A stretch of DNA of 48,702 nt. It comes from Nitrospinaceae bacterium. Its GTDB lineage: Bacteria > Nitrospinota > Nitrospinia > Nitrospinales > JACRGP01. This document shows, piece after piece, positions 1-48,702 of this stretch. The number at the start of each line of letters is the position of its first letter. Position 1 is the stretch's first letter. Under the pieces are notes generated by a model, which saw only the letters and a list, made by a program, of their open reading frames with translations, had not been told where the DNA came from and did not search any database. The position numbers and the translations under genes are program-made. The stretch lies in contig JAJDBD010000082.1 in assembly GCA_029261575.1 (NCBI GenBank), positions 1-48,702 of the forward strand, in the 5' to 3' direction.

Positions 1-238
1 GATATCTTTGCGTTAGTAAATTATGAAAAGAGGAAGGGTTATTATTCACCCTCACCCAGCCCTCTCCCGTCGAGGGAGAGGAATTATTTAAGGTTTTGTG
101 TTTGGCGCCGTGCCTCAAACCCGCGCCAAACCTGGAGCAAATCCTCCCTTCTCCCCTGGCGGGAGAAGGCGAGGATGAGGGGGGTTGATAAGGCCGGAGA
201 CCTTCAAATTTTTTTAATGAGGATTATGCAAAGCTCTT
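1..238 (-). mobile_element. MITE-like element, copy 1 (left end at window edge)
   Basis: This non-coding element is the reverse complement of the element at 36463-36726. The two share the same order of blocks: a pyrimidine-rich hairpin (CCTCTCCC...GGGAGAGG at about 62-81), a central stretch around 110-140, a second hairpin (CTTCTCCC...GGGAGAAG near 149-169) and a right end ATTATGCAAAGCTCTT at 223-238. The left end (ATCTTTGCGTTAGTA) mirrors the right end imperfectly, as terminal inverted repeats do. It contains no transposase, so it would need one in trans. The copy is more degraded at its ends than the one at 36463. The remaining bases up to the next gene at 339 show only that gene's ribosome binding site. 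Confidence 0.7.
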
Positions 239-338
239 CCGTGAAAGGCGGGTGTGACTGCGGCGTTCCGGTAAGATTTCGCCGGTTGTTACCGCTTGCG
301 GCATGGGATATTATGTGGCATTCAAATAGGAGGTTGCC

Positions 339-734
339 TTGAATGTAAAGTTTGTTTTATTTGTTTTGGCGGGGGTTCTTTTGGAAATATTGTCCCTGCG
401 CTTTCTGAACGCAAAGATCGGCGGATTGAATTCTCTTTCGTTCATCATGTTTACGTTTCTCACCGGAATTTTTGTGGTGCGCAGTTGGGGGGAAGAACAT
501 CTGACGTCCCTGCAAGCCAGGCTCAAGAACCGGGAAATGCCTTCCGACGAAAATCTCGATGGAGGATTGATGAACCTCGCCGGCGTCGCTTTTATCACCC
601 CCGGTTTGTTCACGGATTTATTAGGGTTCCTGATCGTGATTCCCGCCTCGCGAAGCTTGTTTAAAGACCGGGCCGTCCAGATGTTTAAAAGAAAAATTAC
701 GGTTGGGGAAAACTGGTTTTTCTTTAAGGACTGA
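339..734 (+). CDS. fxsA: FxsA family membrane protein
   Basis: A 131-residue protein of the FxsA family, small inner-membrane proteins named for suppressing phage F exclusion in E. coli; their normal role is unclear. The N-terminus is hydrophobic (residues 3-20), a second hydrophobic stretch covers about 32-46, and a third lies at about 80-103 with the family-typical LITPGLFTD-like block (here FITPGLFTDLLGF). The C-terminal tail is basic. The start is TTG at 339, preceded by a perfect AGGAGG at 328-333 with five bases between; the ATG at 343 is in another frame. Length fits the family (about 130-160). The methyltransferase at 762 follows after 27 bases, so the two may be co-transcribed. Confidence 0.85.
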   Translation: MNVKFVLFVLAGVLLEILSLRFLNAKIGGLNSLSFIMFTFLTGIFVVRSWGEEHLTSLQARLKNREMPSDENLDGGLMNLAGVAFITPGLFTDLLGFLIVIPASRSLFKDRAVQMFKRKITVGENWFFFKD

Positions 735-761
735 ATAACGAGTTCCCGACTGGAACGAACC

Positions 762-1475
762 ATGTTTTTTTCCGCCCCGCCGCGAAATTTCCGCTCCGAA
801 TTGTTGGACGAGGATCAAGCCTCGTACGAGGAAGTGCGGGACAGCTTGTCCGACGTGCGCCGGGTGAACCAGTATCTAAGCGGCTACCGCGTTCTCCTCA
901 AACATGTTGAACCCTTCCTGCGCGCGCATTCCGAAGATCGTCCCTTCACCATCCTGGACCTGGCAACCGGTTCCGCCGACCAGCCCGCCGCCGTGGCGGG
1001 GCTGGCAAGAAAATTAAACATTCCGGTAAAGATCGCCGCCATCGACCTCAACATGAAGATGTTGCGTTTCGCCGAGGAAGAACGCGCGCGGTTCCCGGAA
1101 ATATCTCTGGTTCAATGCGATATTCACCGGTTGCCGTATCGGGAAAACAGTTTCGATCTGGCAGTCAATTCCCTTTCCCTGCACCATTTCACGCGCGAGG
1201 CGGCGGTGGAGATCATTCGCGCCGCTCGTCTTATTGGCCGCAGGGGGTTTGTGGTGAACGATCTGCATCGCAGTCGCGTGGCTCACGCGTCCATTTTTTT
1301 GCTGACGCGCCTGCTCACTAAAAATCGCCTGACGCGGTACGACGCCCCGGTATCCGTTATGAACGCGTTCACTCCCTCCGAGATGGAGGCGATGGCGCGC
1401 GATGCGGGCGCGGAGCGGTTTCAAATTCATCGGCACTTTCCTTATCGGATCGCGCTGGTGGGGGAGAAAAAATGA
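762..1475 (+). CDS. Class I SAM-dependent methyltransferase
   Basis: A 237-residue Rossmann-fold methyltransferase (Methyltransf_11/25 type). Motif I is LDLATGSADQP near residue 65, followed by the acidic residue of motif II (AAIDLNMKML) and a motif IV region DLAVNSLSLHHF. The C-terminal part VVNDLHRS is typical of a subgroup found beside geranylgeranyl-reductase-like flavoproteins and often type III polyketide synthases, where the substrate is thought to be a quinone- or alkylresorcinol-like lipid. Here the flavoprotein follows with an ATGA overlap (start 1472, stop 1473-1475), so the pair is translationally coupled, but no polyketide synthase is seen. The exact substrate cannot be read from sequence. 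Confidence 0.85.
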   Translation: MFFSAPPRNFRSELLDEDQASYEEVRDSLSDVRRVNQYLSGYRVLLKHVEPFLRAHSEDRPFTILDLATGSADQPAAVAGLARKLNIPVKIAAIDLNMKMLRFAEEERARFPEISLVQCDIHRLPYRENSFDLAVNSLSLHHFTREAAVEIIRAARLIGRRGFVVNDLHRSRVAHASIFLLTRLLTKNRLTRYDAPVSVMNAFTPSEMEAMARDAGAERFQIHRHFPYRIALVGEKK

Positions 1476-2776
1476 GCGCGGCGCTTTACGACGCCATCAT
1501 AATTGGGGCCGGACCCGCCGGGGCGTCCGCGGCGTTGTTTCTCCACCGCCGGGGCTTGAACGTGGCGCTTCTGGACCAGGCCAAATTTCCTCGCGATAAA
1601 GTTTGCGGTGAGTTCATCAGCCCCGCCGCCGACGCAATCCTTGAAGACCTGGGCGTGTTGGCCGATCTCGAAAAATTAAATCCCACGCGCCTGAAAGGCG
1701 TCGCCGTTTCCGCCTACGAAAAAAATCAAATTTTTATCGATTACCCCGACCACCCGCAAACCGGCTCGGTCATGACCAGCCTGTCGATCCCGCGTGTGGC
1801 GCTGGACAATTTGTTGGCCGAAAAAGTTCGCGCCTCGGGGATCAAATTTTTAGAAAATCATCGGGTGCAAAAATTTTTATTCGACGGCGACCGAATCGTT
1901 GGAGTGAAAGGGCTGGGTGGAAAAAAATCCCCGTTTGAAAATTTTGAATATAAGGCGCGCGCGGTAATAGATGCGGGGGGGAGGAACGGGATTTCCCTGC
2001 GCCAACTGAATTTAAAAATTCAGAACGGGCGCGGAAAAAAAATCGCCCTCGCCGCGCATTGGGAGGGAATTAGGCGCCCGATGGATTATTGCCACATGCA
2101 TATCAGCCGACCGGGTTACACGGGCATGTCTAGGGTCGACGGCAATCGGGCGAACGTGGTATTAGTGGTGGACGGCGATCTGGTAAAGGGCCGGAACACG
2201 CGCGAATTTTATTTGGACGCCGTTTTGAAAAACTCCCTTCGCCGGGAAGCGCTCGACGGCGCGACGTTGGCCGAAGACCCGCGCGCTATTGAGTCGCTGG
2301 CGTTTGCGGCAAAGCCCGTTCCCTGCGACGGACTGGTCATGGTCGGGGACGTGATGGGGTTTCTCGATCCGTTCACCGGCGAGGGAATCTATCTGGCCTT
2401 GCGAAGCGCGCAACTTGCTTCGGGCGTCATAGCCGAAGCGTTGCAAGGGGAGGGCGCATTTAACCTGGTTCACAACCGGGAATACGAACGGCAAAGAGAG
2501 AATGAGTTCCGCGACAAGTTTGCGCTCAGTAAAGCCCTGCAATTTCTAATTTACAAACCAGCGCTGTGCAATTGGGTGGTGGGGGTTCTGGCGAAAAATC
2601 CGGACATGGCCCAGCGGCTGGTCGGCGTCATTGGCGATTACGTTCCCGCCAGGGACGTGACCAGCGCGAATTTTCTTTTGGAATTTTTATGGAAAGCGAT
2701 ATTTCCGCGAACGCGCGCGCCCTTGGCCGAAGGAATGAATCAAGCTAAAATGGAAAACAAAAAGCCTGTGGGTTAA
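1472..2776 (+). CDS. Geranylgeranyl reductase family FAD-dependent oxidoreductase
   Basis: A 434-residue flavoprotein of the geranylgeranyl reductase/PHBH-like superfamily. The N-terminal dinucleotide-binding motif is IIIGAGPAGASAA (about residues 9-21), and the family motif PRDKVCGEFISP follows at about 43-54. The second FAD motif GLVMVGDVMGFLDPFTGEGI sits around residues 288-307. Such enzymes reduce isoprenoid double bonds or hydroxylate/reduce lipid-like substrates. The coupling to the methyltransferase at 762-1475 suggests both modify the same lipid or quinone-like compound. Calling it a true geranylgeranyl-diphosphate reductase would be over-reading. The C-terminus is slightly basic and not membrane-spanning. 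Confidence 0.85.
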   Translation: MSAALYDAIIIGAGPAGASAALFLHRRGLNVALLDQAKFPRDKVCGEFISPAADAILEDLGVLADLEKLNPTRLKGVAVSAYEKNQIFIDYPDHPQTGSVMTSLSIPRVALDNLLAEKVRASGIKFLENHRVQKFLFDGDRIVGVKGLGGKKSPFENFEYKARAVIDAGGRNGISLRQLNLKIQNGRGKKIALAAHWEGIRRPMDYCHMHISRPGYTGMSRVDGNRANVVLVVDGDLVKGRNTREFYLDAVLKNSLRREALDGATLAEDPRAIESLAFAAKPVPCDGLVMVGDVMGFLDPFTGEGIYLALRSAQLASGVIAEALQGEGAFNLVHNREYERQRENEFRDKFALSKALQFLIYKPALCNWVVGVLAKNPDMAQRLVGVIGDYVPARDVTSANFLLEFLWKAIFPRTRAPLAEGMNQAKMENKKPVG

Positions 2777-2853
2777 AATGGAGTCTACATCAAATTAAAT
2801 CGCCAGTAGGACGGGTTCTAAAAAAAAGTCTAGCCTTAAGAGGAACCAAAGAA

Positions 2854-3498
2854 ATGGAAAAAATATATTTAATGGAACCCAGTGAAGAAAAGGTGATCTG
2901 GGTTACTATGGAAATTTTTGTGGGTATGATTTCAGAGGATACGTTAAAAGAAGATGTTTTGATTTCCCATGATAATAAAAACTGGGTGGAATTTATTACT
3001 TTTTTGGACCTAAGGAATATTTTATTAGAGCAAAATATTATAGATTCAAATTATTCACCTGAAAACATAAATTGCATTTTTAAAACGTTAGACGATAACC
3101 GGGAAAAAATACAAGATGAGGCGCCGAGAGGGATGTTGTTTAATCGGTTTAATAGATTAGTATTAATCTTTTTGCTGATCCTTATTATTGGCCCCATTAT
3201 TTTTATTATTGAATTTCCTAACGATGGGTATTTCATGATGGGGAAGATAGTTGGGGGTCTAATTTCTTTTATTTTTTGGATAGGTTCTTTTAAGTTGGTA
3301 ATGCCAAACCAAAGTTTAGTTGAAATTGAATCCCAAGGTGGCGTTCAATCAGCAGGGCCTGGCGTAACCTTAATCGCTACGTGTTTCACGGTTGCATGGT
3401 TGATTGAGGATCATTGGAGTTTTTGGATATTTATTTTTGCATCGACTATATTCTTTTTTGTTTTGTGGGATAAGGCGGGAACTAAAGTGGATTCATGA
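2854..3498 (+). CDS. Hypothetical membrane protein, AT-rich insert
   Basis: A 214-residue protein I do not recognise. A soluble N-terminal part (1-100) is followed by about four hydrophobic segments: near 107-124 (LVLIFLLILIIGPIIFII), 130-148, 168-182 and 190-208. A purine-rich AGAGGAACC lies about 8-15 bases upstream of the ATG. Base composition is clearly more AT-rich than in the flanking genes at 762-2776 and 3928-5862, and codons end in A/T, suggesting acquisition. The N-terminus has a vague resemblance to GYF_2-like domains that precede membrane segments, but the key residues are not convincing. No function is assigned. Confidence 0.65.
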   Translation: MEKIYLMEPSEEKVIWVTMEIFVGMISEDTLKEDVLISHDNKNWVEFITFLDLRNILLEQNIIDSNYSPENINCIFKTLDDNREKIQDEAPRGMLFNRFNRLVLIFLLILIIGPIIFIIEFPNDGYFMMGKIVGGLISFIFWIGSFKLVMPNQSLVEIESQGGVQSAGPGVTLIATCFTVAWLIEDHWSFWIFIFASTIFFFVLWDKAGTKVDS

Positions 3499-3532
3499 TT
3501 ATATAAGATAAGTGAATTATGGCCTTATTGTA

Positions 3533-3597
3533 CAGTGGTGGTATTTGCCTGACAGCGGCCCCGGTTGGGCGTGGGATTTATGCGGTTTTTTAGGAGC
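3533..3597 (+). repeat. Direct repeat, left copy, flanking the small Cys-rich gene
   Basis: About 65 bases here match 3851-3916 at roughly 80% with one small indel; shared blocks are TGGTATTTGCC, GACAG and GGGATTT. The left copy ends in the AGGAG that serves as ribosome binding site of the gene at 3604. The two copies bracket that gene exactly. Confidence 0.65.
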
Positions 3598-3603
3598 CAA
3601 AGA

Positions 3604-3849
3604 ATGCCTGAAAAATTACCTCGACCAATAGCAGTTTGTACAAAATGTAAGAACTTTAGTTGGCCGTCCGCAATGGATCAGCGGTGCAACCAACAGTTCC
3701 AAGGGAAAAGATGTAGTGGGGTGCAAAGGAGTGCCATACGCCCCAATGATTGGGAGGAATGTCCTGATTGTAAAGCATCCGGACGGAATGATGAGGTTTC
3801 ATGTAGTCAATGCTCTGGAGTAGGTTGGGAATATGTTCGCCCAATGTGA
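3604..3849 (+). CDS. Small Cys-rich putative zinc-binding protein
   Basis: An 81-residue protein with eight cysteines in pairs: C12/C15, C28 and C37, then C53/C56 and C67/C70. The second half (CPDCKASG...CSQCSGVG) resembles one half of a DnaJ-type CxxCxGxG zinc finger, and the first half looks like a separate Cys cluster. The ATG at 3604 is chosen because AGGAG (3592-3596) lies seven bases upstream; an in-frame ATG at 3565 has no such site. It is flanked by direct repeats (3533-3597, 3851-3916) and sits next to the AT-rich hypothetical gene, so it is probably part of an acquired segment. No specific function is assigned. Confidence 0.6.
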   Translation: MPEKLPRPIAVCTKCKNFSWPSAMDQRCNQQFQGKRCSGVQRSAIRPNDWEECPDCKASGRNDEVSCSQCSGVGWEYVRPM

Positions 3850-3850
3850 C

Positions 3851-3916
3851 CAGTGATGGTATTTGCCAGACAGTGGTCTCGATTGTGCGGGGATTTTAAA
3901 CGGTTTCTTTTAGAGG
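3851..3916 (+). repeat. Direct repeat, right copy
   Basis: This is the second copy of the ~65 bp repeat at 3533-3597, beginning CAGTGATGGTATTTGCC. It has lost the initiation codon context and ends just before the stop codon of the cyclase gene on the other strand. Confidence 0.6.
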
Positions 3917-3927
3917 TTCTTTAAAAA

Positions 3928-5862
3928 TCATTTATCCTTCATCTCGTGGATGCCGGTCCAGTGGGCGGGGGGATTTTCGATGTATTCCAAACAGCGTTGG
4001 CGCATGACTTCGCTGGGTGGGTCGTTAGGATGATCGTTTAAAATCCCGGTGAATTTGCGGCGGGCTTCTTCAAAGTCTCCTTCCCTATATTTTGACAAGG
4101 CTAAGGAATATTTTTTAATCAACGTTTCCTGGTCTTCCGCCTTTTTCGTTTCTTCCGTTAAGTCGTCTTTCAATCCCATCAGTTCGTAAATAGGGGAGCC
4201 TTCTTTCCTGCCTTTCACCTGGACCCAGTCCAGTTCCCGCGCGACGATTTGATCCTTTGCCAGGGATAAGGTGTTTTCGTCGATCAGAATTTTGGTGCCG
4301 TAAAATTTATTGAGACCTTCGAGACGCGAGCCGTAATTCACCCGGTCGCCCAGGCAGGTGTAGTCGCGCGCAGTTTCAGAGCCTATGTTTCCCACGATCA
4401 TTTCCCCCGTCGCCAGGCCAATGCGAGCGTGGACTTCGGGCAAGCCTTCCTCGACCCATTGGGCTCGCAAAAGCTCCAGCCGCTTTTGCATTTGCAGGGC
4501 CGTCTGGCAGGCCAGGATAGCGTGGTTTCCCTTGGTGAATGGCGGTCCCCAGAACGCCATGACGGCGTCGCCGATATACTTGTCCAGAATTCCCTCCCGG
4601 CTGGTCAGCTCTTCCGTCATCGCGCCCAGGTATTTGTTGAGCAGTTGAACCAACTCGTCCGGACTCATGGTTTCGCTGAAGCTCGTGAAGTTTGCTATGT
4701 CGGAGAACAGGACGGTTTGAACCTGCCGTGTTCCGCCGAGTTTCAATTTGTCGGGATTTTCGATGATTTCGGAAACGATTTTTGGGTTCAGGTACTTTCC
4801 GAATGATTCCCGGATATGTTCTTTTTCGCGCAGGCCCTCCATCATCTGATTGAAAGCGTTGGAGAGCTTCCCCACCTCGTCCCTGGATTTGCAAGCGATA
4901 CGAAAATCGTAATTTCCCAGCAGAACCTCGCGCGTTCCGGCGACCAGGTCGCGAAGCGGACGGACAATGCGATTGGCAAAGATCACGGCAAAGACCAGGC
5001 CGATGGCGAGAACGAGAAGTCCCATGGCGAGGATTTTCTTTTGCAAGGCCATGAAAGGCTCGAGCGCCGCGTCCAGATTGGAAGTCAAAAGATAACGCGC
5101 GCTTAAATTTCCTTCTTCAAACATCCCCTGGCGCGCCAGATGACGCTCTTCGGAAAAAAGAAAGACCCGGGTCTCTCCCTGGGTCGTGCCCATGTTCTCC
5201 AGCGCAATTTTTGATAGTCCTTCCGGCACGTTTCCCGCCACCTGATTATTTCCGCTGAACAAGGCGGCGTGGATCCTCGTGGTTTTCATCATAAGACCGA
5301 TGGTTGCGTTCAGCCAATTGTCGTCGATTCGCGTCAACACCCCCAAAACGCCGACGCCGTAATCGTCGGACAGGGATTCCTTGAGCGGGATGTAAACTAT
5401 GCTGAACAGTTCGTCTTGCAGGGGAAGGATGTGGGAGTATTCGACTCCTTGGTCGAGCGCGCGGGTCAGCGAGAAGGAGTTTTTATTTTTCTCAAACCAT
5501 TGGTGGGTTTTCTCGTCAGACGGATAAACGCCTCTTAGTTTGGAGGTTTCATCCACCATGAAAACGATTTCCCCTCCGGAATCCTGGGCGAGTTCCTCGG
5601 AGAAGGAATAAAAGTTGTCTTTAATTTGCTGGAGGAAGGAGCGAAATTTTTGGTCCAGGGAGATGGCGTGGACGAGATGCATGACCCTCTTTTGCTGGCT
5701 TTCCAGCGTGGCCTGAAATCGAATTTGGGCGACGCCCAGGTCTTTTGTGATGCGCTGGATTTCGTGGGATTCGGATTGCTGGTTGGTGAAATAGAGGGCG
5801 GAACCCAGCAGACCGGCGGTGAAGATAAAAAAGGCGAGGAATATTTTTGCGCCCAGGTTCAT
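3928..5862 (-). CDS. Membrane-bound class III adenylate cyclase with HAMP domain
   Basis: A 644-residue receptor-type cyclase that would convert ATP to cAMP at the inner membrane. In order it has a TM segment (about 6-26), a periplasmic sensor region (27-275, no recognised family by eye), a second TM (about 277-298), HAMP (about 299-352), a class III catalytic domain (about 380-560) and a short TPR-like tail (585-615). Both metal-binding aspartates are present (D388 in FSDIANF, D432 in YIGDAVMAFWG), as are K428 and T502/D506 in adenine-recognition positions and the transition-state pair N509/R513 (DRVNYGSR). It is therefore predicted active. It lies 100 bases downstream of the lipoprotein and cupredoxin genes on the same strand, suggesting that it reads a periplasmic signal related to them. 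Confidence 0.92.
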   Translation of the reverse strand: MNLGAKIFLAFFIFTAGLLGSALYFTNQQSESHEIQRITKDLGVAQIRFQATLESQQKRVMHLVHAISLDQKFRSFLQQIKDNFYSFSEELAQDSGGEIVFMVDETSKLRGVYPSDEKTHQWFEKNKNSFSLTRALDQGVEYSHILPLQDELFSIVYIPLKESLSDDYGVGVLGVLTRIDDNWLNATIGLMMKTTRIHAALFSGNNQVAGNVPEGLSKIALENMGTTQGETRVFLFSEERHLARQGMFEEGNLSARYLLTSNLDAALEPFMALQKKILAMGLLVLAIGLVFAVIFANRIVRPLRDLVAGTREVLLGNYDFRIACKSRDEVGKLSNAFNQMMEGLREKEHIRESFGKYLNPKIVSEIIENPDKLKLGGTRQVQTVLFSDIANFTSFSETMSPDELVQLLNKYLGAMTEELTSREGILDKYIGDAVMAFWGPPFTKGNHAILACQTALQMQKRLELLRAQWVEEGLPEVHARIGLATGEMIVGNIGSETARDYTCLGDRVNYGSRLEGLNKFYGTKILIDENTLSLAKDQIVARELDWVQVKGRKEGSPIYELMGLKDDLTEETKKAEDQETLIKKYSLALSKYREGDFEEARRKFTGILNDHPNDPPSEVMRQRCLEYIENPPAHWTGIHEMKDK

Positions 5863-5889
5863 GTTTTCAAGGGGATTTCAGATTATTGA

Positions 5890-5962
5890 ATGTTTTCGCT
5901 TTGGCAACTCGCGGCCTCTTATTTAAAGGGCCGCTCACAGCCGTGAAATTTTAGGGGCGCCT
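5890..5962 (+). repeat. Hairpin repeat shared with the 5S-23S rRNA spacer, copy 1
   Basis: The block TTGGCAACTCGCGG, then a palindromic GCGGCC...GGCCGC core and GCTCAC(A/G)GCC, recurs at 48169-48250 in the same orientation. It fills the 100-base gap between the lipoprotein stop and the cyclase start, so it lies in the cyclase 5' leader. Confidence 0.7.
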
Positions 5963-6682
5963 TTAATTATGGATGATGCGGTCGACGGAAAGCGTTTCAT
6001 CCAGCTTGACGCTTTCGCCCGGCGCCGCGGTCACTTCGTGGATGATCGATCCTAATCGCCAGTGCCAGAAAACGACTTGATAAGAGCCGGGATCGACGTT
6101 TTCAAAGGCGTAGGATTCTCCGCTGGAAAGACGCTTTCCGATGAGACCCTTTTTTGAAAACAGCGAGGCGGTCGGCGAATCGTCTTCGTCGGAGCCGAGT
6201 TCCAAAAGGCCTTCGAGCTTAACGGTCAACCGTCCTTCCTCGCCGGCGCCCATGGGGGGGAACGCCTGAAACCCTTCTCCCTCGTCGCTGATAAAAAAGT
6301 GACGCGTTTGAGAAGTGTTGTTGCGGATCAAAATAGAGTCGCCGGGCGCGAGGGCCAGGGAGCCGGGAGAGAAGCCTTCGGGTCCGACTTCCAGGATATG
6401 GAGGGTTTCCTCCTTATGTTCCGGGTCGATCAGGCAGGCGTACAATTCCGAAAGTTTATTGTAGTTGATCATGTTTTTCGTGTACTGAATGGCGCCGCTG
6501 AAAATGGAACCGCCGCCGTAACCTCCATTACCGTTGTCGTAGTTCTGGGATTTTTTAATGAAATCCTTATGGCTTTGCGCCTTGAGCGTTCCATAAATGG
6601 ACGCTTTCCCCGGCGCGGTTTCCGGAGCGGAGGCGCAGGCGGCGCTAACGATTAACAAGCCGATAATAATTAATTTTTTCAT
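5963..6682 (-). CDS. Putative lipoprotein, cupredoxin/carboxypeptidase-regulatory-like
   Basis: A 239-residue secreted protein. Residues 1-15 form a lipoprotein-type signal peptide ending SAAC, with C16 as the likely lipidated cysteine; the lipobox is not perfect. The middle contains PGDSILIRNNTSQTRHFFI, which resembles the blue-copper-like fold of the neighbour. The later part (YAFENVDPGSYQVVFWHWR) resembles an Ig-like regulatory strand block. A full set of copper ligands is not visible. It starts four bases after the stop of the cupredoxin gene (6687), so the two are one operon, followed by the cyclase. Likely periplasmic, membrane-anchored; function unknown. Confidence 0.7.
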   Translation of the reverse strand: MKKLIIIGLLIVSAACASAPETAPGKASIYGTLKAQSHKDFIKKSQNYDNGNGGYGGGSIFSGAIQYTKNMINYNKLSELYACLIDPEHKEETLHILEVGPEGFSPGSLALAPGDSILIRNNTSQTRHFFISDEGEGFQAFPPMGAGEEGRLTVKLEGLLELGSDEDDSPTASLFSKKGLIGKRLSSGESYAFENVDPGSYQVVFWHWRLGSIIHEVTAAPGESVKLDETLSVDRIIHN

Positions 6683-6686
6683 GGGA

Positions 6687-7301
6687 CTATTTCTTCACGA
6701 TTTCCAGGATGATTTCCCCGTTGTCCCCGTTTTTGATAATGACGGGACGGGGTTTGTAACGGCGATGGAACACCAGGGCGGTCAATTCCCATTCGCCTTT
6801 TGGAATGCCCTCGAGAGTAAACGCCCCCGGTTTTTCCAAAATAGCGAAGTAGGGAGAGGGAAGCACGACCAGTTTCCCTTCCATTCTTTTATGGACGGAG
6901 CAATAAAAATTTACCCGGCCTGGGCGCGTGAAACTTTTTTTTAAAACGGAGCCTTTCTCGCCCAAACCCAGATCAAAGGTGGAAGCTTTGCTCAGCGAGT
7001 ACACATTGTGATCTATTTCGCGGCTTTCATCGTTCAAAAACCGGACGTTGTCGCCCTGGTAGGCCACGATAAGATCGGGATTGAACTTTCGTCCCTTTTG
7101 ACTCACGTCGTGGGTTTTGTTGGAAGCCTTGATTTGACCGGGGCGTTTGGGGATTAAATATACGATCAGGTTTTTTAAAACCTTGCCCCCTTCCACCCGG
7201 ACGTTGCCGTTCAGGCTATGGGCTAAAGCGGGTGAGGCCTGGAGGATCCAAAAAGCCGAAAAAAAGAGAGCGGCCTTTGATTTTGCCGAGCGCGACGTCA
7301 T
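6687..7301 (-). CDS. Periplasmic cupredoxin (plastocyanin-like) protein
   Basis: A 204-residue exported protein. From the chosen ATG (7299-7301) a signal peptide covers residues 1-27 with an ASPALA|HS cleavage site. A frame extension to 7367 would put 22 polar residues before it, and neither start has a clear ribosome binding site. Type 1 copper ligands are visible: H98 (IDHNVYS), C134 and H137 (NFYCSVHKRM) and M140. The C-terminal third (about 150-200) is a second beta-rich block (FTLEGIPKGEWELTAL). The family is often annotated as methylamine-utilisation (MauL-like) protein, without proof of that role. It is the first gene of a lipoprotein-cyclase operon and may deliver or sense copper or electrons. 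Confidence 0.82.
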   Translation of the reverse strand: MTSRSAKSKAALFFSAFWILQASPALAHSLNGNVRVEGGKVLKNLIVYLIPKRPGQIKASNKTHDVSQKGRKFNPDLIVAYQGDNVRFLNDESREIDHNVYSLSKASTFDLGLGEKGSVLKKSFTRPGRVNFYCSVHKRMEGKLVVLPSPYFAILEKPGAFTLEGIPKGEWELTALVFHRRYKPRPVIIKNGDNGEIILEIVKK

Positions 7302-7455
7302 ACGAATCCAGTTGAATGGAAGAGTCCTGGGGATGAAAAAAGTTCGACCTGCATCCCAGCCACCCAATATACCGAAAATGCCTGGCGGGTTGAAGGTAAA
7401 TAAATCGCGGACTTGGAATGCCGGTTAAAACTTTTGAGGGACGTTGGTTTTCAAA

Positions 7456-7492
7456 CAAAAAAAGCGCCCAACTTTAAAGTTGAACGCTTTTT
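7456..7492 (-). terminator. Intrinsic terminator downstream of tsaB/ydcH-type genes
   Basis: The stem CAACTTTAAAGTTG is extended by GCG/CGC pairs and flanked by A-rich and T-rich arms. On the minus strand it reads hairpin then TTTTTTT, ending the transcript that comes from 8566-7637. It may also work in the other direction. Confidence 0.7.
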
Positions 7493-7493
7493 A

Positions 7494-7599
7494 CCAGCGT
7501 ACCGCTGGACCTAGTGGGCTTAGCTTATACGGTGAGCGCTACAAGCTACATTGGGTTTGCAAATCAATATTGCCCCGGCTCTGGCCACGCCGCCTCGCC
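7494..7599 (-). repeat. Dispersed ~110 bp repeat, copy A
   Basis: In reverse complement it contains GCAATATTGATTTGCAAA, then CACCGTATAAG, and ends in the palindrome CCAGCG..CGCTGG. The same order is found at 14734-14851 (same orientation) and at 9236-9480 (opposite orientation). It lies directly behind the terminator at 7456. Confidence 0.75.
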
Positions 7600-7636
7600 G
7601 AACAATATCTGAACCGGACAGGAGACCCGTTAGGTT

Positions 7637-7864
7637 TTAATGCAAGGTTTTTTCATGTTCGTTGATGATTTGAGCCATCCTGTCTTTTCCTTTTAGCTTT
7701 TGTTTCTGTATCTTTTTCTTTTCCAATTCCTGTTCTGGGCTTAAAAACGACATTTTGTTTAAATCCTCGACCCGCGATTTCAGGGAGAGGTGTTGGTTAT
7801 GCAATTCTTGAAACTCCGGGTTTTCGCTGTTTAGTTTTTGAAGAAGTTCCGGATCAATTTCCAT
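7637..7864 (-). CDS. YdcH/DUF465 family small coiled-coil protein
   Basis: A 75-residue, almost entirely helical, charged protein with the DUF465 pattern: an N-terminal NPEFQELHNQHLSLKSRVEDL block, a central L(S)PEQ(E)LEKKKIQKQKLKGKD and a short tail. Members are small cytosolic proteins of unknown function. The ribosome binding site AGGAGG (7873-7878) is placed eight bases before the ATG and overlaps the stop codon of tsaB (TAG, 7877-7879), so the two genes are transcribed together. The transcript ends at the hairpin at 7456-7492. Confidence 0.8.
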   Translation of the reverse strand: MEIDPELLQKLNSENPEFQELHNQHLSLKSRVEDLNKMSFLSPEQELEKKKIQKQKLKGKDRMAQIINEHEKTLH

Positions 7865-7876
7865 GTCTACTGCCTC

Positions 7877-8566
7877 CTAATTGATGGCGCTTGCAAATTT
7901 GGTTTCCGCCTCGGACTTTCGAACATAATTGATGATCAGGGAGTCCAGATCGAAACATTTTTTTTGCTCAAATTTTGAATGGGCGAGCCACCCGCAACCT
8001 GCGGCCACCGTCATATTGACTTTAAGCGGCGCGGGGCTGTATTTTTCTTTTAACGTTGCGGAAAAAAAATCGCCGTATGTATTCAGTCCGCTTCCCACAA
8101 ACAAAGTGGACTCTGCGATTTGTCGACAAAGCGCTTCCGGGGAAAGGGCGCTGTCCTCTGATATTCGGGATAAAAAACCGTTTTCCCATTTAAAACGAGC
8201 GCAATAAACTTCCTTTTTTCTGGCGTCCAGGACGGAACAAACAGGTCGATCCCCGGTTTGCGTGCAAGCCGCAATCGCTTCGAGAGTTCCCACTCCCACA
8301 AAGGGTTTTTCCGTAGCCAGGATCAATCCCTTCATGAGGCTCATCCCAACCCGAAGGCCGGTGAAGGACCCGGGACCCGAGGTCAAGGCAAACCCGTCGA
8401 GAGCGTCGAGCCTGGTCCGGGCGCCCGCCAATAGTTCATCCAGAAGCCCCATCAAGGGTCTGGAATAAGTATCCGTCTGTAACGATAACTGGGAAAGAAT
8501 GCGATCATTTTCCAGGAGGGCTACGCTTCCCTGGGGTGTGGATGAGTCAAGCGCCAGAATCTTCAA
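7877..8566 (-). CDS. tsaB: tRNA threonylcarbamoyladenosine biosynthesis protein TsaB
   Basis: A 229-residue ASKHA-fold protein that partners TsaD and TsaE in making t6A37 on ANN-decoding tRNAs. The N-terminus MKILALDSSTPQGSVAL is the family signature, followed by the conserved GPGSFTGLRVGMSLMKGL block (about 63-80). The length matches the family (about 220-235). A convincing promoter lies just upstream at 8629-8657. The YdcH-type gene follows, with its Shine-Dalgarno overlapping this stop. tsaD, tsaE and tsaC are not in the window. Confidence 0.93.
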   Translation of the reverse strand: MKILALDSSTPQGSVALLENDRILSQLSLQTDTYSRPLMGLLDELLAGARTRLDALDGFALTSGPGSFTGLRVGMSLMKGLILATEKPFVGVGTLEAIAACTQTGDRPVCSVLDARKKEVYCARFKWENGFLSRISEDSALSPEALCRQIAESTLFVGSGLNTYGDFFSATLKEKYSPAPLKVNMTVAAGCGWLAHSKFEQKKCFDLDSLIINYVRKSEAETKFASAIN

Positions 8567-8628
8567 GTGGGCCTCGATTGACGATGTTTGCCTCTCGGCA
8601 ATATCAATAATCTCTACCCTATCGCTTT

Positions 8629-8657
8629 ACATTAGGAGAATTCCAGGAAAAAGTCAA
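8629..8657 (-). promoter_or_regulatory. Predicted sigma-70 promoter of tsaB
   Basis: On the minus strand the -35 is TTGACT (8652-8657), the spacer 17 bases and the -10 TAATGT (8629-8634). Transcription would start near 8622, about 55 bases ahead of the tsaB ATG. Confidence 0.65.
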
Positions 8658-9045
8658 ATTTTTTCAAGTAGCCGTTAGGCCGCTAAAATCAAGGGATTTA
8701 TTGTTACATGGCGATTAAATTATTGAAATTAATATGAGAAAACTTTGTTGTATAATTTTAGGCGGAGCCAAAGCCAGAACAACATTTCCGGGTTCAGGCT
8801 TTGAATAAAAGTTTTGCGGGGGTTCTCCGGGGGTTGACGAAATTCACTTCAAATTGTTGATTTATTTGAACTTATTGCTTGACAATCGATCAATCTAATA
8901 ATACCTTTTAAAACTGAAAATATTTTTTAGACTTAAAGAGTTTAATTTCAAAAAGTTATGGGGGAATTTGCGGGAAGTTTTTTCCGATTGTAAACATGGT
9001 AGTCCTTGATTTTGGCGCGCCACCACTTTAGCCGGGAGAAAGTTT
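8658..9045. other. AT-rich intergenic region with hairpins
   Basis: No gene is seen here. A TATAAT at 8751-8756 is followed by an imperfect hairpin at 8770-8802 (AAAGCC-a-GAAC with GTTC-a-GGCTTT). A second inverted repeat TTCAAAT...ATTTGAA spans 8848-8870. TTGCTT (8875-8880), an 18-base spacer and TAATAC (8899-8904) could be a promoter for the small gene at 9046. All of these are weak alone. Confidence 0.4.
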
Positions 9046-9252
9046 ATGTTTTACAGCGTTAGGATTCTCGACCCAAAAGGTAATTTGAAAAAAATCATTT
9101 CCTCTAAAAAGTTAAGCAATCGTTTTTGGAGAAAGTACGAGCAGGGAGAGACCCATCCTATGGACATGGAGGATTACGGTCTTGAACCGGAAAAAGGTTT
9201 AGGGAAATCTTCCGGCTCTTCCAAAATGGACGAACGCCAGCCGCCGGGGTAG
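9046..9252 (+). CDS. Small hypothetical protein
   Basis: A 68-residue basic, soluble protein (MFYSVRILDPKGNLKKIIS at the N-terminus), not recognised. GGGAGA (9034-9039) lies six bases before the ATG, so translation is plausible. The last residues (after about 60) and the TAG stop fall inside the repeat that starts at about 9236; the same GCCGGGGTAGCCCC block recurs at 9380. The original C-terminus may therefore have been replaced by repeat sequence. Function unknown. Confidence 0.5.
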   Translation: MFYSVRILDPKGNLKKIISSKKLSNRFWRKYEQGETHPMDMEDYGLEPEKGLGKSSGSSKMDERQPPG

Positions 9253-9480
9253 CCCCAGGAGGCCGGGCAACCCCCGGAGCCAGTGGTTTGGATTTGCAAG
9301 CTCACCGTGACTTGTGGCATTCTCCGTATAAGTCGCGCCTACCGCCCCTGCGGCGAGCAGCCGACGAGGCGCTGGAGCCAGCCGGGGTAGCCCCCGGTGG
9401 CAATATTGATTTGCAAACTCACTGTGACTTGTGGCATTCGCCGTATAAGTCGCGCCTACCGCCCCTGCGGCGAGCAGTTT
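9236..9480 (+). repeat. Dispersed ~110 bp repeat, copies B and C in tandem
   Basis: Two units at a 117-base period: 9291-9360 and 9408-9477 are nearly identical over 70 bases (GATTTGCAA..CTCAC.GTGAC through CGGCGAGCAG). Each is preceded by a GCCGGGGTAGCCCC block (about 9243 and 9380). The core GCAATATTGATTTGCAAA...CCGTATAAG is that of copies A (7494-7599) and D (14734-14851). An apparent small open frame across it is a by-product of the repeat. Confidence 0.8.
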
Positions 9481-9504
9481 AATCTATCAACCACTAGGAT
9501 CTGA

Positions 9505-10680
9505 ATGTATATAACCACCCAATTAGAACTGGAAGAATTTGTCGCCAAGCTGGAGGGATCGCCCTGGTTGGTTCTGGACACCGAGTTTGTTCGGGAAAAA
9601 ACCTATTTTCACATATTGGGGTTGATCCAGGTATCCGCCAACGGGGTCTGCGGGGCGATTGACCCGATAAAAATTGACAACCTGGAAGCGCTTCTCCGCT
9701 TGATCAGGGATCCCAAAATCCTGAAAATCTTTCATGCTGCCCGCCAGGATCTGGAAATTTTAAACCGGTTGTGCCCGGAAGGGGTTCAACCGGTTTTTGA
9801 CACTCAAGCGGCGGCGGCCATGGTGGGCTGGGGCGCGCAGATTTCCTTTGCCAAACTGGTTCATAAAGTGACCGGCAAGCGCATGCATAAAACCGAAACG
9901 TATTCCGATTGGTGTCGGCGGCCCTTGAGCCAAAAACAGATAGATTACGCCCTGGACGACGTCCGTTACCTGGTCCCGGTTTATGAAAAGCTGGTCAAAA
10001 AACTAGGGAATATGAATCGCCTGGAATGGCTGGAGGCGGAACTGAAAGATTCCTCGGATAAGAAACGCTTCCAACTTCCCGATCCTTACCTGCAATACAG
10101 AAAAATCAAAAACATTCGAGGTTTAAAACCCAGAATCCTGGCCGTCCTTCGCGAGCTTGCCGCGTGGCGCGAAACCGAGGCCATGCAAAGAAATTGCCTT
10201 GCGAAATTCATCATTCGCGACGAACCCCTGTTGGAAATTGCGCGTTCCCAGCCGGACAATCCCAGCGCGCTTAGCGCGATCCGCGGGTTCCATCCGAAGG
10301 AAATCAAACAAAGCGCGGAAGCGATTTTTTCCCTGATTCAAAAAGGCATGAACCTTCCGGAAGAGGAATTGCCGATTCTGCCCGATTCGGATATTTACAA
10401 CACCCGTCCGGGCGTGGAAAATCTCCTGGCCTCTTATGTTCAAATCCGGGGGGAAGAAATGAAAATCGAGGCTAATGTGCTGGCGGACCGAAAAATGATT
10501 CATCAATTCGTCAGAGGGTTTGAGTTGGGAGAAAATTTGGACGACCTCCCCGTTTACCAAAACTGGCGAAAAGAAATGGTGGGCGACCGATTTTATTCAA
10601 TTTTGTGCGGAGAAAAAGGATTGTTCGTCAACTCGTCCGGGAATCTGGCCTTGGTGGATTTGCCAAAATCAGGTTCTTAA
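9505..10680 (+). CDS. rnd: Ribonuclease D
   Basis: A 391-residue DEDDy 3'-5' exoribonuclease involved in tRNA 3'-end trimming. Exo I is LDTEFVRE with D25 and E27, Exo II has D82 (FHAARQDLEIL), and Exo III is YALDDVRYL with Y148 and D152, so the catalytic set is complete. The C-terminal half contains HRDC-like helical repeats (LRELAAWRE..., about residues 210-290 and later). The length fits the family. The coding end overlaps the TPR gene on the opposite strand by 53 bases (10628-10680), an unusually long tail-to-tail overlap. Confidence 0.93.
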   Translation: MYITTQLELEEFVAKLEGSPWLVLDTEFVREKTYFHILGLIQVSANGVCGAIDPIKIDNLEALLRLIRDPKILKIFHAARQDLEILNRLCPEGVQPVFDTQAAAAMVGWGAQISFAKLVHKVTGKRMHKTETYSDWCRRPLSQKQIDYALDDVRYLVPVYEKLVKKLGNMNRLEWLEAELKDSSDKKRFQLPDPYLQYRKIKNIRGLKPRILAVLRELAAWRETEAMQRNCLAKFIIRDEPLLEIARSQPDNPSALSAIRGFHPKEIKQSAEAIFSLIQKGMNLPEEELPILPDSDIYNTRPGVENLLASYVQIRGEEMKIEANVLADRKMIHQFVRGFELGENLDDLPVYQNWRKEMVGDRFYSILCGEKGLFVNSSGNLALVDLPKSGS

Positions 10681-11221
10681 ACAATTCCTCAAAATCCGGT
10701 TCCTGTCTGAGGCGGGCCAGGTCCGGATCGGTTTTAATTTGCTCAAAGTTTTTAAACCCCTCCTTCACCGCCCGTTCCAAGGCTTCGAAACTGGAATTCG
10801 TCTCCCCCGTCAACGAATAATAACAAGCCAGATTGTAATGCAGCAAAGGGTGCGACGGCGCTTTTCCCTCCAGATTGTTTAAGACCGACCGAGCTTTATC
10901 AAAGCGCTTTATCCGCAAATAAACCGTGCTCAGGTTGACATAGGCTTCCAGAATAGAGTCGTCGTGCCGGAGCGCTTTTTGATATTTCTGCGCCGCCGCC
11001 TCAAGGTCTCCACTCCTGAAGTTCTTGTTCCCCTCGTTAAAATGGAAGAAACCCATGCGCTTTCTTTTTTCAGGGTCGCTGTGATCGTGATTTGAATGGT
11101 CGTCTCCCTTCAGGAAAGAGGGCCTGGAAATTTGTTGAATGGCGTCCCCGGCGGTCACAAGCAAAAATATCAGGACCAGCAAGTGGGGAAGCAGTCGATT
11201 CAATGTGGAATCGTTGAACAT
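10628..11221 (-). CDS. TPR repeat protein with N-terminal membrane anchor
   Basis: A 197-residue protein. Residues 8-26 are hydrophobic (LLPHLLVLIFLLVTAGDAI) and act as a signal anchor or uncleaved signal. A His/Asp-rich linker (DDHSNHDHSD, about 40-49) follows, then about two and a half tetratricopeptide repeats (59-150) and a C-terminal block common in TPR proteins (EALERAVKEGFKNFEQIKTD...). It probably scaffolds other proteins in the periplasm. The histidine-rich linker could bind metal, but this is inference. It overlaps the end of rnd by 53 bases. Confidence 0.78.
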   Translation of the reverse strand: MFNDSTLNRLLPHLLVLIFLLVTAGDAIQQISRPSFLKGDDHSNHDHSDPEKRKRMGFFHFNEGNKNFRSGDLEAAAQKYQKALRHDDSILEAYVNLSTVYLRIKRFDKARSVLNNLEGKAPSHPLLHYNLACYYSLTGETNSSFEALERAVKEGFKNFEQIKTDPDLARLRQEPDFEELFKNLILANPPRPDSRTS

Positions 11222-11267
11222 AAAAAGGGGCCTCTAAAAATTAATCATGACCATGAGAGCGTTCACT

Positions 11268-11286
11268 GGATCCAGCGGCACGCTGG
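11268..11286. repeat. Fragment of the dispersed repeat (palindrome end only)
   Basis: GGATCCAGCGGCACGCTGG matches the palindromic end of copies A and D (GGATCCAGCG..CGCTGG at 14734-14752 read in reverse). It sits directly at the stop codon of the MAF-type gene. Confidence 0.5.
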
Positions 11287-12684
11287 TTAACGGGACAAAC
11301 GCGCCAGTTCGCTTATGCCGCCAAGAGGCCGAACATGGTCCAGCGCCGCGCCGTGGGAGCGAAGGGTGTAAATGGAGACGCCGGGATTGAACTGCGCGAT
11401 TTCGTCCAGGTTTTTTTGGTAACTGTGCATCATTTGATTAGTTAAGGATTTTTTGCCGTCGCCGCAATCTGCGGATAAAAGTTTTTTTTGCTGGGCGCAC
11501 TCTTGTTGCAGTTGGGAGAATGTAGACTGTGGACCCGTCCGGTCCAGCAGGGAATCGTTCGCAATCACTCCCCGCGAGTAAAGCATGTTGCCGGAAAACG
11601 CGCAATCCTGTCCCGCGAGCAGGATAGGGTTGCATCCCATTTGAATCAAACAGTCGAGTCCCAGGCAGGAGACCGAACCTCCGGATTTGACGCCGCCTTT
11701 TTCTTTTATTAATTCTTCGTCGGGGTGGGAACCGCCTTCTTTCATGGCGACGAATTTTTCGCCGCGGAAAGCGCGAAGCAACTGAGCGTTGGCGGTGGCG
11801 GTATAAATGAGTTTGACGGGATTCTCCAGGTTATCAATAAAATGAAAAAAGCTGGCTTCCTGGGGGTCGAGGGAAAATACGAATTGCGGCAGGATTCCCT
11901 CCTTGCACAAAACCGGGTAGGCGGTGTCCACGCAAGTCAAAATTGTCTCTCGGGAGATTTGCTTCAGATAGGGGAGGGCGTCGTCCAGGGAAGGACCCGC
12001 GCTGCATAAAATCGCCGTCCGGTTTTTATACTTATCCGCCAGACTACGAATGCCCGGACTCTGCTGGATAATCTCCCGGTTCAACGCAAAGTTCTCCTTT
12101 TCCATTCCACCCAGGACGGCGGGGAAACGCCGCTCCATCAACAGGGTTTCCAAAGCGTTGGTCAGGCGCTCAAAACGTTCCGGAATCCATTGATACGAGG
12201 CGGAGTGAAATTTAATGGAAATATTTTTGTTACCCGCCCGTCGGGTTAAAGTTTCGATCTCTCGCGATAATTCCGCCGCCACTTCAGTTTCATCGTCGCC
12301 AAAAACCAGCCGAAACCGATCGTTGGAAAGTACGTCGTCCAGGTCTCGCAAATGCAGGGCGGCGGAGAGTATGTCCAGGTTCAGTTCCAGGACGAGAAGG
12401 GATCCGGTGGGACCGATTTTTTTCAAGATCGATTGCGCGTGGTAACCCAACCCAAAACCGTACAAGCAAATCATATCTCCTTCCCGTAATTCCTCCGCGA
12501 AGGCGTCGCTCTCCTTTTGAGGATCGTAGGAACTTTGGAGCAGGGCGTCTCGGTAACGCGCCGTTACCAGTCCCGATCTGGAGGTTTCGGCGGCGATGGA
12601 CGGGGGCAAACTTTCATCCAATAGATTCCAATGGACGGGATGCGATTTCAGAATTTCCAGGTTTTTGCGAAAGTAGGGGCTCAC
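11287..12684 (-). CDS. MAF-type (DUF115/MptE-like) glycosyltransferase
   Basis: A 465-residue protein of the motility-associated-factor family, which in other bacteria transfers nonulosonic acids to flagellin. The central 6-hydroxymethylpterin-pyrophosphokinase-MptE-like domain is recognisable from TAILCSAGPSLDDALPYLK (about residue 222 on) and CVDTAYPVLCKEGILPQFVF. It continues with GGSVSCLGLDCLIQMGCNPILLAGQDCAF written here as two blocks, GGSVSCLGLDC and ILLAGQDCAF. The N-terminal region (1-200) contains GFGLGYHAQSIL, a nucleotide-binding-like loop. No flagellin or sialic-acid-type biosynthesis genes are nearby, so the acceptor is unknown. Confidence 0.82.
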   Translation of the reverse strand: MSPYFRKNLEILKSHPVHWNLLDESLPPSIAAETSRSGLVTARYRDALLQSSYDPQKESDAFAEELREGDMICLYGFGLGYHAQSILKKIGPTGSLLVLELNLDILSAALHLRDLDDVLSNDRFRLVFGDDETEVAAELSREIETLTRRAGNKNISIKFHSASYQWIPERFERLTNALETLLMERRFPAVLGGMEKENFALNREIIQQSPGIRSLADKYKNRTAILCSAGPSLDDALPYLKQISRETILTCVDTAYPVLCKEGILPQFVFSLDPQEASFFHFIDNLENPVKLIYTATANAQLLRAFRGEKFVAMKEGGSHPDEELIKEKGGVKSGGSVSCLGLDCLIQMGCNPILLAGQDCAFSGNMLYSRGVIANDSLLDRTGPQSTFSQLQQECAQQKKLLSADCGDGKKSLTNQMMHSYQKNLDEIAQFNPGVSIYTLRSHGAALDHVRPLGGISELARLSR

Positions 12685-12828
12685 GGCAATCAGAAGGTTG
12701 GAAATGTTGGTTTCATCATACCATTTTCGGCATATAATCTTGCAATCCCAATGGGGTTGTCATTAAAATCGATCAACTGGCCCGTCGGTTAATTAAAGGT
12801 CTCCCCTTAAACCAGCCCTAAGTTTTTT

Positions 12829-14733
12829 ATGTCCCGTTCGTCCGCATCCAAAAAACCGTCTCGTATTCGGACCCTCTCCGCGGAAACCGCAAACCAGATC
12901 GCCGCCGGGGAAGTGGTGGAACGGCCCGCGTCCGCCGTAAAGGAGTTGTTGGAAAACTCCATCGACGCCGGGGCGACCCGCATCAAAATTGAAATAGAGT
13001 CGGCGGGAAAAAAATTGATCCGCATCAGCGACAACGGACACGGCATGTCCCCGGAAGAGGCGGGTCTCGCTCTCGAAAGGCATGCCACCAGTAAAATACA
13101 GAAAGCCGAGGATTTGGCGGAAATTTCCACCTTGGGGTTCCGGGGCGAAGCCCTTCCCAGCATCGCCTCGGTTTCCAAACTGCGCCTGAAGACGAACGAC
13201 GAGGAAGGCGTTCCGGGAACGGAGATTATCATTGAGGGGGGCGTTCAGCAGTCGGTTCGCGAAGTGGCTTGCCTTCGGGGAACCACGCTGGAGGTGGGGC
13301 AGATTTTTTTCAACACCCCGGCGCGAAAAAAGTTTTTAAAAGCCGACGCCACGGAAACCTCGCACATCACCCAGGTGGTCACTCAACAGGCGCTGGCGCA
13401 TCCGGAAATCCATATGACGCTGGTGAACAACGGACGCAAGGCGATCGATACCCTGCCCACCGACCAGTTGTTGTACCGCATCGCGGAGTTGTTTGGGTCG
13501 GATCTGACGCGGGAGCTGGCGCTGGTGGAGGAAACCGCGGATCAATACCGCATCGACGGCTATATATCCAATCCGGTGTACACCCGGTCCAATCGCTCCG
13601 CGCAATATTTTTTCATCAATCAGCGTTTCATTCGGGACAAGGTAATTTCACACGCTACGCAACACGGCTACAGCCATTTATTGCCGGGACGCCAGCATCC
13701 GGTCATGTTTCTTTTCCTGACGATGAATCCACGATTGCTGGACGTCAACGTGCACCCGGCCAAGGCGGAAGTTCGTTTTGCCTACCCGCAGGAAGTGCAT
13801 CGATTTGTCGCGCACAGCGTACGCAACGCCCTGAGCCGGAATTTAAAGGACGCCAACGGCGGGACGGGGCAATCGGATTTTGCCGCCGAGCCGGTTGCTC
13901 CATTCTCAATTCCAACCTCCAGAGAAGCGAACCCGGTATCCGGAAGCGCGCCAGCGGGAACCATTTCGGAGTACGGCGCGCAAGGAAAGTTGACCGCTTC
14001 CTATTCGCCCGATCAACAGGCCAGGCTTTCAGACGCGTTGGGGAAATTTTATCAACCCTGCTCCGCCAGCGAGACTGATGAAGGTTCTCCCGCACAGACC
14101 AAGCTCCGGCTTCCGGTTTTCGATCAGAAATTCATTCCGGTTTCCAACCTGATTTATTCCGAGTTCGAGCCGCTTGGCCAATTGGACAATTCGTTCATTC
14201 TTCTTCAGGGGCAAAAGGGGATTGTCGTGGTGGACCAGCATGTCGCGCATGAGCGGGTGTTGTACGAGCGCTTTCGCGATCAGGCCAAAAACAAAAAAGT
14301 GGAGATTCAACAATTGTTGTTTCCCCTGGCCATGGAGTTTTCTCCGGACGAGGCGCAATTGATAAGCGAACATCTTGAAATGCTGAACGGTCTGGGGTTG
14401 GATTTGGAAAGTTTTGGGCGCAATGGGTTTATTTTAAGATCGGTCCCGGCGGCGATTAAAACTCACGATCACGAAAAAGTCATTCGCGAGATTGTGGAGG
14501 CCCTTCCTAAAGGCGGGGGGGAGGCGGTTCTTAAAGAACGGTACGAGAGGATCGTTATCATGATGGCTTGTCGAAACGCCATCAAGATCAACCAGAGCCT
14601 GGACCGGGATCAGATCGATAAATTATTATACGATCTGGAGCGCTGCGAAATGCCCTTCACCTGCCCGCACGGTCGTCCCATTTCACTGCTGATCGATATG
14701 GACGATTTGTTGAGACGGTTTTTGCGAAAATAA
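12829..14733 (+). CDS. mutL: DNA mismatch repair protein MutL
   Basis: A 634-residue GHKL ATPase. The N-terminal signature includes IAAGEVVERPASAVKELLEN, DNGHGM and GFRGEAL. A linker of low conservation (about 340-440) leads to the C-terminal dimerisation/endonuclease domain. The nuclease metal motif DQHxxxExxxxE is present as DQHVAHERVLYE (469-480), together with ACR (MMACRNAIKINQSL) and the CPHGRP motif near the end. This is therefore a MutL with intrinsic nicking activity, as expected in lineages lacking MutH. The start ATG follows an unremarkable leader, and a TATAAT at 12733-12738 may be its -10. mutS is not in the window. Confidence 0.97.
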   Translation: MSRSSASKKPSRIRTLSAETANQIAAGEVVERPASAVKELLENSIDAGATRIKIEIESAGKKLIRISDNGHGMSPEEAGLALERHATSKIQKAEDLAEISTLGFRGEALPSIASVSKLRLKTNDEEGVPGTEIIIEGGVQQSVREVACLRGTTLEVGQIFFNTPARKKFLKADATETSHITQVVTQQALAHPEIHMTLVNNGRKAIDTLPTDQLLYRIAELFGSDLTRELALVEETADQYRIDGYISNPVYTRSNRSAQYFFINQRFIRDKVISHATQHGYSHLLPGRQHPVMFLFLTMNPRLLDVNVHPAKAEVRFAYPQEVHRFVAHSVRNALSRNLKDANGGTGQSDFAAEPVAPFSIPTSREANPVSGSAPAGTISEYGAQGKLTASYSPDQQARLSDALGKFYQPCSASETDEGSPAQTKLRLPVFDQKFIPVSNLIYSEFEPLGQLDNSFILLQGQKGIVVVDQHVAHERVLYERFRDQAKNKKVEIQQLLFPLAMEFSPDEAQLISEHLEMLNGLGLDLESFGRNGFILRSVPAAIKTHDHEKVIREIVEALPKGGGEAVLKERYERIVIMMACRNAIKINQSLDRDQIDKLLYDLERCEMPFTCPHGRPISLLIDMDDLLRRFLRK

Positions 14734-14851
14734 CCAGCGTAACGCTGGATCCGATAGGGCGTATCTTATACGGTGAATGCTACGAACTACGGTGGAGTGC
14801 AAATCAATATTGTCACCGGGGACTTCCCCGGTTGGCCACGGCGAGTGGCGG
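14734..14851 (-). repeat. Dispersed ~110 bp repeat, copy D
   Basis: It begins with the palindrome CCAGCGTAACGCTGG immediately after the mutL stop and contains, in reverse complement, CAATATTGATTTGCA and CACCGTATAAG. It ends at the stop codon of the XRE gene (14852), so it fills the whole gap between the two convergent genes and may act as their terminator. Confidence 0.78.
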
Positions 14852-15406
14852 TCAATCCCGAGCGGTGAGGTTTTTTACGCTCTTGACCATGCGTTTTAAA
14901 TGGGCCGCATTTTTTTCTTTCCAAACTTTTTTTGGGGTTTTTACGGAGGGGAAGAAATTTTTTTGCGCTCCGGCTTTTTTCAACGCCCGCTCCATATCCT
15001 GCAAAAAATTTTCTTTCGCGGAGCGGTTTAATTGCCTGAACTGGGCGAGCAGGGTTTTTTCCGCAGGCCGGGCGCAGAATAAAAAATCCTGCTTCACGCC
15101 TTTAAAAACCAGTCGTCCCTCCTCGACGCCTCCTCCAATGACGTCCAGTTTTACCGGGCGCTCCGGGGGAGTCTCTGCGTCCGGATTTTGCAGATCGTCC
15201 GGTCCGATTTTGGTAGTCAGCAAGCGGTCGAGGGAAAGGTTTCCCAGGCGGGCCATTTGAATCAGGAGGGAGATGGGAGCGTCGCGTTCGCCTGATTCAT
15301 ATCGGACATAGGTCCGAAAACCAATGTCCAATACCTCGGACAGGGCCGCCTGCGTACAATTATAAAATTTGCGGATGGTTTTTAGATTGTTTGCCAGTAC
15401 CGTCAT
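14852..15406 (-). CDS. XRE-family transcriptional regulator
   Basis: A 184-residue protein with an N-terminal helix-turn-helix of the Cro/C1 type (LKTIRKFYNCTQAALSEVLD...YVRYESGERDAPISLL, about residues 8-60) and a basic C-terminal half of unknown fold. AGGGGG lies nine bases upstream of the ATG. It is a DNA-binding protein with unknown targets. No toxin or phage genes are adjacent, so it does not look like an antitoxin or repressor of a known element. The C-terminal region is lysine-rich (KKVWKEKNAAHLKRMVK). Confidence 0.75.
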   Translation of the reverse strand: MTVLANNLKTIRKFYNCTQAALSEVLDIGFRTYVRYESGERDAPISLLIQMARLGNLSLDRLLTTKIGPDDLQNPDAETPPERPVKLDVIGGGVEEGRLVFKGVKQDFLFCARPAEKTLLAQFRQLNRSAKENFLQDMERALKKAGAQKNFFPSVKTPKKVWKEKNAAHLKRMVKSVKNLTARD

Positions 15407-15466
15407 GGATAAATTCCCCCTGGAGGATAGTTCGGGGAAGGGCCTGCGGACTTTTGGGTAGGAGAC

Positions 15467-16231
15467 TCAGGCCAGCTCCACCCCGTTTTTCCTGAGAAAC
15501 TTGTAGGCTTCCTCGATCCAGTGCCGCTCTTTTTCCAGCTTGTATTCGGGCAGGCTTTTGGAGGAACCGATCAGGCTTTTCATACGATCGATGGCTTCGT
15601 CTTTTTTGCCTCGGTTGTCCAGCAATCGGGCGTAATGGTAATAAGCCTTAAAGAAGTGGAACGAGTTGATCACCTGTTCGTAGGCTTCCAGAGCCTTGTC
15701 TTCCTGGCCGGCCAGCCGGTAGCATTCCGCCAGCCCAAAAATGGCGTTTCCATAATCGTATTTTTTGTCGATTTTGACAAGCTCTTCCAGAACTTCCGCC
15801 GCTTCTTCGTAGCGTCCCATCCCATGCAGGCTTTTCCCCAAGCCATAACGGGCTTCGTCCATCTCGGCGTCTTTTTCCAAGGCTTCGGTAAACATAGGTT
15901 CGGCCAGCGCGTATTGCTTTTGATCCAGGTAGAGTTGACCGAGTTTTTCATAGTGGTAGGGTTTGCCAAATTGTTTGATCAAATCTTTTAATTGCAAAGT
16001 GTCTTCTGTTTCCACCTCTTTGGAAGGGGCGGAGGAGAACAAGGTGGGTTTGCCCATGGGCGCGGCGGACTTGCCTTCCTTGACCTTGACCAGAAAATAA
16101 TAAGCCACGGCTCCGACGGGAAACAACACGATCATGATGACAATCCAGACAAAATGTTCCCGGCGCTGGATGCAGTCAAAGCACATCCAAACCATAAACA
16201 CGAGGCCGACGGTGATGACTAAATCCATCAT
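15467..16231 (-). CDS. Membrane-anchored TPR protein
   Basis: A 254-residue protein. The N-terminus has two hydrophobic segments with a short loop (about 3-19 and 28-47, IVIMIVLFPVGAVAYYF), resembling the PLDc_N/phospholipase-D-nuclease N-terminal type anchor. After a linker come four TPR units (about 95-230: YEKLGQLYLDQKQYALAEPMF, and so on). It probably assembles partners at the cytoplasmic face of the membrane. The next gene downstream is the XRE regulator on the same strand, with a 60-base gap. Confidence 0.78.
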   Translation of the reverse strand: MMDLVITVGLVFMVWMCFDCIQRREHFVWIVIMIVLFPVGAVAYYFLVKVKEGKSAAPMGKPTLFSSAPSKEVETEDTLQLKDLIKQFGKPYHYEKLGQLYLDQKQYALAEPMFTEALEKDAEMDEARYGLGKSLHGMGRYEEAAEVLEELVKIDKKYDYGNAIFGLAECYRLAGQEDKALEAYEQVINSFHFFKAYYHYARLLDNRGKKDEAIDRMKSLIGSSKSLPEYKLEKERHWIEEAYKFLRKNGVELA

Positions 16232-16327
16232 TATAAAAATAACCTTTTAAAGGATGTTGTTGGGAATTATAGCGAAATTATCAAATCGGAGACGTCGGGG
16301 CTGAATCCAACGGGAAGGAGTCGAAAC

Positions 16328-16693
16328 CTATCGGGACTCCGGCCCTTTCAGAATCTGGTTTTGTTCGCCAAGCAAAACCACGCGCGGTTGAAAACCGGCT
16401 TTCTCCTTTTCGTCAATCATACCATAAGCGACAATAATGATGCGATCATTAATCTGTGCCAGCCGGGCGGCGGCTCCGTTCACCATCATGGTTTTGCTGC
16501 CTCTTTCGGCGGGAATGGCGTAGGTGACAAAGCGCTCGCCGTTGTTGATGTTAAACACGTGGATTTGCTCGTGACGATGGATCCCCACAGCGTCCATCAA
16601 ATCCTCGTCGATCGCGAGACTGCCCTCGTAATTCAGGTCCGCCAGGGTAACGCAGCCCCTGTGGAGTTTTGATTTTAGTACGGTGATTTGCAT
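16328..16693 (-). CDS. panD: Aspartate 1-decarboxylase
   Basis: A 121-residue pyruvoyl enzyme that decarboxylates aspartate to beta-alanine for pantothenate. The self-cleavage site is G24-S25 within NYEGSLAID, and the active residues before it (K9, HRGCVT) and after it (NGERFVTYAIP, NGAAARL) are conserved. The length is typical (about 120-127). A GAGAAGG site precedes the ATG at 16693 inside panC, which it overlaps by 19 bases. panB, panC and panD form a contiguous operon covering pantothenate synthesis from ketoisovalerate and aspartate, apart from panE/ketopantoate reduction. Confidence 0.95.
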   Translation of the reverse strand: MQITVLKSKLHRGCVTLADLNYEGSLAIDEDLMDAVGIHRHEQIHVFNINNGERFVTYAIPAERGSKTMMVNGAAARLAQINDRIIIVAYGMIDEKEKAGFQPRVVLLGEQNQILKGPESR

Positions 16694-17532
16694 TGCGCCT
16701 TCTCAAGTAAACAGTTGTCGATCAATCTTGCTTTTCCCATCCTGACTGCCAGGGCGACCAGGGCGCCGTCGCCCACCTCGTCCAGTTCCTCAAAACTTTC
16801 CGGATCGCAAATGGAAATAAACTCGACCTCGGCGGACGGTTCCCGCTCGATAATTTCCCGAATACAGTCGCGGATTGAGTGGGCGGAAGCCGTTCCGGAA
16901 TCCGCCAGTTCGCGGGCCGCCTGCAATCCCCGGTTCAGGGCCAGGGCGGAGCGCCGCTCGGCGGCATTTAAATATTCATTCCGGGAACTCAGCGCCAACC
17001 CGTCGGCGTCCCGGACGATTGGCAACGACTCGACGGCGACGTCGAGGTTCAAGTCGCGAACCAGGGTCTTGATCACTTGCAATTGTTGCCAGTCCTTTTC
17101 GCCGAAAAAAGCTTTGTCGGGACGGACGATATTGAACAGCTTGAGGACGATCGTGGCCATTCCCCGGAAGTAGTCCGGTCGGGTCGCCCCGCACAGCCTC
17201 CGGGTGACGTCCCGAACATCGACGCAGGTTTTAAATCCTGCGGGATACATGGCTTCCGCATCGGGCATGAAAAGAACGTCGACGCCCATCTTATCCAGCT
17301 TGGCCCGATCTCCCTCCCGGTCCCTGGGATAATTTTCAAAATCTTCGCCGGGGCTGAACTGTGCGGGGTTGACGAACAAACTGGCTACGGTCGCGTCGCA
17401 GGCGTCCAGAGATTTTTGAATCAGCTCCAAATGCGCCCGATGCAAATAACCCATCGTGGGAACCAGGCCGACGCTTCCCGAAAAGGATCGCGACCATTCT
17501 TTCATTTCGGAAACGCTTTGGATGATTTTCAT
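16675..17532 (-). CDS. panC: Pantothenate synthetase
   Basis: A 285-residue ligase that joins pantoate and beta-alanine using ATP. The N-terminal Rossmann block contains VPTMGYLHRAH (nucleotide-binding HxxH region), then FVNPAQF, FGEKDWQQL and ALSSRNEYL (KMSKS-like region). The start is placed at the ATG at 17532, one base after the panB stop (TGA 17536-17534), which gives the usual MKII start and family length. Two in-frame upstream ATGs (17553 and 17589) would overlap panB by 20 or more bases. It overlaps panD at the 3' end. Confidence 0.93.
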   Translation of the reverse strand: MKIIQSVSEMKEWSRSFSGSVGLVPTMGYLHRAHLELIQKSLDACDATVASLFVNPAQFSPGEDFENYPRDREGDRAKLDKMGVDVLFMPDAEAMYPAGFKTCVDVRDVTRRLCGATRPDYFRGMATIVLKLFNIVRPDKAFFGEKDWQQLQVIKTLVRDLNLDVAVESLPIVRDADGLALSSRNEYLNAAERRSALALNRGLQAARELADSGTASAHSIRDCIREIIEREPSAEVEFISICDPESFEELDEVGDGALVALAVRMGKARLIDNCLLEKAQCKSPY

Positions 17533-17533
17533 T

Positions 17534-18388
17534 TCAGGAGCCGGGTTTTTCATTTCCCGCTTGCCGAAGCGGTTTTTGCGGCATGTCATAGGAGTGATCC
17601 TGGTCGGGAAAACTTCCCTCGCGCACTTCCTGAATGTACTGATTCACCGCGGATTTTGCCATATCCCCCAGTTCGGCGAATCGTTTGACAAATTTCGGGG
17701 TGAATTCCCGGTTGAGTCCCAGCATGTCGTTGAGCACCAGTATCTGCCCGTCGCAATGCGGTCCCGCTCCGATCCCAATCGTGGGTATCTGCAATTCTTT
17801 TGTGATTTCCCGCGCAAGTTCTTGAGGAATGGCTTCCAGGACCAGGGCAAATGCGCCGGCTTTTTGTAAATCGAAAGCGTCCTTTTTAATTTGCCGCGCG
17901 TCCAGATAATTTTTCCCCTGCACCTTGTAACCGCCGAACTGATGAATGGATTGAGGGGTCAGACCCAAATGGCCCATGACTGAAATCCCGGCTTGCGCGA
18001 CCGCTCGTACCCTTTCGGTCATGGGTCCTGCCCCTTCCAGCTTGACGGCTCCGGCGCCGCCTTCCTGAATGATTCGTCCGGCGTTCTTCACGGCGGATTC
18101 GTTCGAGACCTGGTAGGACATAAACGGCATGTCGCCGACCAGCAGGGGGTGATGAAGCCCTCTCTTCACCGCTCGGATATGGTGGATCATTTCGTCCATG
18201 GTGACGGGCAGGGTGCTTTCATAGCCCAGAGTCACCATGCCGAGGGAATCGCCAACCAGAACGATATCGACGTCGGTCTCTTCCAGAATTTGGGCAAAAC
18301 AAAAATCGTACGCCGTCAGGGCGGCGATTTTATTTCCGGAATTTTTCTTTCCCAGAATGGATGGAATCGTTATTTGTTTTTTAATCAT
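17534..18388 (-). CDS. panB: 3-methyl-2-oxobutanoate hydroxymethyltransferase
   Basis: A 284-residue (beta/alpha)8 enzyme making ketopantoate from 2-ketoisovalerate and methylene-tetrahydrofolate. The N-terminal domain shows the magnesium/substrate motif IVLVGDSLGMV (about residues 39-49), then PLLVGDMPFMSY and KLEGAG. Further conserved blocks are VMGHLGLTPQS and GIGAGPHCDGQILVLND near residues 201-218. The length fits the family. It is the first gene of panBCD, with the deoxynucleoside kinase gene upstream on the same strand after a 200-base gap that contains no gene I can support. Confidence 0.95.
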   Translation of the reverse strand: MIKKQITIPSILGKKNSGNKIAALTAYDFCFAQILEETDVDIVLVGDSLGMVTLGYESTLPVTMDEMIHHIRAVKRGLHHPLLVGDMPFMSYQVSNESAVKNAGRIIQEGGAGAVKLEGAGPMTERVRAVAQAGISVMGHLGLTPQSIHQFGGYKVQGKNYLDARQIKKDAFDLQKAGAFALVLEAIPQELAREITKELQIPTIGIGAGPHCDGQILVLNDMLGLNREFTPKFVKRFAELGDMAKSAVNQYIQEVREGSFPDQDHSYDMPQKPLRQAGNEKPGS

Positions 18389-18588
18389 GGCGCGTCCAGG
18401 CGTTGAGTTTATAGGCTTGGAGGCGGACAGGGGGCGGGGGTACTTGCGGCAATAAACGATCAGCGCGTCGGCTCAAGTTCGTCGACATGCTTTTTCCCGA
18501 TAGCGAGGGTTTCTCTGGCTCGAAGCCTCCGCGGAGGTCTCCGGTCAAAATGTCGCCTGGGAATCTGTATTGCTCCGTCCCGGTCCTG

Positions 18589-19239
18589 TCAGGATCCAAG
18601 CGGGTTGTAATATTCTCTGCCTATTTTATGACTGTTGATTTTATTTATCAACTCTTCCAGGTCGACTTTTTTTTCGACAAAGTCGATTTCGTCGGTGTTG
18701 ACGACCAGAAGAGGCGTGTCTTTGTAATAGAAAAAAAAGTTATTGAAGGCCTGATTGACGTTTTTGACGTATTCAAAGTCAATGTCGTTTTCATAGTCCC
18801 GGTTGCGTTTTTCGACCCTTTCAATGAGCGTTTCCGCCCCGGCTTGCAGGAAAATAACCAGATCCGGTTTGGGGATTTTCTTTACGACCAGATGATAAAT
18901 TTGATCGTACAGGGCTTTTTCATGACCCGAAAGGTTGAGGTCGGCGAAAATCTGGTCGCGCTGAAAAAGATAATCGACGATAACCACCGAATTGAACAAT
19001 CCCCTTTGCGCCAGGTTGAGATATTGCTGGTAGCGGCTCAATAAAAAAAAAATCTGGGTTTGGAAGGCCAGGCCTTTGGGGTCTTCGTAAAATTTGGCGA
19101 TGAAGGGATTGTCTTCGTCCCTTTCAAGCTCCAACTGGGCCTGGTAACGTTCGCTCAACAAGCGGGCGAGCGAGGTTTTTCCGGCGCCAATGGCCCCTTC
19201 AACGGCGATGAGCTTGGGTTCTATAGGATTCGGCGTCAT
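18589..19239 (-). CDS. Deoxynucleoside kinase
   Basis: A 216-residue P-loop kinase of the deoxyadenosine/deoxyguanosine kinase family, which phosphorylates salvaged deoxynucleosides with ATP. The Walker A loop is GAIGAGKTS (residues 15-23), followed by the DRxxF-like core (VVIVDYLFQRDQIFA, about 86-100). The lid region contains arginines (ERVEKRNRDYE), and the substrate-proximal motif NPFIAKFYEDP is at about 43-53. The start lacks a clear ribosome binding site, but the next ATG would cut the P-loop. It is adjacent to the pantothenate operon on the same strand, an arrangement seen in several deltaproteobacterial-type genomes. Confidence 0.88.
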   Translation of the reverse strand: MTPNPIEPKLIAVEGAIGAGKTSLARLLSERYQAQLELERDEDNPFIAKFYEDPKGLAFQTQIFFLLSRYQQYLNLAQRGLFNSVVIVDYLFQRDQIFADLNLSGHEKALYDQIYHLVVKKIPKPDLVIFLQAGAETLIERVEKRNRDYENDIDFEYVKNVNQAFNNFFFYYKDTPLLVVNTDEIDFVEKKVDLEELINKINSHKIGREYYNPLGS

Positions 19240-19299
19240 TGGAGCGGATGATTTATTTATTACGGGATTGAGGATCCTTGGGATTCAACCGGCGGGATA

Positions 19300-19677
19300 T
19301 TATTTTCCGGAAGATATCAGGATTTCTTTTATGGTGGACTTTAATTCTTTAAGGTCCGCGGACTTTACCACATAAGCGTCGGACGACCACACCCGGAAAT
19401 CCTGTTTGTAACTGCCGTAGGCGGAACACAGAATCACCGGGACGTTGTTGTTTTCTTTTTTCAGTTTCCCCAAAAGTTCCAGACCGTCCATGCCCGGCAT
19501 TTTAATGTCCAGGGTCACGAGGTCGGGATGCTCCTCCCGCGCTTTAGCGATGGCCTCTTCGGCGTTCGCCGCGAGGAAGACCTCGTAACCTTCGTCTTCC
19601 AGTTCCTCTTTATATAAAAAGCGGATGTTGTCTTCGTCGTCGGCGATAAGAATTTTTTTCTTTTTCTTTTCCGTCAT
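19300..19677 (-). CDS. Two-component response regulator, receiver domain only
   Basis: A 125-residue single-domain receiver (CheY-like). The acidic pocket is D13/D14 (ADDEDN), the phospho-acceptor D57 (TLDIKMPGMDG), with S85 (CSAYG) and K105 conserved. There is no output domain, so it should act by protein contact or phosphorelay. The ATG at 19677 is chosen because GGAGG lies six to ten bases upstream; an in-frame ATG at 19707 would add ten residues. It follows the sensor kinase at 19731 by 53 bases on the same strand, its likely cognate partner. Confidence 0.88.
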   Translation of the reverse strand: MTEKKKKKILIADDEDNIRFLYKEELEDEGYEVFLAANAEEAIAKAREEHPDLVTLDIKMPGMDGLELLGKLKKENNNVPVILCSAYGSYKQDFRVWSSDAYVVKSADLKELKSTIKEILISSGK

Positions 19678-19730
19678 GTCCGCCTCCCGCCTCTTTTGGA
19701 GGTTCATAGGATTTTAAGAAATCTGAAGGC

Positions 19731-21683
19731 TCAGATTTCATCGCCGGCAAACTTTTCGGGCCGTCCGTCGGATGGATACTCTTTTTTAGTACAGTCGCGG
19801 CTGTTTTTCAATGGTAAAAGAATGCAGACCTCGACGCCCTTGTTCTTAAAATTTTCCACGCGCAAAGTCCCGCCGTGGTTTTCCACGATTTTCCTGCAAA
19901 TAGAAAGGCCCAATCCGGTTCCGGTTTTTTTGGTGGTGAAAAAGGGATTGAAGATATTGTCCAGAGCGTGGTCGGGAATGCCCCCGCCCGAGTCTTCGAT
20001 TCGAATAGAGAGGGCGGGAGACTCCTCAGCCTCGTCCACGCGGTAAACGGAAATCCTGATTTTACCTTCGTGGGGCATGGATTCCAGAGCGTTGGAAAGA
20101 ATGTTGTTGATCACTTGTTTGATTTTTATGGGATCGATTAAAACCGTATCAAGATCTTTCTGGATGCAGGTTTCAATGGTTACATCCTGCCCCTGCAAGA
20201 CGGATTGAAACGTGTCCAGCGATTCTGCGATCAAATCCCCCGGGTTGCAGGTTTCGAGATTCAGGTCTCCGGTTTTAGGGTAAGTCAAAATATCTTCCAG
20301 AAGCCGCTCCAGTCTTTGCGTTTCTTTGAGGATGATATTGGCGTAATTGAATACGGATTCATCTTGATGATTCAGGGAAGGATTGGGAGCCGGCAAAATT
20401 TTATCTCTCAGTCTTCTGGCGAAACCTCCGATGGAGACCAGTGGATTTTTAATTTCGTGGGCCACTTCCGCGGAAAGTTGGCCCAGGACCGTAAGCTTTT
20501 CGTTTTCTATCAATTGGTCTTTCATGGATAAGAGTTCGCGGTTGGTGGCGACGAGTTTGGTTATCAGGCGGGAGTTTTCCAATACCCAACCCGCATGGGC
20601 GGCGAATCGCGCGAGCAAATGCAAACTGGTTTCGGTTATGGGCTTGGCGTTGTACCGGTTGTCTACCAAGATCACTCCTAAAACCTCTTCGTGGGCGGTT
20701 AGGGGGACGGCCGCGAAAGAATCGACCCCAAACGTTTGGCGAAACTTCTCGGATATCAAAGAATGATCCTCGCCGTTTTCCACATGCACAATTTTTCTTT
20801 TCAGCGCCGCTTCGGCCAGGACGTTGTCGTTTTTTTTAAGCGGGTATCGTAGGGTCTTGGCGAATTTATTGAAATTGGATTTGCTGTATTCGTCTTTTTC
20901 CTCTTCGGAGACGACTCTCTGGGGGATTTGGTATTCCTTGCCCTCGCCACCCAGGTCCGTCCATATTCGTTGAGCGTCTTCCGGGGAGTCCGGACCCAGC
21001 CCCATGGTTCCAATCAATTCTTCGCCTTCCACGGCGAACAATATTGCGCGATTGAATCCGCCGGCTTCTCCGCGAGTGATCCCGCTTAAAATAACCCACA
21101 GTCCCAGTTCCGGGTTTAGCGTCGATTGCGCCGCCAGGCTGACGTCGTAAAGGATCGATAATTCCTTGATCATCATTTGGTTTTTGGAATAGATCAAGGC
21201 GTTTGAAATGGAACCCGCCACCTGATCGGCGATGGTTTCCAAAACCACAATTTCCATCGGACTGAAATACCGTTTGTCGCGGGTATGGGCGTTGACCACT
21301 CCAATGCAATGGTCCTCGCGAAGGATGGGCACCGAAAGCATGGACTGGAATTGTTCTTCCACTGTTTCTGGAATATAAACAAAACGCGGATCCTGCATGG
21401 CTTCCCTTAAGGCCAAAGTGCGTTTGTGCCGCGCCACCCACCCGGTGACGCCCTGTCCCATGTTCAAAGATAAATTAGCCATCCCGGCGTCTCCATAACC
21501 GCTGGAGGCCTGAAGGGATACTTTTTCGGCGTCGTCGATCAAAAAAATACTACAGGCGTCGATCTCCATTTTATTTTTAACGACGTCGATGATCTGGGAA
21601 AGAATTTGACCCAGGTGGGGAGTGGAGGAGGCAATCCTGGTGGTTGCTTTCAGGATTTCCAGACTGAGTTTCTGGTCCAGCAT
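19731..21683 (-). CDS. GAF-domain sensor histidine kinase
   Basis: A 650-residue cytosolic kinase with no membrane segments. In order: GAF 1 (about 22-165, with C44 and H125), GAF 2 (about 175-370), a coiled linker, HisKA (about 385-465) with phospho-acceptor H409 in VAHEIKNPLVSIGG, and HATPase (about 515-625) with its N box (INNILSNALES), DSGGG and TGTGLGLSI. The GAF domains probably bind a small ligand or heme-like cofactor, which cannot be identified here. It pairs with the receiver protein at 19300-19677. The C-terminal tail is polar and lacks its own receiver. Confidence 0.92.
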   Translation of the reverse strand: MLDQKLSLEILKATTRIASSTPHLGQILSQIIDVVKNKMEIDACSIFLIDDAEKVSLQASSGYGDAGMANLSLNMGQGVTGWVARHKRTLALREAMQDPRFVYIPETVEEQFQSMLSVPILREDHCIGVVNAHTRDKRYFSPMEIVVLETIADQVAGSISNALIYSKNQMMIKELSILYDVSLAAQSTLNPELGLWVILSGITRGEAGGFNRAILFAVEGEELIGTMGLGPDSPEDAQRIWTDLGGEGKEYQIPQRVVSEEEKDEYSKSNFNKFAKTLRYPLKKNDNVLAEAALKRKIVHVENGEDHSLISEKFRQTFGVDSFAAVPLTAHEEVLGVILVDNRYNAKPITETSLHLLARFAAHAGWVLENSRLITKLVATNRELLSMKDQLIENEKLTVLGQLSAEVAHEIKNPLVSIGGFARRLRDKILPAPNPSLNHQDESVFNYANIILKETQRLERLLEDILTYPKTGDLNLETCNPGDLIAESLDTFQSVLQGQDVTIETCIQKDLDTVLIDPIKIKQVINNILSNALESMPHEGKIRISVYRVDEAEESPALSIRIEDSGGGIPDHALDNIFNPFFTTKKTGTGLGLSICRKIVENHGGTLRVENFKNKGVEVCILLPLKNSRDCTKKEYPSDGRPEKFAGDEI

Positions 21684-21804
21684 GAGAGAACCCCCGGAGC
21701 CCTTGAAGAATCCGTCGTCAGGAGCGCTTGTTAGAGGCGCCTTAACCCCCCTGGCCGGGGGAGGCAGGCTCAGTATACAACGTTGTAAAGAGGAACCGGC
21801 GGAT

Positions 21805-23265
21805 TTATTTATTCAACAAATTTTCATAGAGCCGGACGTATGCCAGGGCGGATTGGTTCCAGCTAAAATCCCTTTGCATTCCATTGAGCGTCAAACGGTT
21901 CCATGATTTTTGATTTTTAAATGCGGACAAGGCGCGTTTTATTGCGGCAAGAAACGCGTCCAAATCGAATGCGTCAAACTTGAACCCCGTGCCTTGCCCT
22001 GTTTTTAGGTCGAATTCCTCAATGCTGTCCTTAAGCCCGCCCACGGCTCTGCCTATGGGGATGGTCCCATATTTCATACCGTAAATTTGCGTCAAACCGC
22101 AGGGTTCGTATCTTGAAGGAATCAGAATCATATCGCTACCCGCAATGATTTCATGCGCCAGGCGCTCGTCGAATTTAAACAAGCACAGACAATTTCCCGG
22201 ATAGCGGACGCTCAGCTTTTGCAACTCGTTTTCGTAACGATGTTCTCCGATTCCCAAAACGACAAATTTCAGTCCGGTCTTAAGCAAGGATGGCAACGCT
22301 TCGATTACCAGGTCCACGCCCTTTTGATAGGACAAGCGGGAGACCATACAAAGGACGGGTTGTTTATTGCCGGAGGTTGAAGAGAAACGTTTCAATAGAG
22401 CACTTCTGCATGCCTCCTTGCCGTCCAGATCGGAGGGTTCGTAGGTTTTTGCTATCAGGGGATCTTTTTCGGGACTCCATTCCAGGTAATCCACGCCATT
22501 TAAAATTCCATGTAAATCGTTTTCCCGCTTTTTCAAAACGCCTTCCATGCCAAACCCGTATTCTTTTGTCAGGATTTCCTTGCTGTAACTGGGGCTTACC
22601 GTGGTCAGGCTATCCGAATAAACCAGCGCGGCCTTTAAAAAACTGAACTCGCCGTAATATTCCGCCTTCTCCGGAGTAAACACTTCTTCCGGGAGGCGGG
22701 CGATATCCAGGGTTTCGGCTTTAAAGTTCCCCTGGTAGCCCAGGTTGTGAATGGAAAATACGGTTCGGGCGCTTTTATAAAACGCGTCATGGGAATACAG
22801 CGTTTTGAGATAAACCGGGATCAACCCGCATTGCCATTCGTTACAGTGAACGACGTCGGGTTGAAAGGCAAGGGACTTGCAAAATTCCAATACGGCCCGG
22901 CAAAAAAAGATGAAACGCTCTGCGTTGTCGGTGAAAACTTCGTCTTCGTCGCCATATAAACTGTTCCGGTTGAAATAAAAATCGTTGCCCAAAAAATATA
23001 CCGGCGCGCCGTCCTCAAGCTTCCCGGAAAATATTTCCCCCGCTATGTTTTTCTCGCCTACGGGAATCGAAAGTTTTACCGGCAAGGATTGAAGCGAAAA
23101 CTTTTTTTCATCCGCCTGTTTGTATTTGGGCATGAAGAGCCGGACGTCGTGACCCAGAGAGTGGAGAGATTTCGCCAGAGAGGCGCACATATCCGCCAGC
23201 CCGCCGGTTTTGGCGAACGGCTGGATTTCCGGGGAGACCAGAAGGATTTTCAGAGGCTTTCCCAT
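21805..23265 (-). CDS. glgA: Glycogen synthase
   Basis: A 486-residue GT5 glycosyltransferase that elongates alpha-1,4-glucan, most likely from ADP-glucose. The sugar-nucleotide loop KTGGLADM is at about residues 19-26, and the C-terminal GT-B domain carries SRLSYQKGVDL and the E-x7-E-type motif (SRYEPCGLTQIYGMKYGT). The length is standard. It begins seven bases after the galT stop, so galT and glgA are co-transcribed. No Shine-Dalgarno is visible, which fits translational coupling. This suggests glycogen metabolism linked to galactose/UDP-glucose turnover. Confidence 0.94.
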   Translation of the reverse strand: MGKPLKILLVSPEIQPFAKTGGLADMCASLAKSLHSLGHDVRLFMPKYKQADEKKFSLQSLPVKLSIPVGEKNIAGEIFSGKLEDGAPVYFLGNDFYFNRNSLYGDEDEVFTDNAERFIFFCRAVLEFCKSLAFQPDVVHCNEWQCGLIPVYLKTLYSHDAFYKSARTVFSIHNLGYQGNFKAETLDIARLPEEVFTPEKAEYYGEFSFLKAALVYSDSLTTVSPSYSKEILTKEYGFGMEGVLKKRENDLHGILNGVDYLEWSPEKDPLIAKTYEPSDLDGKEACRSALLKRFSSTSGNKQPVLCMVSRLSYQKGVDLVIEALPSLLKTGLKFVVLGIGEHRYENELQKLSVRYPGNCLCLFKFDERLAHEIIAGSDMILIPSRYEPCGLTQIYGMKYGTIPIGRAVGGLKDSIEEFDLKTGQGTGFKFDAFDLDAFLAAIKRALSAFKNQKSWNRLTLNGMQRDFSWNQSALAYVRLYENLLNK

Positions 23266-23272
23266 TTAATGA

Positions 23273-24271
23273 TTACAGGGCGACGTTTCTCAGGTTCTCC
23301 GCGGCGATTTCGGGAGAAGTGGGATTGATATAACATCCCGAACCCTGCTCGAATCCCGCAAGCTTTGTGGTTTTTGGAATGATCTCGATATGCCAGTGAT
23401 AATAAGCGTCGCACTCGGTTTGCAACGGCGACGTGTGCAGGTAAAAATTATAAGGCGGCGCGTCGAGGTATTTCCGGATGCGCGACAACACGTCCTTGAA
23501 CAGCCGGGCGAGCGATGGAAAATGGTCGGTGCCGTTGGCTTCAAAACGAGCGGAATGGTATTTGGGAAGGATCCAGGTTTCATAGGGGAAACGGGGAGCG
23601 TAAGGGCAGACGGCGACAAACCCATCGTTTTCCGCGACGATGCGCCGGGTATCCCCAAATTCCTGAGCCAGCAGGTCGCAAAATATGCAACGTTCTTTAT
23701 ATTCGTAATGGCGCCGGGCCGCGACCAATTCTTCGTGCACCATTTCCGGAACGATGGGCAGGGCAATCAGTTGCGAGTGAGTATGTTCCAACGTAGCCCC
23801 GGCGGGTTCTCCATGGTTTTTGAAAATCATGATGTAGCGAAATCGCTCGTCTTTTTTAAGGTCGTTCAGCCGTTGCGAGAAGGCCCAAAAGCAGTCTTCG
23901 AGACTTTGCTCCGGTAATTCCTCCAGGGAAAGGTCGTGGCGCGGACTTTCGATGATGACCTCGTGGGCGCCCAGACCGCCCATTTTATCGAACATCCCTT
24001 CCCCGACCCGGTGGGTCTCCCCGTCGATGGACAAGGCGGGAAATTTGTTGGGGACCACTCTCAGACTCCATCCGCTGGAGTTCGCGGGGGAACCGGCGGG
24101 GCGATAGGCTAATATTTCGCCCGGCGTTTTACTTTCGTTGCCGAAGCAAAACGGGCAGAACTCGCCGCGCAAAGACGGTTGGACGTTCGAGTAATCCACC
24201 GGGCGTTTTCCGCGTTCCTCGGAGATGATCACCCACCGGTCGACGATAGGGTCTTTTCTTAATTCGGCCAT
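23273..24271 (-). CDS. galT: Galactose-1-phosphate uridylyltransferase
   Basis: A 332-residue HIT-superfamily enzyme that exchanges UMP between UDP-glucose and galactose-1-phosphate. The N-terminus MAELRKDPIVDRWVIISEER is characteristic and fixes the ATG at 24271; extending to 24346 would add 25 non-homologous residues. Zinc-binding cysteines are present in CPFCFG (about 41-46), and the catalytic block is GATLEHTHSQLIALP (HxHxQ). The C-terminal HWHIEIIPK carries the second histidine set. The upstream region shows no clear Shine-Dalgarno. The gene leads directly into glgA. Confidence 0.92.
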   Translation of the reverse strand: MAELRKDPIVDRWVIISEERGKRPVDYSNVQPSLRGEFCPFCFGNESKTPGEILAYRPAGSPANSSGWSLRVVPNKFPALSIDGETHRVGEGMFDKMGGLGAHEVIIESPRHDLSLEELPEQSLEDCFWAFSQRLNDLKKDERFRYIMIFKNHGEPAGATLEHTHSQLIALPIVPEMVHEELVAARRHYEYKERCIFCDLLAQEFGDTRRIVAENDGFVAVCPYAPRFPYETWILPKYHSARFEANGTDHFPSLARLFKDVLSRIRKYLDAPPYNFYLHTSPLQTECDAYYHWHIEIIPKTTKLAGFEQGSGCYINPTSPEIAAENLRNVAL

Positions 24272-24428
24272 GGTTAGTATAGGAGGGTAAAAGGGTTTGC
24301 TTACATTCAGAACGAAGATACTAGGAAATGTTGGCGCCAAAGTCAATCGAACCGAGGGAATTTGGATACGAAGAATTCAATCCTGGTTTATAATGTCTCT
24401 CAATCAATGATCGCTTGAGGAACGCCAC

Positions 24429-25643
24429 ATGCCGTTGGCTTTGAAAAATAAAAAGGTGGTTTTGGGAGTTTGCGGAGGGATATCCGCTTACAAGTCCGTG
24501 GAACTGCTCCGTCTATTGACGAAAGAAGGCGCCGAGGTTTATGTTTCCATGACGCAAAACGCCAAACAGTTTGTCGGCCCGCTCACATTTGAAACTTTAT
24601 CAGGTAGATCGGTTTACGACGAGGTGTTCGATCAAAATTCCGCCGCGAGCATGGAGCATATTCGCGCCGCGGAAGGGGCGGACCTGATGGTCGTTGCGCC
24701 CGCGACGGCGAACATGATCGGTAAAATGGCCCACGGGTTGGCCGACGACGCCCTGTCCACCCTGGCGATTTCTTTTAGCGGACCCGTGCTCGTGGCTCCG
24801 GCCATGAACGATAAAATGTATTCGCATCCAGCAGTTCGGGCCAACATCGAAATTTTAATATCACGCGGAGTAAAAATTGCCGAACCCGAAACCGGCGAGT
24901 TGGCCTGCGGGACGACCGGGCAGGGGAGACTCGCGGACCCCGGTTCGCTGATGAACGAAATAAAAAAACTGTTGCTTGAGAAAGCAGATTTAGAGAGCGT
25001 CAATATCCTGGTAACCGCCGGACCCACGCGGGAACCCATTGATCCGGTGCGTTACATATCGAATCCCTCTTCCGGGAAAATGGGATACGCCATCGCCGAA
25101 AAAGCCCGCGACCGGGGAGCGGACGTCACGCTTGTCAGCGGCCCCACCCATTTGCCACAACCTGTGGGGATGCGTGTTTTGTCCTGCCAAACCGCTTCCG
25201 AAATGGAGGCGCTGGTGTTGGAATATTTTCCACGCGCGGACGTTCTTGTGATGACTGCGGCGGTGGGGGATTTTGCTCCGGAATCCGTGCTCAAAGAAAA
25301 AATAAAAAAGCGGGATAAAGAAGCGCTTCACTTAAAGCTTCACCCGACTAAAGATATTCTTCTTGAAGCCGGACGCTTGAAGACCCGGCAAATGGTGGTT
25401 GGGTTCGCCGCCGAGTCCGGAAACCTGATTGAAAGCGCCAGAGAAAAATTGCGGGAAAAGCGCCTGGATATGATCGTCGCCAACGACATAAGCGCCCCGG
25501 GAATCGGGTTCCAGTCGGACAGCAACCAGGTAACGATCCTGACTCCGGATGGCGAACCGGAATGCCTGCCCCTCCTTAAAAAAACCGAAATCGCCGACCT
25601 CCTCCTCGACCGCATCCGCAACGCGCGCTCGGGGAAGGCTTAG
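24429..25643 (+). CDS. coaBC: Bifunctional CoaBC
   Basis: A 404-residue fusion of phosphopantothenoylcysteine decarboxylase (CoaC, about 1-180) and phosphopantothenate-cysteine ligase (CoaB, about 185-400), two steps of coenzyme A synthesis. The CoaC part shows VLGVCGGISAYK (flavin), the catalytic His in ASMEHIR, APAMNDKMY and the Cys loop ACGTTGQGRL. The CoaB part starts with ILVTAGPTREPIDPVRY and SNPSSGKMG, with the Asn/Lys ligase residues in ANDISAPGIGF and KDILLEA. GAGG lies about eight bases before the ATG. It continues the pathway started by the panBCD genes at 16328-18388. Confidence 0.96.
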   Translation: MPLALKNKKVVLGVCGGISAYKSVELLRLLTKEGAEVYVSMTQNAKQFVGPLTFETLSGRSVYDEVFDQNSAASMEHIRAAEGADLMVVAPATANMIGKMAHGLADDALSTLAISFSGPVLVAPAMNDKMYSHPAVRANIEILISRGVKIAEPETGELACGTTGQGRLADPGSLMNEIKKLLLEKADLESVNILVTAGPTREPIDPVRYISNPSSGKMGYAIAEKARDRGADVTLVSGPTHLPQPVGMRVLSCQTASEMEALVLEYFPRADVLVMTAAVGDFAPESVLKEKIKKRDKEALHLKLHPTKDILLEAGRLKTRQMVVGFAAESGNLIESAREKLREKRLDMIVANDISAPGIGFQSDSNQVTILTPDGEPECLPLLKKTEIADLLLDRIRNARSGKA

Positions 25644-25674
25644 CTAATAAATTTTAAGGGATGCTCCTGATTTT

Positions 25675-26484
25675 TTAGTTTTCCACATTCCTGGCGCAAC
25701 GGAAGCCGAGGAAGTCGCTTTTTAATTTTGGAACGGAGGCGTTGCGGTAGGTCATTCTCACGTCCTGGGCGTCGCTTTTCCAATGTCCGCCGCGGACCAC
25801 TTTATATTGCCGTTTTTTGGGTCCCTGCGGGTTCTTTTTGGGTGAGAACATGTAGAACTCTGGCATGTGCCAGTCGTAAACCCATTCAGAAACGTTGCCG
25901 GCGAGATCGTAAACGCCGTAATCGGATTTTCCGTTTTCAAAGGAACCGACCGGCATGGATTTTCCGGATTCATTGTTAAAGTTCAACCGGCTCTTGTCGG
26001 GTTTTTCATTTCCCCAGGGATACTCGATTTGCCTTTTGCCCCGCGAGGCCTTTTCCCATTCCGCTTCTGTTGGCAGGCGTTTTCCCTTCCAGAGGCAGTA
26101 ATTAGTTGCGTTCTTCCAGGTCACGCCGACCACCGGCTGGTTGGGCTGGTTGAAATCCTTCTGGTCCCAGAACTCGGGCGCCGCAACCTTTTTCTCTTCC
26201 AGGTATTCCTTATATTCTGCGTTGGTGGTCTCGTATTTATCCATATAAAAGGCGTCGATCTCCACCTTATGCGCGGGGTCTTCCGGTCCCAGCATGTGGC
26301 GGTCGGGATTCAAGACGTCCATGGGATTGAGTTCGTGCAGGGATCTGCGGCTTCCCATTTCGAAAACTCCTCCGGGAATGAGGATCATATTTTTGATCTG
26401 CTCCGAAGTAGGGGCGGTTTCGGAAAAGACTGGACCGGCTGTGGAAATTGAAATTAACAAAATTAGTAAACAGATTTTTTTCAT
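25675..26484 (-). CDS. SUMF1-domain (formylglycine-generating-enzyme-like) secreted protein
   Basis: A 269-residue exported protein: signal peptide 1-21 (MKKICLLILLISISTAGPVFS) then a FGE/SUMF1 fold (about 32-266). Diagnostic blocks are IPGGVFEMGS, PVVGVTWKNA, RLPTEAEWEKASRG and YPWGNEKP, ending in GFRCARN. The pair of catalytic cysteines of true formylglycine-generating enzymes is absent: the region VVRGGHWKSDAQDVR...FLGFRCA has only the structural final Cys. It is therefore a SUMF1-fold protein without sulfatase-activating chemistry. The ATG at 26484 has a GGAA site five bases before it. Convergent with coaBC. Confidence 0.85.
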   Translation of the reverse strand: MKKICLLILLISISTAGPVFSETAPTSEQIKNMILIPGGVFEMGSRRSLHELNPMDVLNPDRHMLGPEDPAHKVEIDAFYMDKYETTNAEYKEYLEEKKVAAPEFWDQKDFNQPNQPVVGVTWKNATNYCLWKGKRLPTEAEWEKASRGKRQIEYPWGNEKPDKSRLNFNNESGKSMPVGSFENGKSDYGVYDLAGNVSEWVYDWHMPEFYMFSPKKNPQGPKKRQYKVVRGGHWKSDAQDVRMTYRNASVPKLKSDFLGFRCARNVEN

Positions 26485-26628
26485 GGACGTTTCCATTTAA
26501 ACGGCGGTTTAAAGTTAGGTTTTTTCTTTGCGCGTTGACTCCCAGGTTCAATCATTATACAATTGAAATTCCTCACAAACAGACGCCGCAGGGATAAGTT
26601 TACTCCCATGATATAACGGGAAAAGGTC

Positions 26629-27030
26629 ATGGAAAAACCCCAAAAAGAACCTATTCTGATCAATCAAAAGCAGGATTACAAGCTTTGCCTGAATTGCGGT
26701 TTTCCCAATCGTAATTCTGACAAAACCTGCATCTATTGCAGTTCCAGCCTGATTCAGGACGCTGGTCTCTTCGCTTGGTTTCGCCAAACCTATTACGTCC
26801 TCCGCTGGCGTTGGCAGTTGAAGCAAAAACGCACGAATTTGAATAAGGAATCCCGGTCGCCTTTATTTCAAAACCTGGGATATTTTTTAATCGGCGCGGG
26901 TCTCAGCGGAGTGAGCTTGTATGTTTTTACCCTGGCGGTGACCGAGAAATCCTTTTCCAACGGTTTGATCGCCGCGCTATTTTTTCTTTACGGATTTTTT
27001 ACTCTAAAGAGTTTGTTTTTCCGCAAATAG
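26629..27030 (+). CDS. Zinc-ribbon membrane protein
   Basis: A 133-residue protein of unknown role. The N-terminal zinc ribbon has two CxxC knuckles (C20/C23 and C34/C37; KLCLNCGFPN...CIYCSSS). A basic linker rich in Trp/Arg follows, and two hydrophobic helices lie near residues 83-101 and 108-130. The zinc finger would face the cytoplasm. It sits on the plus strand between a SUMF1-type gene and copA; no operon partner is apparent. Such proteins are common but poorly characterised. Confidence 0.65.
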   Translation: MEKPQKEPILINQKQDYKLCLNCGFPNRNSDKTCIYCSSSLIQDAGLFAWFRQTYYVLRWRWQLKQKRTNLNKESRSPLFQNLGYFLIGAGLSGVSLYVFTLAVTEKSFSNGLIAALFFLYGFFTLKSLFFRK

Positions 27031-27196
27031 TCCTCCCTCAAATTGCCCCGGTTATTCCCCTTTCGTGCGAGCGTCCTTAACGGCCTACCGCGTTCTTTTC
27101 TTCTTCAATATTAAGCAAACCCCAAAGATATAAAATATAATCTAACATGTAACGGGCTTATCCGCCATGAACGCTTTAATATACTGGTGAGGCCAG

Positions 27197-29659
27197 ATGG
27201 AACAGACGCTTTTCAACAATCCCTCCGATAAAATCGTTTTCCCCGTCAAGGGAATGTCCTGCGCCAGTTGCGCGTCGCGGATAGAAAAAAAACTTGGATC
27301 ATTGGAAGGCGTTCGCCTGGCGGAGGTCAACTTCGGCGCGGGGCAGGCGACGGTGGAATACGATCCCAACAGCGTGACTCCGGATAAATTTGTGAAAGTT
27401 ATCGAAAACCTCGGATTCGAGGCGCCCGGGAAAAAGCAGACTTTTTCGGTGGAAGGGATGACTTGCGCTTCCTGCGTTTCCAGAGTGGAAAAAAAGCTAG
27501 GGAGTCTGGCCGGAGTTAAAAATGCCGTTGTGAATTTGTCCGCCGAAAAAGTTTCGGTAGAATTTTTTCCCGGTCAAACCGGGCCGGAGGAATTTGAGAG
27601 CGCCTTACGAAATATCGGCTACACCCTGCGAATTATGGCAGAGGCGGGCGAAGACGAAGTGCGGGAATCCCAACTCCGCGAATCGCAAGCCCTCAAACTA
27701 AAATTCATCGTTTCCGCCTGCGCCGGCGCCTTGATCATGGCCGGGGGGATGTTTTGGGGATTTTCGCATCTTTTATTATTTCTACTGGCCACGCCCGTGC
27801 AGTTTTGGGCGGGGCGACAATTTTACCAGGGCGCCTGGTCGGGCGTTCGACACGGGTATACAGACATGAATACCCTGGTGGCGGTTGGGACTTCCGCCGC
27901 TTATTTTTACAGCGCTTTCGTTGCCTTATTCCCAGGGGCAATCTCGGCGACCGGGCAAGCGGCGGACGTCTATTTCGATACCTCCGTCATGATCATTGCG
28001 CTGGTGTTGATGGGGCGCTGGCTGGAAGCGGGAGCCAAACAAAAAGTTTCGGACGCTATAAAAAGCCTGGTCAATTTAAAACCCAAAACTGCGCAGGTGG
28101 AACGCGACGGACTTGAAATTAAAATCTCCGTCGACGAGGTTCATAAAGGAGACATCGTGATCGTTCGTTCGGGAGAAAAAATTCCCGTCGACGGAACGAT
28201 CCTGAACGGCAACGGCTCTGTGGACGAGTCCATGGTGACTGGTGAAAGCCTTCCGGTGGAAAAGAAACCGGGAGACAGAGTGATCGGCGCGAGCATCAAC
28301 CAATCGGGATATTTTAAAATGCGCGCCGAACGTCTCGGGAGCGAATCCGTATTGTCCCAAATCATCCAACTGGTTCAGGAGGCCCAGGGTTCCAAAGCCC
28401 CGGTGCAAAGATTGGCGGACAAGGTGGCCGGGATATTCGTCCCCGCCGTCATGGGCGTGGCGGTTTTGACATTTTTAATCTGGTGGGGCTGGGGCGCGAC
28501 GTTGGCCGGTATAGAAAACCCGTTTTTATTTGCGTTGATGGCCTTTATTTCCGTTTTAATCATCGCCTGTCCCTGCGCTCTGGGACTGGCCACTCCCACG
28601 GCGATCATGGTTGGGACGGGGAGGGGAGCGCAGTTGGGAATTCTCATCAAGGGCGGAGCCGTTCTGGAACAGGCGCAAAATATTGATACCGTGGTTTTCG
28701 ATAAGACGGGCACGTTGACCCAGGGCAAGCCCCAGGTGACGGATGTTTTTTGCTCGCCAGAAACGGCATTGTCCGCCGATACGGTTTTGCGGTTGGCCGC
28801 TTCCCTGGAAAAAGGATCGGAACATCCTTTGGCGCAAGCCGTCGTCCGGGAGGCGGAGGAACGGGGTTTGGAGCTGGCTCCGGTCGACGATTTTCAAAAC
28901 CAGCCGGGATTTGGCGTGAAGGGGCGCGTGGAGGGAATGGATCTGGCTCTGGGAAACTTGAGCTTGACGCCGGACCCCACCGGCGAGGTTTCGGTTTTGC
29001 AATATCGAATGGAAGAATGGTCGCGTAAGGGGAAAACGCCCATGTGCCTGTGGGTGGACGGAAAACCCGCGGGCGCCCTGGCCGCCGCGGACGCCTTGCG
29101 TCCAGAGGCTGTTTCAGCCGTCCAACGTTTGCGTCAAGCAGGCATGGAAGTGGTCATGATGACCGGCGACCGCTTGGAAACCGCGCGCGCTATTGCGGAT
29201 GAAATCGGGGTCGAAAAAGTTTTCGCCGAAGTCTTGCCGGGCGATAAAGCCGGCGAGGTAAAAAAAATGATGGACCAGGGACATTTTGTCGCGATGGTCG
29301 GCGACGGCGTCAACGACGCTCCGGCCCTGGCGCAGGCGCAGATTGGAATTGCCGTTGGGTCCGGAACGGACGTCGCCATGGAGGCTTCGGACATTACTCT
29401 GATGACCCACGATTTGCACTCCGTGGCGGACGCCATTGAACTGAGCCGGCAGACCATGCGCAAGATTCGCCAGAACCTTTTTTGGGCGTTTTTTTATAAC
29501 ACATTGGGAATCCCCATCGCCGCCGGAGTTTTGTACCCCGCTTTTGGGATTTTGCTCAAGCCCTTGTTCGCCGCCGCCGCGATGTCTTTAAGCTCGGTTT
29601 CCGTGGTCGGCAATTCCCTTTTGCTCAAGCGGTTTGAGCCTTCGAGACGCAGGCCCTAA
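27197..29659 (+). CDS. copA: Copper-translocating P1B-type ATPase CopA
   Basis: An 820-residue Cu(I) export ATPase. Two N-terminal heavy-metal-associated domains carry GMSCASC (C22/C25) and GMTCASC (C90/C93). The transmembrane core has eight expected helices, including the metal site CPC (458-460 in [13 protein letters not shown]). The actuator contains TGES (348-351), the phosphorylation site is D502 in [11 protein letters not shown], and the hinge is [13 protein letters not shown]. The ATG at 27197 has only a weak GAGG. It exports copper from the cytoplasm, in a window that also encodes a cupredoxin and an adenylate cyclase. The last codon overlaps apbE (see 29656). Confidence 0.96.
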
Positions 29660-30657
29660 GGTTCGGGGAAGTTGAGCCGGTATTGTTTTCCGGCGTCGTC
29701 CACCGCCAGAGCGCCGACGCCGGGCGTTGATTTTAAAAAATCCATCCCCTTTTCGATTCCCATAACAAATGCCGCCGTGGCCAAGGCGTCCGCCTCCATG
29801 GCAGAGGAAGCGGTTACGCTAAAGGACCGGACGCCGCGCGCGGGCAATCCCGTTTCCGGGTCGAGGATATGGTGGTAGCGAACCCCGTCCTTCATAAAGT
29901 AACGTTGATAATCGCCCGAGGTCGCAATTGCCCCGTCGCGGATGGGAAGCGTTGCCAAAATTTCCTGCGGTTTTCTTGGATGCTGTATCCCAACAACCCA
30001 CGGATGTTTGCCGTCTTTTGTTCCAAATGCCCGGAGGTCTCCGCCTGCGTTGACGAGTCCGTTCTGGACGCCGTGTTCACGCAACACCTTAACCGCCTGG
30101 TCGACGGCGTAACCTTTAGCGATCGATCCCAACTCCAGCGCCATGCCGGGTTGGGTCAAACGTATCTTGCCTTCATTGATTTCGATATTTTGAAAGCCCG
30201 TTCGGGTGAGCGCCTCCTCAAGTTTTTCGGTGGACGGCGGGGCGCTTACGGCCCCGTCGAAATTCCAGAGTTGAACCACCGGTCCGAGCGCGACGTCCAA
30301 TACGCCTTTTGAGTGAGCGCCCCAGTGGATTCCCGCATTTATGACTTTCAATAAATCCGGGGAGACGTCGATGAATTCACCGCCCGCATTTTTGTTCAGA
30401 CGGGAAACTTCCGAGTCGGGTTTATGGCCGCTCATCAGGTTTTCGATCCGGGAAATTTCGTCGAAGGCCTGGCCGATGGCGGACTGAGCCAATGCTTTGT
30501 CGGGATGATGAACAGAGATTTCCACCAGCGTTCCCATCTGGAGTTGAGCGCGGCGGGTGATTTGCGGATCCGATTCTTGTGACTGACAGGCCCCGCAAAA
30601 CAGCGCCAAGGTCAATAGCAGGAGTCGTAGAGTAATGTTTATTAAATCAGTTTTCAA
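29656..30657 (-). CDS. apbE: FAD:protein FMN transferase (ApbE), lipoprotein form
   Basis: A 333-residue periplasmic flavin transferase that attaches FMN to threonine residues of proteins such as NqrB/NqrC or RnfG/RnfD. The signal peptide (1-23) ends at FCGAC with C24 as the probable lipidated cysteine. Conserved blocks are [18 protein letters not shown], the flavin-binding [12 protein letters not shown]-like segment (here [12 protein letters not shown]) and [10 protein letters not shown]. Targets (nqr or rnf genes) are not in the window. It overlaps the end of copA by four bases in convergent orientation (TAA at 29657-29659 and TAG at 29656-29658). Confidence 0.93.
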
Positions 30658-30855
30658 AACCGGCTCATGAATGGGATTTTGATACGATGGCGTCGCAACC
30701 GATTTTAGCAGTTTAACGTCCAGCGCCGTTTATAATTTTCAGGACAAGCCTGGGTGGGTATGCTATTCTCGTTTAATTTTTTGAGGCCATAAAAACCGAA
30801 ATTATTATTTTATTCGCCCGGCGCCATTGCGCGTTGGGAGAAAAAGGACGCCCCT

Positions 30856-31503
30856 ATGGTAAAGATAGCGCCATCCATTTTGGCCGCCGATTTTAGTCGG
30901 CTCGGCGAAGAGGTTAAAGCCGTGGAGGAGGCGGGCGCCGACTGGATTCATGTCGACGTCATGGACGGGCATTTTGTCCCCAATATCACCATCGGGCCTC
31001 CCGTCGTCGAGTCCATCCGCAAAGTCACCAAACTGACTCTCGACGTGCATTTGATGATCGAAAATGCCGACCGGTACATTCCGGAGTTTGCCGACGCGGG
31101 GGCGGACATTATCACGGTGCACATGGAGGCGTGCCCGCATTTGCATCGCACCATTCAGATTATCAAGGATCTGAAGATGGGAGCGGGCGTCGTGCTCAAT
31201 CCGGGGACGTCGCTGTTCACGCTGGACGAAATTCTAAGCGAGATTGATCTGGTATTGTTGATGTCCGTCAACCCTGGATTCGGAGGGCAAAAATTCATTC
31301 CCGCCGTTTTGGATAAAATCAGGTTGCTGGAGAGTACCCTGGAGCAATGCGAGAAGGATATCGGTCTGCAGGTCGACGGCGGAATCAAGGTCGACAACGT
31401 CGGGGAAATCAAAAAGGCCGGGGCCGACGTCATTGTTGCCGGGTCGGCCATATTTGAGAGCGACGATTATGCCGCGACGATTGAGGCGTTGCGGAATGGT
31501 TAA
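30856..31503 (+). CDS. rpe: Ribulose-phosphate 3-epimerase
   Basis: A 215-residue TIM-barrel enzyme interconverting ribulose-5-phosphate and xylulose-5-phosphate in the pentose-phosphate/Calvin cycles. Signature blocks are IAPSILAADFSRLGEEV, HVDVMDGHFVPNITIG (metal ligands and catalytic Asp), MSVNPGFGGQKFIP and QVDGGIKVDN. An AAGGA site precedes the ATG by ten bases. The length is standard. It stands alone between apbE (divergent) and tatA. Confidence 0.96.
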   Translation: MVKIAPSILAADFSRLGEEVKAVEEAGADWIHVDVMDGHFVPNITIGPPVVESIRKVTKLTLDVHLMIENADRYIPEFADAGADIITVHMEACPHLHRTIQIIKDLKMGAGVVLNPGTSLFTLDEILSEIDLVLLMSVNPGFGGQKFIPAVLDKIRLLESTLEQCEKDIGLQVDGGIKVDNVGEIKKAGADVIVAGSAIFESDDYAATIEALRNG

Positions 31504-31649
31504 TCCCCCGCCTTTTCAGTTGAATTTCATGATCCAAAGCGGTTACACTGGCCCCAATCAATAAACGACGGTAATTCAATGTCGCGAGGTTCCTGGTTGG
31601 CGCAGGCCGTTGGAACTTTTATCAAGTTTTAACTGGAGGATTTAGAGCT

Positions 31650-32093
31650 ATGATGGGAATCGGTTTTCCCGAGTTGATGATCATTCTGGTCATCATTATG
31701 ATTATATTTGGGGCCGGAAAATTGCCGGAAATCGGTTCCGCTTTTGGCCGCAGCATCAAAAACTTTAAATCTTCCATGAAGGAAGCCGAAGAGTTGGAAA
31801 AAGCGGTTGAAACTCCAGAAGGTGGAACTCCCGAAGGTGAAATTGCCGAAGGCGGGGAGGGCGCCCAATCAGCCCAATCAGAAATGGACAAGGCCCAGGA
31901 AGAAGAGAAGGCTTTGAGCGACGAGGAAAAGGAAAAACTGGCGCGTGAAAAGGCTCAGGCCGAAGGCGAGGCCAAGGACAAGGCCATGAAGGATACCTCC
32001 GACAGGTTTACGGCCAATCTGCCGCGAAAAGGCAGTTACGATTACGCCGAGGACATGAAACAACAGGAAGCAAAGAAAAAGAAAAAAGTCTGA
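31650..32093 (+). CDS. tatA: Sec-independent translocase protein TatA
   Basis: A 147-residue TatA/E family protein that forms the pore-like element of the twin-arginine translocase. The N-terminal FPELMIILVIIMIIFG (about 6-21) is the single membrane helix, followed by the hinge GAGKLPEIG and the amphipathic helix (SIKNFKSSMKEAEEL). The rest (60-140) is a highly charged E/K-rich tail, longer than in E. coli. GGAGG (31635-31639) lies ten bases before the ATG at 31650. The last 26 codons plus the terminator are duplicated at 34827-34967. tatB and tatC are not in the window. Confidence 0.93.
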   Translation: MMGIGFPELMIILVIIMIIFGAGKLPEIGSAFGRSIKNFKSSMKEAEELEKAVETPEGGTPEGEIAEGGEGAQSAQSEMDKAQEEEKALSDEEKEKLAREKAQAEGEAKDKAMKDTSDRFTANLPRKGSYDYAEDMKQQEAKKKKKV

Positions 32094-32156
32094 TAGCTGG
32101 CAGACACAATTGCCGAATAGGAAAAAGGCCGCCGGTTTCCGGCGGCCTTTTTTTAT
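32016..32156 (+). repeat. 141 bp direct repeat, left copy (tatA 3' end + terminator)
   Basis: This block aligns base-for-base, without gaps, to 34827-34967 with eight mismatches. From 32019 to 32093 (coding end and stop) the two copies are identical over 75 bases; the differences fall mostly in the terminator part. The copies delimit the osmolyte islet. Confidence 0.9.
32122..32156 (+). terminator. Intrinsic terminator of tatA (bidirectional)
   Basis: The stem GGCCGCCGG with loop TTT and CCGGCGGCC is flanked by A5 and T7. It is placed between the convergent tatA and BCCT genes, so it may stop both. Confidence 0.85.
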
Positions 32157-32158
32157 CG

Positions 32159-33670
32159 TTAAAACTCCTTTCTCAATTCCTTGAACAAGGCAAAGCACAT
32201 TCCTATCATTATGAGAGCAAAGGGCAACCCTGAAGCGATGGCGGCGGTTTGCAATGCTTTTAAGCCCCCGGCCAATACGAGTACAGATGCAATCACCCCT
32301 TCGGTTACGGCCCAGAAAATTCTCTGGTTTTTGGGCGGGTCCTGATCTCCACCGGCGGTCAATATATCGATCACCAGACTTCCTGAATCGGAGGAGGTCA
32401 CAAAAAATGTGACGATGACCAATGTCGACAAGGCGGCGGTAATCTGGTCAAAGGGGAGGTAGGCCAGGGTTTTAAAAAGGGCTGTGCTTACGTTGGCTGA
32501 AACGGCGGCGGCAATGGGAGCGCCTTGAATCGTTTCCAGATAGAGTGCGGTTCCGCCAAAAACGCTCAACCAGATAAAGGTCGCCAAAACGGGGGCGAAC
32601 AAGCCGCCAATAATAAATTCACGGACGGTTCTTCCCCTGGAAATTCGCGCGATGAACATCCCGACGAAAGGCGCCCAGGCGATCCACCAGCCCCAATAAA
32701 AAATTGTCCAGGTGGCCTGCCAATCCGGGGCGGCCACCCATTCGCTCCAGTAACTAAAATAAACAATATTGCTTAAGTAATCTTTCAGGCCTTCGCCAAA
32801 GGTTTGTAAGATAAACCCTGTGGGGCCGAGAAAAAATATAAAGGAAACCAAAATCACGCTCAGCCAAATATTGAAGTGGCTGAGCCGACTGATCCCTTTC
32901 TCCAGACCCAAAACCACAGAGATGGTGGCGCATGCGGTGATCAATGCGATCAGAACAATTTGGGTCGTTTTAGTTTCGGGACAATCGCCCAGAAAGTTCA
33001 GACCAGAGTTGACTTGCATGGCTCCCAATCCGAGAGATGTGGCCACTCCAAACATGGTTCCTACAACGGCAAAAATATCGATGCAATGCCCCCATCGTCC
33101 GTATATTTTTTCCCCTAAGAGAGGATAGAAACAGGATCGAATAGTTAAAGGCAGGCCTTTTCGAAAAGAAAAATAAGCCAGAGAAAGTCCCACGACCATA
33201 AAAATGGCCCAGGCGTGCAGACCCCAGTGAAAGAAAGTGATTCCAATCGCCTGGTTGGCCGGCGCGAACGCTTGCAAATTGGCCATGGGAGGATTTGCGT
33301 AATGTTTGATCGGTTCGGCAATGCTCCAAAACACCAAACCAATACCCATGCCGGCGCTGAACATCATGGCAAACCATGTGGTATAGCCGAATTCAGGTTT
33401 TTCATCGGGTTGTCCTAAACGGACGCCGCCAAACCGACTGAAGAGTAGATACAAAACAAAAATAAGAAACAGGATCGTGGAAACTGTAAATACCCAGCTG
33501 AAGTTATTAACAATGCCTGATTGAACGGCGTCAAAGAAACTTTTAGAGGAACGGGTAAACAAGGTCGCCGCCAAGATGAATACGAGCATGATTATTGCGG
33601 AACCGATGAACACCTGAGGATGTGTTCTTTTAAAAAACAGAAACGGTTGGGTTTTTATTTCATGCTTCAC
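32159..33670 (-). CDS. BCCT-family betaine/carnitine/choline transporter
   Basis: A 503-residue sodium-coupled uptake carrier for glycine betaine or related osmolytes in the inner membrane. About twelve hydrophobic helices are visible. The family glycine motif GMGIG (107-111 in FSAGMGIGLVFW) is of the sodium-coupled type, and the substrate-site helix WWIAWAPFVGMFIARIS followed by RGRTVREFI is characteristic of BCCT. The long osmosensing C-terminal tail of BetP is absent. The start is GTG at 33670 with AGAGAG upstream; no suitable ATG is in frame. Its promoter is at 33713-33741. It is divergent from the betaine-synthesis gene. Confidence 0.93.
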   Translation of the reverse strand: MKHEIKTQPFLFFKRTHPQVFIGSAIIMLVFILAATLFTRSSKSFFDAVQSGIVNNFSWVFTVSTILFLIFVLYLLFSRFGGVRLGQPDEKPEFGYTTWFAMMFSAGMGIGLVFWSIAEPIKHYANPPMANLQAFAPANQAIGITFFHWGLHAWAIFMVVGLSLAYFSFRKGLPLTIRSCFYPLLGEKIYGRWGHCIDIFAVVGTMFGVATSLGLGAMQVNSGLNFLGDCPETKTTQIVLIALITACATISVVLGLEKGISRLSHFNIWLSVILVSFIFFLGPTGFILQTFGEGLKDYLSNIVYFSYWSEWVAAPDWQATWTIFYWGWWIAWAPFVGMFIARISRGRTVREFIIGGLFAPVLATFIWLSVFGGTALYLETIQGAPIAAAVSANVSTALFKTLAYLPFDQITAALSTLVIVTFFVTSSDSGSLVIDILTAGGDQDPPKNQRIFWAVTEGVIASVLVLAGGLKALQTAAIASGLPFALIMIGMCFALFKELRKEF

Positions 33671-33712
33671 GGGGATCTCTCTGTTAGAGAATGAGATGGT
33701 AGCTGATGAATT

Positions 33713-33741
33713 GTATTAAAAACTTGTCGGTTGCTTTTCAA
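33713..33741 (-). promoter_or_regulatory. Predicted sigma-70 promoter of the BCCT gene
   Basis: On the minus strand: -35 TTGAAA (33736-33741), a 17-base spacer and -10 TAATAC (33713-33718). The 5' leader would be about 37 bases. Confidence 0.65.
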
Positions 33742-33776
33742 GCTAATGCCGAAAAAAAAGGAACACCTCCGCTAAT

Positions 33777-33805
33777 TTGCAATTACTGCGGTTTTTATGT
33801 ATGAT
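33777..33805 (+). promoter_or_regulatory. Predicted sigma-70 promoter of the betaine methyltransferase
   Basis: -35 TTGCAA (33777-33782), a 17-base spacer and -10 TATGAT (33800-33805). Transcription from about 33812 would give a leader of about 150 bases before the ATG at 33965. Confidence 0.65.
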
Positions 33806-33811
33806 GGCCTC

Positions 33812-33964
33812 CTTCAAAGAAATTCCTAAGGGTTTTCCCTTTTTTAATAAATCCAAATAGTTTATTTGGGCGTTTTTTTTGTTTCTTTGATTTTCCATTA
33901 ATGGAGGAATGATAGCGTCTGAATGCTATTCCTAAAATTAATCTAATTAAATAAGGAGGCATTC
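33812..33964 (+). promoter_or_regulatory. Structured leader with two terminator-like hairpins
   Basis: The strand 33814-33822 (TCAAAGAAA) is exactly complementary to 33882-33890 (TTTCTTTGA). Between them lie two stem-plus-T-tract structures: AAGGG-tttt-CCCTT then T's (33828-33845), and CCAAATA-gtt-TATTTGG then T8 (33853-33880). Downstream are the palindrome TCCATTAATGGA (33894-33905), a hairpin 33905-33933 (AGGAA...TTCCT, TAGC...GCTA), and the start-proximal AAGGAGG. This layout could be an attenuator or a riboswitch-like element, but no known class is recognised. Confidence 0.45.
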
Positions 33965-34810
33965 ATGAATACTTCTTTTGAAAAAACCGCTGTTGATAAA
34001 GCCCAGGATTATTACAACAGCGCCCCCGCCGACGAGTTTTATTTTAAAATTTGGGGCGGCGATCACATCCACGTCGGAATTTACAACCATCCCCAAGAAG
34101 CCATTAAGGAAGCCAGCCCAAGAATAGTACACATGATGGCTTCAAAATTAAACTTAAATGCCGATACCAAGGTATTGGACCTCGGCTCTGGTTACGGAGG
34201 AGCCGCCCGGTATCTAGCGAAAAAATACGGTTGCCAGGTTACCTGCCTGAATCTCAGCGAAACTCAAAACGAAAGAAACGAGAGCCTGACTAAAAAAGCC
34301 GGGCTGGACGGCCTGGTCACAGTTGTCGAAGGCAACTTTGAGGATATACCATTTCCCGATAACTCGTTTGACGTCGTTTGGTCACAAGACGCCATCGTCC
34401 ATAGTTCCAACCGAGAACTGGTCGTGGAAGAGGTGGTTCGGGTTTTGAAAGAGAACGGTGAATTTATTTTTACCGATCTGATGCAAACCTTTGATTGCCC
34501 AAAAACTATTTTGAAGCCCGTGTTGGATAGAATCCATCTGGATTCTCTGGGATCTTTTGGCTTTTATGTGGAACAGGCCAGAAAACTCGGAGTAAGAAAC
34601 GCCACAGTGCTCGATCTTTCCGAACACCTAACGACCCATTACCAGCGTGTGATGGAGGAAACCCAAAAACGGTATGATGAAATGGTCGAAATTTGTGGGA
34701 AAGAATATATCGACACAATGATCCAGGGCTTAAAACACTGGGTGGAAGCGGGGAAGAACGATCATCTGTCCTGGGGAATTGTTCATTTGAATAAAAGCGT
34801 GGTGGTTTAG
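33965..34810 (+). CDS. Sarcosine/dimethylglycine N-methyltransferase
   Basis: A 281-residue SAM-dependent methyltransferase that carries out the last steps from sarcosine via dimethylglycine to glycine betaine. The N-terminus (DKAQDYYNSAPADEFYFKIW, GGDHIHVGIY) is characteristic of this subfamily, known from halophilic cyanobacteria and Ectothiorhodospira. Motif I is LDLGSGYGGAARY (residues 71-83). The catalytic region is VWSQDAIVHSSNRE, then FTDLMQTFDCP and LDSLGSFGFY. AAGGAGG (33953-33959) precedes the ATG. The partner glycine/sarcosine methyltransferase is not in the window, so sarcosine may come from elsewhere. The gene pairs with the BCCT transporter. Confidence 0.93.
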   Translation: MNTSFEKTAVDKAQDYYNSAPADEFYFKIWGGDHIHVGIYNHPQEAIKEASPRIVHMMASKLNLNADTKVLDLGSGYGGAARYLAKKYGCQVTCLNLSETQNERNESLTKKAGLDGLVTVVEGNFEDIPFPDNSFDVVWSQDAIVHSSNRELVVEEVVRVLKENGEFIFTDLMQTFDCPKTILKPVLDRIHLDSLGSFGFYVEQARKLGVRNATVLDLSEHLTTHYQRVMEETQKRYDEMVEICGKEYIDTMIQGLKHWVEAGKNDHLSWGIVHLNKSVVV

Positions 34811-34826
34811 GAAGGGGATTACCTGG

Positions 34827-34967
34827 AACCTGCCGCGAAAAGGCAGTTACGATTACGCCGAGGACATGAAACAACAGGAAGCAAAGAAAAAGAAAAAAGT
34901 CTGACGGCTAGCAGACACAATCGCCGAATAGGGAAAAGGCCGCCGGTTTCCGGTGGTCTTTTTTTAT
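34827..34967 (+). pseudogene. Duplicated tatA 3' end (141 bp direct repeat, right copy)
   Basis: This copy of 32016-32156 carries the last 26 codons of tatA without a start codon. It begins 17 bases after the stop of the methyltransferase gene and ends 43 bases before the alanine-dehydrogenase-like gene. The coding block is identical to tatA for 75 bases, whereas seven of the remaining 63 downstream bases differ. Confidence 0.9.
34933..34966 (+). terminator. Intrinsic terminator, copy behind the betaine methyltransferase
   Basis: A GGCCGCCGG stem with two changed pairs relative to 32122-32156 (GGTGGTC on the 3' arm, G-U pairs preserve the stem), followed by T7. It ends the transcript of the methyltransferase gene at 33965. 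Confidence 0.75.
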
Positions 34968-35010
34968 TGCGCGAGTCCGGCAGGACTCTCTCGCTTCAAA
35001 AGAGCCTTAT

Positions 35011-36426
35011 ATGACTTTGTCTTCACAAAAATTTTCATCCATAGCGCTCGCAAAAGAAATAGAGTCTCCAGAAAATCCTGGGGCGTTGGAAAAACGCGTG
35101 GCTCTGACGCCGACGGACGTCGGCAAGCTCGCTCAAGCGGGCGTTCAGGTTTACGTTGAATACGGGGCGGGAGAGGGCGTTGGATTCAGCGATCGCGAGT
35201 ACGAGCAAAATAACGCCGTCATGCAAACGCCGGAGCAAATTTATCGGGATAAGGGGCTCATCATCAAGTTTAAGGGACCATCGCTCGCTTCTATTGAAGA
35301 GATGCGCGAAGGATGCGCCTTATTCTGCATGGCGCATTTTCATTCTTATCCGGATCGGGCGAAAGCGCTTCAGGATCGGCGCATCAATGTCATTGCCATG
35401 GAAGAAATATGCGAATCGCCAAAGGTCAATTTAGAGAGGGATATTCTTGGACGCCTGGCTATGGCCAAGGCTTTAGAGCCATTTCTTGAAGAAAATACCA
35501 TGGGCGGCGTGCAGGTCAGGGTCGTTGGATGGAGCGACCGACTGCGCAGCGCTATCCGCCGTTGCGGTAATCGCAACCCCCGCTCGTTGCAGATCGTCCA
35601 GCCAACGCTTTCCTTTGAAGATCTGGATGCGGTTGGACCGACGGCCTTATATTTTTATGACAGTCAAAGCTTTGAAGATCGGCAAGGCGTTCTGGCTGAG
35701 CTGAAAAACAACGGCGCGCACATTTTTGATCTTTATGAATTTGAACGGCAGTATGGCGAGCAGGCCATTACGGCTTATCGCGCGAGCCACCCACCCCTGG
35801 AATTTGGATTGCGCCGTATCCAGTGCCTGCATGAAACCGGTCGGGCAGGCGCCCGGTATGGCGTGGAATTGTTGAAAGCGAACAAACCCGCCCTGGATAT
35901 TACGAATGCAAAGGCGGTTATTCTTGGTTATGGAAACGTGGGGCAAGGGGCGTTGCATGAACTGTATCGCCAGGGGATCAAAGCGATCCATGTGCTGGGT
36001 CGCTCGCATACTTCCAAGGGTTGCATTGATTCTTGGCTAAAGGACGTCGACCTGGTGGTGAACGGCGCGGAACAACCTCCGGAGCTACGGGGCGTAAATT
36101 TTTTGATTAGCAATCGACACTTGGAAGAGATTGTTCCCGATCAGTCCGTGGTTATCGACCTGGTGGGGGGCAGCGCCACGAATCGAAGCCCCGTGGAAGC
36201 CGTTGTCAGTTGCAGTTTTCTGACGGAGCCGCATTTTGTGCGGGACGGCGTCACCGTTTCGGCTTTATGGGGATGGCCGATGATGGGCATGATGCGGGAG
36301 ACCGCGATTCGCTACTCTGGGCAAATCGTCGACGTCCTGATCGGCCAGGAAAAACTCATCGGCGGACTTCATTCGCTAACTCCCGGCGTCCAGCGCGCGC
36401 TGGTCTGCGGCCCTTTTAATCAGTAA
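35011..36426 (+). CDS. Alanine dehydrogenase/PNT-like Rossmann protein (extended)
   Basis: A 471-residue protein. Residues about 14-160 form the AlaDH/PNT N-terminal domain (KEIESPENPGALEKRVALTP, GAGEGVGFSD, IKFKGPSL). The Rossmann part is at about 300-420 (KAVILGYGNVGQGALHEL), followed by SVVIDLVGGSA and TVSALWGWPMMGM near the C-terminus. Canonical alanine dehydrogenases are about 370 residues. The extra 100 lie between the two domains (about 165-285), as in saccharopine/lysine-oxoglutarate-reductase-like relatives. Substrate unknown; an NAD(P)-dependent amino-acid oxidation is likely. It follows tatA in the ancestral order if the islet 32157-34967 is removed. Confidence 0.75.
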   Translation: MTLSSQKFSSIALAKEIESPENPGALEKRVALTPTDVGKLAQAGVQVYVEYGAGEGVGFSDREYEQNNAVMQTPEQIYRDKGLIIKFKGPSLASIEEMREGCALFCMAHFHSYPDRAKALQDRRINVIAMEEICESPKVNLERDILGRLAMAKALEPFLEENTMGGVQVRVVGWSDRLRSAIRRCGNRNPRSLQIVQPTLSFEDLDAVGPTALYFYDSQSFEDRQGVLAELKNNGAHIFDLYEFERQYGEQAITAYRASHPPLEFGLRRIQCLHETGRAGARYGVELLKANKPALDITNAKAVILGYGNVGQGALHELYRQGIKAIHVLGRSHTSKGCIDSWLKDVDLVVNGAEQPPELRGVNFLISNRHLEEIVPDQSVVIDLVGGSATNRSPVEAVVSCSFLTEPHFVRDGVTVSALWGWPMMGMMRETAIRYSGQIVDVLIGQEKLIGGLHSLTPGVQRALVCGPFNQ

Positions 36427-36462
36427 ACGCCCGCCTCCTACCTCCTGCTTCTGTCATGGAAA

Positions 36463-36726
36463 GAGAGCTTTGCGTAAGTAAAAATTTACGTTTCAAATGG
36501 TTCGTTAAACAAAATAGGAAGGCCTGCGGCCTCATGAATCCCCCTCATCCTCGCCTTCTCCCGCGAGGGGAGAAGGGAAGGTTTGCTCCAGGTTTGGCGC
36601 TGGTTTGAAGCGCGGCGCCGAAAAAAAATCTTTAATAATTCCTCTCCCTCGACGGGAGAGGACATAGGTGAGGGTGATCAATATTTTTCATTTGTTTCGT
36701 TAAAAATCGACTTATGCAAAGCTCTC
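36463..36726 (+). mobile_element. MITE-like element, copy 2, with intact terminal inverted repeats
   Basis: A 264-base element bounded by GAGAGCTTTGCGTAAGT (36463-36479) and ACTTATGCAAAGCTCTC (36710-36726), which are inverted repeats with 16 of 17 matches. Inside are two pyrimidine/purine hairpins (CTTCTCCC..GGGAGAAG and CCTCTCCC..GGGAGAGG). The same element is present in reverse at 1-238. No transposase is encoded. Target-site duplication is not clear. Confidence 0.85.
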
Positions 36727-36758
36727 CATGCAAAAAGGGTCTCGCTTGTAAGACAAAC

Positions 36759-36792
36759 TTGACGGATGGTGGGAAATTTGTCACCATATAAC
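36759..36792 (+). promoter_or_regulatory. Operator-like inverted repeat before the orphan antitoxin
   Basis: ATGGTG (36766-36771) and CACCAT (36782-36787) form a perfect 6-base inverted repeat with a 10-base spacer. TTGACG (36759-36764) just before it could be a -35. Antitoxins of this type usually bind such sites to repress their own operon. Confidence 0.5.
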
Positions 36793-36793
36793 A

Positions 36794-37135
36794 ATGAGTA
36801 AGAAAGAAAAAATTGAAGCGGTTCATGGAAGCGGAAATGTCTTTAGGGATTTTGGAGAACCCAATGCGGATATAGAACAACTCAAAGCCATATTAGCGGC
36901 GAAAGTCATTGGGATTCTGGACCGCCGTAAGCTCTCGACGCGAAAAGCCGAAAGCCTAACCGGCGTGGATCACAGTGAATTTGTCAAAATACGAAACGTT
37001 AATTTGGACCGTTTTACCGTTGATCGGTTGATATCCGTTTTAAATAAACTAGATCAACAGGTGGACGTGAAAGTAAAAGTCCAAAGTCGTCCGCAAAAAA
37101 GAATCAAACGAGAGGCGACAATGGCCGGATTGTAG
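36794..37135 (+). CDS. XRE-family antitoxin-like regulator without its toxin
   Basis: A 113-residue protein of the HigA2-type/HTH_37 helix-turn-helix group (GNVFRDFGEPNADIEQLKA at 13-31, then KLSTRKAESLTGVDHSEFVKIRN). Such proteins are normally the second gene of a toxin-antitoxin pair with a RelE/Gp49-type toxin just upstream. Here that place is taken by a MITE (36463-36726), and no toxin gene is seen on either side. It still has an operator-like inverted repeat and ATG context, so it is probably expressed and autoregulated as an orphan. The basic tail (QSRPQKRIKREA) could add DNA contacts. Confidence 0.75.
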   Translation: MSKKEKIEAVHGSGNVFRDFGEPNADIEQLKAILAAKVIGILDRRKLSTRKAESLTGVDHSEFVKIRNVNLDRFTVDRLISVLNKLDQQVDVKVKVQSRPQKRIKREATMAGL

Positions 37136-37198
37136 TCGCATATAGGGGGGAGTGTCTTGGTGAAACGGGAAGGCTAACTTGGATTATGTAGAATATAT

Positions 37199-37468
37199 TC
37201 ATTGGTCACGAATTTTAACGCATATGGGGCATTCTTCGCTGAGGTAGTTGTCATTTACATTTTGAATAGTATCGGTCATATGTCTTCTGTTGCTAAATAA
37301 TTCCTGAAAATTATTATCTCTGCTGAATTTTCCATTGGCCAGCTTGTATGCCGCAGACGATTCTTCATTCCCTCGGAAAATGATTTCGTGGTACATACAT
37401 TTTTTTAAGACACCGCTCTCAAGCAAAATTTCTTCTGCGATGTCGTCTTTTGCTTCGTTAATAGCCAT
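37199..37468 (-). CDS. Hypothetical protein in the accessory zone
   Basis: An 89-residue acidic protein (MAINEAKDDIAEEILLESGV at the N-terminus; closing CPIC motif in EECPICVKIRDQ). It contains no membrane segment. I do not recognise it; proteins with a similar start occur beside toxin-antitoxin genes, but this is not secure. A six-codon frame (37468-37488) with a good AGGAGA site ends in TAATG, overlapping this start codon, so translation may depend on coupling. The gene itself has no Shine-Dalgarno at the right distance. Confidence 0.55.
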   Translation of the reverse strand: MAINEAKDDIAEEILLESGVLKKCMYHEIIFRGNEESSAAYKLANGKFSRDNNFQELFSNRRHMTDTIQNVNDNYLSEECPICVKIRDQ

Positions 37469-37704
37469 TATGGTTTTTGCGTACCCATATTCTCTCCTAG
37501 ATTAAAAAAGGTAGTTTCCATTGAATGAATAAAATCTTAAATGTGCGCTGTCAAGCCGACTAGAAAAAATAGGTTTCCAAAAAATTAGGGTCTGAAAAAG
37601 TGCGATGAAAGTCGGCTAAAATAGCATTCAAGAGGGCAGGGGAAGCGGCAAACAGCGCCATCGCTGTTACCCGACGACCGATCAACTTCTTAACCGTTGT
37701 CCCG

Positions 37705-37998
37705 CTAAGCCCCAATGGCTTGCAAAGGACGGACCTTAATTTCGGCCGCGTCTTTCCGCGCTTGCGCGAGATCGTAGACGGTTTGCGCGGCCAACCATGC
37801 CCGTGCCGTGCTCCATCCCATCTTTTCCAGCCGAATAGCCATTTCCGGCGAAATACCGGCATGGCCGTGGATCACGCGCGACAGAGTATGACGGGCAACG
37901 CCTAGCCGGGTAGCTGCCTCCGTCACGGATAGCCCCAAAGGATCAAGACAGGCGCTTTTGATTGAGCGACCGGGATGCGGCGGGTTTTTCATACTCAT
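37705..37998 (-). CDS. higA: HigA-family antitoxin
   Basis: A 97-residue HigA-type antitoxin with an XRE helix-turn-helix ([24 protein letters not shown], about residues 22-45, shown in part) and the typical [17 protein letters not shown] start. It neutralises HigB and represses the operon. AGGAG overlapping the higB stop (TAGGAG) lies eight bases before the ATG at 37998. It lies 11 bases downstream of higB. The C-terminus ends at 37705. The remaining sequence to 37560 has only an out-of-frame open stretch that I do not call. Confidence 0.9.
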
Positions 37999-38009
37999 TT
38001 CATCGTCTC

Positions 38010-38288
38010 CTAATGGTAATCAATTAAATTAACGTCTAATGCCTCTCCGTCTTTAAAGCGGAAGATGATGCGCCAATTGCCGGATACCTTCACACTCCAA
38101 AAACCTTTGAAGTTTCCTTTCAATGGGTGAAGGTTGTAACCCGGCTTATCGAGGTCTTGCGGTTTTTCCGCGATATCCAGAAACGCAAGGATATCTTCGA
38201 TCGACTCAAGCTGGTCTGCTCGGACTTTGCTTTGATCGCCTCGTTCATAAAGCTTTTTAAATCCCCGGTGCTTAAACGTTCTTATCAT
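38010..38288 (-). CDS. higB: HigB/RelE-type toxin
   Basis: A 92-residue RelE-fold mRNA interferase that cleaves mRNA on the ribosome. Family blocks include the N-terminal [14 protein letters not shown], the central [24 protein letters not shown] and the terminal [19 protein letters not shown], shown here split by domain. Length and toxin-first order are typical of higBA. A promoter at 38294-38322 puts the start of transcription at or very near the ATG, so the mRNA may be leaderless. Complete and apparently functional. Confidence 0.9.
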
Positions 38289-38293
38289 ATTTT

Positions 38294-38322
38294 ATTGTAT
38301 CGCGTATCGGAACGTGCGTCAA
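38294..38322 (-). promoter_or_regulatory. Predicted sigma-70 promoter of higBA
   Basis: On the minus strand: -35 TTGACG (38317-38322), a 17-base spacer and -10 TACAAT (38294-38299). Only five bases separate the -10 from the higB ATG. Confidence 0.65.
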
Positions 38323-38529
38323 TTTTTAGGGGTAAACGGCGCAGATCAGAGTTGGATTCCCGACCGCCCTATTTTGTTATATTACCGATGACCGCAAGTT
38401 GTCATACGGGGAATCTCGGCTTCATTTTTCCTGCGACGCGATCTACTTTTTTTACGGAATAGATTGCATGCGTGGAAGTAGGGATAGAATTAATGCGTCT
38501 TGACCCTGAATTTGGCTGGGGTTTGTTTT

Positions 38530-38838
38530 TCAGGTCCAGGGTTCTTGCAGGTTTTCCATGGTCCAGCGGGTGAGGCCGTCGACGTCCTTGTAAATCCCTC
38601 CGGTGAAAAAATTGAAGGGATCGAAAAACCGGATACCTTTTTCCGGGTCGATTTCGAAATTCACGTTATTGGCCTGTTGCGGAACCTGTTTGCATTCCAG
38701 AAATTTCTCCCCGTCAACTTTGGACAGATTGAATAATTCCTCCATGGTCTCCGGCGAATAATCGTTTTTCTCGACGAGCAGACGGACTTTTTCCATGACG
38801 ACTTTTACTTCTTCGTCCGTCAAATGATTCATTTTCAT
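38530..38838 (-). CDS. Hypothetical protein behind the nuo operon
   Basis: A 102-residue soluble, acidic protein (MKMNHLTDEEVKVVMEKVRL at the N-terminus, closing RWTMENLQEPWT). It is not recognised. GGGAG lies seven bases before the ATG at 38838. It starts 86 bases after the stop of nuoN on the same strand and could be read through from the nuo transcript, but there is no evidence that it belongs to complex I. The 241 bases between it and higB (38289-38529) hold the higBA promoter and nothing else I can support. Confidence 0.55.
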   Translation of the reverse strand: MKMNHLTDEEVKVVMEKVRLLVEKNDYSPETMEELFNLSKVDGEKFLECKQVPQQANNVNFEIDPEKGIRFFDPFNFFTGGIYKDVDGLTRWTMENLQEPWT

Positions 38839-38924
38839 TGCGTGACTCCCAAAATGCCGGGTAACAAAAAGACGTTCTAATTATATTGGATGTCCGGGGA
38901 GAACAAAAGGTTTAGACGGGCGTG

Positions 38925-40355
38925 TTACTGGGCGAGGGCGATGACCGGTCCCGGAAAAATCCCCAACTGAATAGTTCCCAATACGGCGATGGCCACCACC
39001 AGCAGGGCGTAAGGGCTGAGTGTGGGCTGAAATTCCACTTTCTGATCCGTCATGTACATATAAACGATGACCTTCAGGTAGTAGTAAAAGGAGATCGCCG
39101 AGTTGAGCACGGCCAGGACGACCAGAGTCACATATCCCTCCTGGAGAGCGGCGGAAAAAACGTAGAATTTCCCCACGAATCCGGCGAACGGCGGCAACCC
39201 TCCAAGCGATAATAGAAAGATCGCCATGCTCAGGGCCAGAAGGGGATGCTTGTACCCCAGTCCGGAATAGTTTTCCATTTCCAAATTCTCGTTGCCTTTG
39301 CGACCCAGGATGATAACGATTCCAAAGACGCCGAACGTCGTGAAAAGATAGGTCAGCATATAAAAAAGCAGGCTGGAGGCGCCGAGGCTGTTCCTCGCAA
39401 TGATGGCGATGAGAAGATAGCCCGCGTGGGAAATGCTGGAATAGGCCAGCAGGCGTTTGATATTGGTTTGCATGATGGCGCCCAGATTGCCGATGAACAT
39501 GCTGAGCACGGCGACGACCATCAACGCCATTTCCCAGGAGGCGGCGACGCCGTGAAACCCGTCGGCAAACACCCGATAAAATGCGGCTAAAACGGCGGCT
39601 TTCGGTCCTACCGCCATGAAGGCGGTGATGGGCGTTGGCGCGCCTTGATAAACGTCCGGCGCCCACATGTGGAACGGAACCGCAGCGACTTTGAATCCGA
39701 ATCCGATCAGCAATAGAACGATCCCGCCAAGCAGGATCGCCTGGCTCTTCACCCCGCCGGCGACAATGGTAGATGAAATTCCCGCAAGCTTGGTGGTTCC
39801 CGTGGCTCCGTATATCATTGCCATTCCGTACAACAAAAATCCCGTGGCGAAGGCGCCGAGTAAAAAGTATTTCAACGCCGCTTCGTTGGAACGTTGATCC
39901 GTCCTTCTGATTCCCGCCAAAATGTATAACGAGATCGAAACTATTTCTATCCCCAGAAAAATCATGATCATATCCGTGGAAGAGCACAGCAAAATCATCC
40001 CCACGGTGCAGAACAGGATGAGGGCGTAATACTCCCCGATCTTGATTCCTTCCTGCTCGTTGTAGTTTATTGAAAGCAGAATGGCCAGGGAGGAACTGAT
40101 CGCGAATATGAAAGTGAAAAAGATCGAGAAATTATCGACCACATAGGCGCCATTGAACGAGGAGACGGGCAAATCGGCGTGTCCAAAAGAGCACAGGGCG
40201 GAAACGACCAGGCCGGCAATGCTGATATAGGCCAAAATGGTTTTGTTTTTTCCGATGAACAGATCCAGAATCAGGACGCCCATGGCAAAGACGCTGAGGA
40301 CCAGTACGGGCGCCAGGCTGACCAGATCAATTTCAGGGGCGGGGATCATGTCCAT
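38925..40355 (-). CDS. nuoN: NADH-quinone oxidoreductase subunit N
   Basis: A 476-residue antiporter-like membrane subunit of respiratory complex I (about 14 helices), which helps couple quinone reduction to proton pumping. Recognisable blocks are FLGIEIVSISLYILAGIRR (with the key Glu), LLGGIVLLLIGFGFKVAAVPFHMW split across two helices (the Lys in GFKVAAVPFH) and MQTNIKRLLAYSSISHAGY. It is the last subunit of the operon, with a 15-base gap after nuoM. Length typical. Confidence 0.95.
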   Translation of the reverse strand: MDMIPAPEIDLVSLAPVLVLSVFAMGVLILDLFIGKNKTILAYISIAGLVVSALCSFGHADLPVSSFNGAYVVDNFSIFFTFIFAISSSLAILLSINYNEQEGIKIGEYYALILFCTVGMILLCSSTDMIMIFLGIEIVSISLYILAGIRRTDQRSNEAALKYFLLGAFATGFLLYGMAMIYGATGTTKLAGISSTIVAGGVKSQAILLGGIVLLLIGFGFKVAAVPFHMWAPDVYQGAPTPITAFMAVGPKAAVLAAFYRVFADGFHGVAASWEMALMVVAVLSMFIGNLGAIMQTNIKRLLAYSSISHAGYLLIAIIARNSLGASSLLFYMLTYLFTTFGVFGIVIILGRKGNENLEMENYSGLGYKHPLLALSMAIFLLSLGGLPPFAGFVGKFYVFSAALQEGYVTLVVLAVLNSAISFYYYLKVIVYMYMTDQKVEFQPTLSPYALLVVAIAVLGTIQLGIFPGPVIALAQ

Positions 40356-40370
40356 AACGTTTCCAGTTTA

Positions 40371-41942
40371 TTAATGACTTTTCTTATGAGTTTGTTTTTC
40401 AATTTTTTTCAACGCCTTGTCAATCTTGACCGAAGCGTGCTGGCCGCCCGCTTTTCCAGGGCGAAAATTGTCCGGATGGACAACGGAGACCAGGTGGCTC
40501 ACGGACGCGTCAAAGGTTTTCAAAAACGGTTTCGGGTACAAGCCGATCCAGAAAACCAGAACAATCATCGGAGCGATCAATATTTTTTCTCGTAAGTCCA
40601 GGTCCGTCAGTTTTTCGTTTTCAGGGTTGTTGGATTGCATGAACATGACCCTTTGGAACATCCAAAGCATGTAGCAGGCGGCAAGTATAACGCCCAGAGC
40701 CGCTCCCGCGGCATACATCTTATTGACCTGGAACATGCCCAGGAGGATCAAAAACTCTCCGACAAAGCCATTCATCCCCGGCAGTCCGATGGACGACAGG
40801 GTGAGGATCATGAAACAAACGGCGAATTTGGGCATGTAATTCGTGATCCCGCCAAACTCCTTGATCTCCCGGGTATGTCGCCTGTCGTAAATCACCCCGA
40901 CGAGAAAAAAGAGCGCGCCGGTGCTGATACCGTGATTCAGGTTTTGCAACAGGGCGCCTTGCAGTCCGTATTCGTTGAGCGCAAAGATCCCGAGCATGAC
41001 GAATCCCAGATGGCTGACGCTGGAATAGGCGACCAGCTTTTTCAAGTCCTCCTGGACCATGGCCACCAGGGCGCCGTAGACGATTCCGATGATGGAGAGA
41101 ACGGCTATAAAGGGTATGAATTCGTTGCTGGCGTGGGGGAGCAAGGGCAGGTTGAAGCGCAGGAAGCCGTAAGTTCCCATCTTCAGCAAAACGCCCGCCA
41201 GAATAACGCTCCCCGCCGTAGGCGCTTCCACGTGGGCGTCCGGCAACCAGGTATGGAAAGGAAACATGGGCACCTTGATGGCGAAGGCCAGGAAAAACGC
41301 CATCCACAACCATTTCTGCGTCCCCAGGTCTACGTCCAGGTGTTGGGTGATGTATATCAAGTCCGTGGTGAAAACGCCGGTGGCGTCTTTGACGATAAAA
41401 TAAATCCAGATGATGGCCACCAGCATGAGCAGGGAGCCGACGGCGGTGTACAGGAAGAATTTGACTGCGGCATAGATTCGGCGCGGGCCGCCCCACACTC
41501 CGATAATGATGTACATGGGCACCAGTTGGAATTCCCAGAATACATAGAACAGGAACAGGTCGAGCGCGATGAAGACTCCCAACATGCCGGTCCCTAAGGC
41601 CAGCATGGCCATCATGTACTCTCTCACGTGCTTTTTAACATTCCAGGAAACCAGAATGGAAAACGCCGTTAGAAAGGTGGTCATCACGTACAACAGCAGG
41701 GAAATGCCGTCGATGCCGACATGATAATTGACGCCCCAGGCCGCGATCCATGAAGCGTTGAATTCAAACTGCATGGCGTGGGTGGTGTTGTCAAACCCCA
41801 TCCACAATCCCAGAGAGAGAACAAAATCGACGAGCGCGATTCCCAACGCCGCCTGCTTGATAGTTCCCTCGTTTTCCTTGGGAATAAAAGCCAGAGCGAA
41901 GGCGCCCAGTAAAGGCAAAAATGTAACAAAAGTCAGAAACAT
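40371..41942 (-). CDS. nuoM: NADH-quinone oxidoreductase subunit M
   Basis: A 523-residue proton-pumping subunit of complex I. The helix with the essential glutamate reads LFYVFWEFQLVPMYIIIG (about 131-148), followed by the lysine-containing AIKVPMFPFHTWLPDAHVEA and the conserved VQEDLKKLVAYSSVSHLGF. About 14 membrane helices. It begins 10 bases after nuoL ends and 15 before nuoN. Basic C-terminal tail (KKIEKQTHKKSH). Confidence 0.95.
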   Translation of the reverse strand: MFLTFVTFLPLLGAFALAFIPKENEGTIKQAALGIALVDFVLSLGLWMGFDNTTHAMQFEFNASWIAAWGVNYHVGIDGISLLLYVMTTFLTAFSILVSWNVKKHVREYMMAMLALGTGMLGVFIALDLFLFYVFWEFQLVPMYIIIGVWGGPRRIYAAVKFFLYTAVGSLLMLVAIIWIYFIVKDATGVFTTDLIYITQHLDVDLGTQKWLWMAFFLAFAIKVPMFPFHTWLPDAHVEAPTAGSVILAGVLLKMGTYGFLRFNLPLLPHASNEFIPFIAVLSIIGIVYGALVAMVQEDLKKLVAYSSVSHLGFVMLGIFALNEYGLQGALLQNLNHGISTGALFFLVGVIYDRRHTREIKEFGGITNYMPKFAVCFMILTLSSIGLPGMNGFVGEFLILLGMFQVNKMYAAGAALGVILAACYMLWMFQRVMFMQSNNPENEKLTDLDLREKILIAPMIVLVFWIGLYPKPFLKTFDASVSHLVSVVHPDNFRPGKAGGQHASVKIDKALKKIEKQTHKKSH

Positions 41943-41952
41943 TGTGATGCGC

Positions 41953-43914
41953 TCAATAAACCATGATCAGGATGGCGAGAAAGCCGACCACCATGAACAG
42001 GGCGTAGTTGCGGACGAATCCGGATTGATAGGGGCTGGCTAGCTTGCTGAACCAGCCGATGGTTTGGGCCGCTCCGTTCACCGCTCCATCGACCACCTTG
42101 GCGTCGCCTTTCCACAAATAAAAGGATCCTTCCACCGTGGGCTGGACGATGTATTCGTCGATTCGCTCGTCCACTTCGTATTTGTTTTTAACCAGTTCGA
42201 AACCCCATTGTCCTTCCATGACTTTGTCTGGAAGGTTGGGGAATTTGATATAGAAAAAGTAAGCGGCGGTGATGCCCCCGATTGCGATCAACAGAGAAAC
42301 CGCCATCAAGGAAACCTCCAGCCCGACGTTATGCGACGGCTCGTGAGTCAAACTCTCGAACAGGGGCACGTGATGCCCTTCCGCGATCATATGTTGCGTC
42401 GAGTAGTCGATGATCGCCTGCGGGTTGACATGGAAGACCGGTTCCAGCCACTCATGCAATACGTGCCAGCCGTGGAAAAGCGGAATTCCCAGCAAGCCGC
42501 CAAAAAAGGCGAGGAACGCCAGTATCACCAGCGGCGTGGTCATGATTTTTGACGGTTCATGGGGATGAAAGGTCAAGTCGTAACGGGCTTCGCCGTAGAA
42601 CGTCATGAACACCAGACGGAACATGTAAAACGCCGTCAGAAACGCTCCGGTAACGCCCATTCCCCATAAAATGATATTGCCGTCCATCAGGGAATGAAAC
42701 AGGATTTCATCCTTGCTGAAAAACCCGGAAAGCGGAAATATGCCGGCAATGGCCAGGGTCGACACAAGAAAAGTTATGTGGGTGATGGGGAAATGATCCT
42801 TCAATCCGCCGTATTTTCTCATGTCCTGTTCGTGGTGCATGCCGTGGATAACGCTTCCAGAGCCAAGGAACAGACACGCCTTGAAAAATGCGTGGGTGAT
42901 GAGATGGAAAATCGCCGCCGTGTAGGCGCCGACGCCGCAGGCCAAAAACATGTAGCCGATCTGGCTGACCGTGGAATAAGCGAGTACGCGTTTGATGTCG
43001 TTTTGCGCCATGCCGATGGTGGCGGCGAATACCGCCGTGCCTCCGCCGACGAAGGCGACAATATTCATGGACAGGGGCGACAACGCGAAGAGAACGTTGC
43101 AACGGGCCACCATGTACACGCCCGCGGTGACCATTGTCGCGGCGTGGATCAAGGCGGATACCGGCGTGGGACCTTCCATGGCGTCCGGCAACCAGGTGTA
43201 TAACGGGATTTGCGCGGATTTTCCGGTGGCGCCGATGAAAAGGAGAATACAAATCATGGTCGCCGTTTCGCTTCCATAAATCAGCGTGGTGGGCGCTGCA
43301 GAAAATACTGTGGTGTAGTCGATGGAACCGAACTGATTGAAGATAAACAGCACGCCGAGAATGAACGCAAAATCCCCGATCCGGTTGACCACGAAGGCTT
43401 TGGTCCCGGCGTCGCAGGCGGATTTTTTATCGAAGTAGTACCCGATCAGGAAGTAGGAGCAACAGCCCACGCCTTCCCAGCCGATAAACATCAGCAGGAA
43501 GTTGTTGCCCATGACCAGGATGAGCATGGCGCCGAGGAACAGATTGAAATAGCAAAAGAAGCGGTAAAAACTGTACTCCTCGTACATATAGCCCACGGCG
43601 TAAACGTGGATGACGGATCCCACGCCGGAAACGACCAGCATCATCACCAGCGATAATGGATCGATCTGATAACCCCATTGCACGACAAAATCGGAGACGG
43701 GTATCCAGTTGAACAGGATCTGTTCCCAGACATGGACGCCTTCCGGCAGGAGCAAAAAGCCGAGCAACACCAGTAGGGTAATGAGGAACGAAAGAATCGG
43801 TCCGCCGCAGGCGATTTTTGCAACCTTGTCTTTTCCGAGTTTGAGGCCGTATACGCCGCATACAATGGATCCCAGGATGGGGATCAGCGGAATCAGCCAG
43901 GCTAATTGGAGCAT
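41953..43914 (-). CDS. nuoL: NADH-quinone oxidoreductase subunit L
   Basis: A 653-residue subunit of the membrane arm with about 16 helices and the long C-terminal lateral helix that spans the antiporter-like subunits. Blocks seen: LMFIGWEGVGCCSYFLIG (essential Glu), GKSAQIPLYTWLPDAMEGPT with the key Lys, and MAQNDIKRVLAYSTVSQIGY. The length is near the family norm. Fourteen bases separate it from nuoK. No frameshift is visible. Confidence 0.96.
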   Translation of the reverse strand: MLQLAWLIPLIPILGSIVCGVYGLKLGKDKVAKIACGGPILSFLITLLVLLGFLLLPEGVHVWEQILFNWIPVSDFVVQWGYQIDPLSLVMMLVVSGVGSVIHVYAVGYMYEEYSFYRFFCYFNLFLGAMLILVMGNNFLLMFIGWEGVGCCSYFLIGYYFDKKSACDAGTKAFVVNRIGDFAFILGVLFIFNQFGSIDYTTVFSAAPTTLIYGSETATMICILLFIGATGKSAQIPLYTWLPDAMEGPTPVSALIHAATMVTAGVYMVARCNVLFALSPLSMNIVAFVGGGTAVFAATIGMAQNDIKRVLAYSTVSQIGYMFLACGVGAYTAAIFHLITHAFFKACLFLGSGSVIHGMHHEQDMRKYGGLKDHFPITHITFLVSTLAIAGIFPLSGFFSKDEILFHSLMDGNIILWGMGVTGAFLTAFYMFRLVFMTFYGEARYDLTFHPHEPSKIMTTPLVILAFLAFFGGLLGIPLFHGWHVLHEWLEPVFHVNPQAIIDYSTQHMIAEGHHVPLFESLTHEPSHNVGLEVSLMAVSLLIAIGGITAAYFFYIKFPNLPDKVMEGQWGFELVKNKYEVDERIDEYIVQPTVEGSFYLWKGDAKVVDGAVNGAAQTIGWFSKLASPYQSGFVRNYALFMVVGFLAILIMVY

Positions 43915-43928
43915 ATCTTAATCTTTCC

Positions 43929-44231
43929 TCACCACTTCATTAAATTGAATTCGTCCAGATTGATGGTCGGCTTGTTTCGGTACATGGAGATCACAATGGC
44001 GAGGCCGACGGAAACTTCGGCGGCGGCGACGCACATGACCATGAAACTGAATATCTGACCGTCGTGCTGGTTGTTGTAGCGATCAAAAGCGATCAGGGAA
44101 ATGTTCACGGCGTTCAACATGATTTCAACGCACATGAACACCACGATGGCGTTTCGGCGCACCAGCACTCCCAACACGCCTATGCTGAAAAGAATCCCGC
44201 TCAGGATCAGGTAATATTCAAGTTCAACCAT
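43929..44231 (-). CDS. nuoK: NADH-quinone oxidoreductase subunit K
   Basis: A 100-residue three-helix subunit of complex I. The conserved glutamates lie in [14 protein letters not shown] (second helix) and [11 protein letters not shown] (third helix). The start is three bases after the nuoJ stop, so the two are translationally coupled. Length is typical (about 100). Confidence 0.95.
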
Positions 44232-44234
44232 GGT

Positions 44235-44744
44235 TCAGTCTGTTTTAGTTTTGGCCAAAACGAGCGCCCCGATCATCGCTACCAGGAGCAGGATCGAGGC
44301 CACTTCAAACGGCAATACATAATCGGTGAACAGTTTGGCGCCCACCATTTCAGTCGTTCCGAAATTTTCCGCCACCGGCATGCCCGGCCCAAAATTGGCG
44401 TCCGTCGCGATCTCCACCAATTTGTAAACCAGTCCCAAGACTAAAAATCCGGTTAAAACGGACAACAGGGTATTGTGCTCCCGCGCCTTCCAGACCGTGT
44501 CCTCGGCGGTTTTAAGATTGAGCAACATGATCACGAACATGAACAGGACCATGATAGCGCCGGCGTATATCAAAACCTGAAGAATGGCCAGAAAATGGGC
44601 GGACTGAATGACGAACACTCCGGCCAGGCACAACATCATCCCGATCAGGCTCACGGCGGAACCGATGGGACTTTTGTTGAACACCACGCCGAACGCCAAA
44701 AGGACGCTCAGAAGGGCTATCGGGATGAAGAAGAATAATTCCAT
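44235..44744 (-). CDS. nuoJ: NADH-quinone oxidoreductase subunit J
   Basis: A 169-residue five-helix subunit of complex I. The ATG at 44744 (MELFFFIPIAL) gives the family start; the same frame is open further upstream, inside nuoI, without homology. Conserved pi-bulge helix region: AILQVLIYAGAIMVLFMFVIML. It overlaps the end of nuoI by 28 bases. Confidence 0.94.
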   Translation of the reverse strand: MELFFFIPIALLSVLLAFGVVFNKSPIGSAVSLIGMMLCLAGVFVIQSAHFLAILQVLIYAGAIMVLFMFVIMLLNLKTAEDTVWKAREHNTLLSVLTGFLVLGLVYKLVEIATDANFGPGMPVAENFGTTEMVGAKLFTDYVLPFEVASILLLVAMIGALVLAKTKTD

Positions 44745-45301
44745 TTTCCAGACATTTGCCTCGTAAATTCGATCCGGTCCTTCAGATCCTCGGTAGACAC
44801 GGCCAATTGTTCCTTGTTGTATTTCATTTGCTTGCGATCCAGCATGTTGAACTCGCACATATCGCTCATGAAGATCGCTTCCTCCGGACAGGCTTCTTCG
44901 CAAAAGCCGCAGAAGATGCAGATCGACATGTCGATGGTGAATTCCTCGGGCCAGCGTTCCAGCTCGTTTTGCTTGCCGGGGTTGGAGCCGGGAATGATAT
45001 CGATACAGTACGCCGGGCAAGCCGCCTCGCACAATCCGCAGGCGACGCAGTTGTAGTTCCCCTTTTCATTGACGGCCAACACCGGGCGGCCTCGATAGGC
45101 CAGGGGATATTTGACGGTTTGCTCGGGATAATACACGGTGAATATTGGGCGTTCCTTTTTCTGTCCCAAAAGAAACGGGATGAATCCAAACAGGTTCAAA
45201 AAGAAATGCCTGGAGGTGATGTACATCCCGCGGATGATTTCCGGGAGGTAACTCTTTTCCCACCAGGTCATTTTGACGTTTCGATCGACGTAGTAAGCCA
45301 T
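44717..45301 (-). CDS. nuoI: NADH-quinone oxidoreductase subunit I
   Basis: A 194-residue peripheral subunit carrying two [4Fe-4S] clusters (N6a, N6b) on the path to quinone. The cysteine sets are C85/C88/C91/C95 (CVACGLCEAACP) and C128/C131/C134/C138 (CIFCGFCEEACP). An N-terminal amphipathic part (1-50) attaches to the membrane arm. The first residues after the ATG at 45301 are standard, and the gene starts 22 bases after nuoH. Confidence 0.95.
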   Translation of the reverse strand: MAYYVDRNVKMTWWEKSYLPEIIRGMYITSRHFFLNLFGFIPFLLGQKKERPIFTVYYPEQTVKYPLAYRGRPVLAVNEKGNYNCVACGLCEAACPAYCIDIIPGSNPGKQNELERWPEEFTIDMSICIFCGFCEEACPEEAIFMSDMCEFNMLDRKQMKYNKEQLAVSTEDLKDRIEFTRQMSGKWNYSSSSR

Positions 45302-45323
45302 GGTTCCTGCTCCGATATACCGG

Positions 45324-46409
45324 TCAGGCGAGCGCCAGTATAATAATCCCCGTCACAACAATGTTGGCCAGGGAAAGGGGTAATAAAATTTTCCAACCCA
45401 GGTTCATGATCTGGTCGTAGCGAAACCGGGGAAGGGTCCAGCGGATGGTCATTTGTACCCAGATGAAAAACGTCACCTTGGCGAAAAACACGCCGACATG
45501 AAACAACATTGCGACAATGTTGGACCCGGTGGCGCCCAGAAAATCGAACAGCGAGATGAGGGTCGCGGTACCCAAAAAGGGCACATGCCAGGCCCCGAAG
45601 AATAGCAAGGTGATCAGGGCGGCGATGGTGACCATCTCGATGAATTCGGCCATGAAGAACATGCCGAACTTGAGTCCGCTGTATTCGGTAAAATACCCGG
45701 CGACCAATTCCGACTCGGCTTCCGGGTTGTCAAAAGGTATTCGTTTATTTTCGGCGATGGACGCGGTGAAAAACATGAAAAAACCGACGGGCTGTAAAAA
45801 GATTCCCCAGCGAAAAAAGTTTTCCTGGATGGCGCCAATTTCGGTCAGCCGCATGGTTCCATAAACCATCAACACACCGATGATGGTCAGGCCCATGGCG
45901 ACTTCGTAGGAAATCATCTGCGAGGCGGTGCGCATCGACCCCAGCATGGACCAGTTGTTGTTGGAGCTCCAGCCGGCGATCACGTAACCGTAGGTAGCCA
46001 GCGAGGCGATGGCAAACACAAACAGCAGACCGACGTCCAGGTCCGATATCACCAGGCTGACTTCTTTTCCGAAGAGAGTGTACTGGCCGCCGAAAGGCAC
46101 CACGGCAAAGGTGATGATGGCGGGGACCAGGGCGATGATCGGACTCAACGTGTGCATGACCTTGTCGGCGCCGTCGGGAATGAAATCTTCCTTGGTGAAC
46201 ATTTTCAATGCGTCGGCCAGAATATGAAACAGGCCCAGCGCGCGAAACCCCATAATGTCCGCGCGGTTGGCGCCGATCCGGTCCTGCATGATGGCGCTCT
46301 GCTTGCGCTCCACCCAGGTCAGGATCGGGGCGAAAAACCCAACAGTGACGGCCAGGATAAAACCGATTTTAACCAGGGTGATGATCAGATCGACAATTAT
46401 ATCAGTCAT
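45324..46409 (-). CDS. nuoH: NADH-quinone oxidoreductase subunit H
   Basis: A 361-residue membrane subunit that forms much of the quinone channel at the arm junction. Conserved segments: GFFAPILTWVERKQSAIMQDR, IGANRADIMGFRALG, RIPFDNPEAESELVAGY and FIWVQMTIRWTLPRFRYDQ. It starts one base after the nuoC stop (TGA then ATG at 46409). The first helix has the usual IITLVKIGFILAVTV sequence. Complete. Confidence 0.95.
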   Translation of the reverse strand: MTDIIVDLIITLVKIGFILAVTVGFFAPILTWVERKQSAIMQDRIGANRADIMGFRALGLFHILADALKMFTKEDFIPDGADKVMHTLSPIIALVPAIITFAVVPFGGQYTLFGKEVSLVISDLDVGLLFVFAIASLATYGYVIAGWSSNNNWSMLGSMRTASQMISYEVAMGLTIIGVLMVYGTMRLTEIGAIQENFFRWGIFLQPVGFFMFFTASIAENKRIPFDNPEAESELVAGYFTEYSGLKFGMFFMAEFIEMVTIAALITLLFFGAWHVPFLGTATLISLFDFLGATGSNIVAMLFHVGVFFAKVTFFIWVQMTIRWTLPRFRYDQIMNLGWKILLPLSLANIVVTGIIILALA

Positions 46410-46410
46410 A

Positions 46411-46899
46411 TCAGTTCAACGGCCCTATCAGGGGTTGGCGTTTGTTGATGGGATAATCCTTGCGCAGAGGATGGCCTTTAAAACCTTCGTACATGAGAAT
46501 TCTTTTCAAATTGGGATGGCCCTTGAAACGGATACCGTACATGTCCCAGATTTCGCGTTCAAACCAGTTGGCGGTTTTCCACAGTTCGCAGACGGTTTCC
46601 AGAATACAATCGTCCTCGGAAACGGGAATTTTAACGCGAAAGCGCGTGTTGTATTTGGTGGAGTAAAAATGATAAACGACTTCATATCGGACGGGATTCT
46701 TTTTGTAATAATCCACCGCGGTGAGGTCCATCAGAAAGTCGAAAGCCAACGCCGGGTCGTCGCGCAAAAACAAGCACAGGGGAATCAGGGCGTCTTTTTT
46801 AACGGTGACGGTTTGGTCGCCGCGAAAATTATGCTGGTCCAGAATCTGGTCCGCAAATTTTCCTTTGACTGCGTCGATGAGGTCTGTTTTATCCGTCAT
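46411..46899 (-). CDS. nuoC: NADH-quinone oxidoreductase subunit C
   Basis: A 162-residue peripheral subunit of complex I (30 kDa-type), part of the quinone module. The conserved C-terminal region is WFEREIWDMYGIRFKGHPNL followed by GHPLRKDYP. It is a separate gene, not fused to nuoD. It starts 12 bases after nuoA. nuoB is expected between nuoA and nuoC in most genomes but is not there, and nuoD does not follow; see findings. Confidence 0.94.
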   Translation of the reverse strand: MTDKTDLIDAVKGKFADQILDQHNFRGDQTVTVKKDALIPLCLFLRDDPALAFDFLMDLTAVDYYKKNPVRYEVVYHFYSTKYNTRFRVKIPVSEDDCILETVCELWKTANWFEREIWDMYGIRFKGHPNLKRILMYEGFKGHPLRKDYPINKRQPLIGPLN

Positions 46900-46911
46900 T
46901 GGAGAATGTGG

Positions 46912-47268
46912 TCACTCCCAGTCCAGGCCGCCGCGCCGCCAAACGTACAGTAGGCCGACTCCTAAAATTATCAGAAAAAGAAACATCTCGACAAACCCAA
47001 AAACGCCCAGCCGTTTATACAAGACAGCCCAGGGAAAAAGAAAAACCGCTTCGATATCGAACAAAATAAACAGAACGGCGACGAGATAAAACTTCACCGA
47101 AAACCGCTGGTGAGGGGAGACGATTTGACTCTCTCCGCACTCAAAAGGTTCTGCCTTGTCCGCGAATCTATGTTTGGGTCCGAGAATGGAAGTGGCGACC
47201 ACCATGCCGACGGCGATACCGATGGCAATGATGAGCATCAAAAAGGCGCCTGTATATTGTTCCAGCAT
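46912..47268 (-). CDS. nuoA: NADH-quinone oxidoreductase subunit A
   Basis: A 118-residue three-helix subunit of complex I. The conserved loop contains PFECGESQIV and the later block RFSVKFYLVAVLFILFDIEA with the acidic residues. The ATG at 47268 (MLEQYTGAFLML) is chosen; 44 in-frame codons upstream are not homologous. It is the first gene of the operon, with a promoter at 47412-47441. The C-terminus WRRGGLDWE is typical. Confidence 0.95.
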   Translation of the reverse strand: MLEQYTGAFLMLIIAIGIAVGMVVATSILGPKHRFADKAEPFECGESQIVSPHQRFSVKFYLVAVLFILFDIEAVFLFPWAVLYKRLGVFGFVEMFLFLIILGVGLLYVWRRGGLDWE

Positions 47269-47411
47269 TTGATTTCCGGATCGATGGGTGGCCCTGAATC
47301 TGATTGGCGAAAACGGCGAGGCGGACGTATTAAATCCGAAAAAAAAGGGATTATGGAAGACAGTTTCCCGCCACAAATCCCAGCCACAGGTCCCGGCCAA
47401 TCAGAGGGGGG

Positions 47412-47441
47412 ATACTACTCTAATACCAGTGATATTGTCAA
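47412..47441 (-). promoter_or_regulatory. Predicted sigma-70 promoter of the nuo operon
   Basis: On the minus strand: consensus -35 TTGACA (47436-47441), an 18-base spacer and -10 TAGTAT (47412-47417). Transcription would start near 47405, about 137 bases ahead of nuoA. Confidence 0.7.
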
Positions 47442-47572
47442 CGAAAAAGCTTGAGAAAGCGGGAAATTTTGGACCGAGACTGGCAATGGCGCGGGGTTTT
47501 GGTTGCGGTCGGAAAAGAGTTGTTAGACGGGATTGACAGGATAGAAACTGGATTCAAAAAGGCAGGTTCATT

Positions 47573-47800
47573 TTGGCAAACATTCTTACCCTTAAAACCG
47601 GCAACGCTTATGTCGTAATTTCCGGAAAAAACGACCGGGTCGTTCAGGGTAAGAAATCAAAAAAGATATCCACCTGGCGGACGCTATCTTCATTTATCAA
47701 GTTGATCCTGTAGGAAGGATTTTTTCAAACGCGGGTAGGGGGAAGGGCGGGGTAAAAAAAACGCCGCGCTATTTTATTCGCTATACAAGAGAGTTCAAGC
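47573..47800 (+). pseudogene. Possible frameshifted small gene
   Basis: A TTG at 47573 with AGGCAGG upstream opens a 46-codon frame (ANILTLKTGNAYVVISGKND...). After a run of six A's near 47663, the next frame continues gene-like (KDIHLADAIFIYQVDPVGRI). The two parts could be one gene broken at the A run, or chance. The rest of 47269-47978 holds the nuo promoter and tandem repeats. Not recognised. Confidence 0.25.
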
Positions 47801-47801
47801 C

Positions 47802-47977
47802 CGTAGCGTTACCCAAACAAGTTGCGCCTGTTGCCTCCAGGCGCTTGCCTGGCGGCGCCTTCGCCGCCACTCGCCGTGGAGGCAGGGTTTGAGTTGCAAG
47901 CCCTCCCAAGTTCGTAGCGTTACCCAAACAAGTTGCGCCTATTGCCTCCAGGCGCTTGCCTGGCGGCGCCTTCGCCG
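47802..47977 (+). repeat. Dispersed repeat, divergent tandem copies E1 and E2
   Basis: Two 65-base units at a 111-base period (47802-47866 and 47913-47977) differ at one position. Each reads CGTAGCGTTACCCAAACAAG then TTGCGCCT and a GC-rich palindrome (CCAGGCGCTTGCCTGG). The preceding TTGCAAGCCC and the order TTGCAA-GTAGC-GT..CC-AAG-CGCCT relate it to copies A-D. Confidence 0.7.
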
Positions 47978-47978
47978 G

Positions 47979-48014
47979 AAAAAAAAACGCCGCCCCGGTT
48001 TCCTGGGGCGGCGT
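47979..48014 (-). terminator. Intrinsic terminator of the rRNA operon
   Basis: A perfect stem ACGCCGCCCC/GGGGCGGCGT (47987-47996 with 48005-48014) and an 8-base loop. It is followed on the minus strand by nine T's. It lies about 10 bases beyond the 5S gene. Confidence 0.92.
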
Positions 48015-48024
48015 GGAATATTAA

Positions 48025-48141
<117 letters not shown>

Positions 48142-48168
48142 AATTTTTGATGGGGCCTCTAAAATCGG

Positions 48169-48250
48169 ATATTTCCGCTTTTGGCAACTCGCGGACCCTT
48201 ATTTCATAAGGGCCGCTCACGGCCATGATTAATTCTTAGAGGAACCCTTT
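48169..48250 (+). repeat. Hairpin repeat in the 5S-23S spacer, copy 2
   Basis: TTGGCAACTCGCGG, an inverted pair ACCCTTA...TAAGGG within GCGG..CCGC, then GCTCACGGCC. It is the second copy of 5890-5962. It occupies the middle of the spacer between 23S and 5S (48142-48329), a place where RNase processing occurs. Confidence 0.75.
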
Positions 48251-48329
48251 ATTTTTTGAACAATTGAATATCGTTTGAAAGTAACCGAGTTGGCGATCCG
48301 GGTAAACCCGGACCGCCGGGAAATTATAA

Positions 48330-48702
48330 AAGGTCAAGCCTCACGACTTATTAGTACTGGTTAGCTAAACACATTACTGCGCTTACACATCCAGCCTATC
48401 AACCTCATAGTCTATAAGGAGTCTTTAGTCTTCCCGAAGGAAGAAGAGATATCTTGTTTTGGAGTTGGCTTCCCGCTTAGATGCATTCAGCGGTTATCCG
48501 TTCCGAACGTAGCTACCGGGCAATGCAATTGGCGTCACAACCCGAACACTAGAGGTTCGTCCACTCCGGTCCTCTCGTACTAGGAGCAGCTCTCCTCAGA
48601 TATCTCACACCCACGACGGATAGGGACCAAACTGTCTCACGACGTTTTAAACCCAGCTCGCGTACCGCTTTAATGGGCGAACAGACCAACCCTTGGGACC
48701 TG
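48330..48702 (-). rRNA. rrl: 23S ribosomal RNA, 3' end (truncated by window)
   Basis: The minus strand carries the highly conserved 3' part of 23S rRNA. It includes the sarcin-ricin loop (AGTACGAGAGGACCGGAGTG at about 48563-48582) and AACCGCTGAATGCATCTAAG. The 3' end is near GGCTTGACCTT at 48330. The gene continues beyond 48702. With 5S it forms the distal part of an rRNA operon. Confidence 0.97.

Follow-up and report, generated by a model that had tools for sequence, protein, structure and literature searches.

Three genes lie on the minus strand between positions 3928 and 7301 of the window (the whole stretch of Nitrospinaceae DNA analysed here, 48,702 nucleotides), and the ORF calls agree with the initial annotation in both their order, cupredoxin, lipoprotein and cyclase, and the four-nucleotide spacing of the first two. 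The features are as follows:

6687..7301, minus strand: cupredoxin gene P0001, 204 aa, the operon's first gene; signal peptide read by eye
6864..7136, minus strand: predicted cupredoxin domain (residues 56-146 of P0001), type-1 copper ligands inside
7008-7010, 6900-6902, 6891-6893 and 6882-6884, minus strand: codons of the P0001 ligands H98, C134, H137 and M140, respectively
6714..6851, minus strand: C-terminal beta-sandwich (residues 151-196 of P0001), weak match to the EMC7 beta-sandwich
5963..6682, minus strand: lipoprotein gene P0002, 239 aa, starting 4 nt past the cupredoxin stop
6152..6412, minus strand: ligand-less cupredoxin-fold domain (residues 91-177 of P0002), predicted from an AlphaFold2 model with Foldseek/VIA-align
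5863..5962, no strand: dispersed genomic repeat between the lipoprotein and cyclase genes, with 26 matching places in the genome, itself included
3928..5862, minus strand: predicted receptor adenylate cyclase gene P0003, 644 aa, starting 100 nt past the lipoprotein stop
5038..5862, minus strand: first transmembrane helix and putative periplasmic double-CACHE (dCache_3/CHASE4-like) sensor (residues 1-275 of P0003), from model and hhalign
4825..4980, minus strand: HAMP domain (residues 295-346 of P0003), E 2.5e-13, over cut-off
4201..4716, minus strand: class III cyclase catalytic domain (residues 383-554 of P0003), with D388/D432, K428/T502 and N509/R513
7459..7492, minus strand: terminator-like hairpin of 15 pairs, lying upstream in the interval that separates the operon from the gene before it (7 such sites found versus 6.7 in shuffles)

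P0001 is an exported protein with a predicted type-1 copper site. The complete ligand set attributed to it is found at H98, C134, H137 and M140, and the four residues are invariant in the 12 operon orthologues that make up the alignment and profile A1, in the cupredoxins of the three-gene unit (hereafter the triad; 14/14) and in 89/89 aligned members of the family. Cupredoxin_1 matches P0001 at E 3.7e-5 (24.1 bits, under the Pfam cut-off of 27), and the A1 profile retrieves plastocyanin (E 1.3e-4) and amicyanin (E 9e-4) from the PDB; a histidine followed by C-x2-H-x2-M is the ligand spacing of electron-transfer cupredoxins such as amicyanin. The EMC7 match of the C-terminus has E 0.13 with P0001 alone and E 0.0036 with the A1 profile.

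For P0002, the lipoprotein gene and its four-base spacing stand as first described, while the protein itself requires a correction: on the evidence of its modelled structure, it is a second cupredoxin-fold protein, without copper ligands. The AlphaFold2 model has a pLDDT of at least 89 in 14 of the 15 ten-residue blocks of residues 81-230, and approximately residues 91-177 align (VIA-align) with EfeO (Z 12.9, rmsd 2.1, 87 aligned) and with the Cupredoxin_1 protein 4hcf (Z 11.7, rmsd 1.7, 82 aligned). At the equivalent ligand positions, located by sequence anchoring and not by structural superposition (G83-D84-N90 and G128 of P0001 set against G114-D115-N121 and G158 of P0002), no copper ligand is present, the residues being F129, S164, D167 and P170; across the 12 rows of A2, the alignment of P0002 orthologues, these columns hold F/L, S/T/A, D/N and L/P/I/M, and neither His nor Cys. 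H38 is kept in every row of A2 and H95 in nearly every one, and the putative lipidated Cys16 is, as read from the alignment, present in 11/12 rows; no equivalent was seen in the three P0002 members from an alphaproteobacterial class. A direct sequence relationship between P0001 and P0002 was considered and dropped (profile comparison probability 15.6%), the shared fold alone being kept.

P0003 matches PF00211 (E 3e-21, 76.3 bits versus a cut-off of 21.9) and is, judging from its residues, a class III cyclase of the adenylate type (ATP-specific) and a predicted producer of cAMP. D388 and D432, the metal aspartate pair, and N509 and R513, the transition-state Asn and Arg of class III cyclases, are invariant in the 12 rows of the cyclase alignment; K428 and T502 align with the Lys and Thr of CyaB, whereas in the guanylyl cyclase Cya2 these positions are Glu and Gly. 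In the periplasmic part of the P0003 encoded in the window, all Pfam families stayed under their cut-offs, in line with its having been called unclassified. Among 12 sensor orthologues, CHASE4 matches eight (best E 1.7e-4) and dCache_3 one (E 0.037), neither profile matching the window's own sensor, and the Nitrospinota sensor aligns over its full length (columns 1-278) with Pseudomonadota sensors of dCache_3 receptors (hhalign 98.8%, E 7.5e-17); together with predicted secondary structure, these matches point to a double-CACHE domain. The sensor profiles A4 and A6 retrieved no credible solved relative by sequence from the PDB, and when the complete P0003 was compared by structure, the catalytic domain filled the matches. 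No His or Cys column is kept in at least 10 of the 12 Nitrospinota sensor rows, so that a metal signal would need to come via a partner.

The 100 nt separating the lipoprotein and cyclase genes here are the dispersed repeat itself; in a genome of the same genus the gap is 20 nt. A promoter at 5890-5962, raised earlier as a possible separator of the cyclase from the other two genes, was rejected: the segment belongs to a repeat with 25 other genomic copies, and the promoter scan gave no excess over shuffles (2 sites in 3850-7700 versus a shuffle mean of 2.2, one of them at 5870-5843, where the cyclase gene starts). Inverted repeats were looked for in the repeat segment and not found. Similarly, copA had been mentioned as lying 20 kb away, and a CopA-like P-type ATPase ORF (read by eye) does start at 27197, about that far from the operon. 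The position is right but carries no weight as an argument for a functional neighbour: the distance is unremarkable, and the window's CopA-like protein has no tblastn match (E 1e-5) in 14 stretches, 3.6 to 19 kb long, that surround the operon elsewhere.

The linkage of the three genes exceeds chance. Full-length orthologues of P0002 and of the P0003 sensor occur in the same 12/77 Nitrospinota genomes (6/24 genera), and no orthologous cyclase lacking both partners was seen among the 77. The lipoprotein and sensor genes are adjacent in 12/12, preceded by the cupredoxin gene in 11; in the twelfth (G051) the contig ends where that gene would stand. The order P0001-P0002-P0003 is kept in the 11 relatives compared, within differing flanking genes, and in 7/11 the first two genes overlap by 4 nt and the last two by 4 or 11 nt. 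In the alphaproteobacterial class the sensor is found in 3/385 genomes, with the full triad in 3/3. Thus, in the gene-neighbourhood survey proposed with the initial annotation, the three genes stay together.

A wider pairing emerges from 398 Pseudomonadota genomes, where a related sensor lies within 400 nt downstream at 45/59 cupredoxin places examined. The outputs of these 45 pairs are GGDEF-EAL (42), class III cyclase (2) and protein kinase (1, its sensor matching the A4 profile weakly, 1.6%); dCache_3 is matched in 34/47 ORFs downstream of cupredoxin loci. With the sensor profile A6, which was built from paired receptors, and with counts not corrected for phylogeny, the cupredoxin is present in 49/51 genomes having the sensor versus 61/398 overall, and 5 of the 49 genomes with both have no linked pair. 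The two sensor genomes without detectable cupredoxin are G355 and G581; conversely, 12 cupredoxin genomes have no A6 match, six of them with a cupredoxin E of 1e-10 or better, and these six include one that holds the triad (G077), one with a contig end and one with a histidine kinase nearby.

The fold of the sensor as such does not need a cupredoxin, for dCache_3 receptors are common where none was found (41/80 genomes outside the cupredoxin list, picked by number and not each checked as members of the 398). Nor is ligand conservation alone proof of sensing, since two other groups share the ligands: the paralogous cupredoxins of Nitrospinota, which adjoin cytochrome c genes and form a separate branch (100% SH-aLRT in a quick tree), and the TPR-cupredoxins, which have no adjoining receptor in the loci seen and cluster with the triad (support 83). 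The cupredoxin is matched in 48 plasmid records, of which five were opened: in three Caballeronia plasmids a receptor gene adjoins it, and in two rhizobial plasmids it stands beside SCO and cytochrome genes with no receptor. A plasmid search by sensor gave no match.

Taken together, synteny, co-occurrence without linkage and exchange of output domains strongly indicate that the cupredoxin and the periplasmic sensor are partners. Of the original interpretation, in which copper or redox state outside the membrane controls cAMP inside, the conserved unit and this partnership are borne out, and the control itself would belong to the model outlined below. Since it is the output that varies and the cupredoxin and sensor that stay constant, the input subunit is most likely the cupredoxin, which probably reads a condition outside the membrane.

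Soluble periplasmic proteins that are encoded beside a membrane receptor and relay a signal to it are exemplified by LuxP/LuxQ and YfiR/YfiN; their partners are not copper proteins, whereas here a predicted type-1 copper protein is found, accompanied in the triad by a ligand-less cupredoxin-fold lipoprotein. Closer in composition are the cupredoxins annotated as 'methylamine utilization protein' beside EAL receptors, as on the Caballeronia plasmid NZ_CP084253.1, which has a homologous cupredoxin (33% identity) and a homologous double-CACHE sensor but differs in its GGDEF-EAL output and in having DUF3034 and a truncated globin and no lipoprotein, the pair being known here from annotation alone. 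CyaB (3r5g) and CyaC (1wc1) share the class III catalytic fold with P0003 (Z 23.1 and 20.5) and differ in their input domains. In Pseudomonas aeruginosa, the CHASE4 receptors PA14_37690, PA14_53310, PA2072/IsmP and PA0847, for which copper, heme and ferric iron are reported as ligands, are likewise membrane-bound second-messenger proteins with a CACHE-clan sensor in the periplasm, but the sensor itself binds the ligand and the output is GGDEF-EAL, not a cAMP cyclase (PMC13277305); the words cupredoxin, operon and neighbor are absent from its main text. PdeB of Shewanella was discarded as a studied relative, the passages found on it mentioning neither CACHE nor methylamine and reporting an extra PAS domain. 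No paper listed in the literature search reports a cupredoxin/receptor pair like the present one.

The conserved operon, the intact ligands, the adenylate-type residues and the pairing with other outputs in Pseudomonadota are observed, and they provide the footing for a model in which all three genes would form one receptor system, with the cupredoxin as input, the double CACHE as sensor and cAMP as output; as a whole, I regard it as rather probable. The metal or, more likely, the redox state of P0001 would set its docking on the double-CACHE domain of P0003, physical contact and redox as the signal both being things I infer; P0002, ligand-less and membrane-tethered, may serve as a fixed scaffold or a competitor; and a conformational change, in whichever direction it acts, would pass through the HAMP domain to the rate of cAMP synthesis.

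Copper itself might instead be the signal, the cupredoxin acting as a buffer or chaperone that binds the sensor in one way with copper and in another without it, or that hands copper to the sensor, so that cAMP tracks supply. The conserved copper ligand set would suit this account, as does the 1:1 copper binding by the CHASE4 domain of P. aeruginosa PA14_37690 reported in PMC13277305; yet no His or Cys column is conserved in the Nitrospinota sensor, CopA is unmatched around the operon in the 14 stretches, and the His and C-x2-H-x2-M set is, from its spacing and the profile match, typical of electron carriers such as amicyanin, which leaves this account credible though unlikely. A further, unlikely alternative is an ordinary electron carrier of a respiratory enzyme, co-transcribed for convenience with a cyclase that senses the same growth condition. 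Such a role is what the neighbourhoods of the phylum's paralogues (cytochrome c genes) and of the two rhizobial homologues (SCO/cytochrome genes) suggest, but the cytochrome-linked cupredoxins branch apart in the quick tree, the partners of the receptor-linked branch have a periplasmic sensor in common, and cupredoxin and sensor co-occur even when unlinked.

The lipoprotein could also be the sensor's main ligand-binding partner, protected or matured by the cupredoxin, and its 4 or 11 nt overlap with the cyclase gene in 7/11 relatives, the invariant H38 and the nearly invariant H95 are compatible with this. It is nonetheless improbable, given that P0002 has no copper ligands and that at 45/59 Pseudomonadota places the cupredoxin directly adjoins the receptor with no lipoprotein gene in between. 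Finally, the genes might merely travel together as an operon block, functionally independent of one another, as the three alphaproteobacterial-class genomes, suggestive of block transfer, would allow; against the same three genes amid differing flanks, the exchanged output domains and the unlinked co-occurrence in five genomes, this is very improbable.

Returning to the cupredoxin as input subunit, there is in my estimate an even chance that this branch of cupredoxins comprises general periplasmic co-receptors, in which one cupredoxin/double-CACHE unit reads periplasmic electron pressure or copper and drives cAMP, c-di-GMP, Ser/Thr-kinase and probably His-kinase outputs, in Nitrospinota and in about one eighth of the Pseudomonadota sampled (49/398 with both parts). 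For the majority of periplasmic sensors on second-messenger enzymes, no signal is known. Were the input subunit a type-1 copper protein, a whole subfamily of double-CACHE receptors would gain a testable stimulus, the periplasmic redox or copper state, and the 'methylamine utilization protein' cupredoxins would gain a role in signalling. Internal cAMP and c-di-GMP would then be coupled to how the respiratory chain stands on the outer side of the inner membrane, by a route that no paper listed in the literature search reports.

The operon proposed in the initial annotation is real: in the Nitrospinaceae genome (G000), three genes at 3928-7301 are consecutive on the minus strand of contig G000:C82, and their order is conserved in relatives.

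7301-6687, minus strand: cupredoxin gene P0001 (204 aa, signal peptide by eye)
6682-5963, minus strand: putative lipoprotein gene P0002 (239 aa)
5862-3928, minus strand: receptor cyclase gene P0003 (644 aa)

A terminator-like hairpin of 15 pairs (7492-7459) lies between the cupredoxin gene and the gene before it; it is only suggestive, since the scan returned 7 hairpins, not above the 6.7 of shuffles. The concern that a promoter in a repeat (5890-5962) separates the cyclase from the other two genes loses its ground, for this sequence belongs to a dispersed repeat: segment 5863-5962 (100 nt) has 25 other matching places in the genome (73-84% identity, some partial), and in a same-genus genome the gap before the cyclase is only 20 nt. 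Judged from these sequences, the simplest account of the segment is a dispersed element inserted in this lineage, and it is uninformative about the ancestral operon. The repeat family, up to ~100 nt long, has a second copy in the window at 48169-48242, between the 5S and 23S rRNA genes, and 24 other places in the genome; the 5S rRNA and the 3' end of the 23S rRNA close the window (48025-48702).

The three genes (the triad) travel together. Full-length lipoprotein orthologues (at least 338 bits) occur in 12 of 77 Nitrospinota genomes, the 13 further profile matches being partial, at 28 bits or less, and 11 of them lying in other genomes than these 12. Across the same 77, the profile of the periplasmic double-CACHE sensor of the receptor finds exactly the 12 lipoprotein genomes and none else (6 of 24 genera), and cupredoxin orthologues (at least 195 bits) occur in 11 of 61 genomes searched, all within the 12. 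The neighbourhood survey thus bears out the grouping: the triad is found in 11 of the 12 Nitrospinota sensor genomes, the twelfth (G051) having only 24 nt of contig ahead of its lipoprotein gene, and in three further genomes from the class of G077, a MAG titled Alphaproteobacteria in its record. Within that class, sampled as 385 genomes, these three are the only ones with the sensor, and all carry complete copper ligands. Order and strand are identical in 11/11 relatives compared (10 Nitrospinota and locus L008), and in seven of these the genes overlap, by 4 nt and then by 4 or 11 nt. The flanks vary: by eye, four loci, the window among them, have a tsaB-like gene ahead of the operon, and six have ccsA-hemA-hemC-like genes there. 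A convergent gene for a 268-aa membrane-type protein lies directly 3' of the triad in two loci (L085:5617-6423 and L086:5284-6090).

In P0001 the copper ligands H98, C134, H137 and M140 stand where they had been placed by the initial annotation, and do not vary among the 12 operon orthologues (alignment A1), in 14/14 triad cupredoxins and in 89/89 aligned family members. The C-x2-H-x2-M spacing is that of amicyanin. Against solved structures, the A1 profile matches plastocyanin (E 1.3e-4) and amicyanin (E 9e-4); the Pfam match of P0001 itself falls under the curated cut-off (24.1 vs 27 bits). C-terminal to the cupredoxin domain is a short beta-sandwich.

The description of P0002 as a lipoprotein may hold in part. 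The putative lipidation cysteine Cys16 is present in 11/12 rows of the Nitrospinota alignment A2; none was seen in the three alphaproteobacterial-class members, and therefore lipidation is not universal. A Pfam scan of P0002 gave zero matches. Its AlphaFold2 model (mean pLDDT 79.9; at least 89 in 14 of 15 ten-residue blocks covering 81-230) contains a cupredoxin domain at residues 91-177, matching that of EfeO (VIA-align Z 12.9, 87 residues, 2.1 A) and a Cupredoxin_1 protein (Z 11.7), matches that Foldseek gave as well. The ligand positions, set by sequence anchoring (a G-D-x5-N common to both proteins and the glycine that lies six residues ahead of the Cys ligand) and not by superposition, correspond to F129, S164, D167 and P170, and the 12 rows of A2 have F/L, S/T/A, D/N and L/P/I/M there. 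Because of these model matches and residues, P0002 is predicted to be a ligand-less cupredoxin-fold protein with further strands after the domain, an architecture resembling that of P0001; direct profile comparison of the two (15.6%) is too weak as proof of common descent. His38 is invariant and His95 nearly so despite the lost ligand positions, and from this conservation a different ligand site is possible.

P0003 opens with a transmembrane helix, after which come a periplasmic domain of ~240 residues, a HAMP domain and the class III cyclase domain, whose model compares with CyaB and Cya2 at Z 23.1. D388, D432, N509 and R513 are invariant among orthologues, as is the ATP-type pair K428/T502, which aligns with Lys and Thr of CyaB; in the guanylyl cyclase Cya2 these positions are Glu and Gly. 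The genome (87% complete) holds four PF00211 matches, P0003 included, and 12 cNMP-binding matches, from which cAMP receptors may be at hand.

Beyond the triad, a plasmid search with the cupredoxin matched 48 records. In each of the three Caballeronia records opened, from a total of nine, an EAL-domain-annotated gene is preceded, at 1, 1 and 10 nt, by one for a 'methylamine utilization protein' (best match to the cupredoxin 33.5% identity, E 2e-13); the EAL protein that was scanned has dCache_3, HAMP, GGDEF and EAL. A truncated globin is near the pair in all three. No receptor was seen beside the cupredoxin in two rhizobial plasmid records opened. With a Caballeronia cupredoxin as query, 61/398 Pseudomonadota genomes were positive (71 places), of which 59 places were fetched (the best 60 minus the triad of G077; the 11 weakest left out, all E >1e-13). 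A downstream ORF of >250 aa was picked at 47 of them. By Pfam, 35 of these ORFs have GGDEF and EAL, 34 dCache_3, 33 HAMP, two a class III cyclase and one a protein kinase; motif searches added 7 loci with receptor ORFs missed by the picking rule. Over the 59 places the output is thus GGDEF-EAL at 42, a cyclase at two, a kinase at one and 'other' at 14, and as a control the motif rule tags 36/59 downstream neighbours vs 5/59 upstream. In the kinase case (L147:332-3025), a Ser/Thr protein kinase receptor that carries dCache_3 and HAMP is encoded directly 3' of the cupredoxin. Among the 14, a histidine kinase is the second gene downstream in L148 and lies 373 nt downstream in L149, and the receptor profile matches their sensors at 98.6% and 97.1%, respectively; L170 meets a contig end, and the remaining 'other' loci have porin-like, DUF3034, band-7, cytochrome or further genes downstream. 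DUF3034 genes accompany the pair in L088, L089, L092 and many Pseudomonadota loci. They occur in 38/398 genomes, 37 of them also with the cupredoxin, and at least 33 of the 38 main places have a sensor or cupredoxin match no more than 4 kb away; by this distribution, DUF3034 may be a stand-in third partner in Pseudomonadota.

The alignment of 15 Pseudomonadota sensors (A6) matches that of the Nitrospinota sensor (A4) along the full length of the latter (hhalign 98.8%, E 7.5e-17), and thus both members of the pair are related across the two groups, with differing cytoplasmic output. The kinase receptor matches dCache_3 (E 5.5e-6) and A6 (E 7.2e-13); its single sequence gave no match with A4 (1.6%). 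At E 1e-10 or better, A6 finds 58 places in 51 of the same draw of 398 genomes, with a cupredoxin gene at most 400 nt upstream at 45. Both genes occur in 49 genomes, the cupredoxin only in 12 (six with just matches weaker than 1e-10), the sensor only in 2 and neither in 335 (Fisher 1e-48, ignoring kinship and with A6 itself built from paired receptors).

In five genomes (G473, G569, G582, G597, G798) both are present with no cupredoxin gene beside a sensor gene, which operon transfer alone hardly explains. The distances among 44 cupredoxins correlate with those of their sensors (r 0.79, 0/2000 shuffles as high), a result that shared ancestry alone could yield. The link is limited to this sensor subfamily, because 41/80 genomes outside the cupredoxin list have dCache_3 domains.

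In a tree built from 89 cupredoxins by a quick method (SH-aLRT support), the 14 triad members form one clade (98), the Pseudomonadota receptor-linked ones fall in a large group with ten 'other' rows (95), those linked to cytochromes branch separately (100), and the kinase-linked, histidine-kinase-near and TPR-fused ones join the triad loosely (83). No receptor adjoins the TPR-cupredoxin genes in the loci seen, a point against the whole branch being receptor-linked. The TPR proteins (L020, L021, L022, L023, L025 and L029, all Nitrospinota) have ~660-700 aa, repeats that look TPR-like by eye and a cupredoxin domain at the C-terminus, and a cysS-like gene adjoins in 5/6. In five Nitrospinota genomes (L074, L075, L076, L078, L079), one or two cupredoxin-type proteins precede, by eye, a cytochrome-c-like protein of ~640-665 aa. 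The two Pseudomonadota cyclase cases (L159, L169) sit among GGDEF-EAL cupredoxins, apart from the triad clade, so cyclase pairing seems to have arisen more than once.

The constant part is the cupredoxin with the periplasmic sensor, the variable part the enzyme inside. On the simplest reading, the cupredoxin would feed the sensor. Since no column of the Nitrospinota sensor has His or Cys in at least 10 of 12 rows, the partner would have to supply any metal or redox signal. The lipoprotein may serve to keep the complex at the membrane. A type-1 copper site is built for electron transfer, for which reason redox state would be favoured as the signal over copper supply. The idea that copper or redox state outside the membrane controls cAMP inside is right in outline, copper and redox state being putative signals.

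Among the matches listed in the open-access literature, no paper pairing a cupredoxin with a cyclase, GGDEF or EAL receptor was found. The nearest published case is that of the P. aeruginosa CHASE4 receptors, whose ligand, in contrast, is held by their own CHASE4 domain; that study describes these domains as binding heme or copper directly, ferric iron having been reported earlier (PMC13277305). The word copper is absent from the main text of a review of c-di-GMP stimuli (PMC8846402), and a Cache survey counts 883 dCache_3 proteins, 4 of them in the adenylate/guanylate cyclase column (PMC4822843). The pair would place a blue-copper protein as the partner in the known design of receptors with periplasmic partners, and it is the blue-copper partner that would be the new part.
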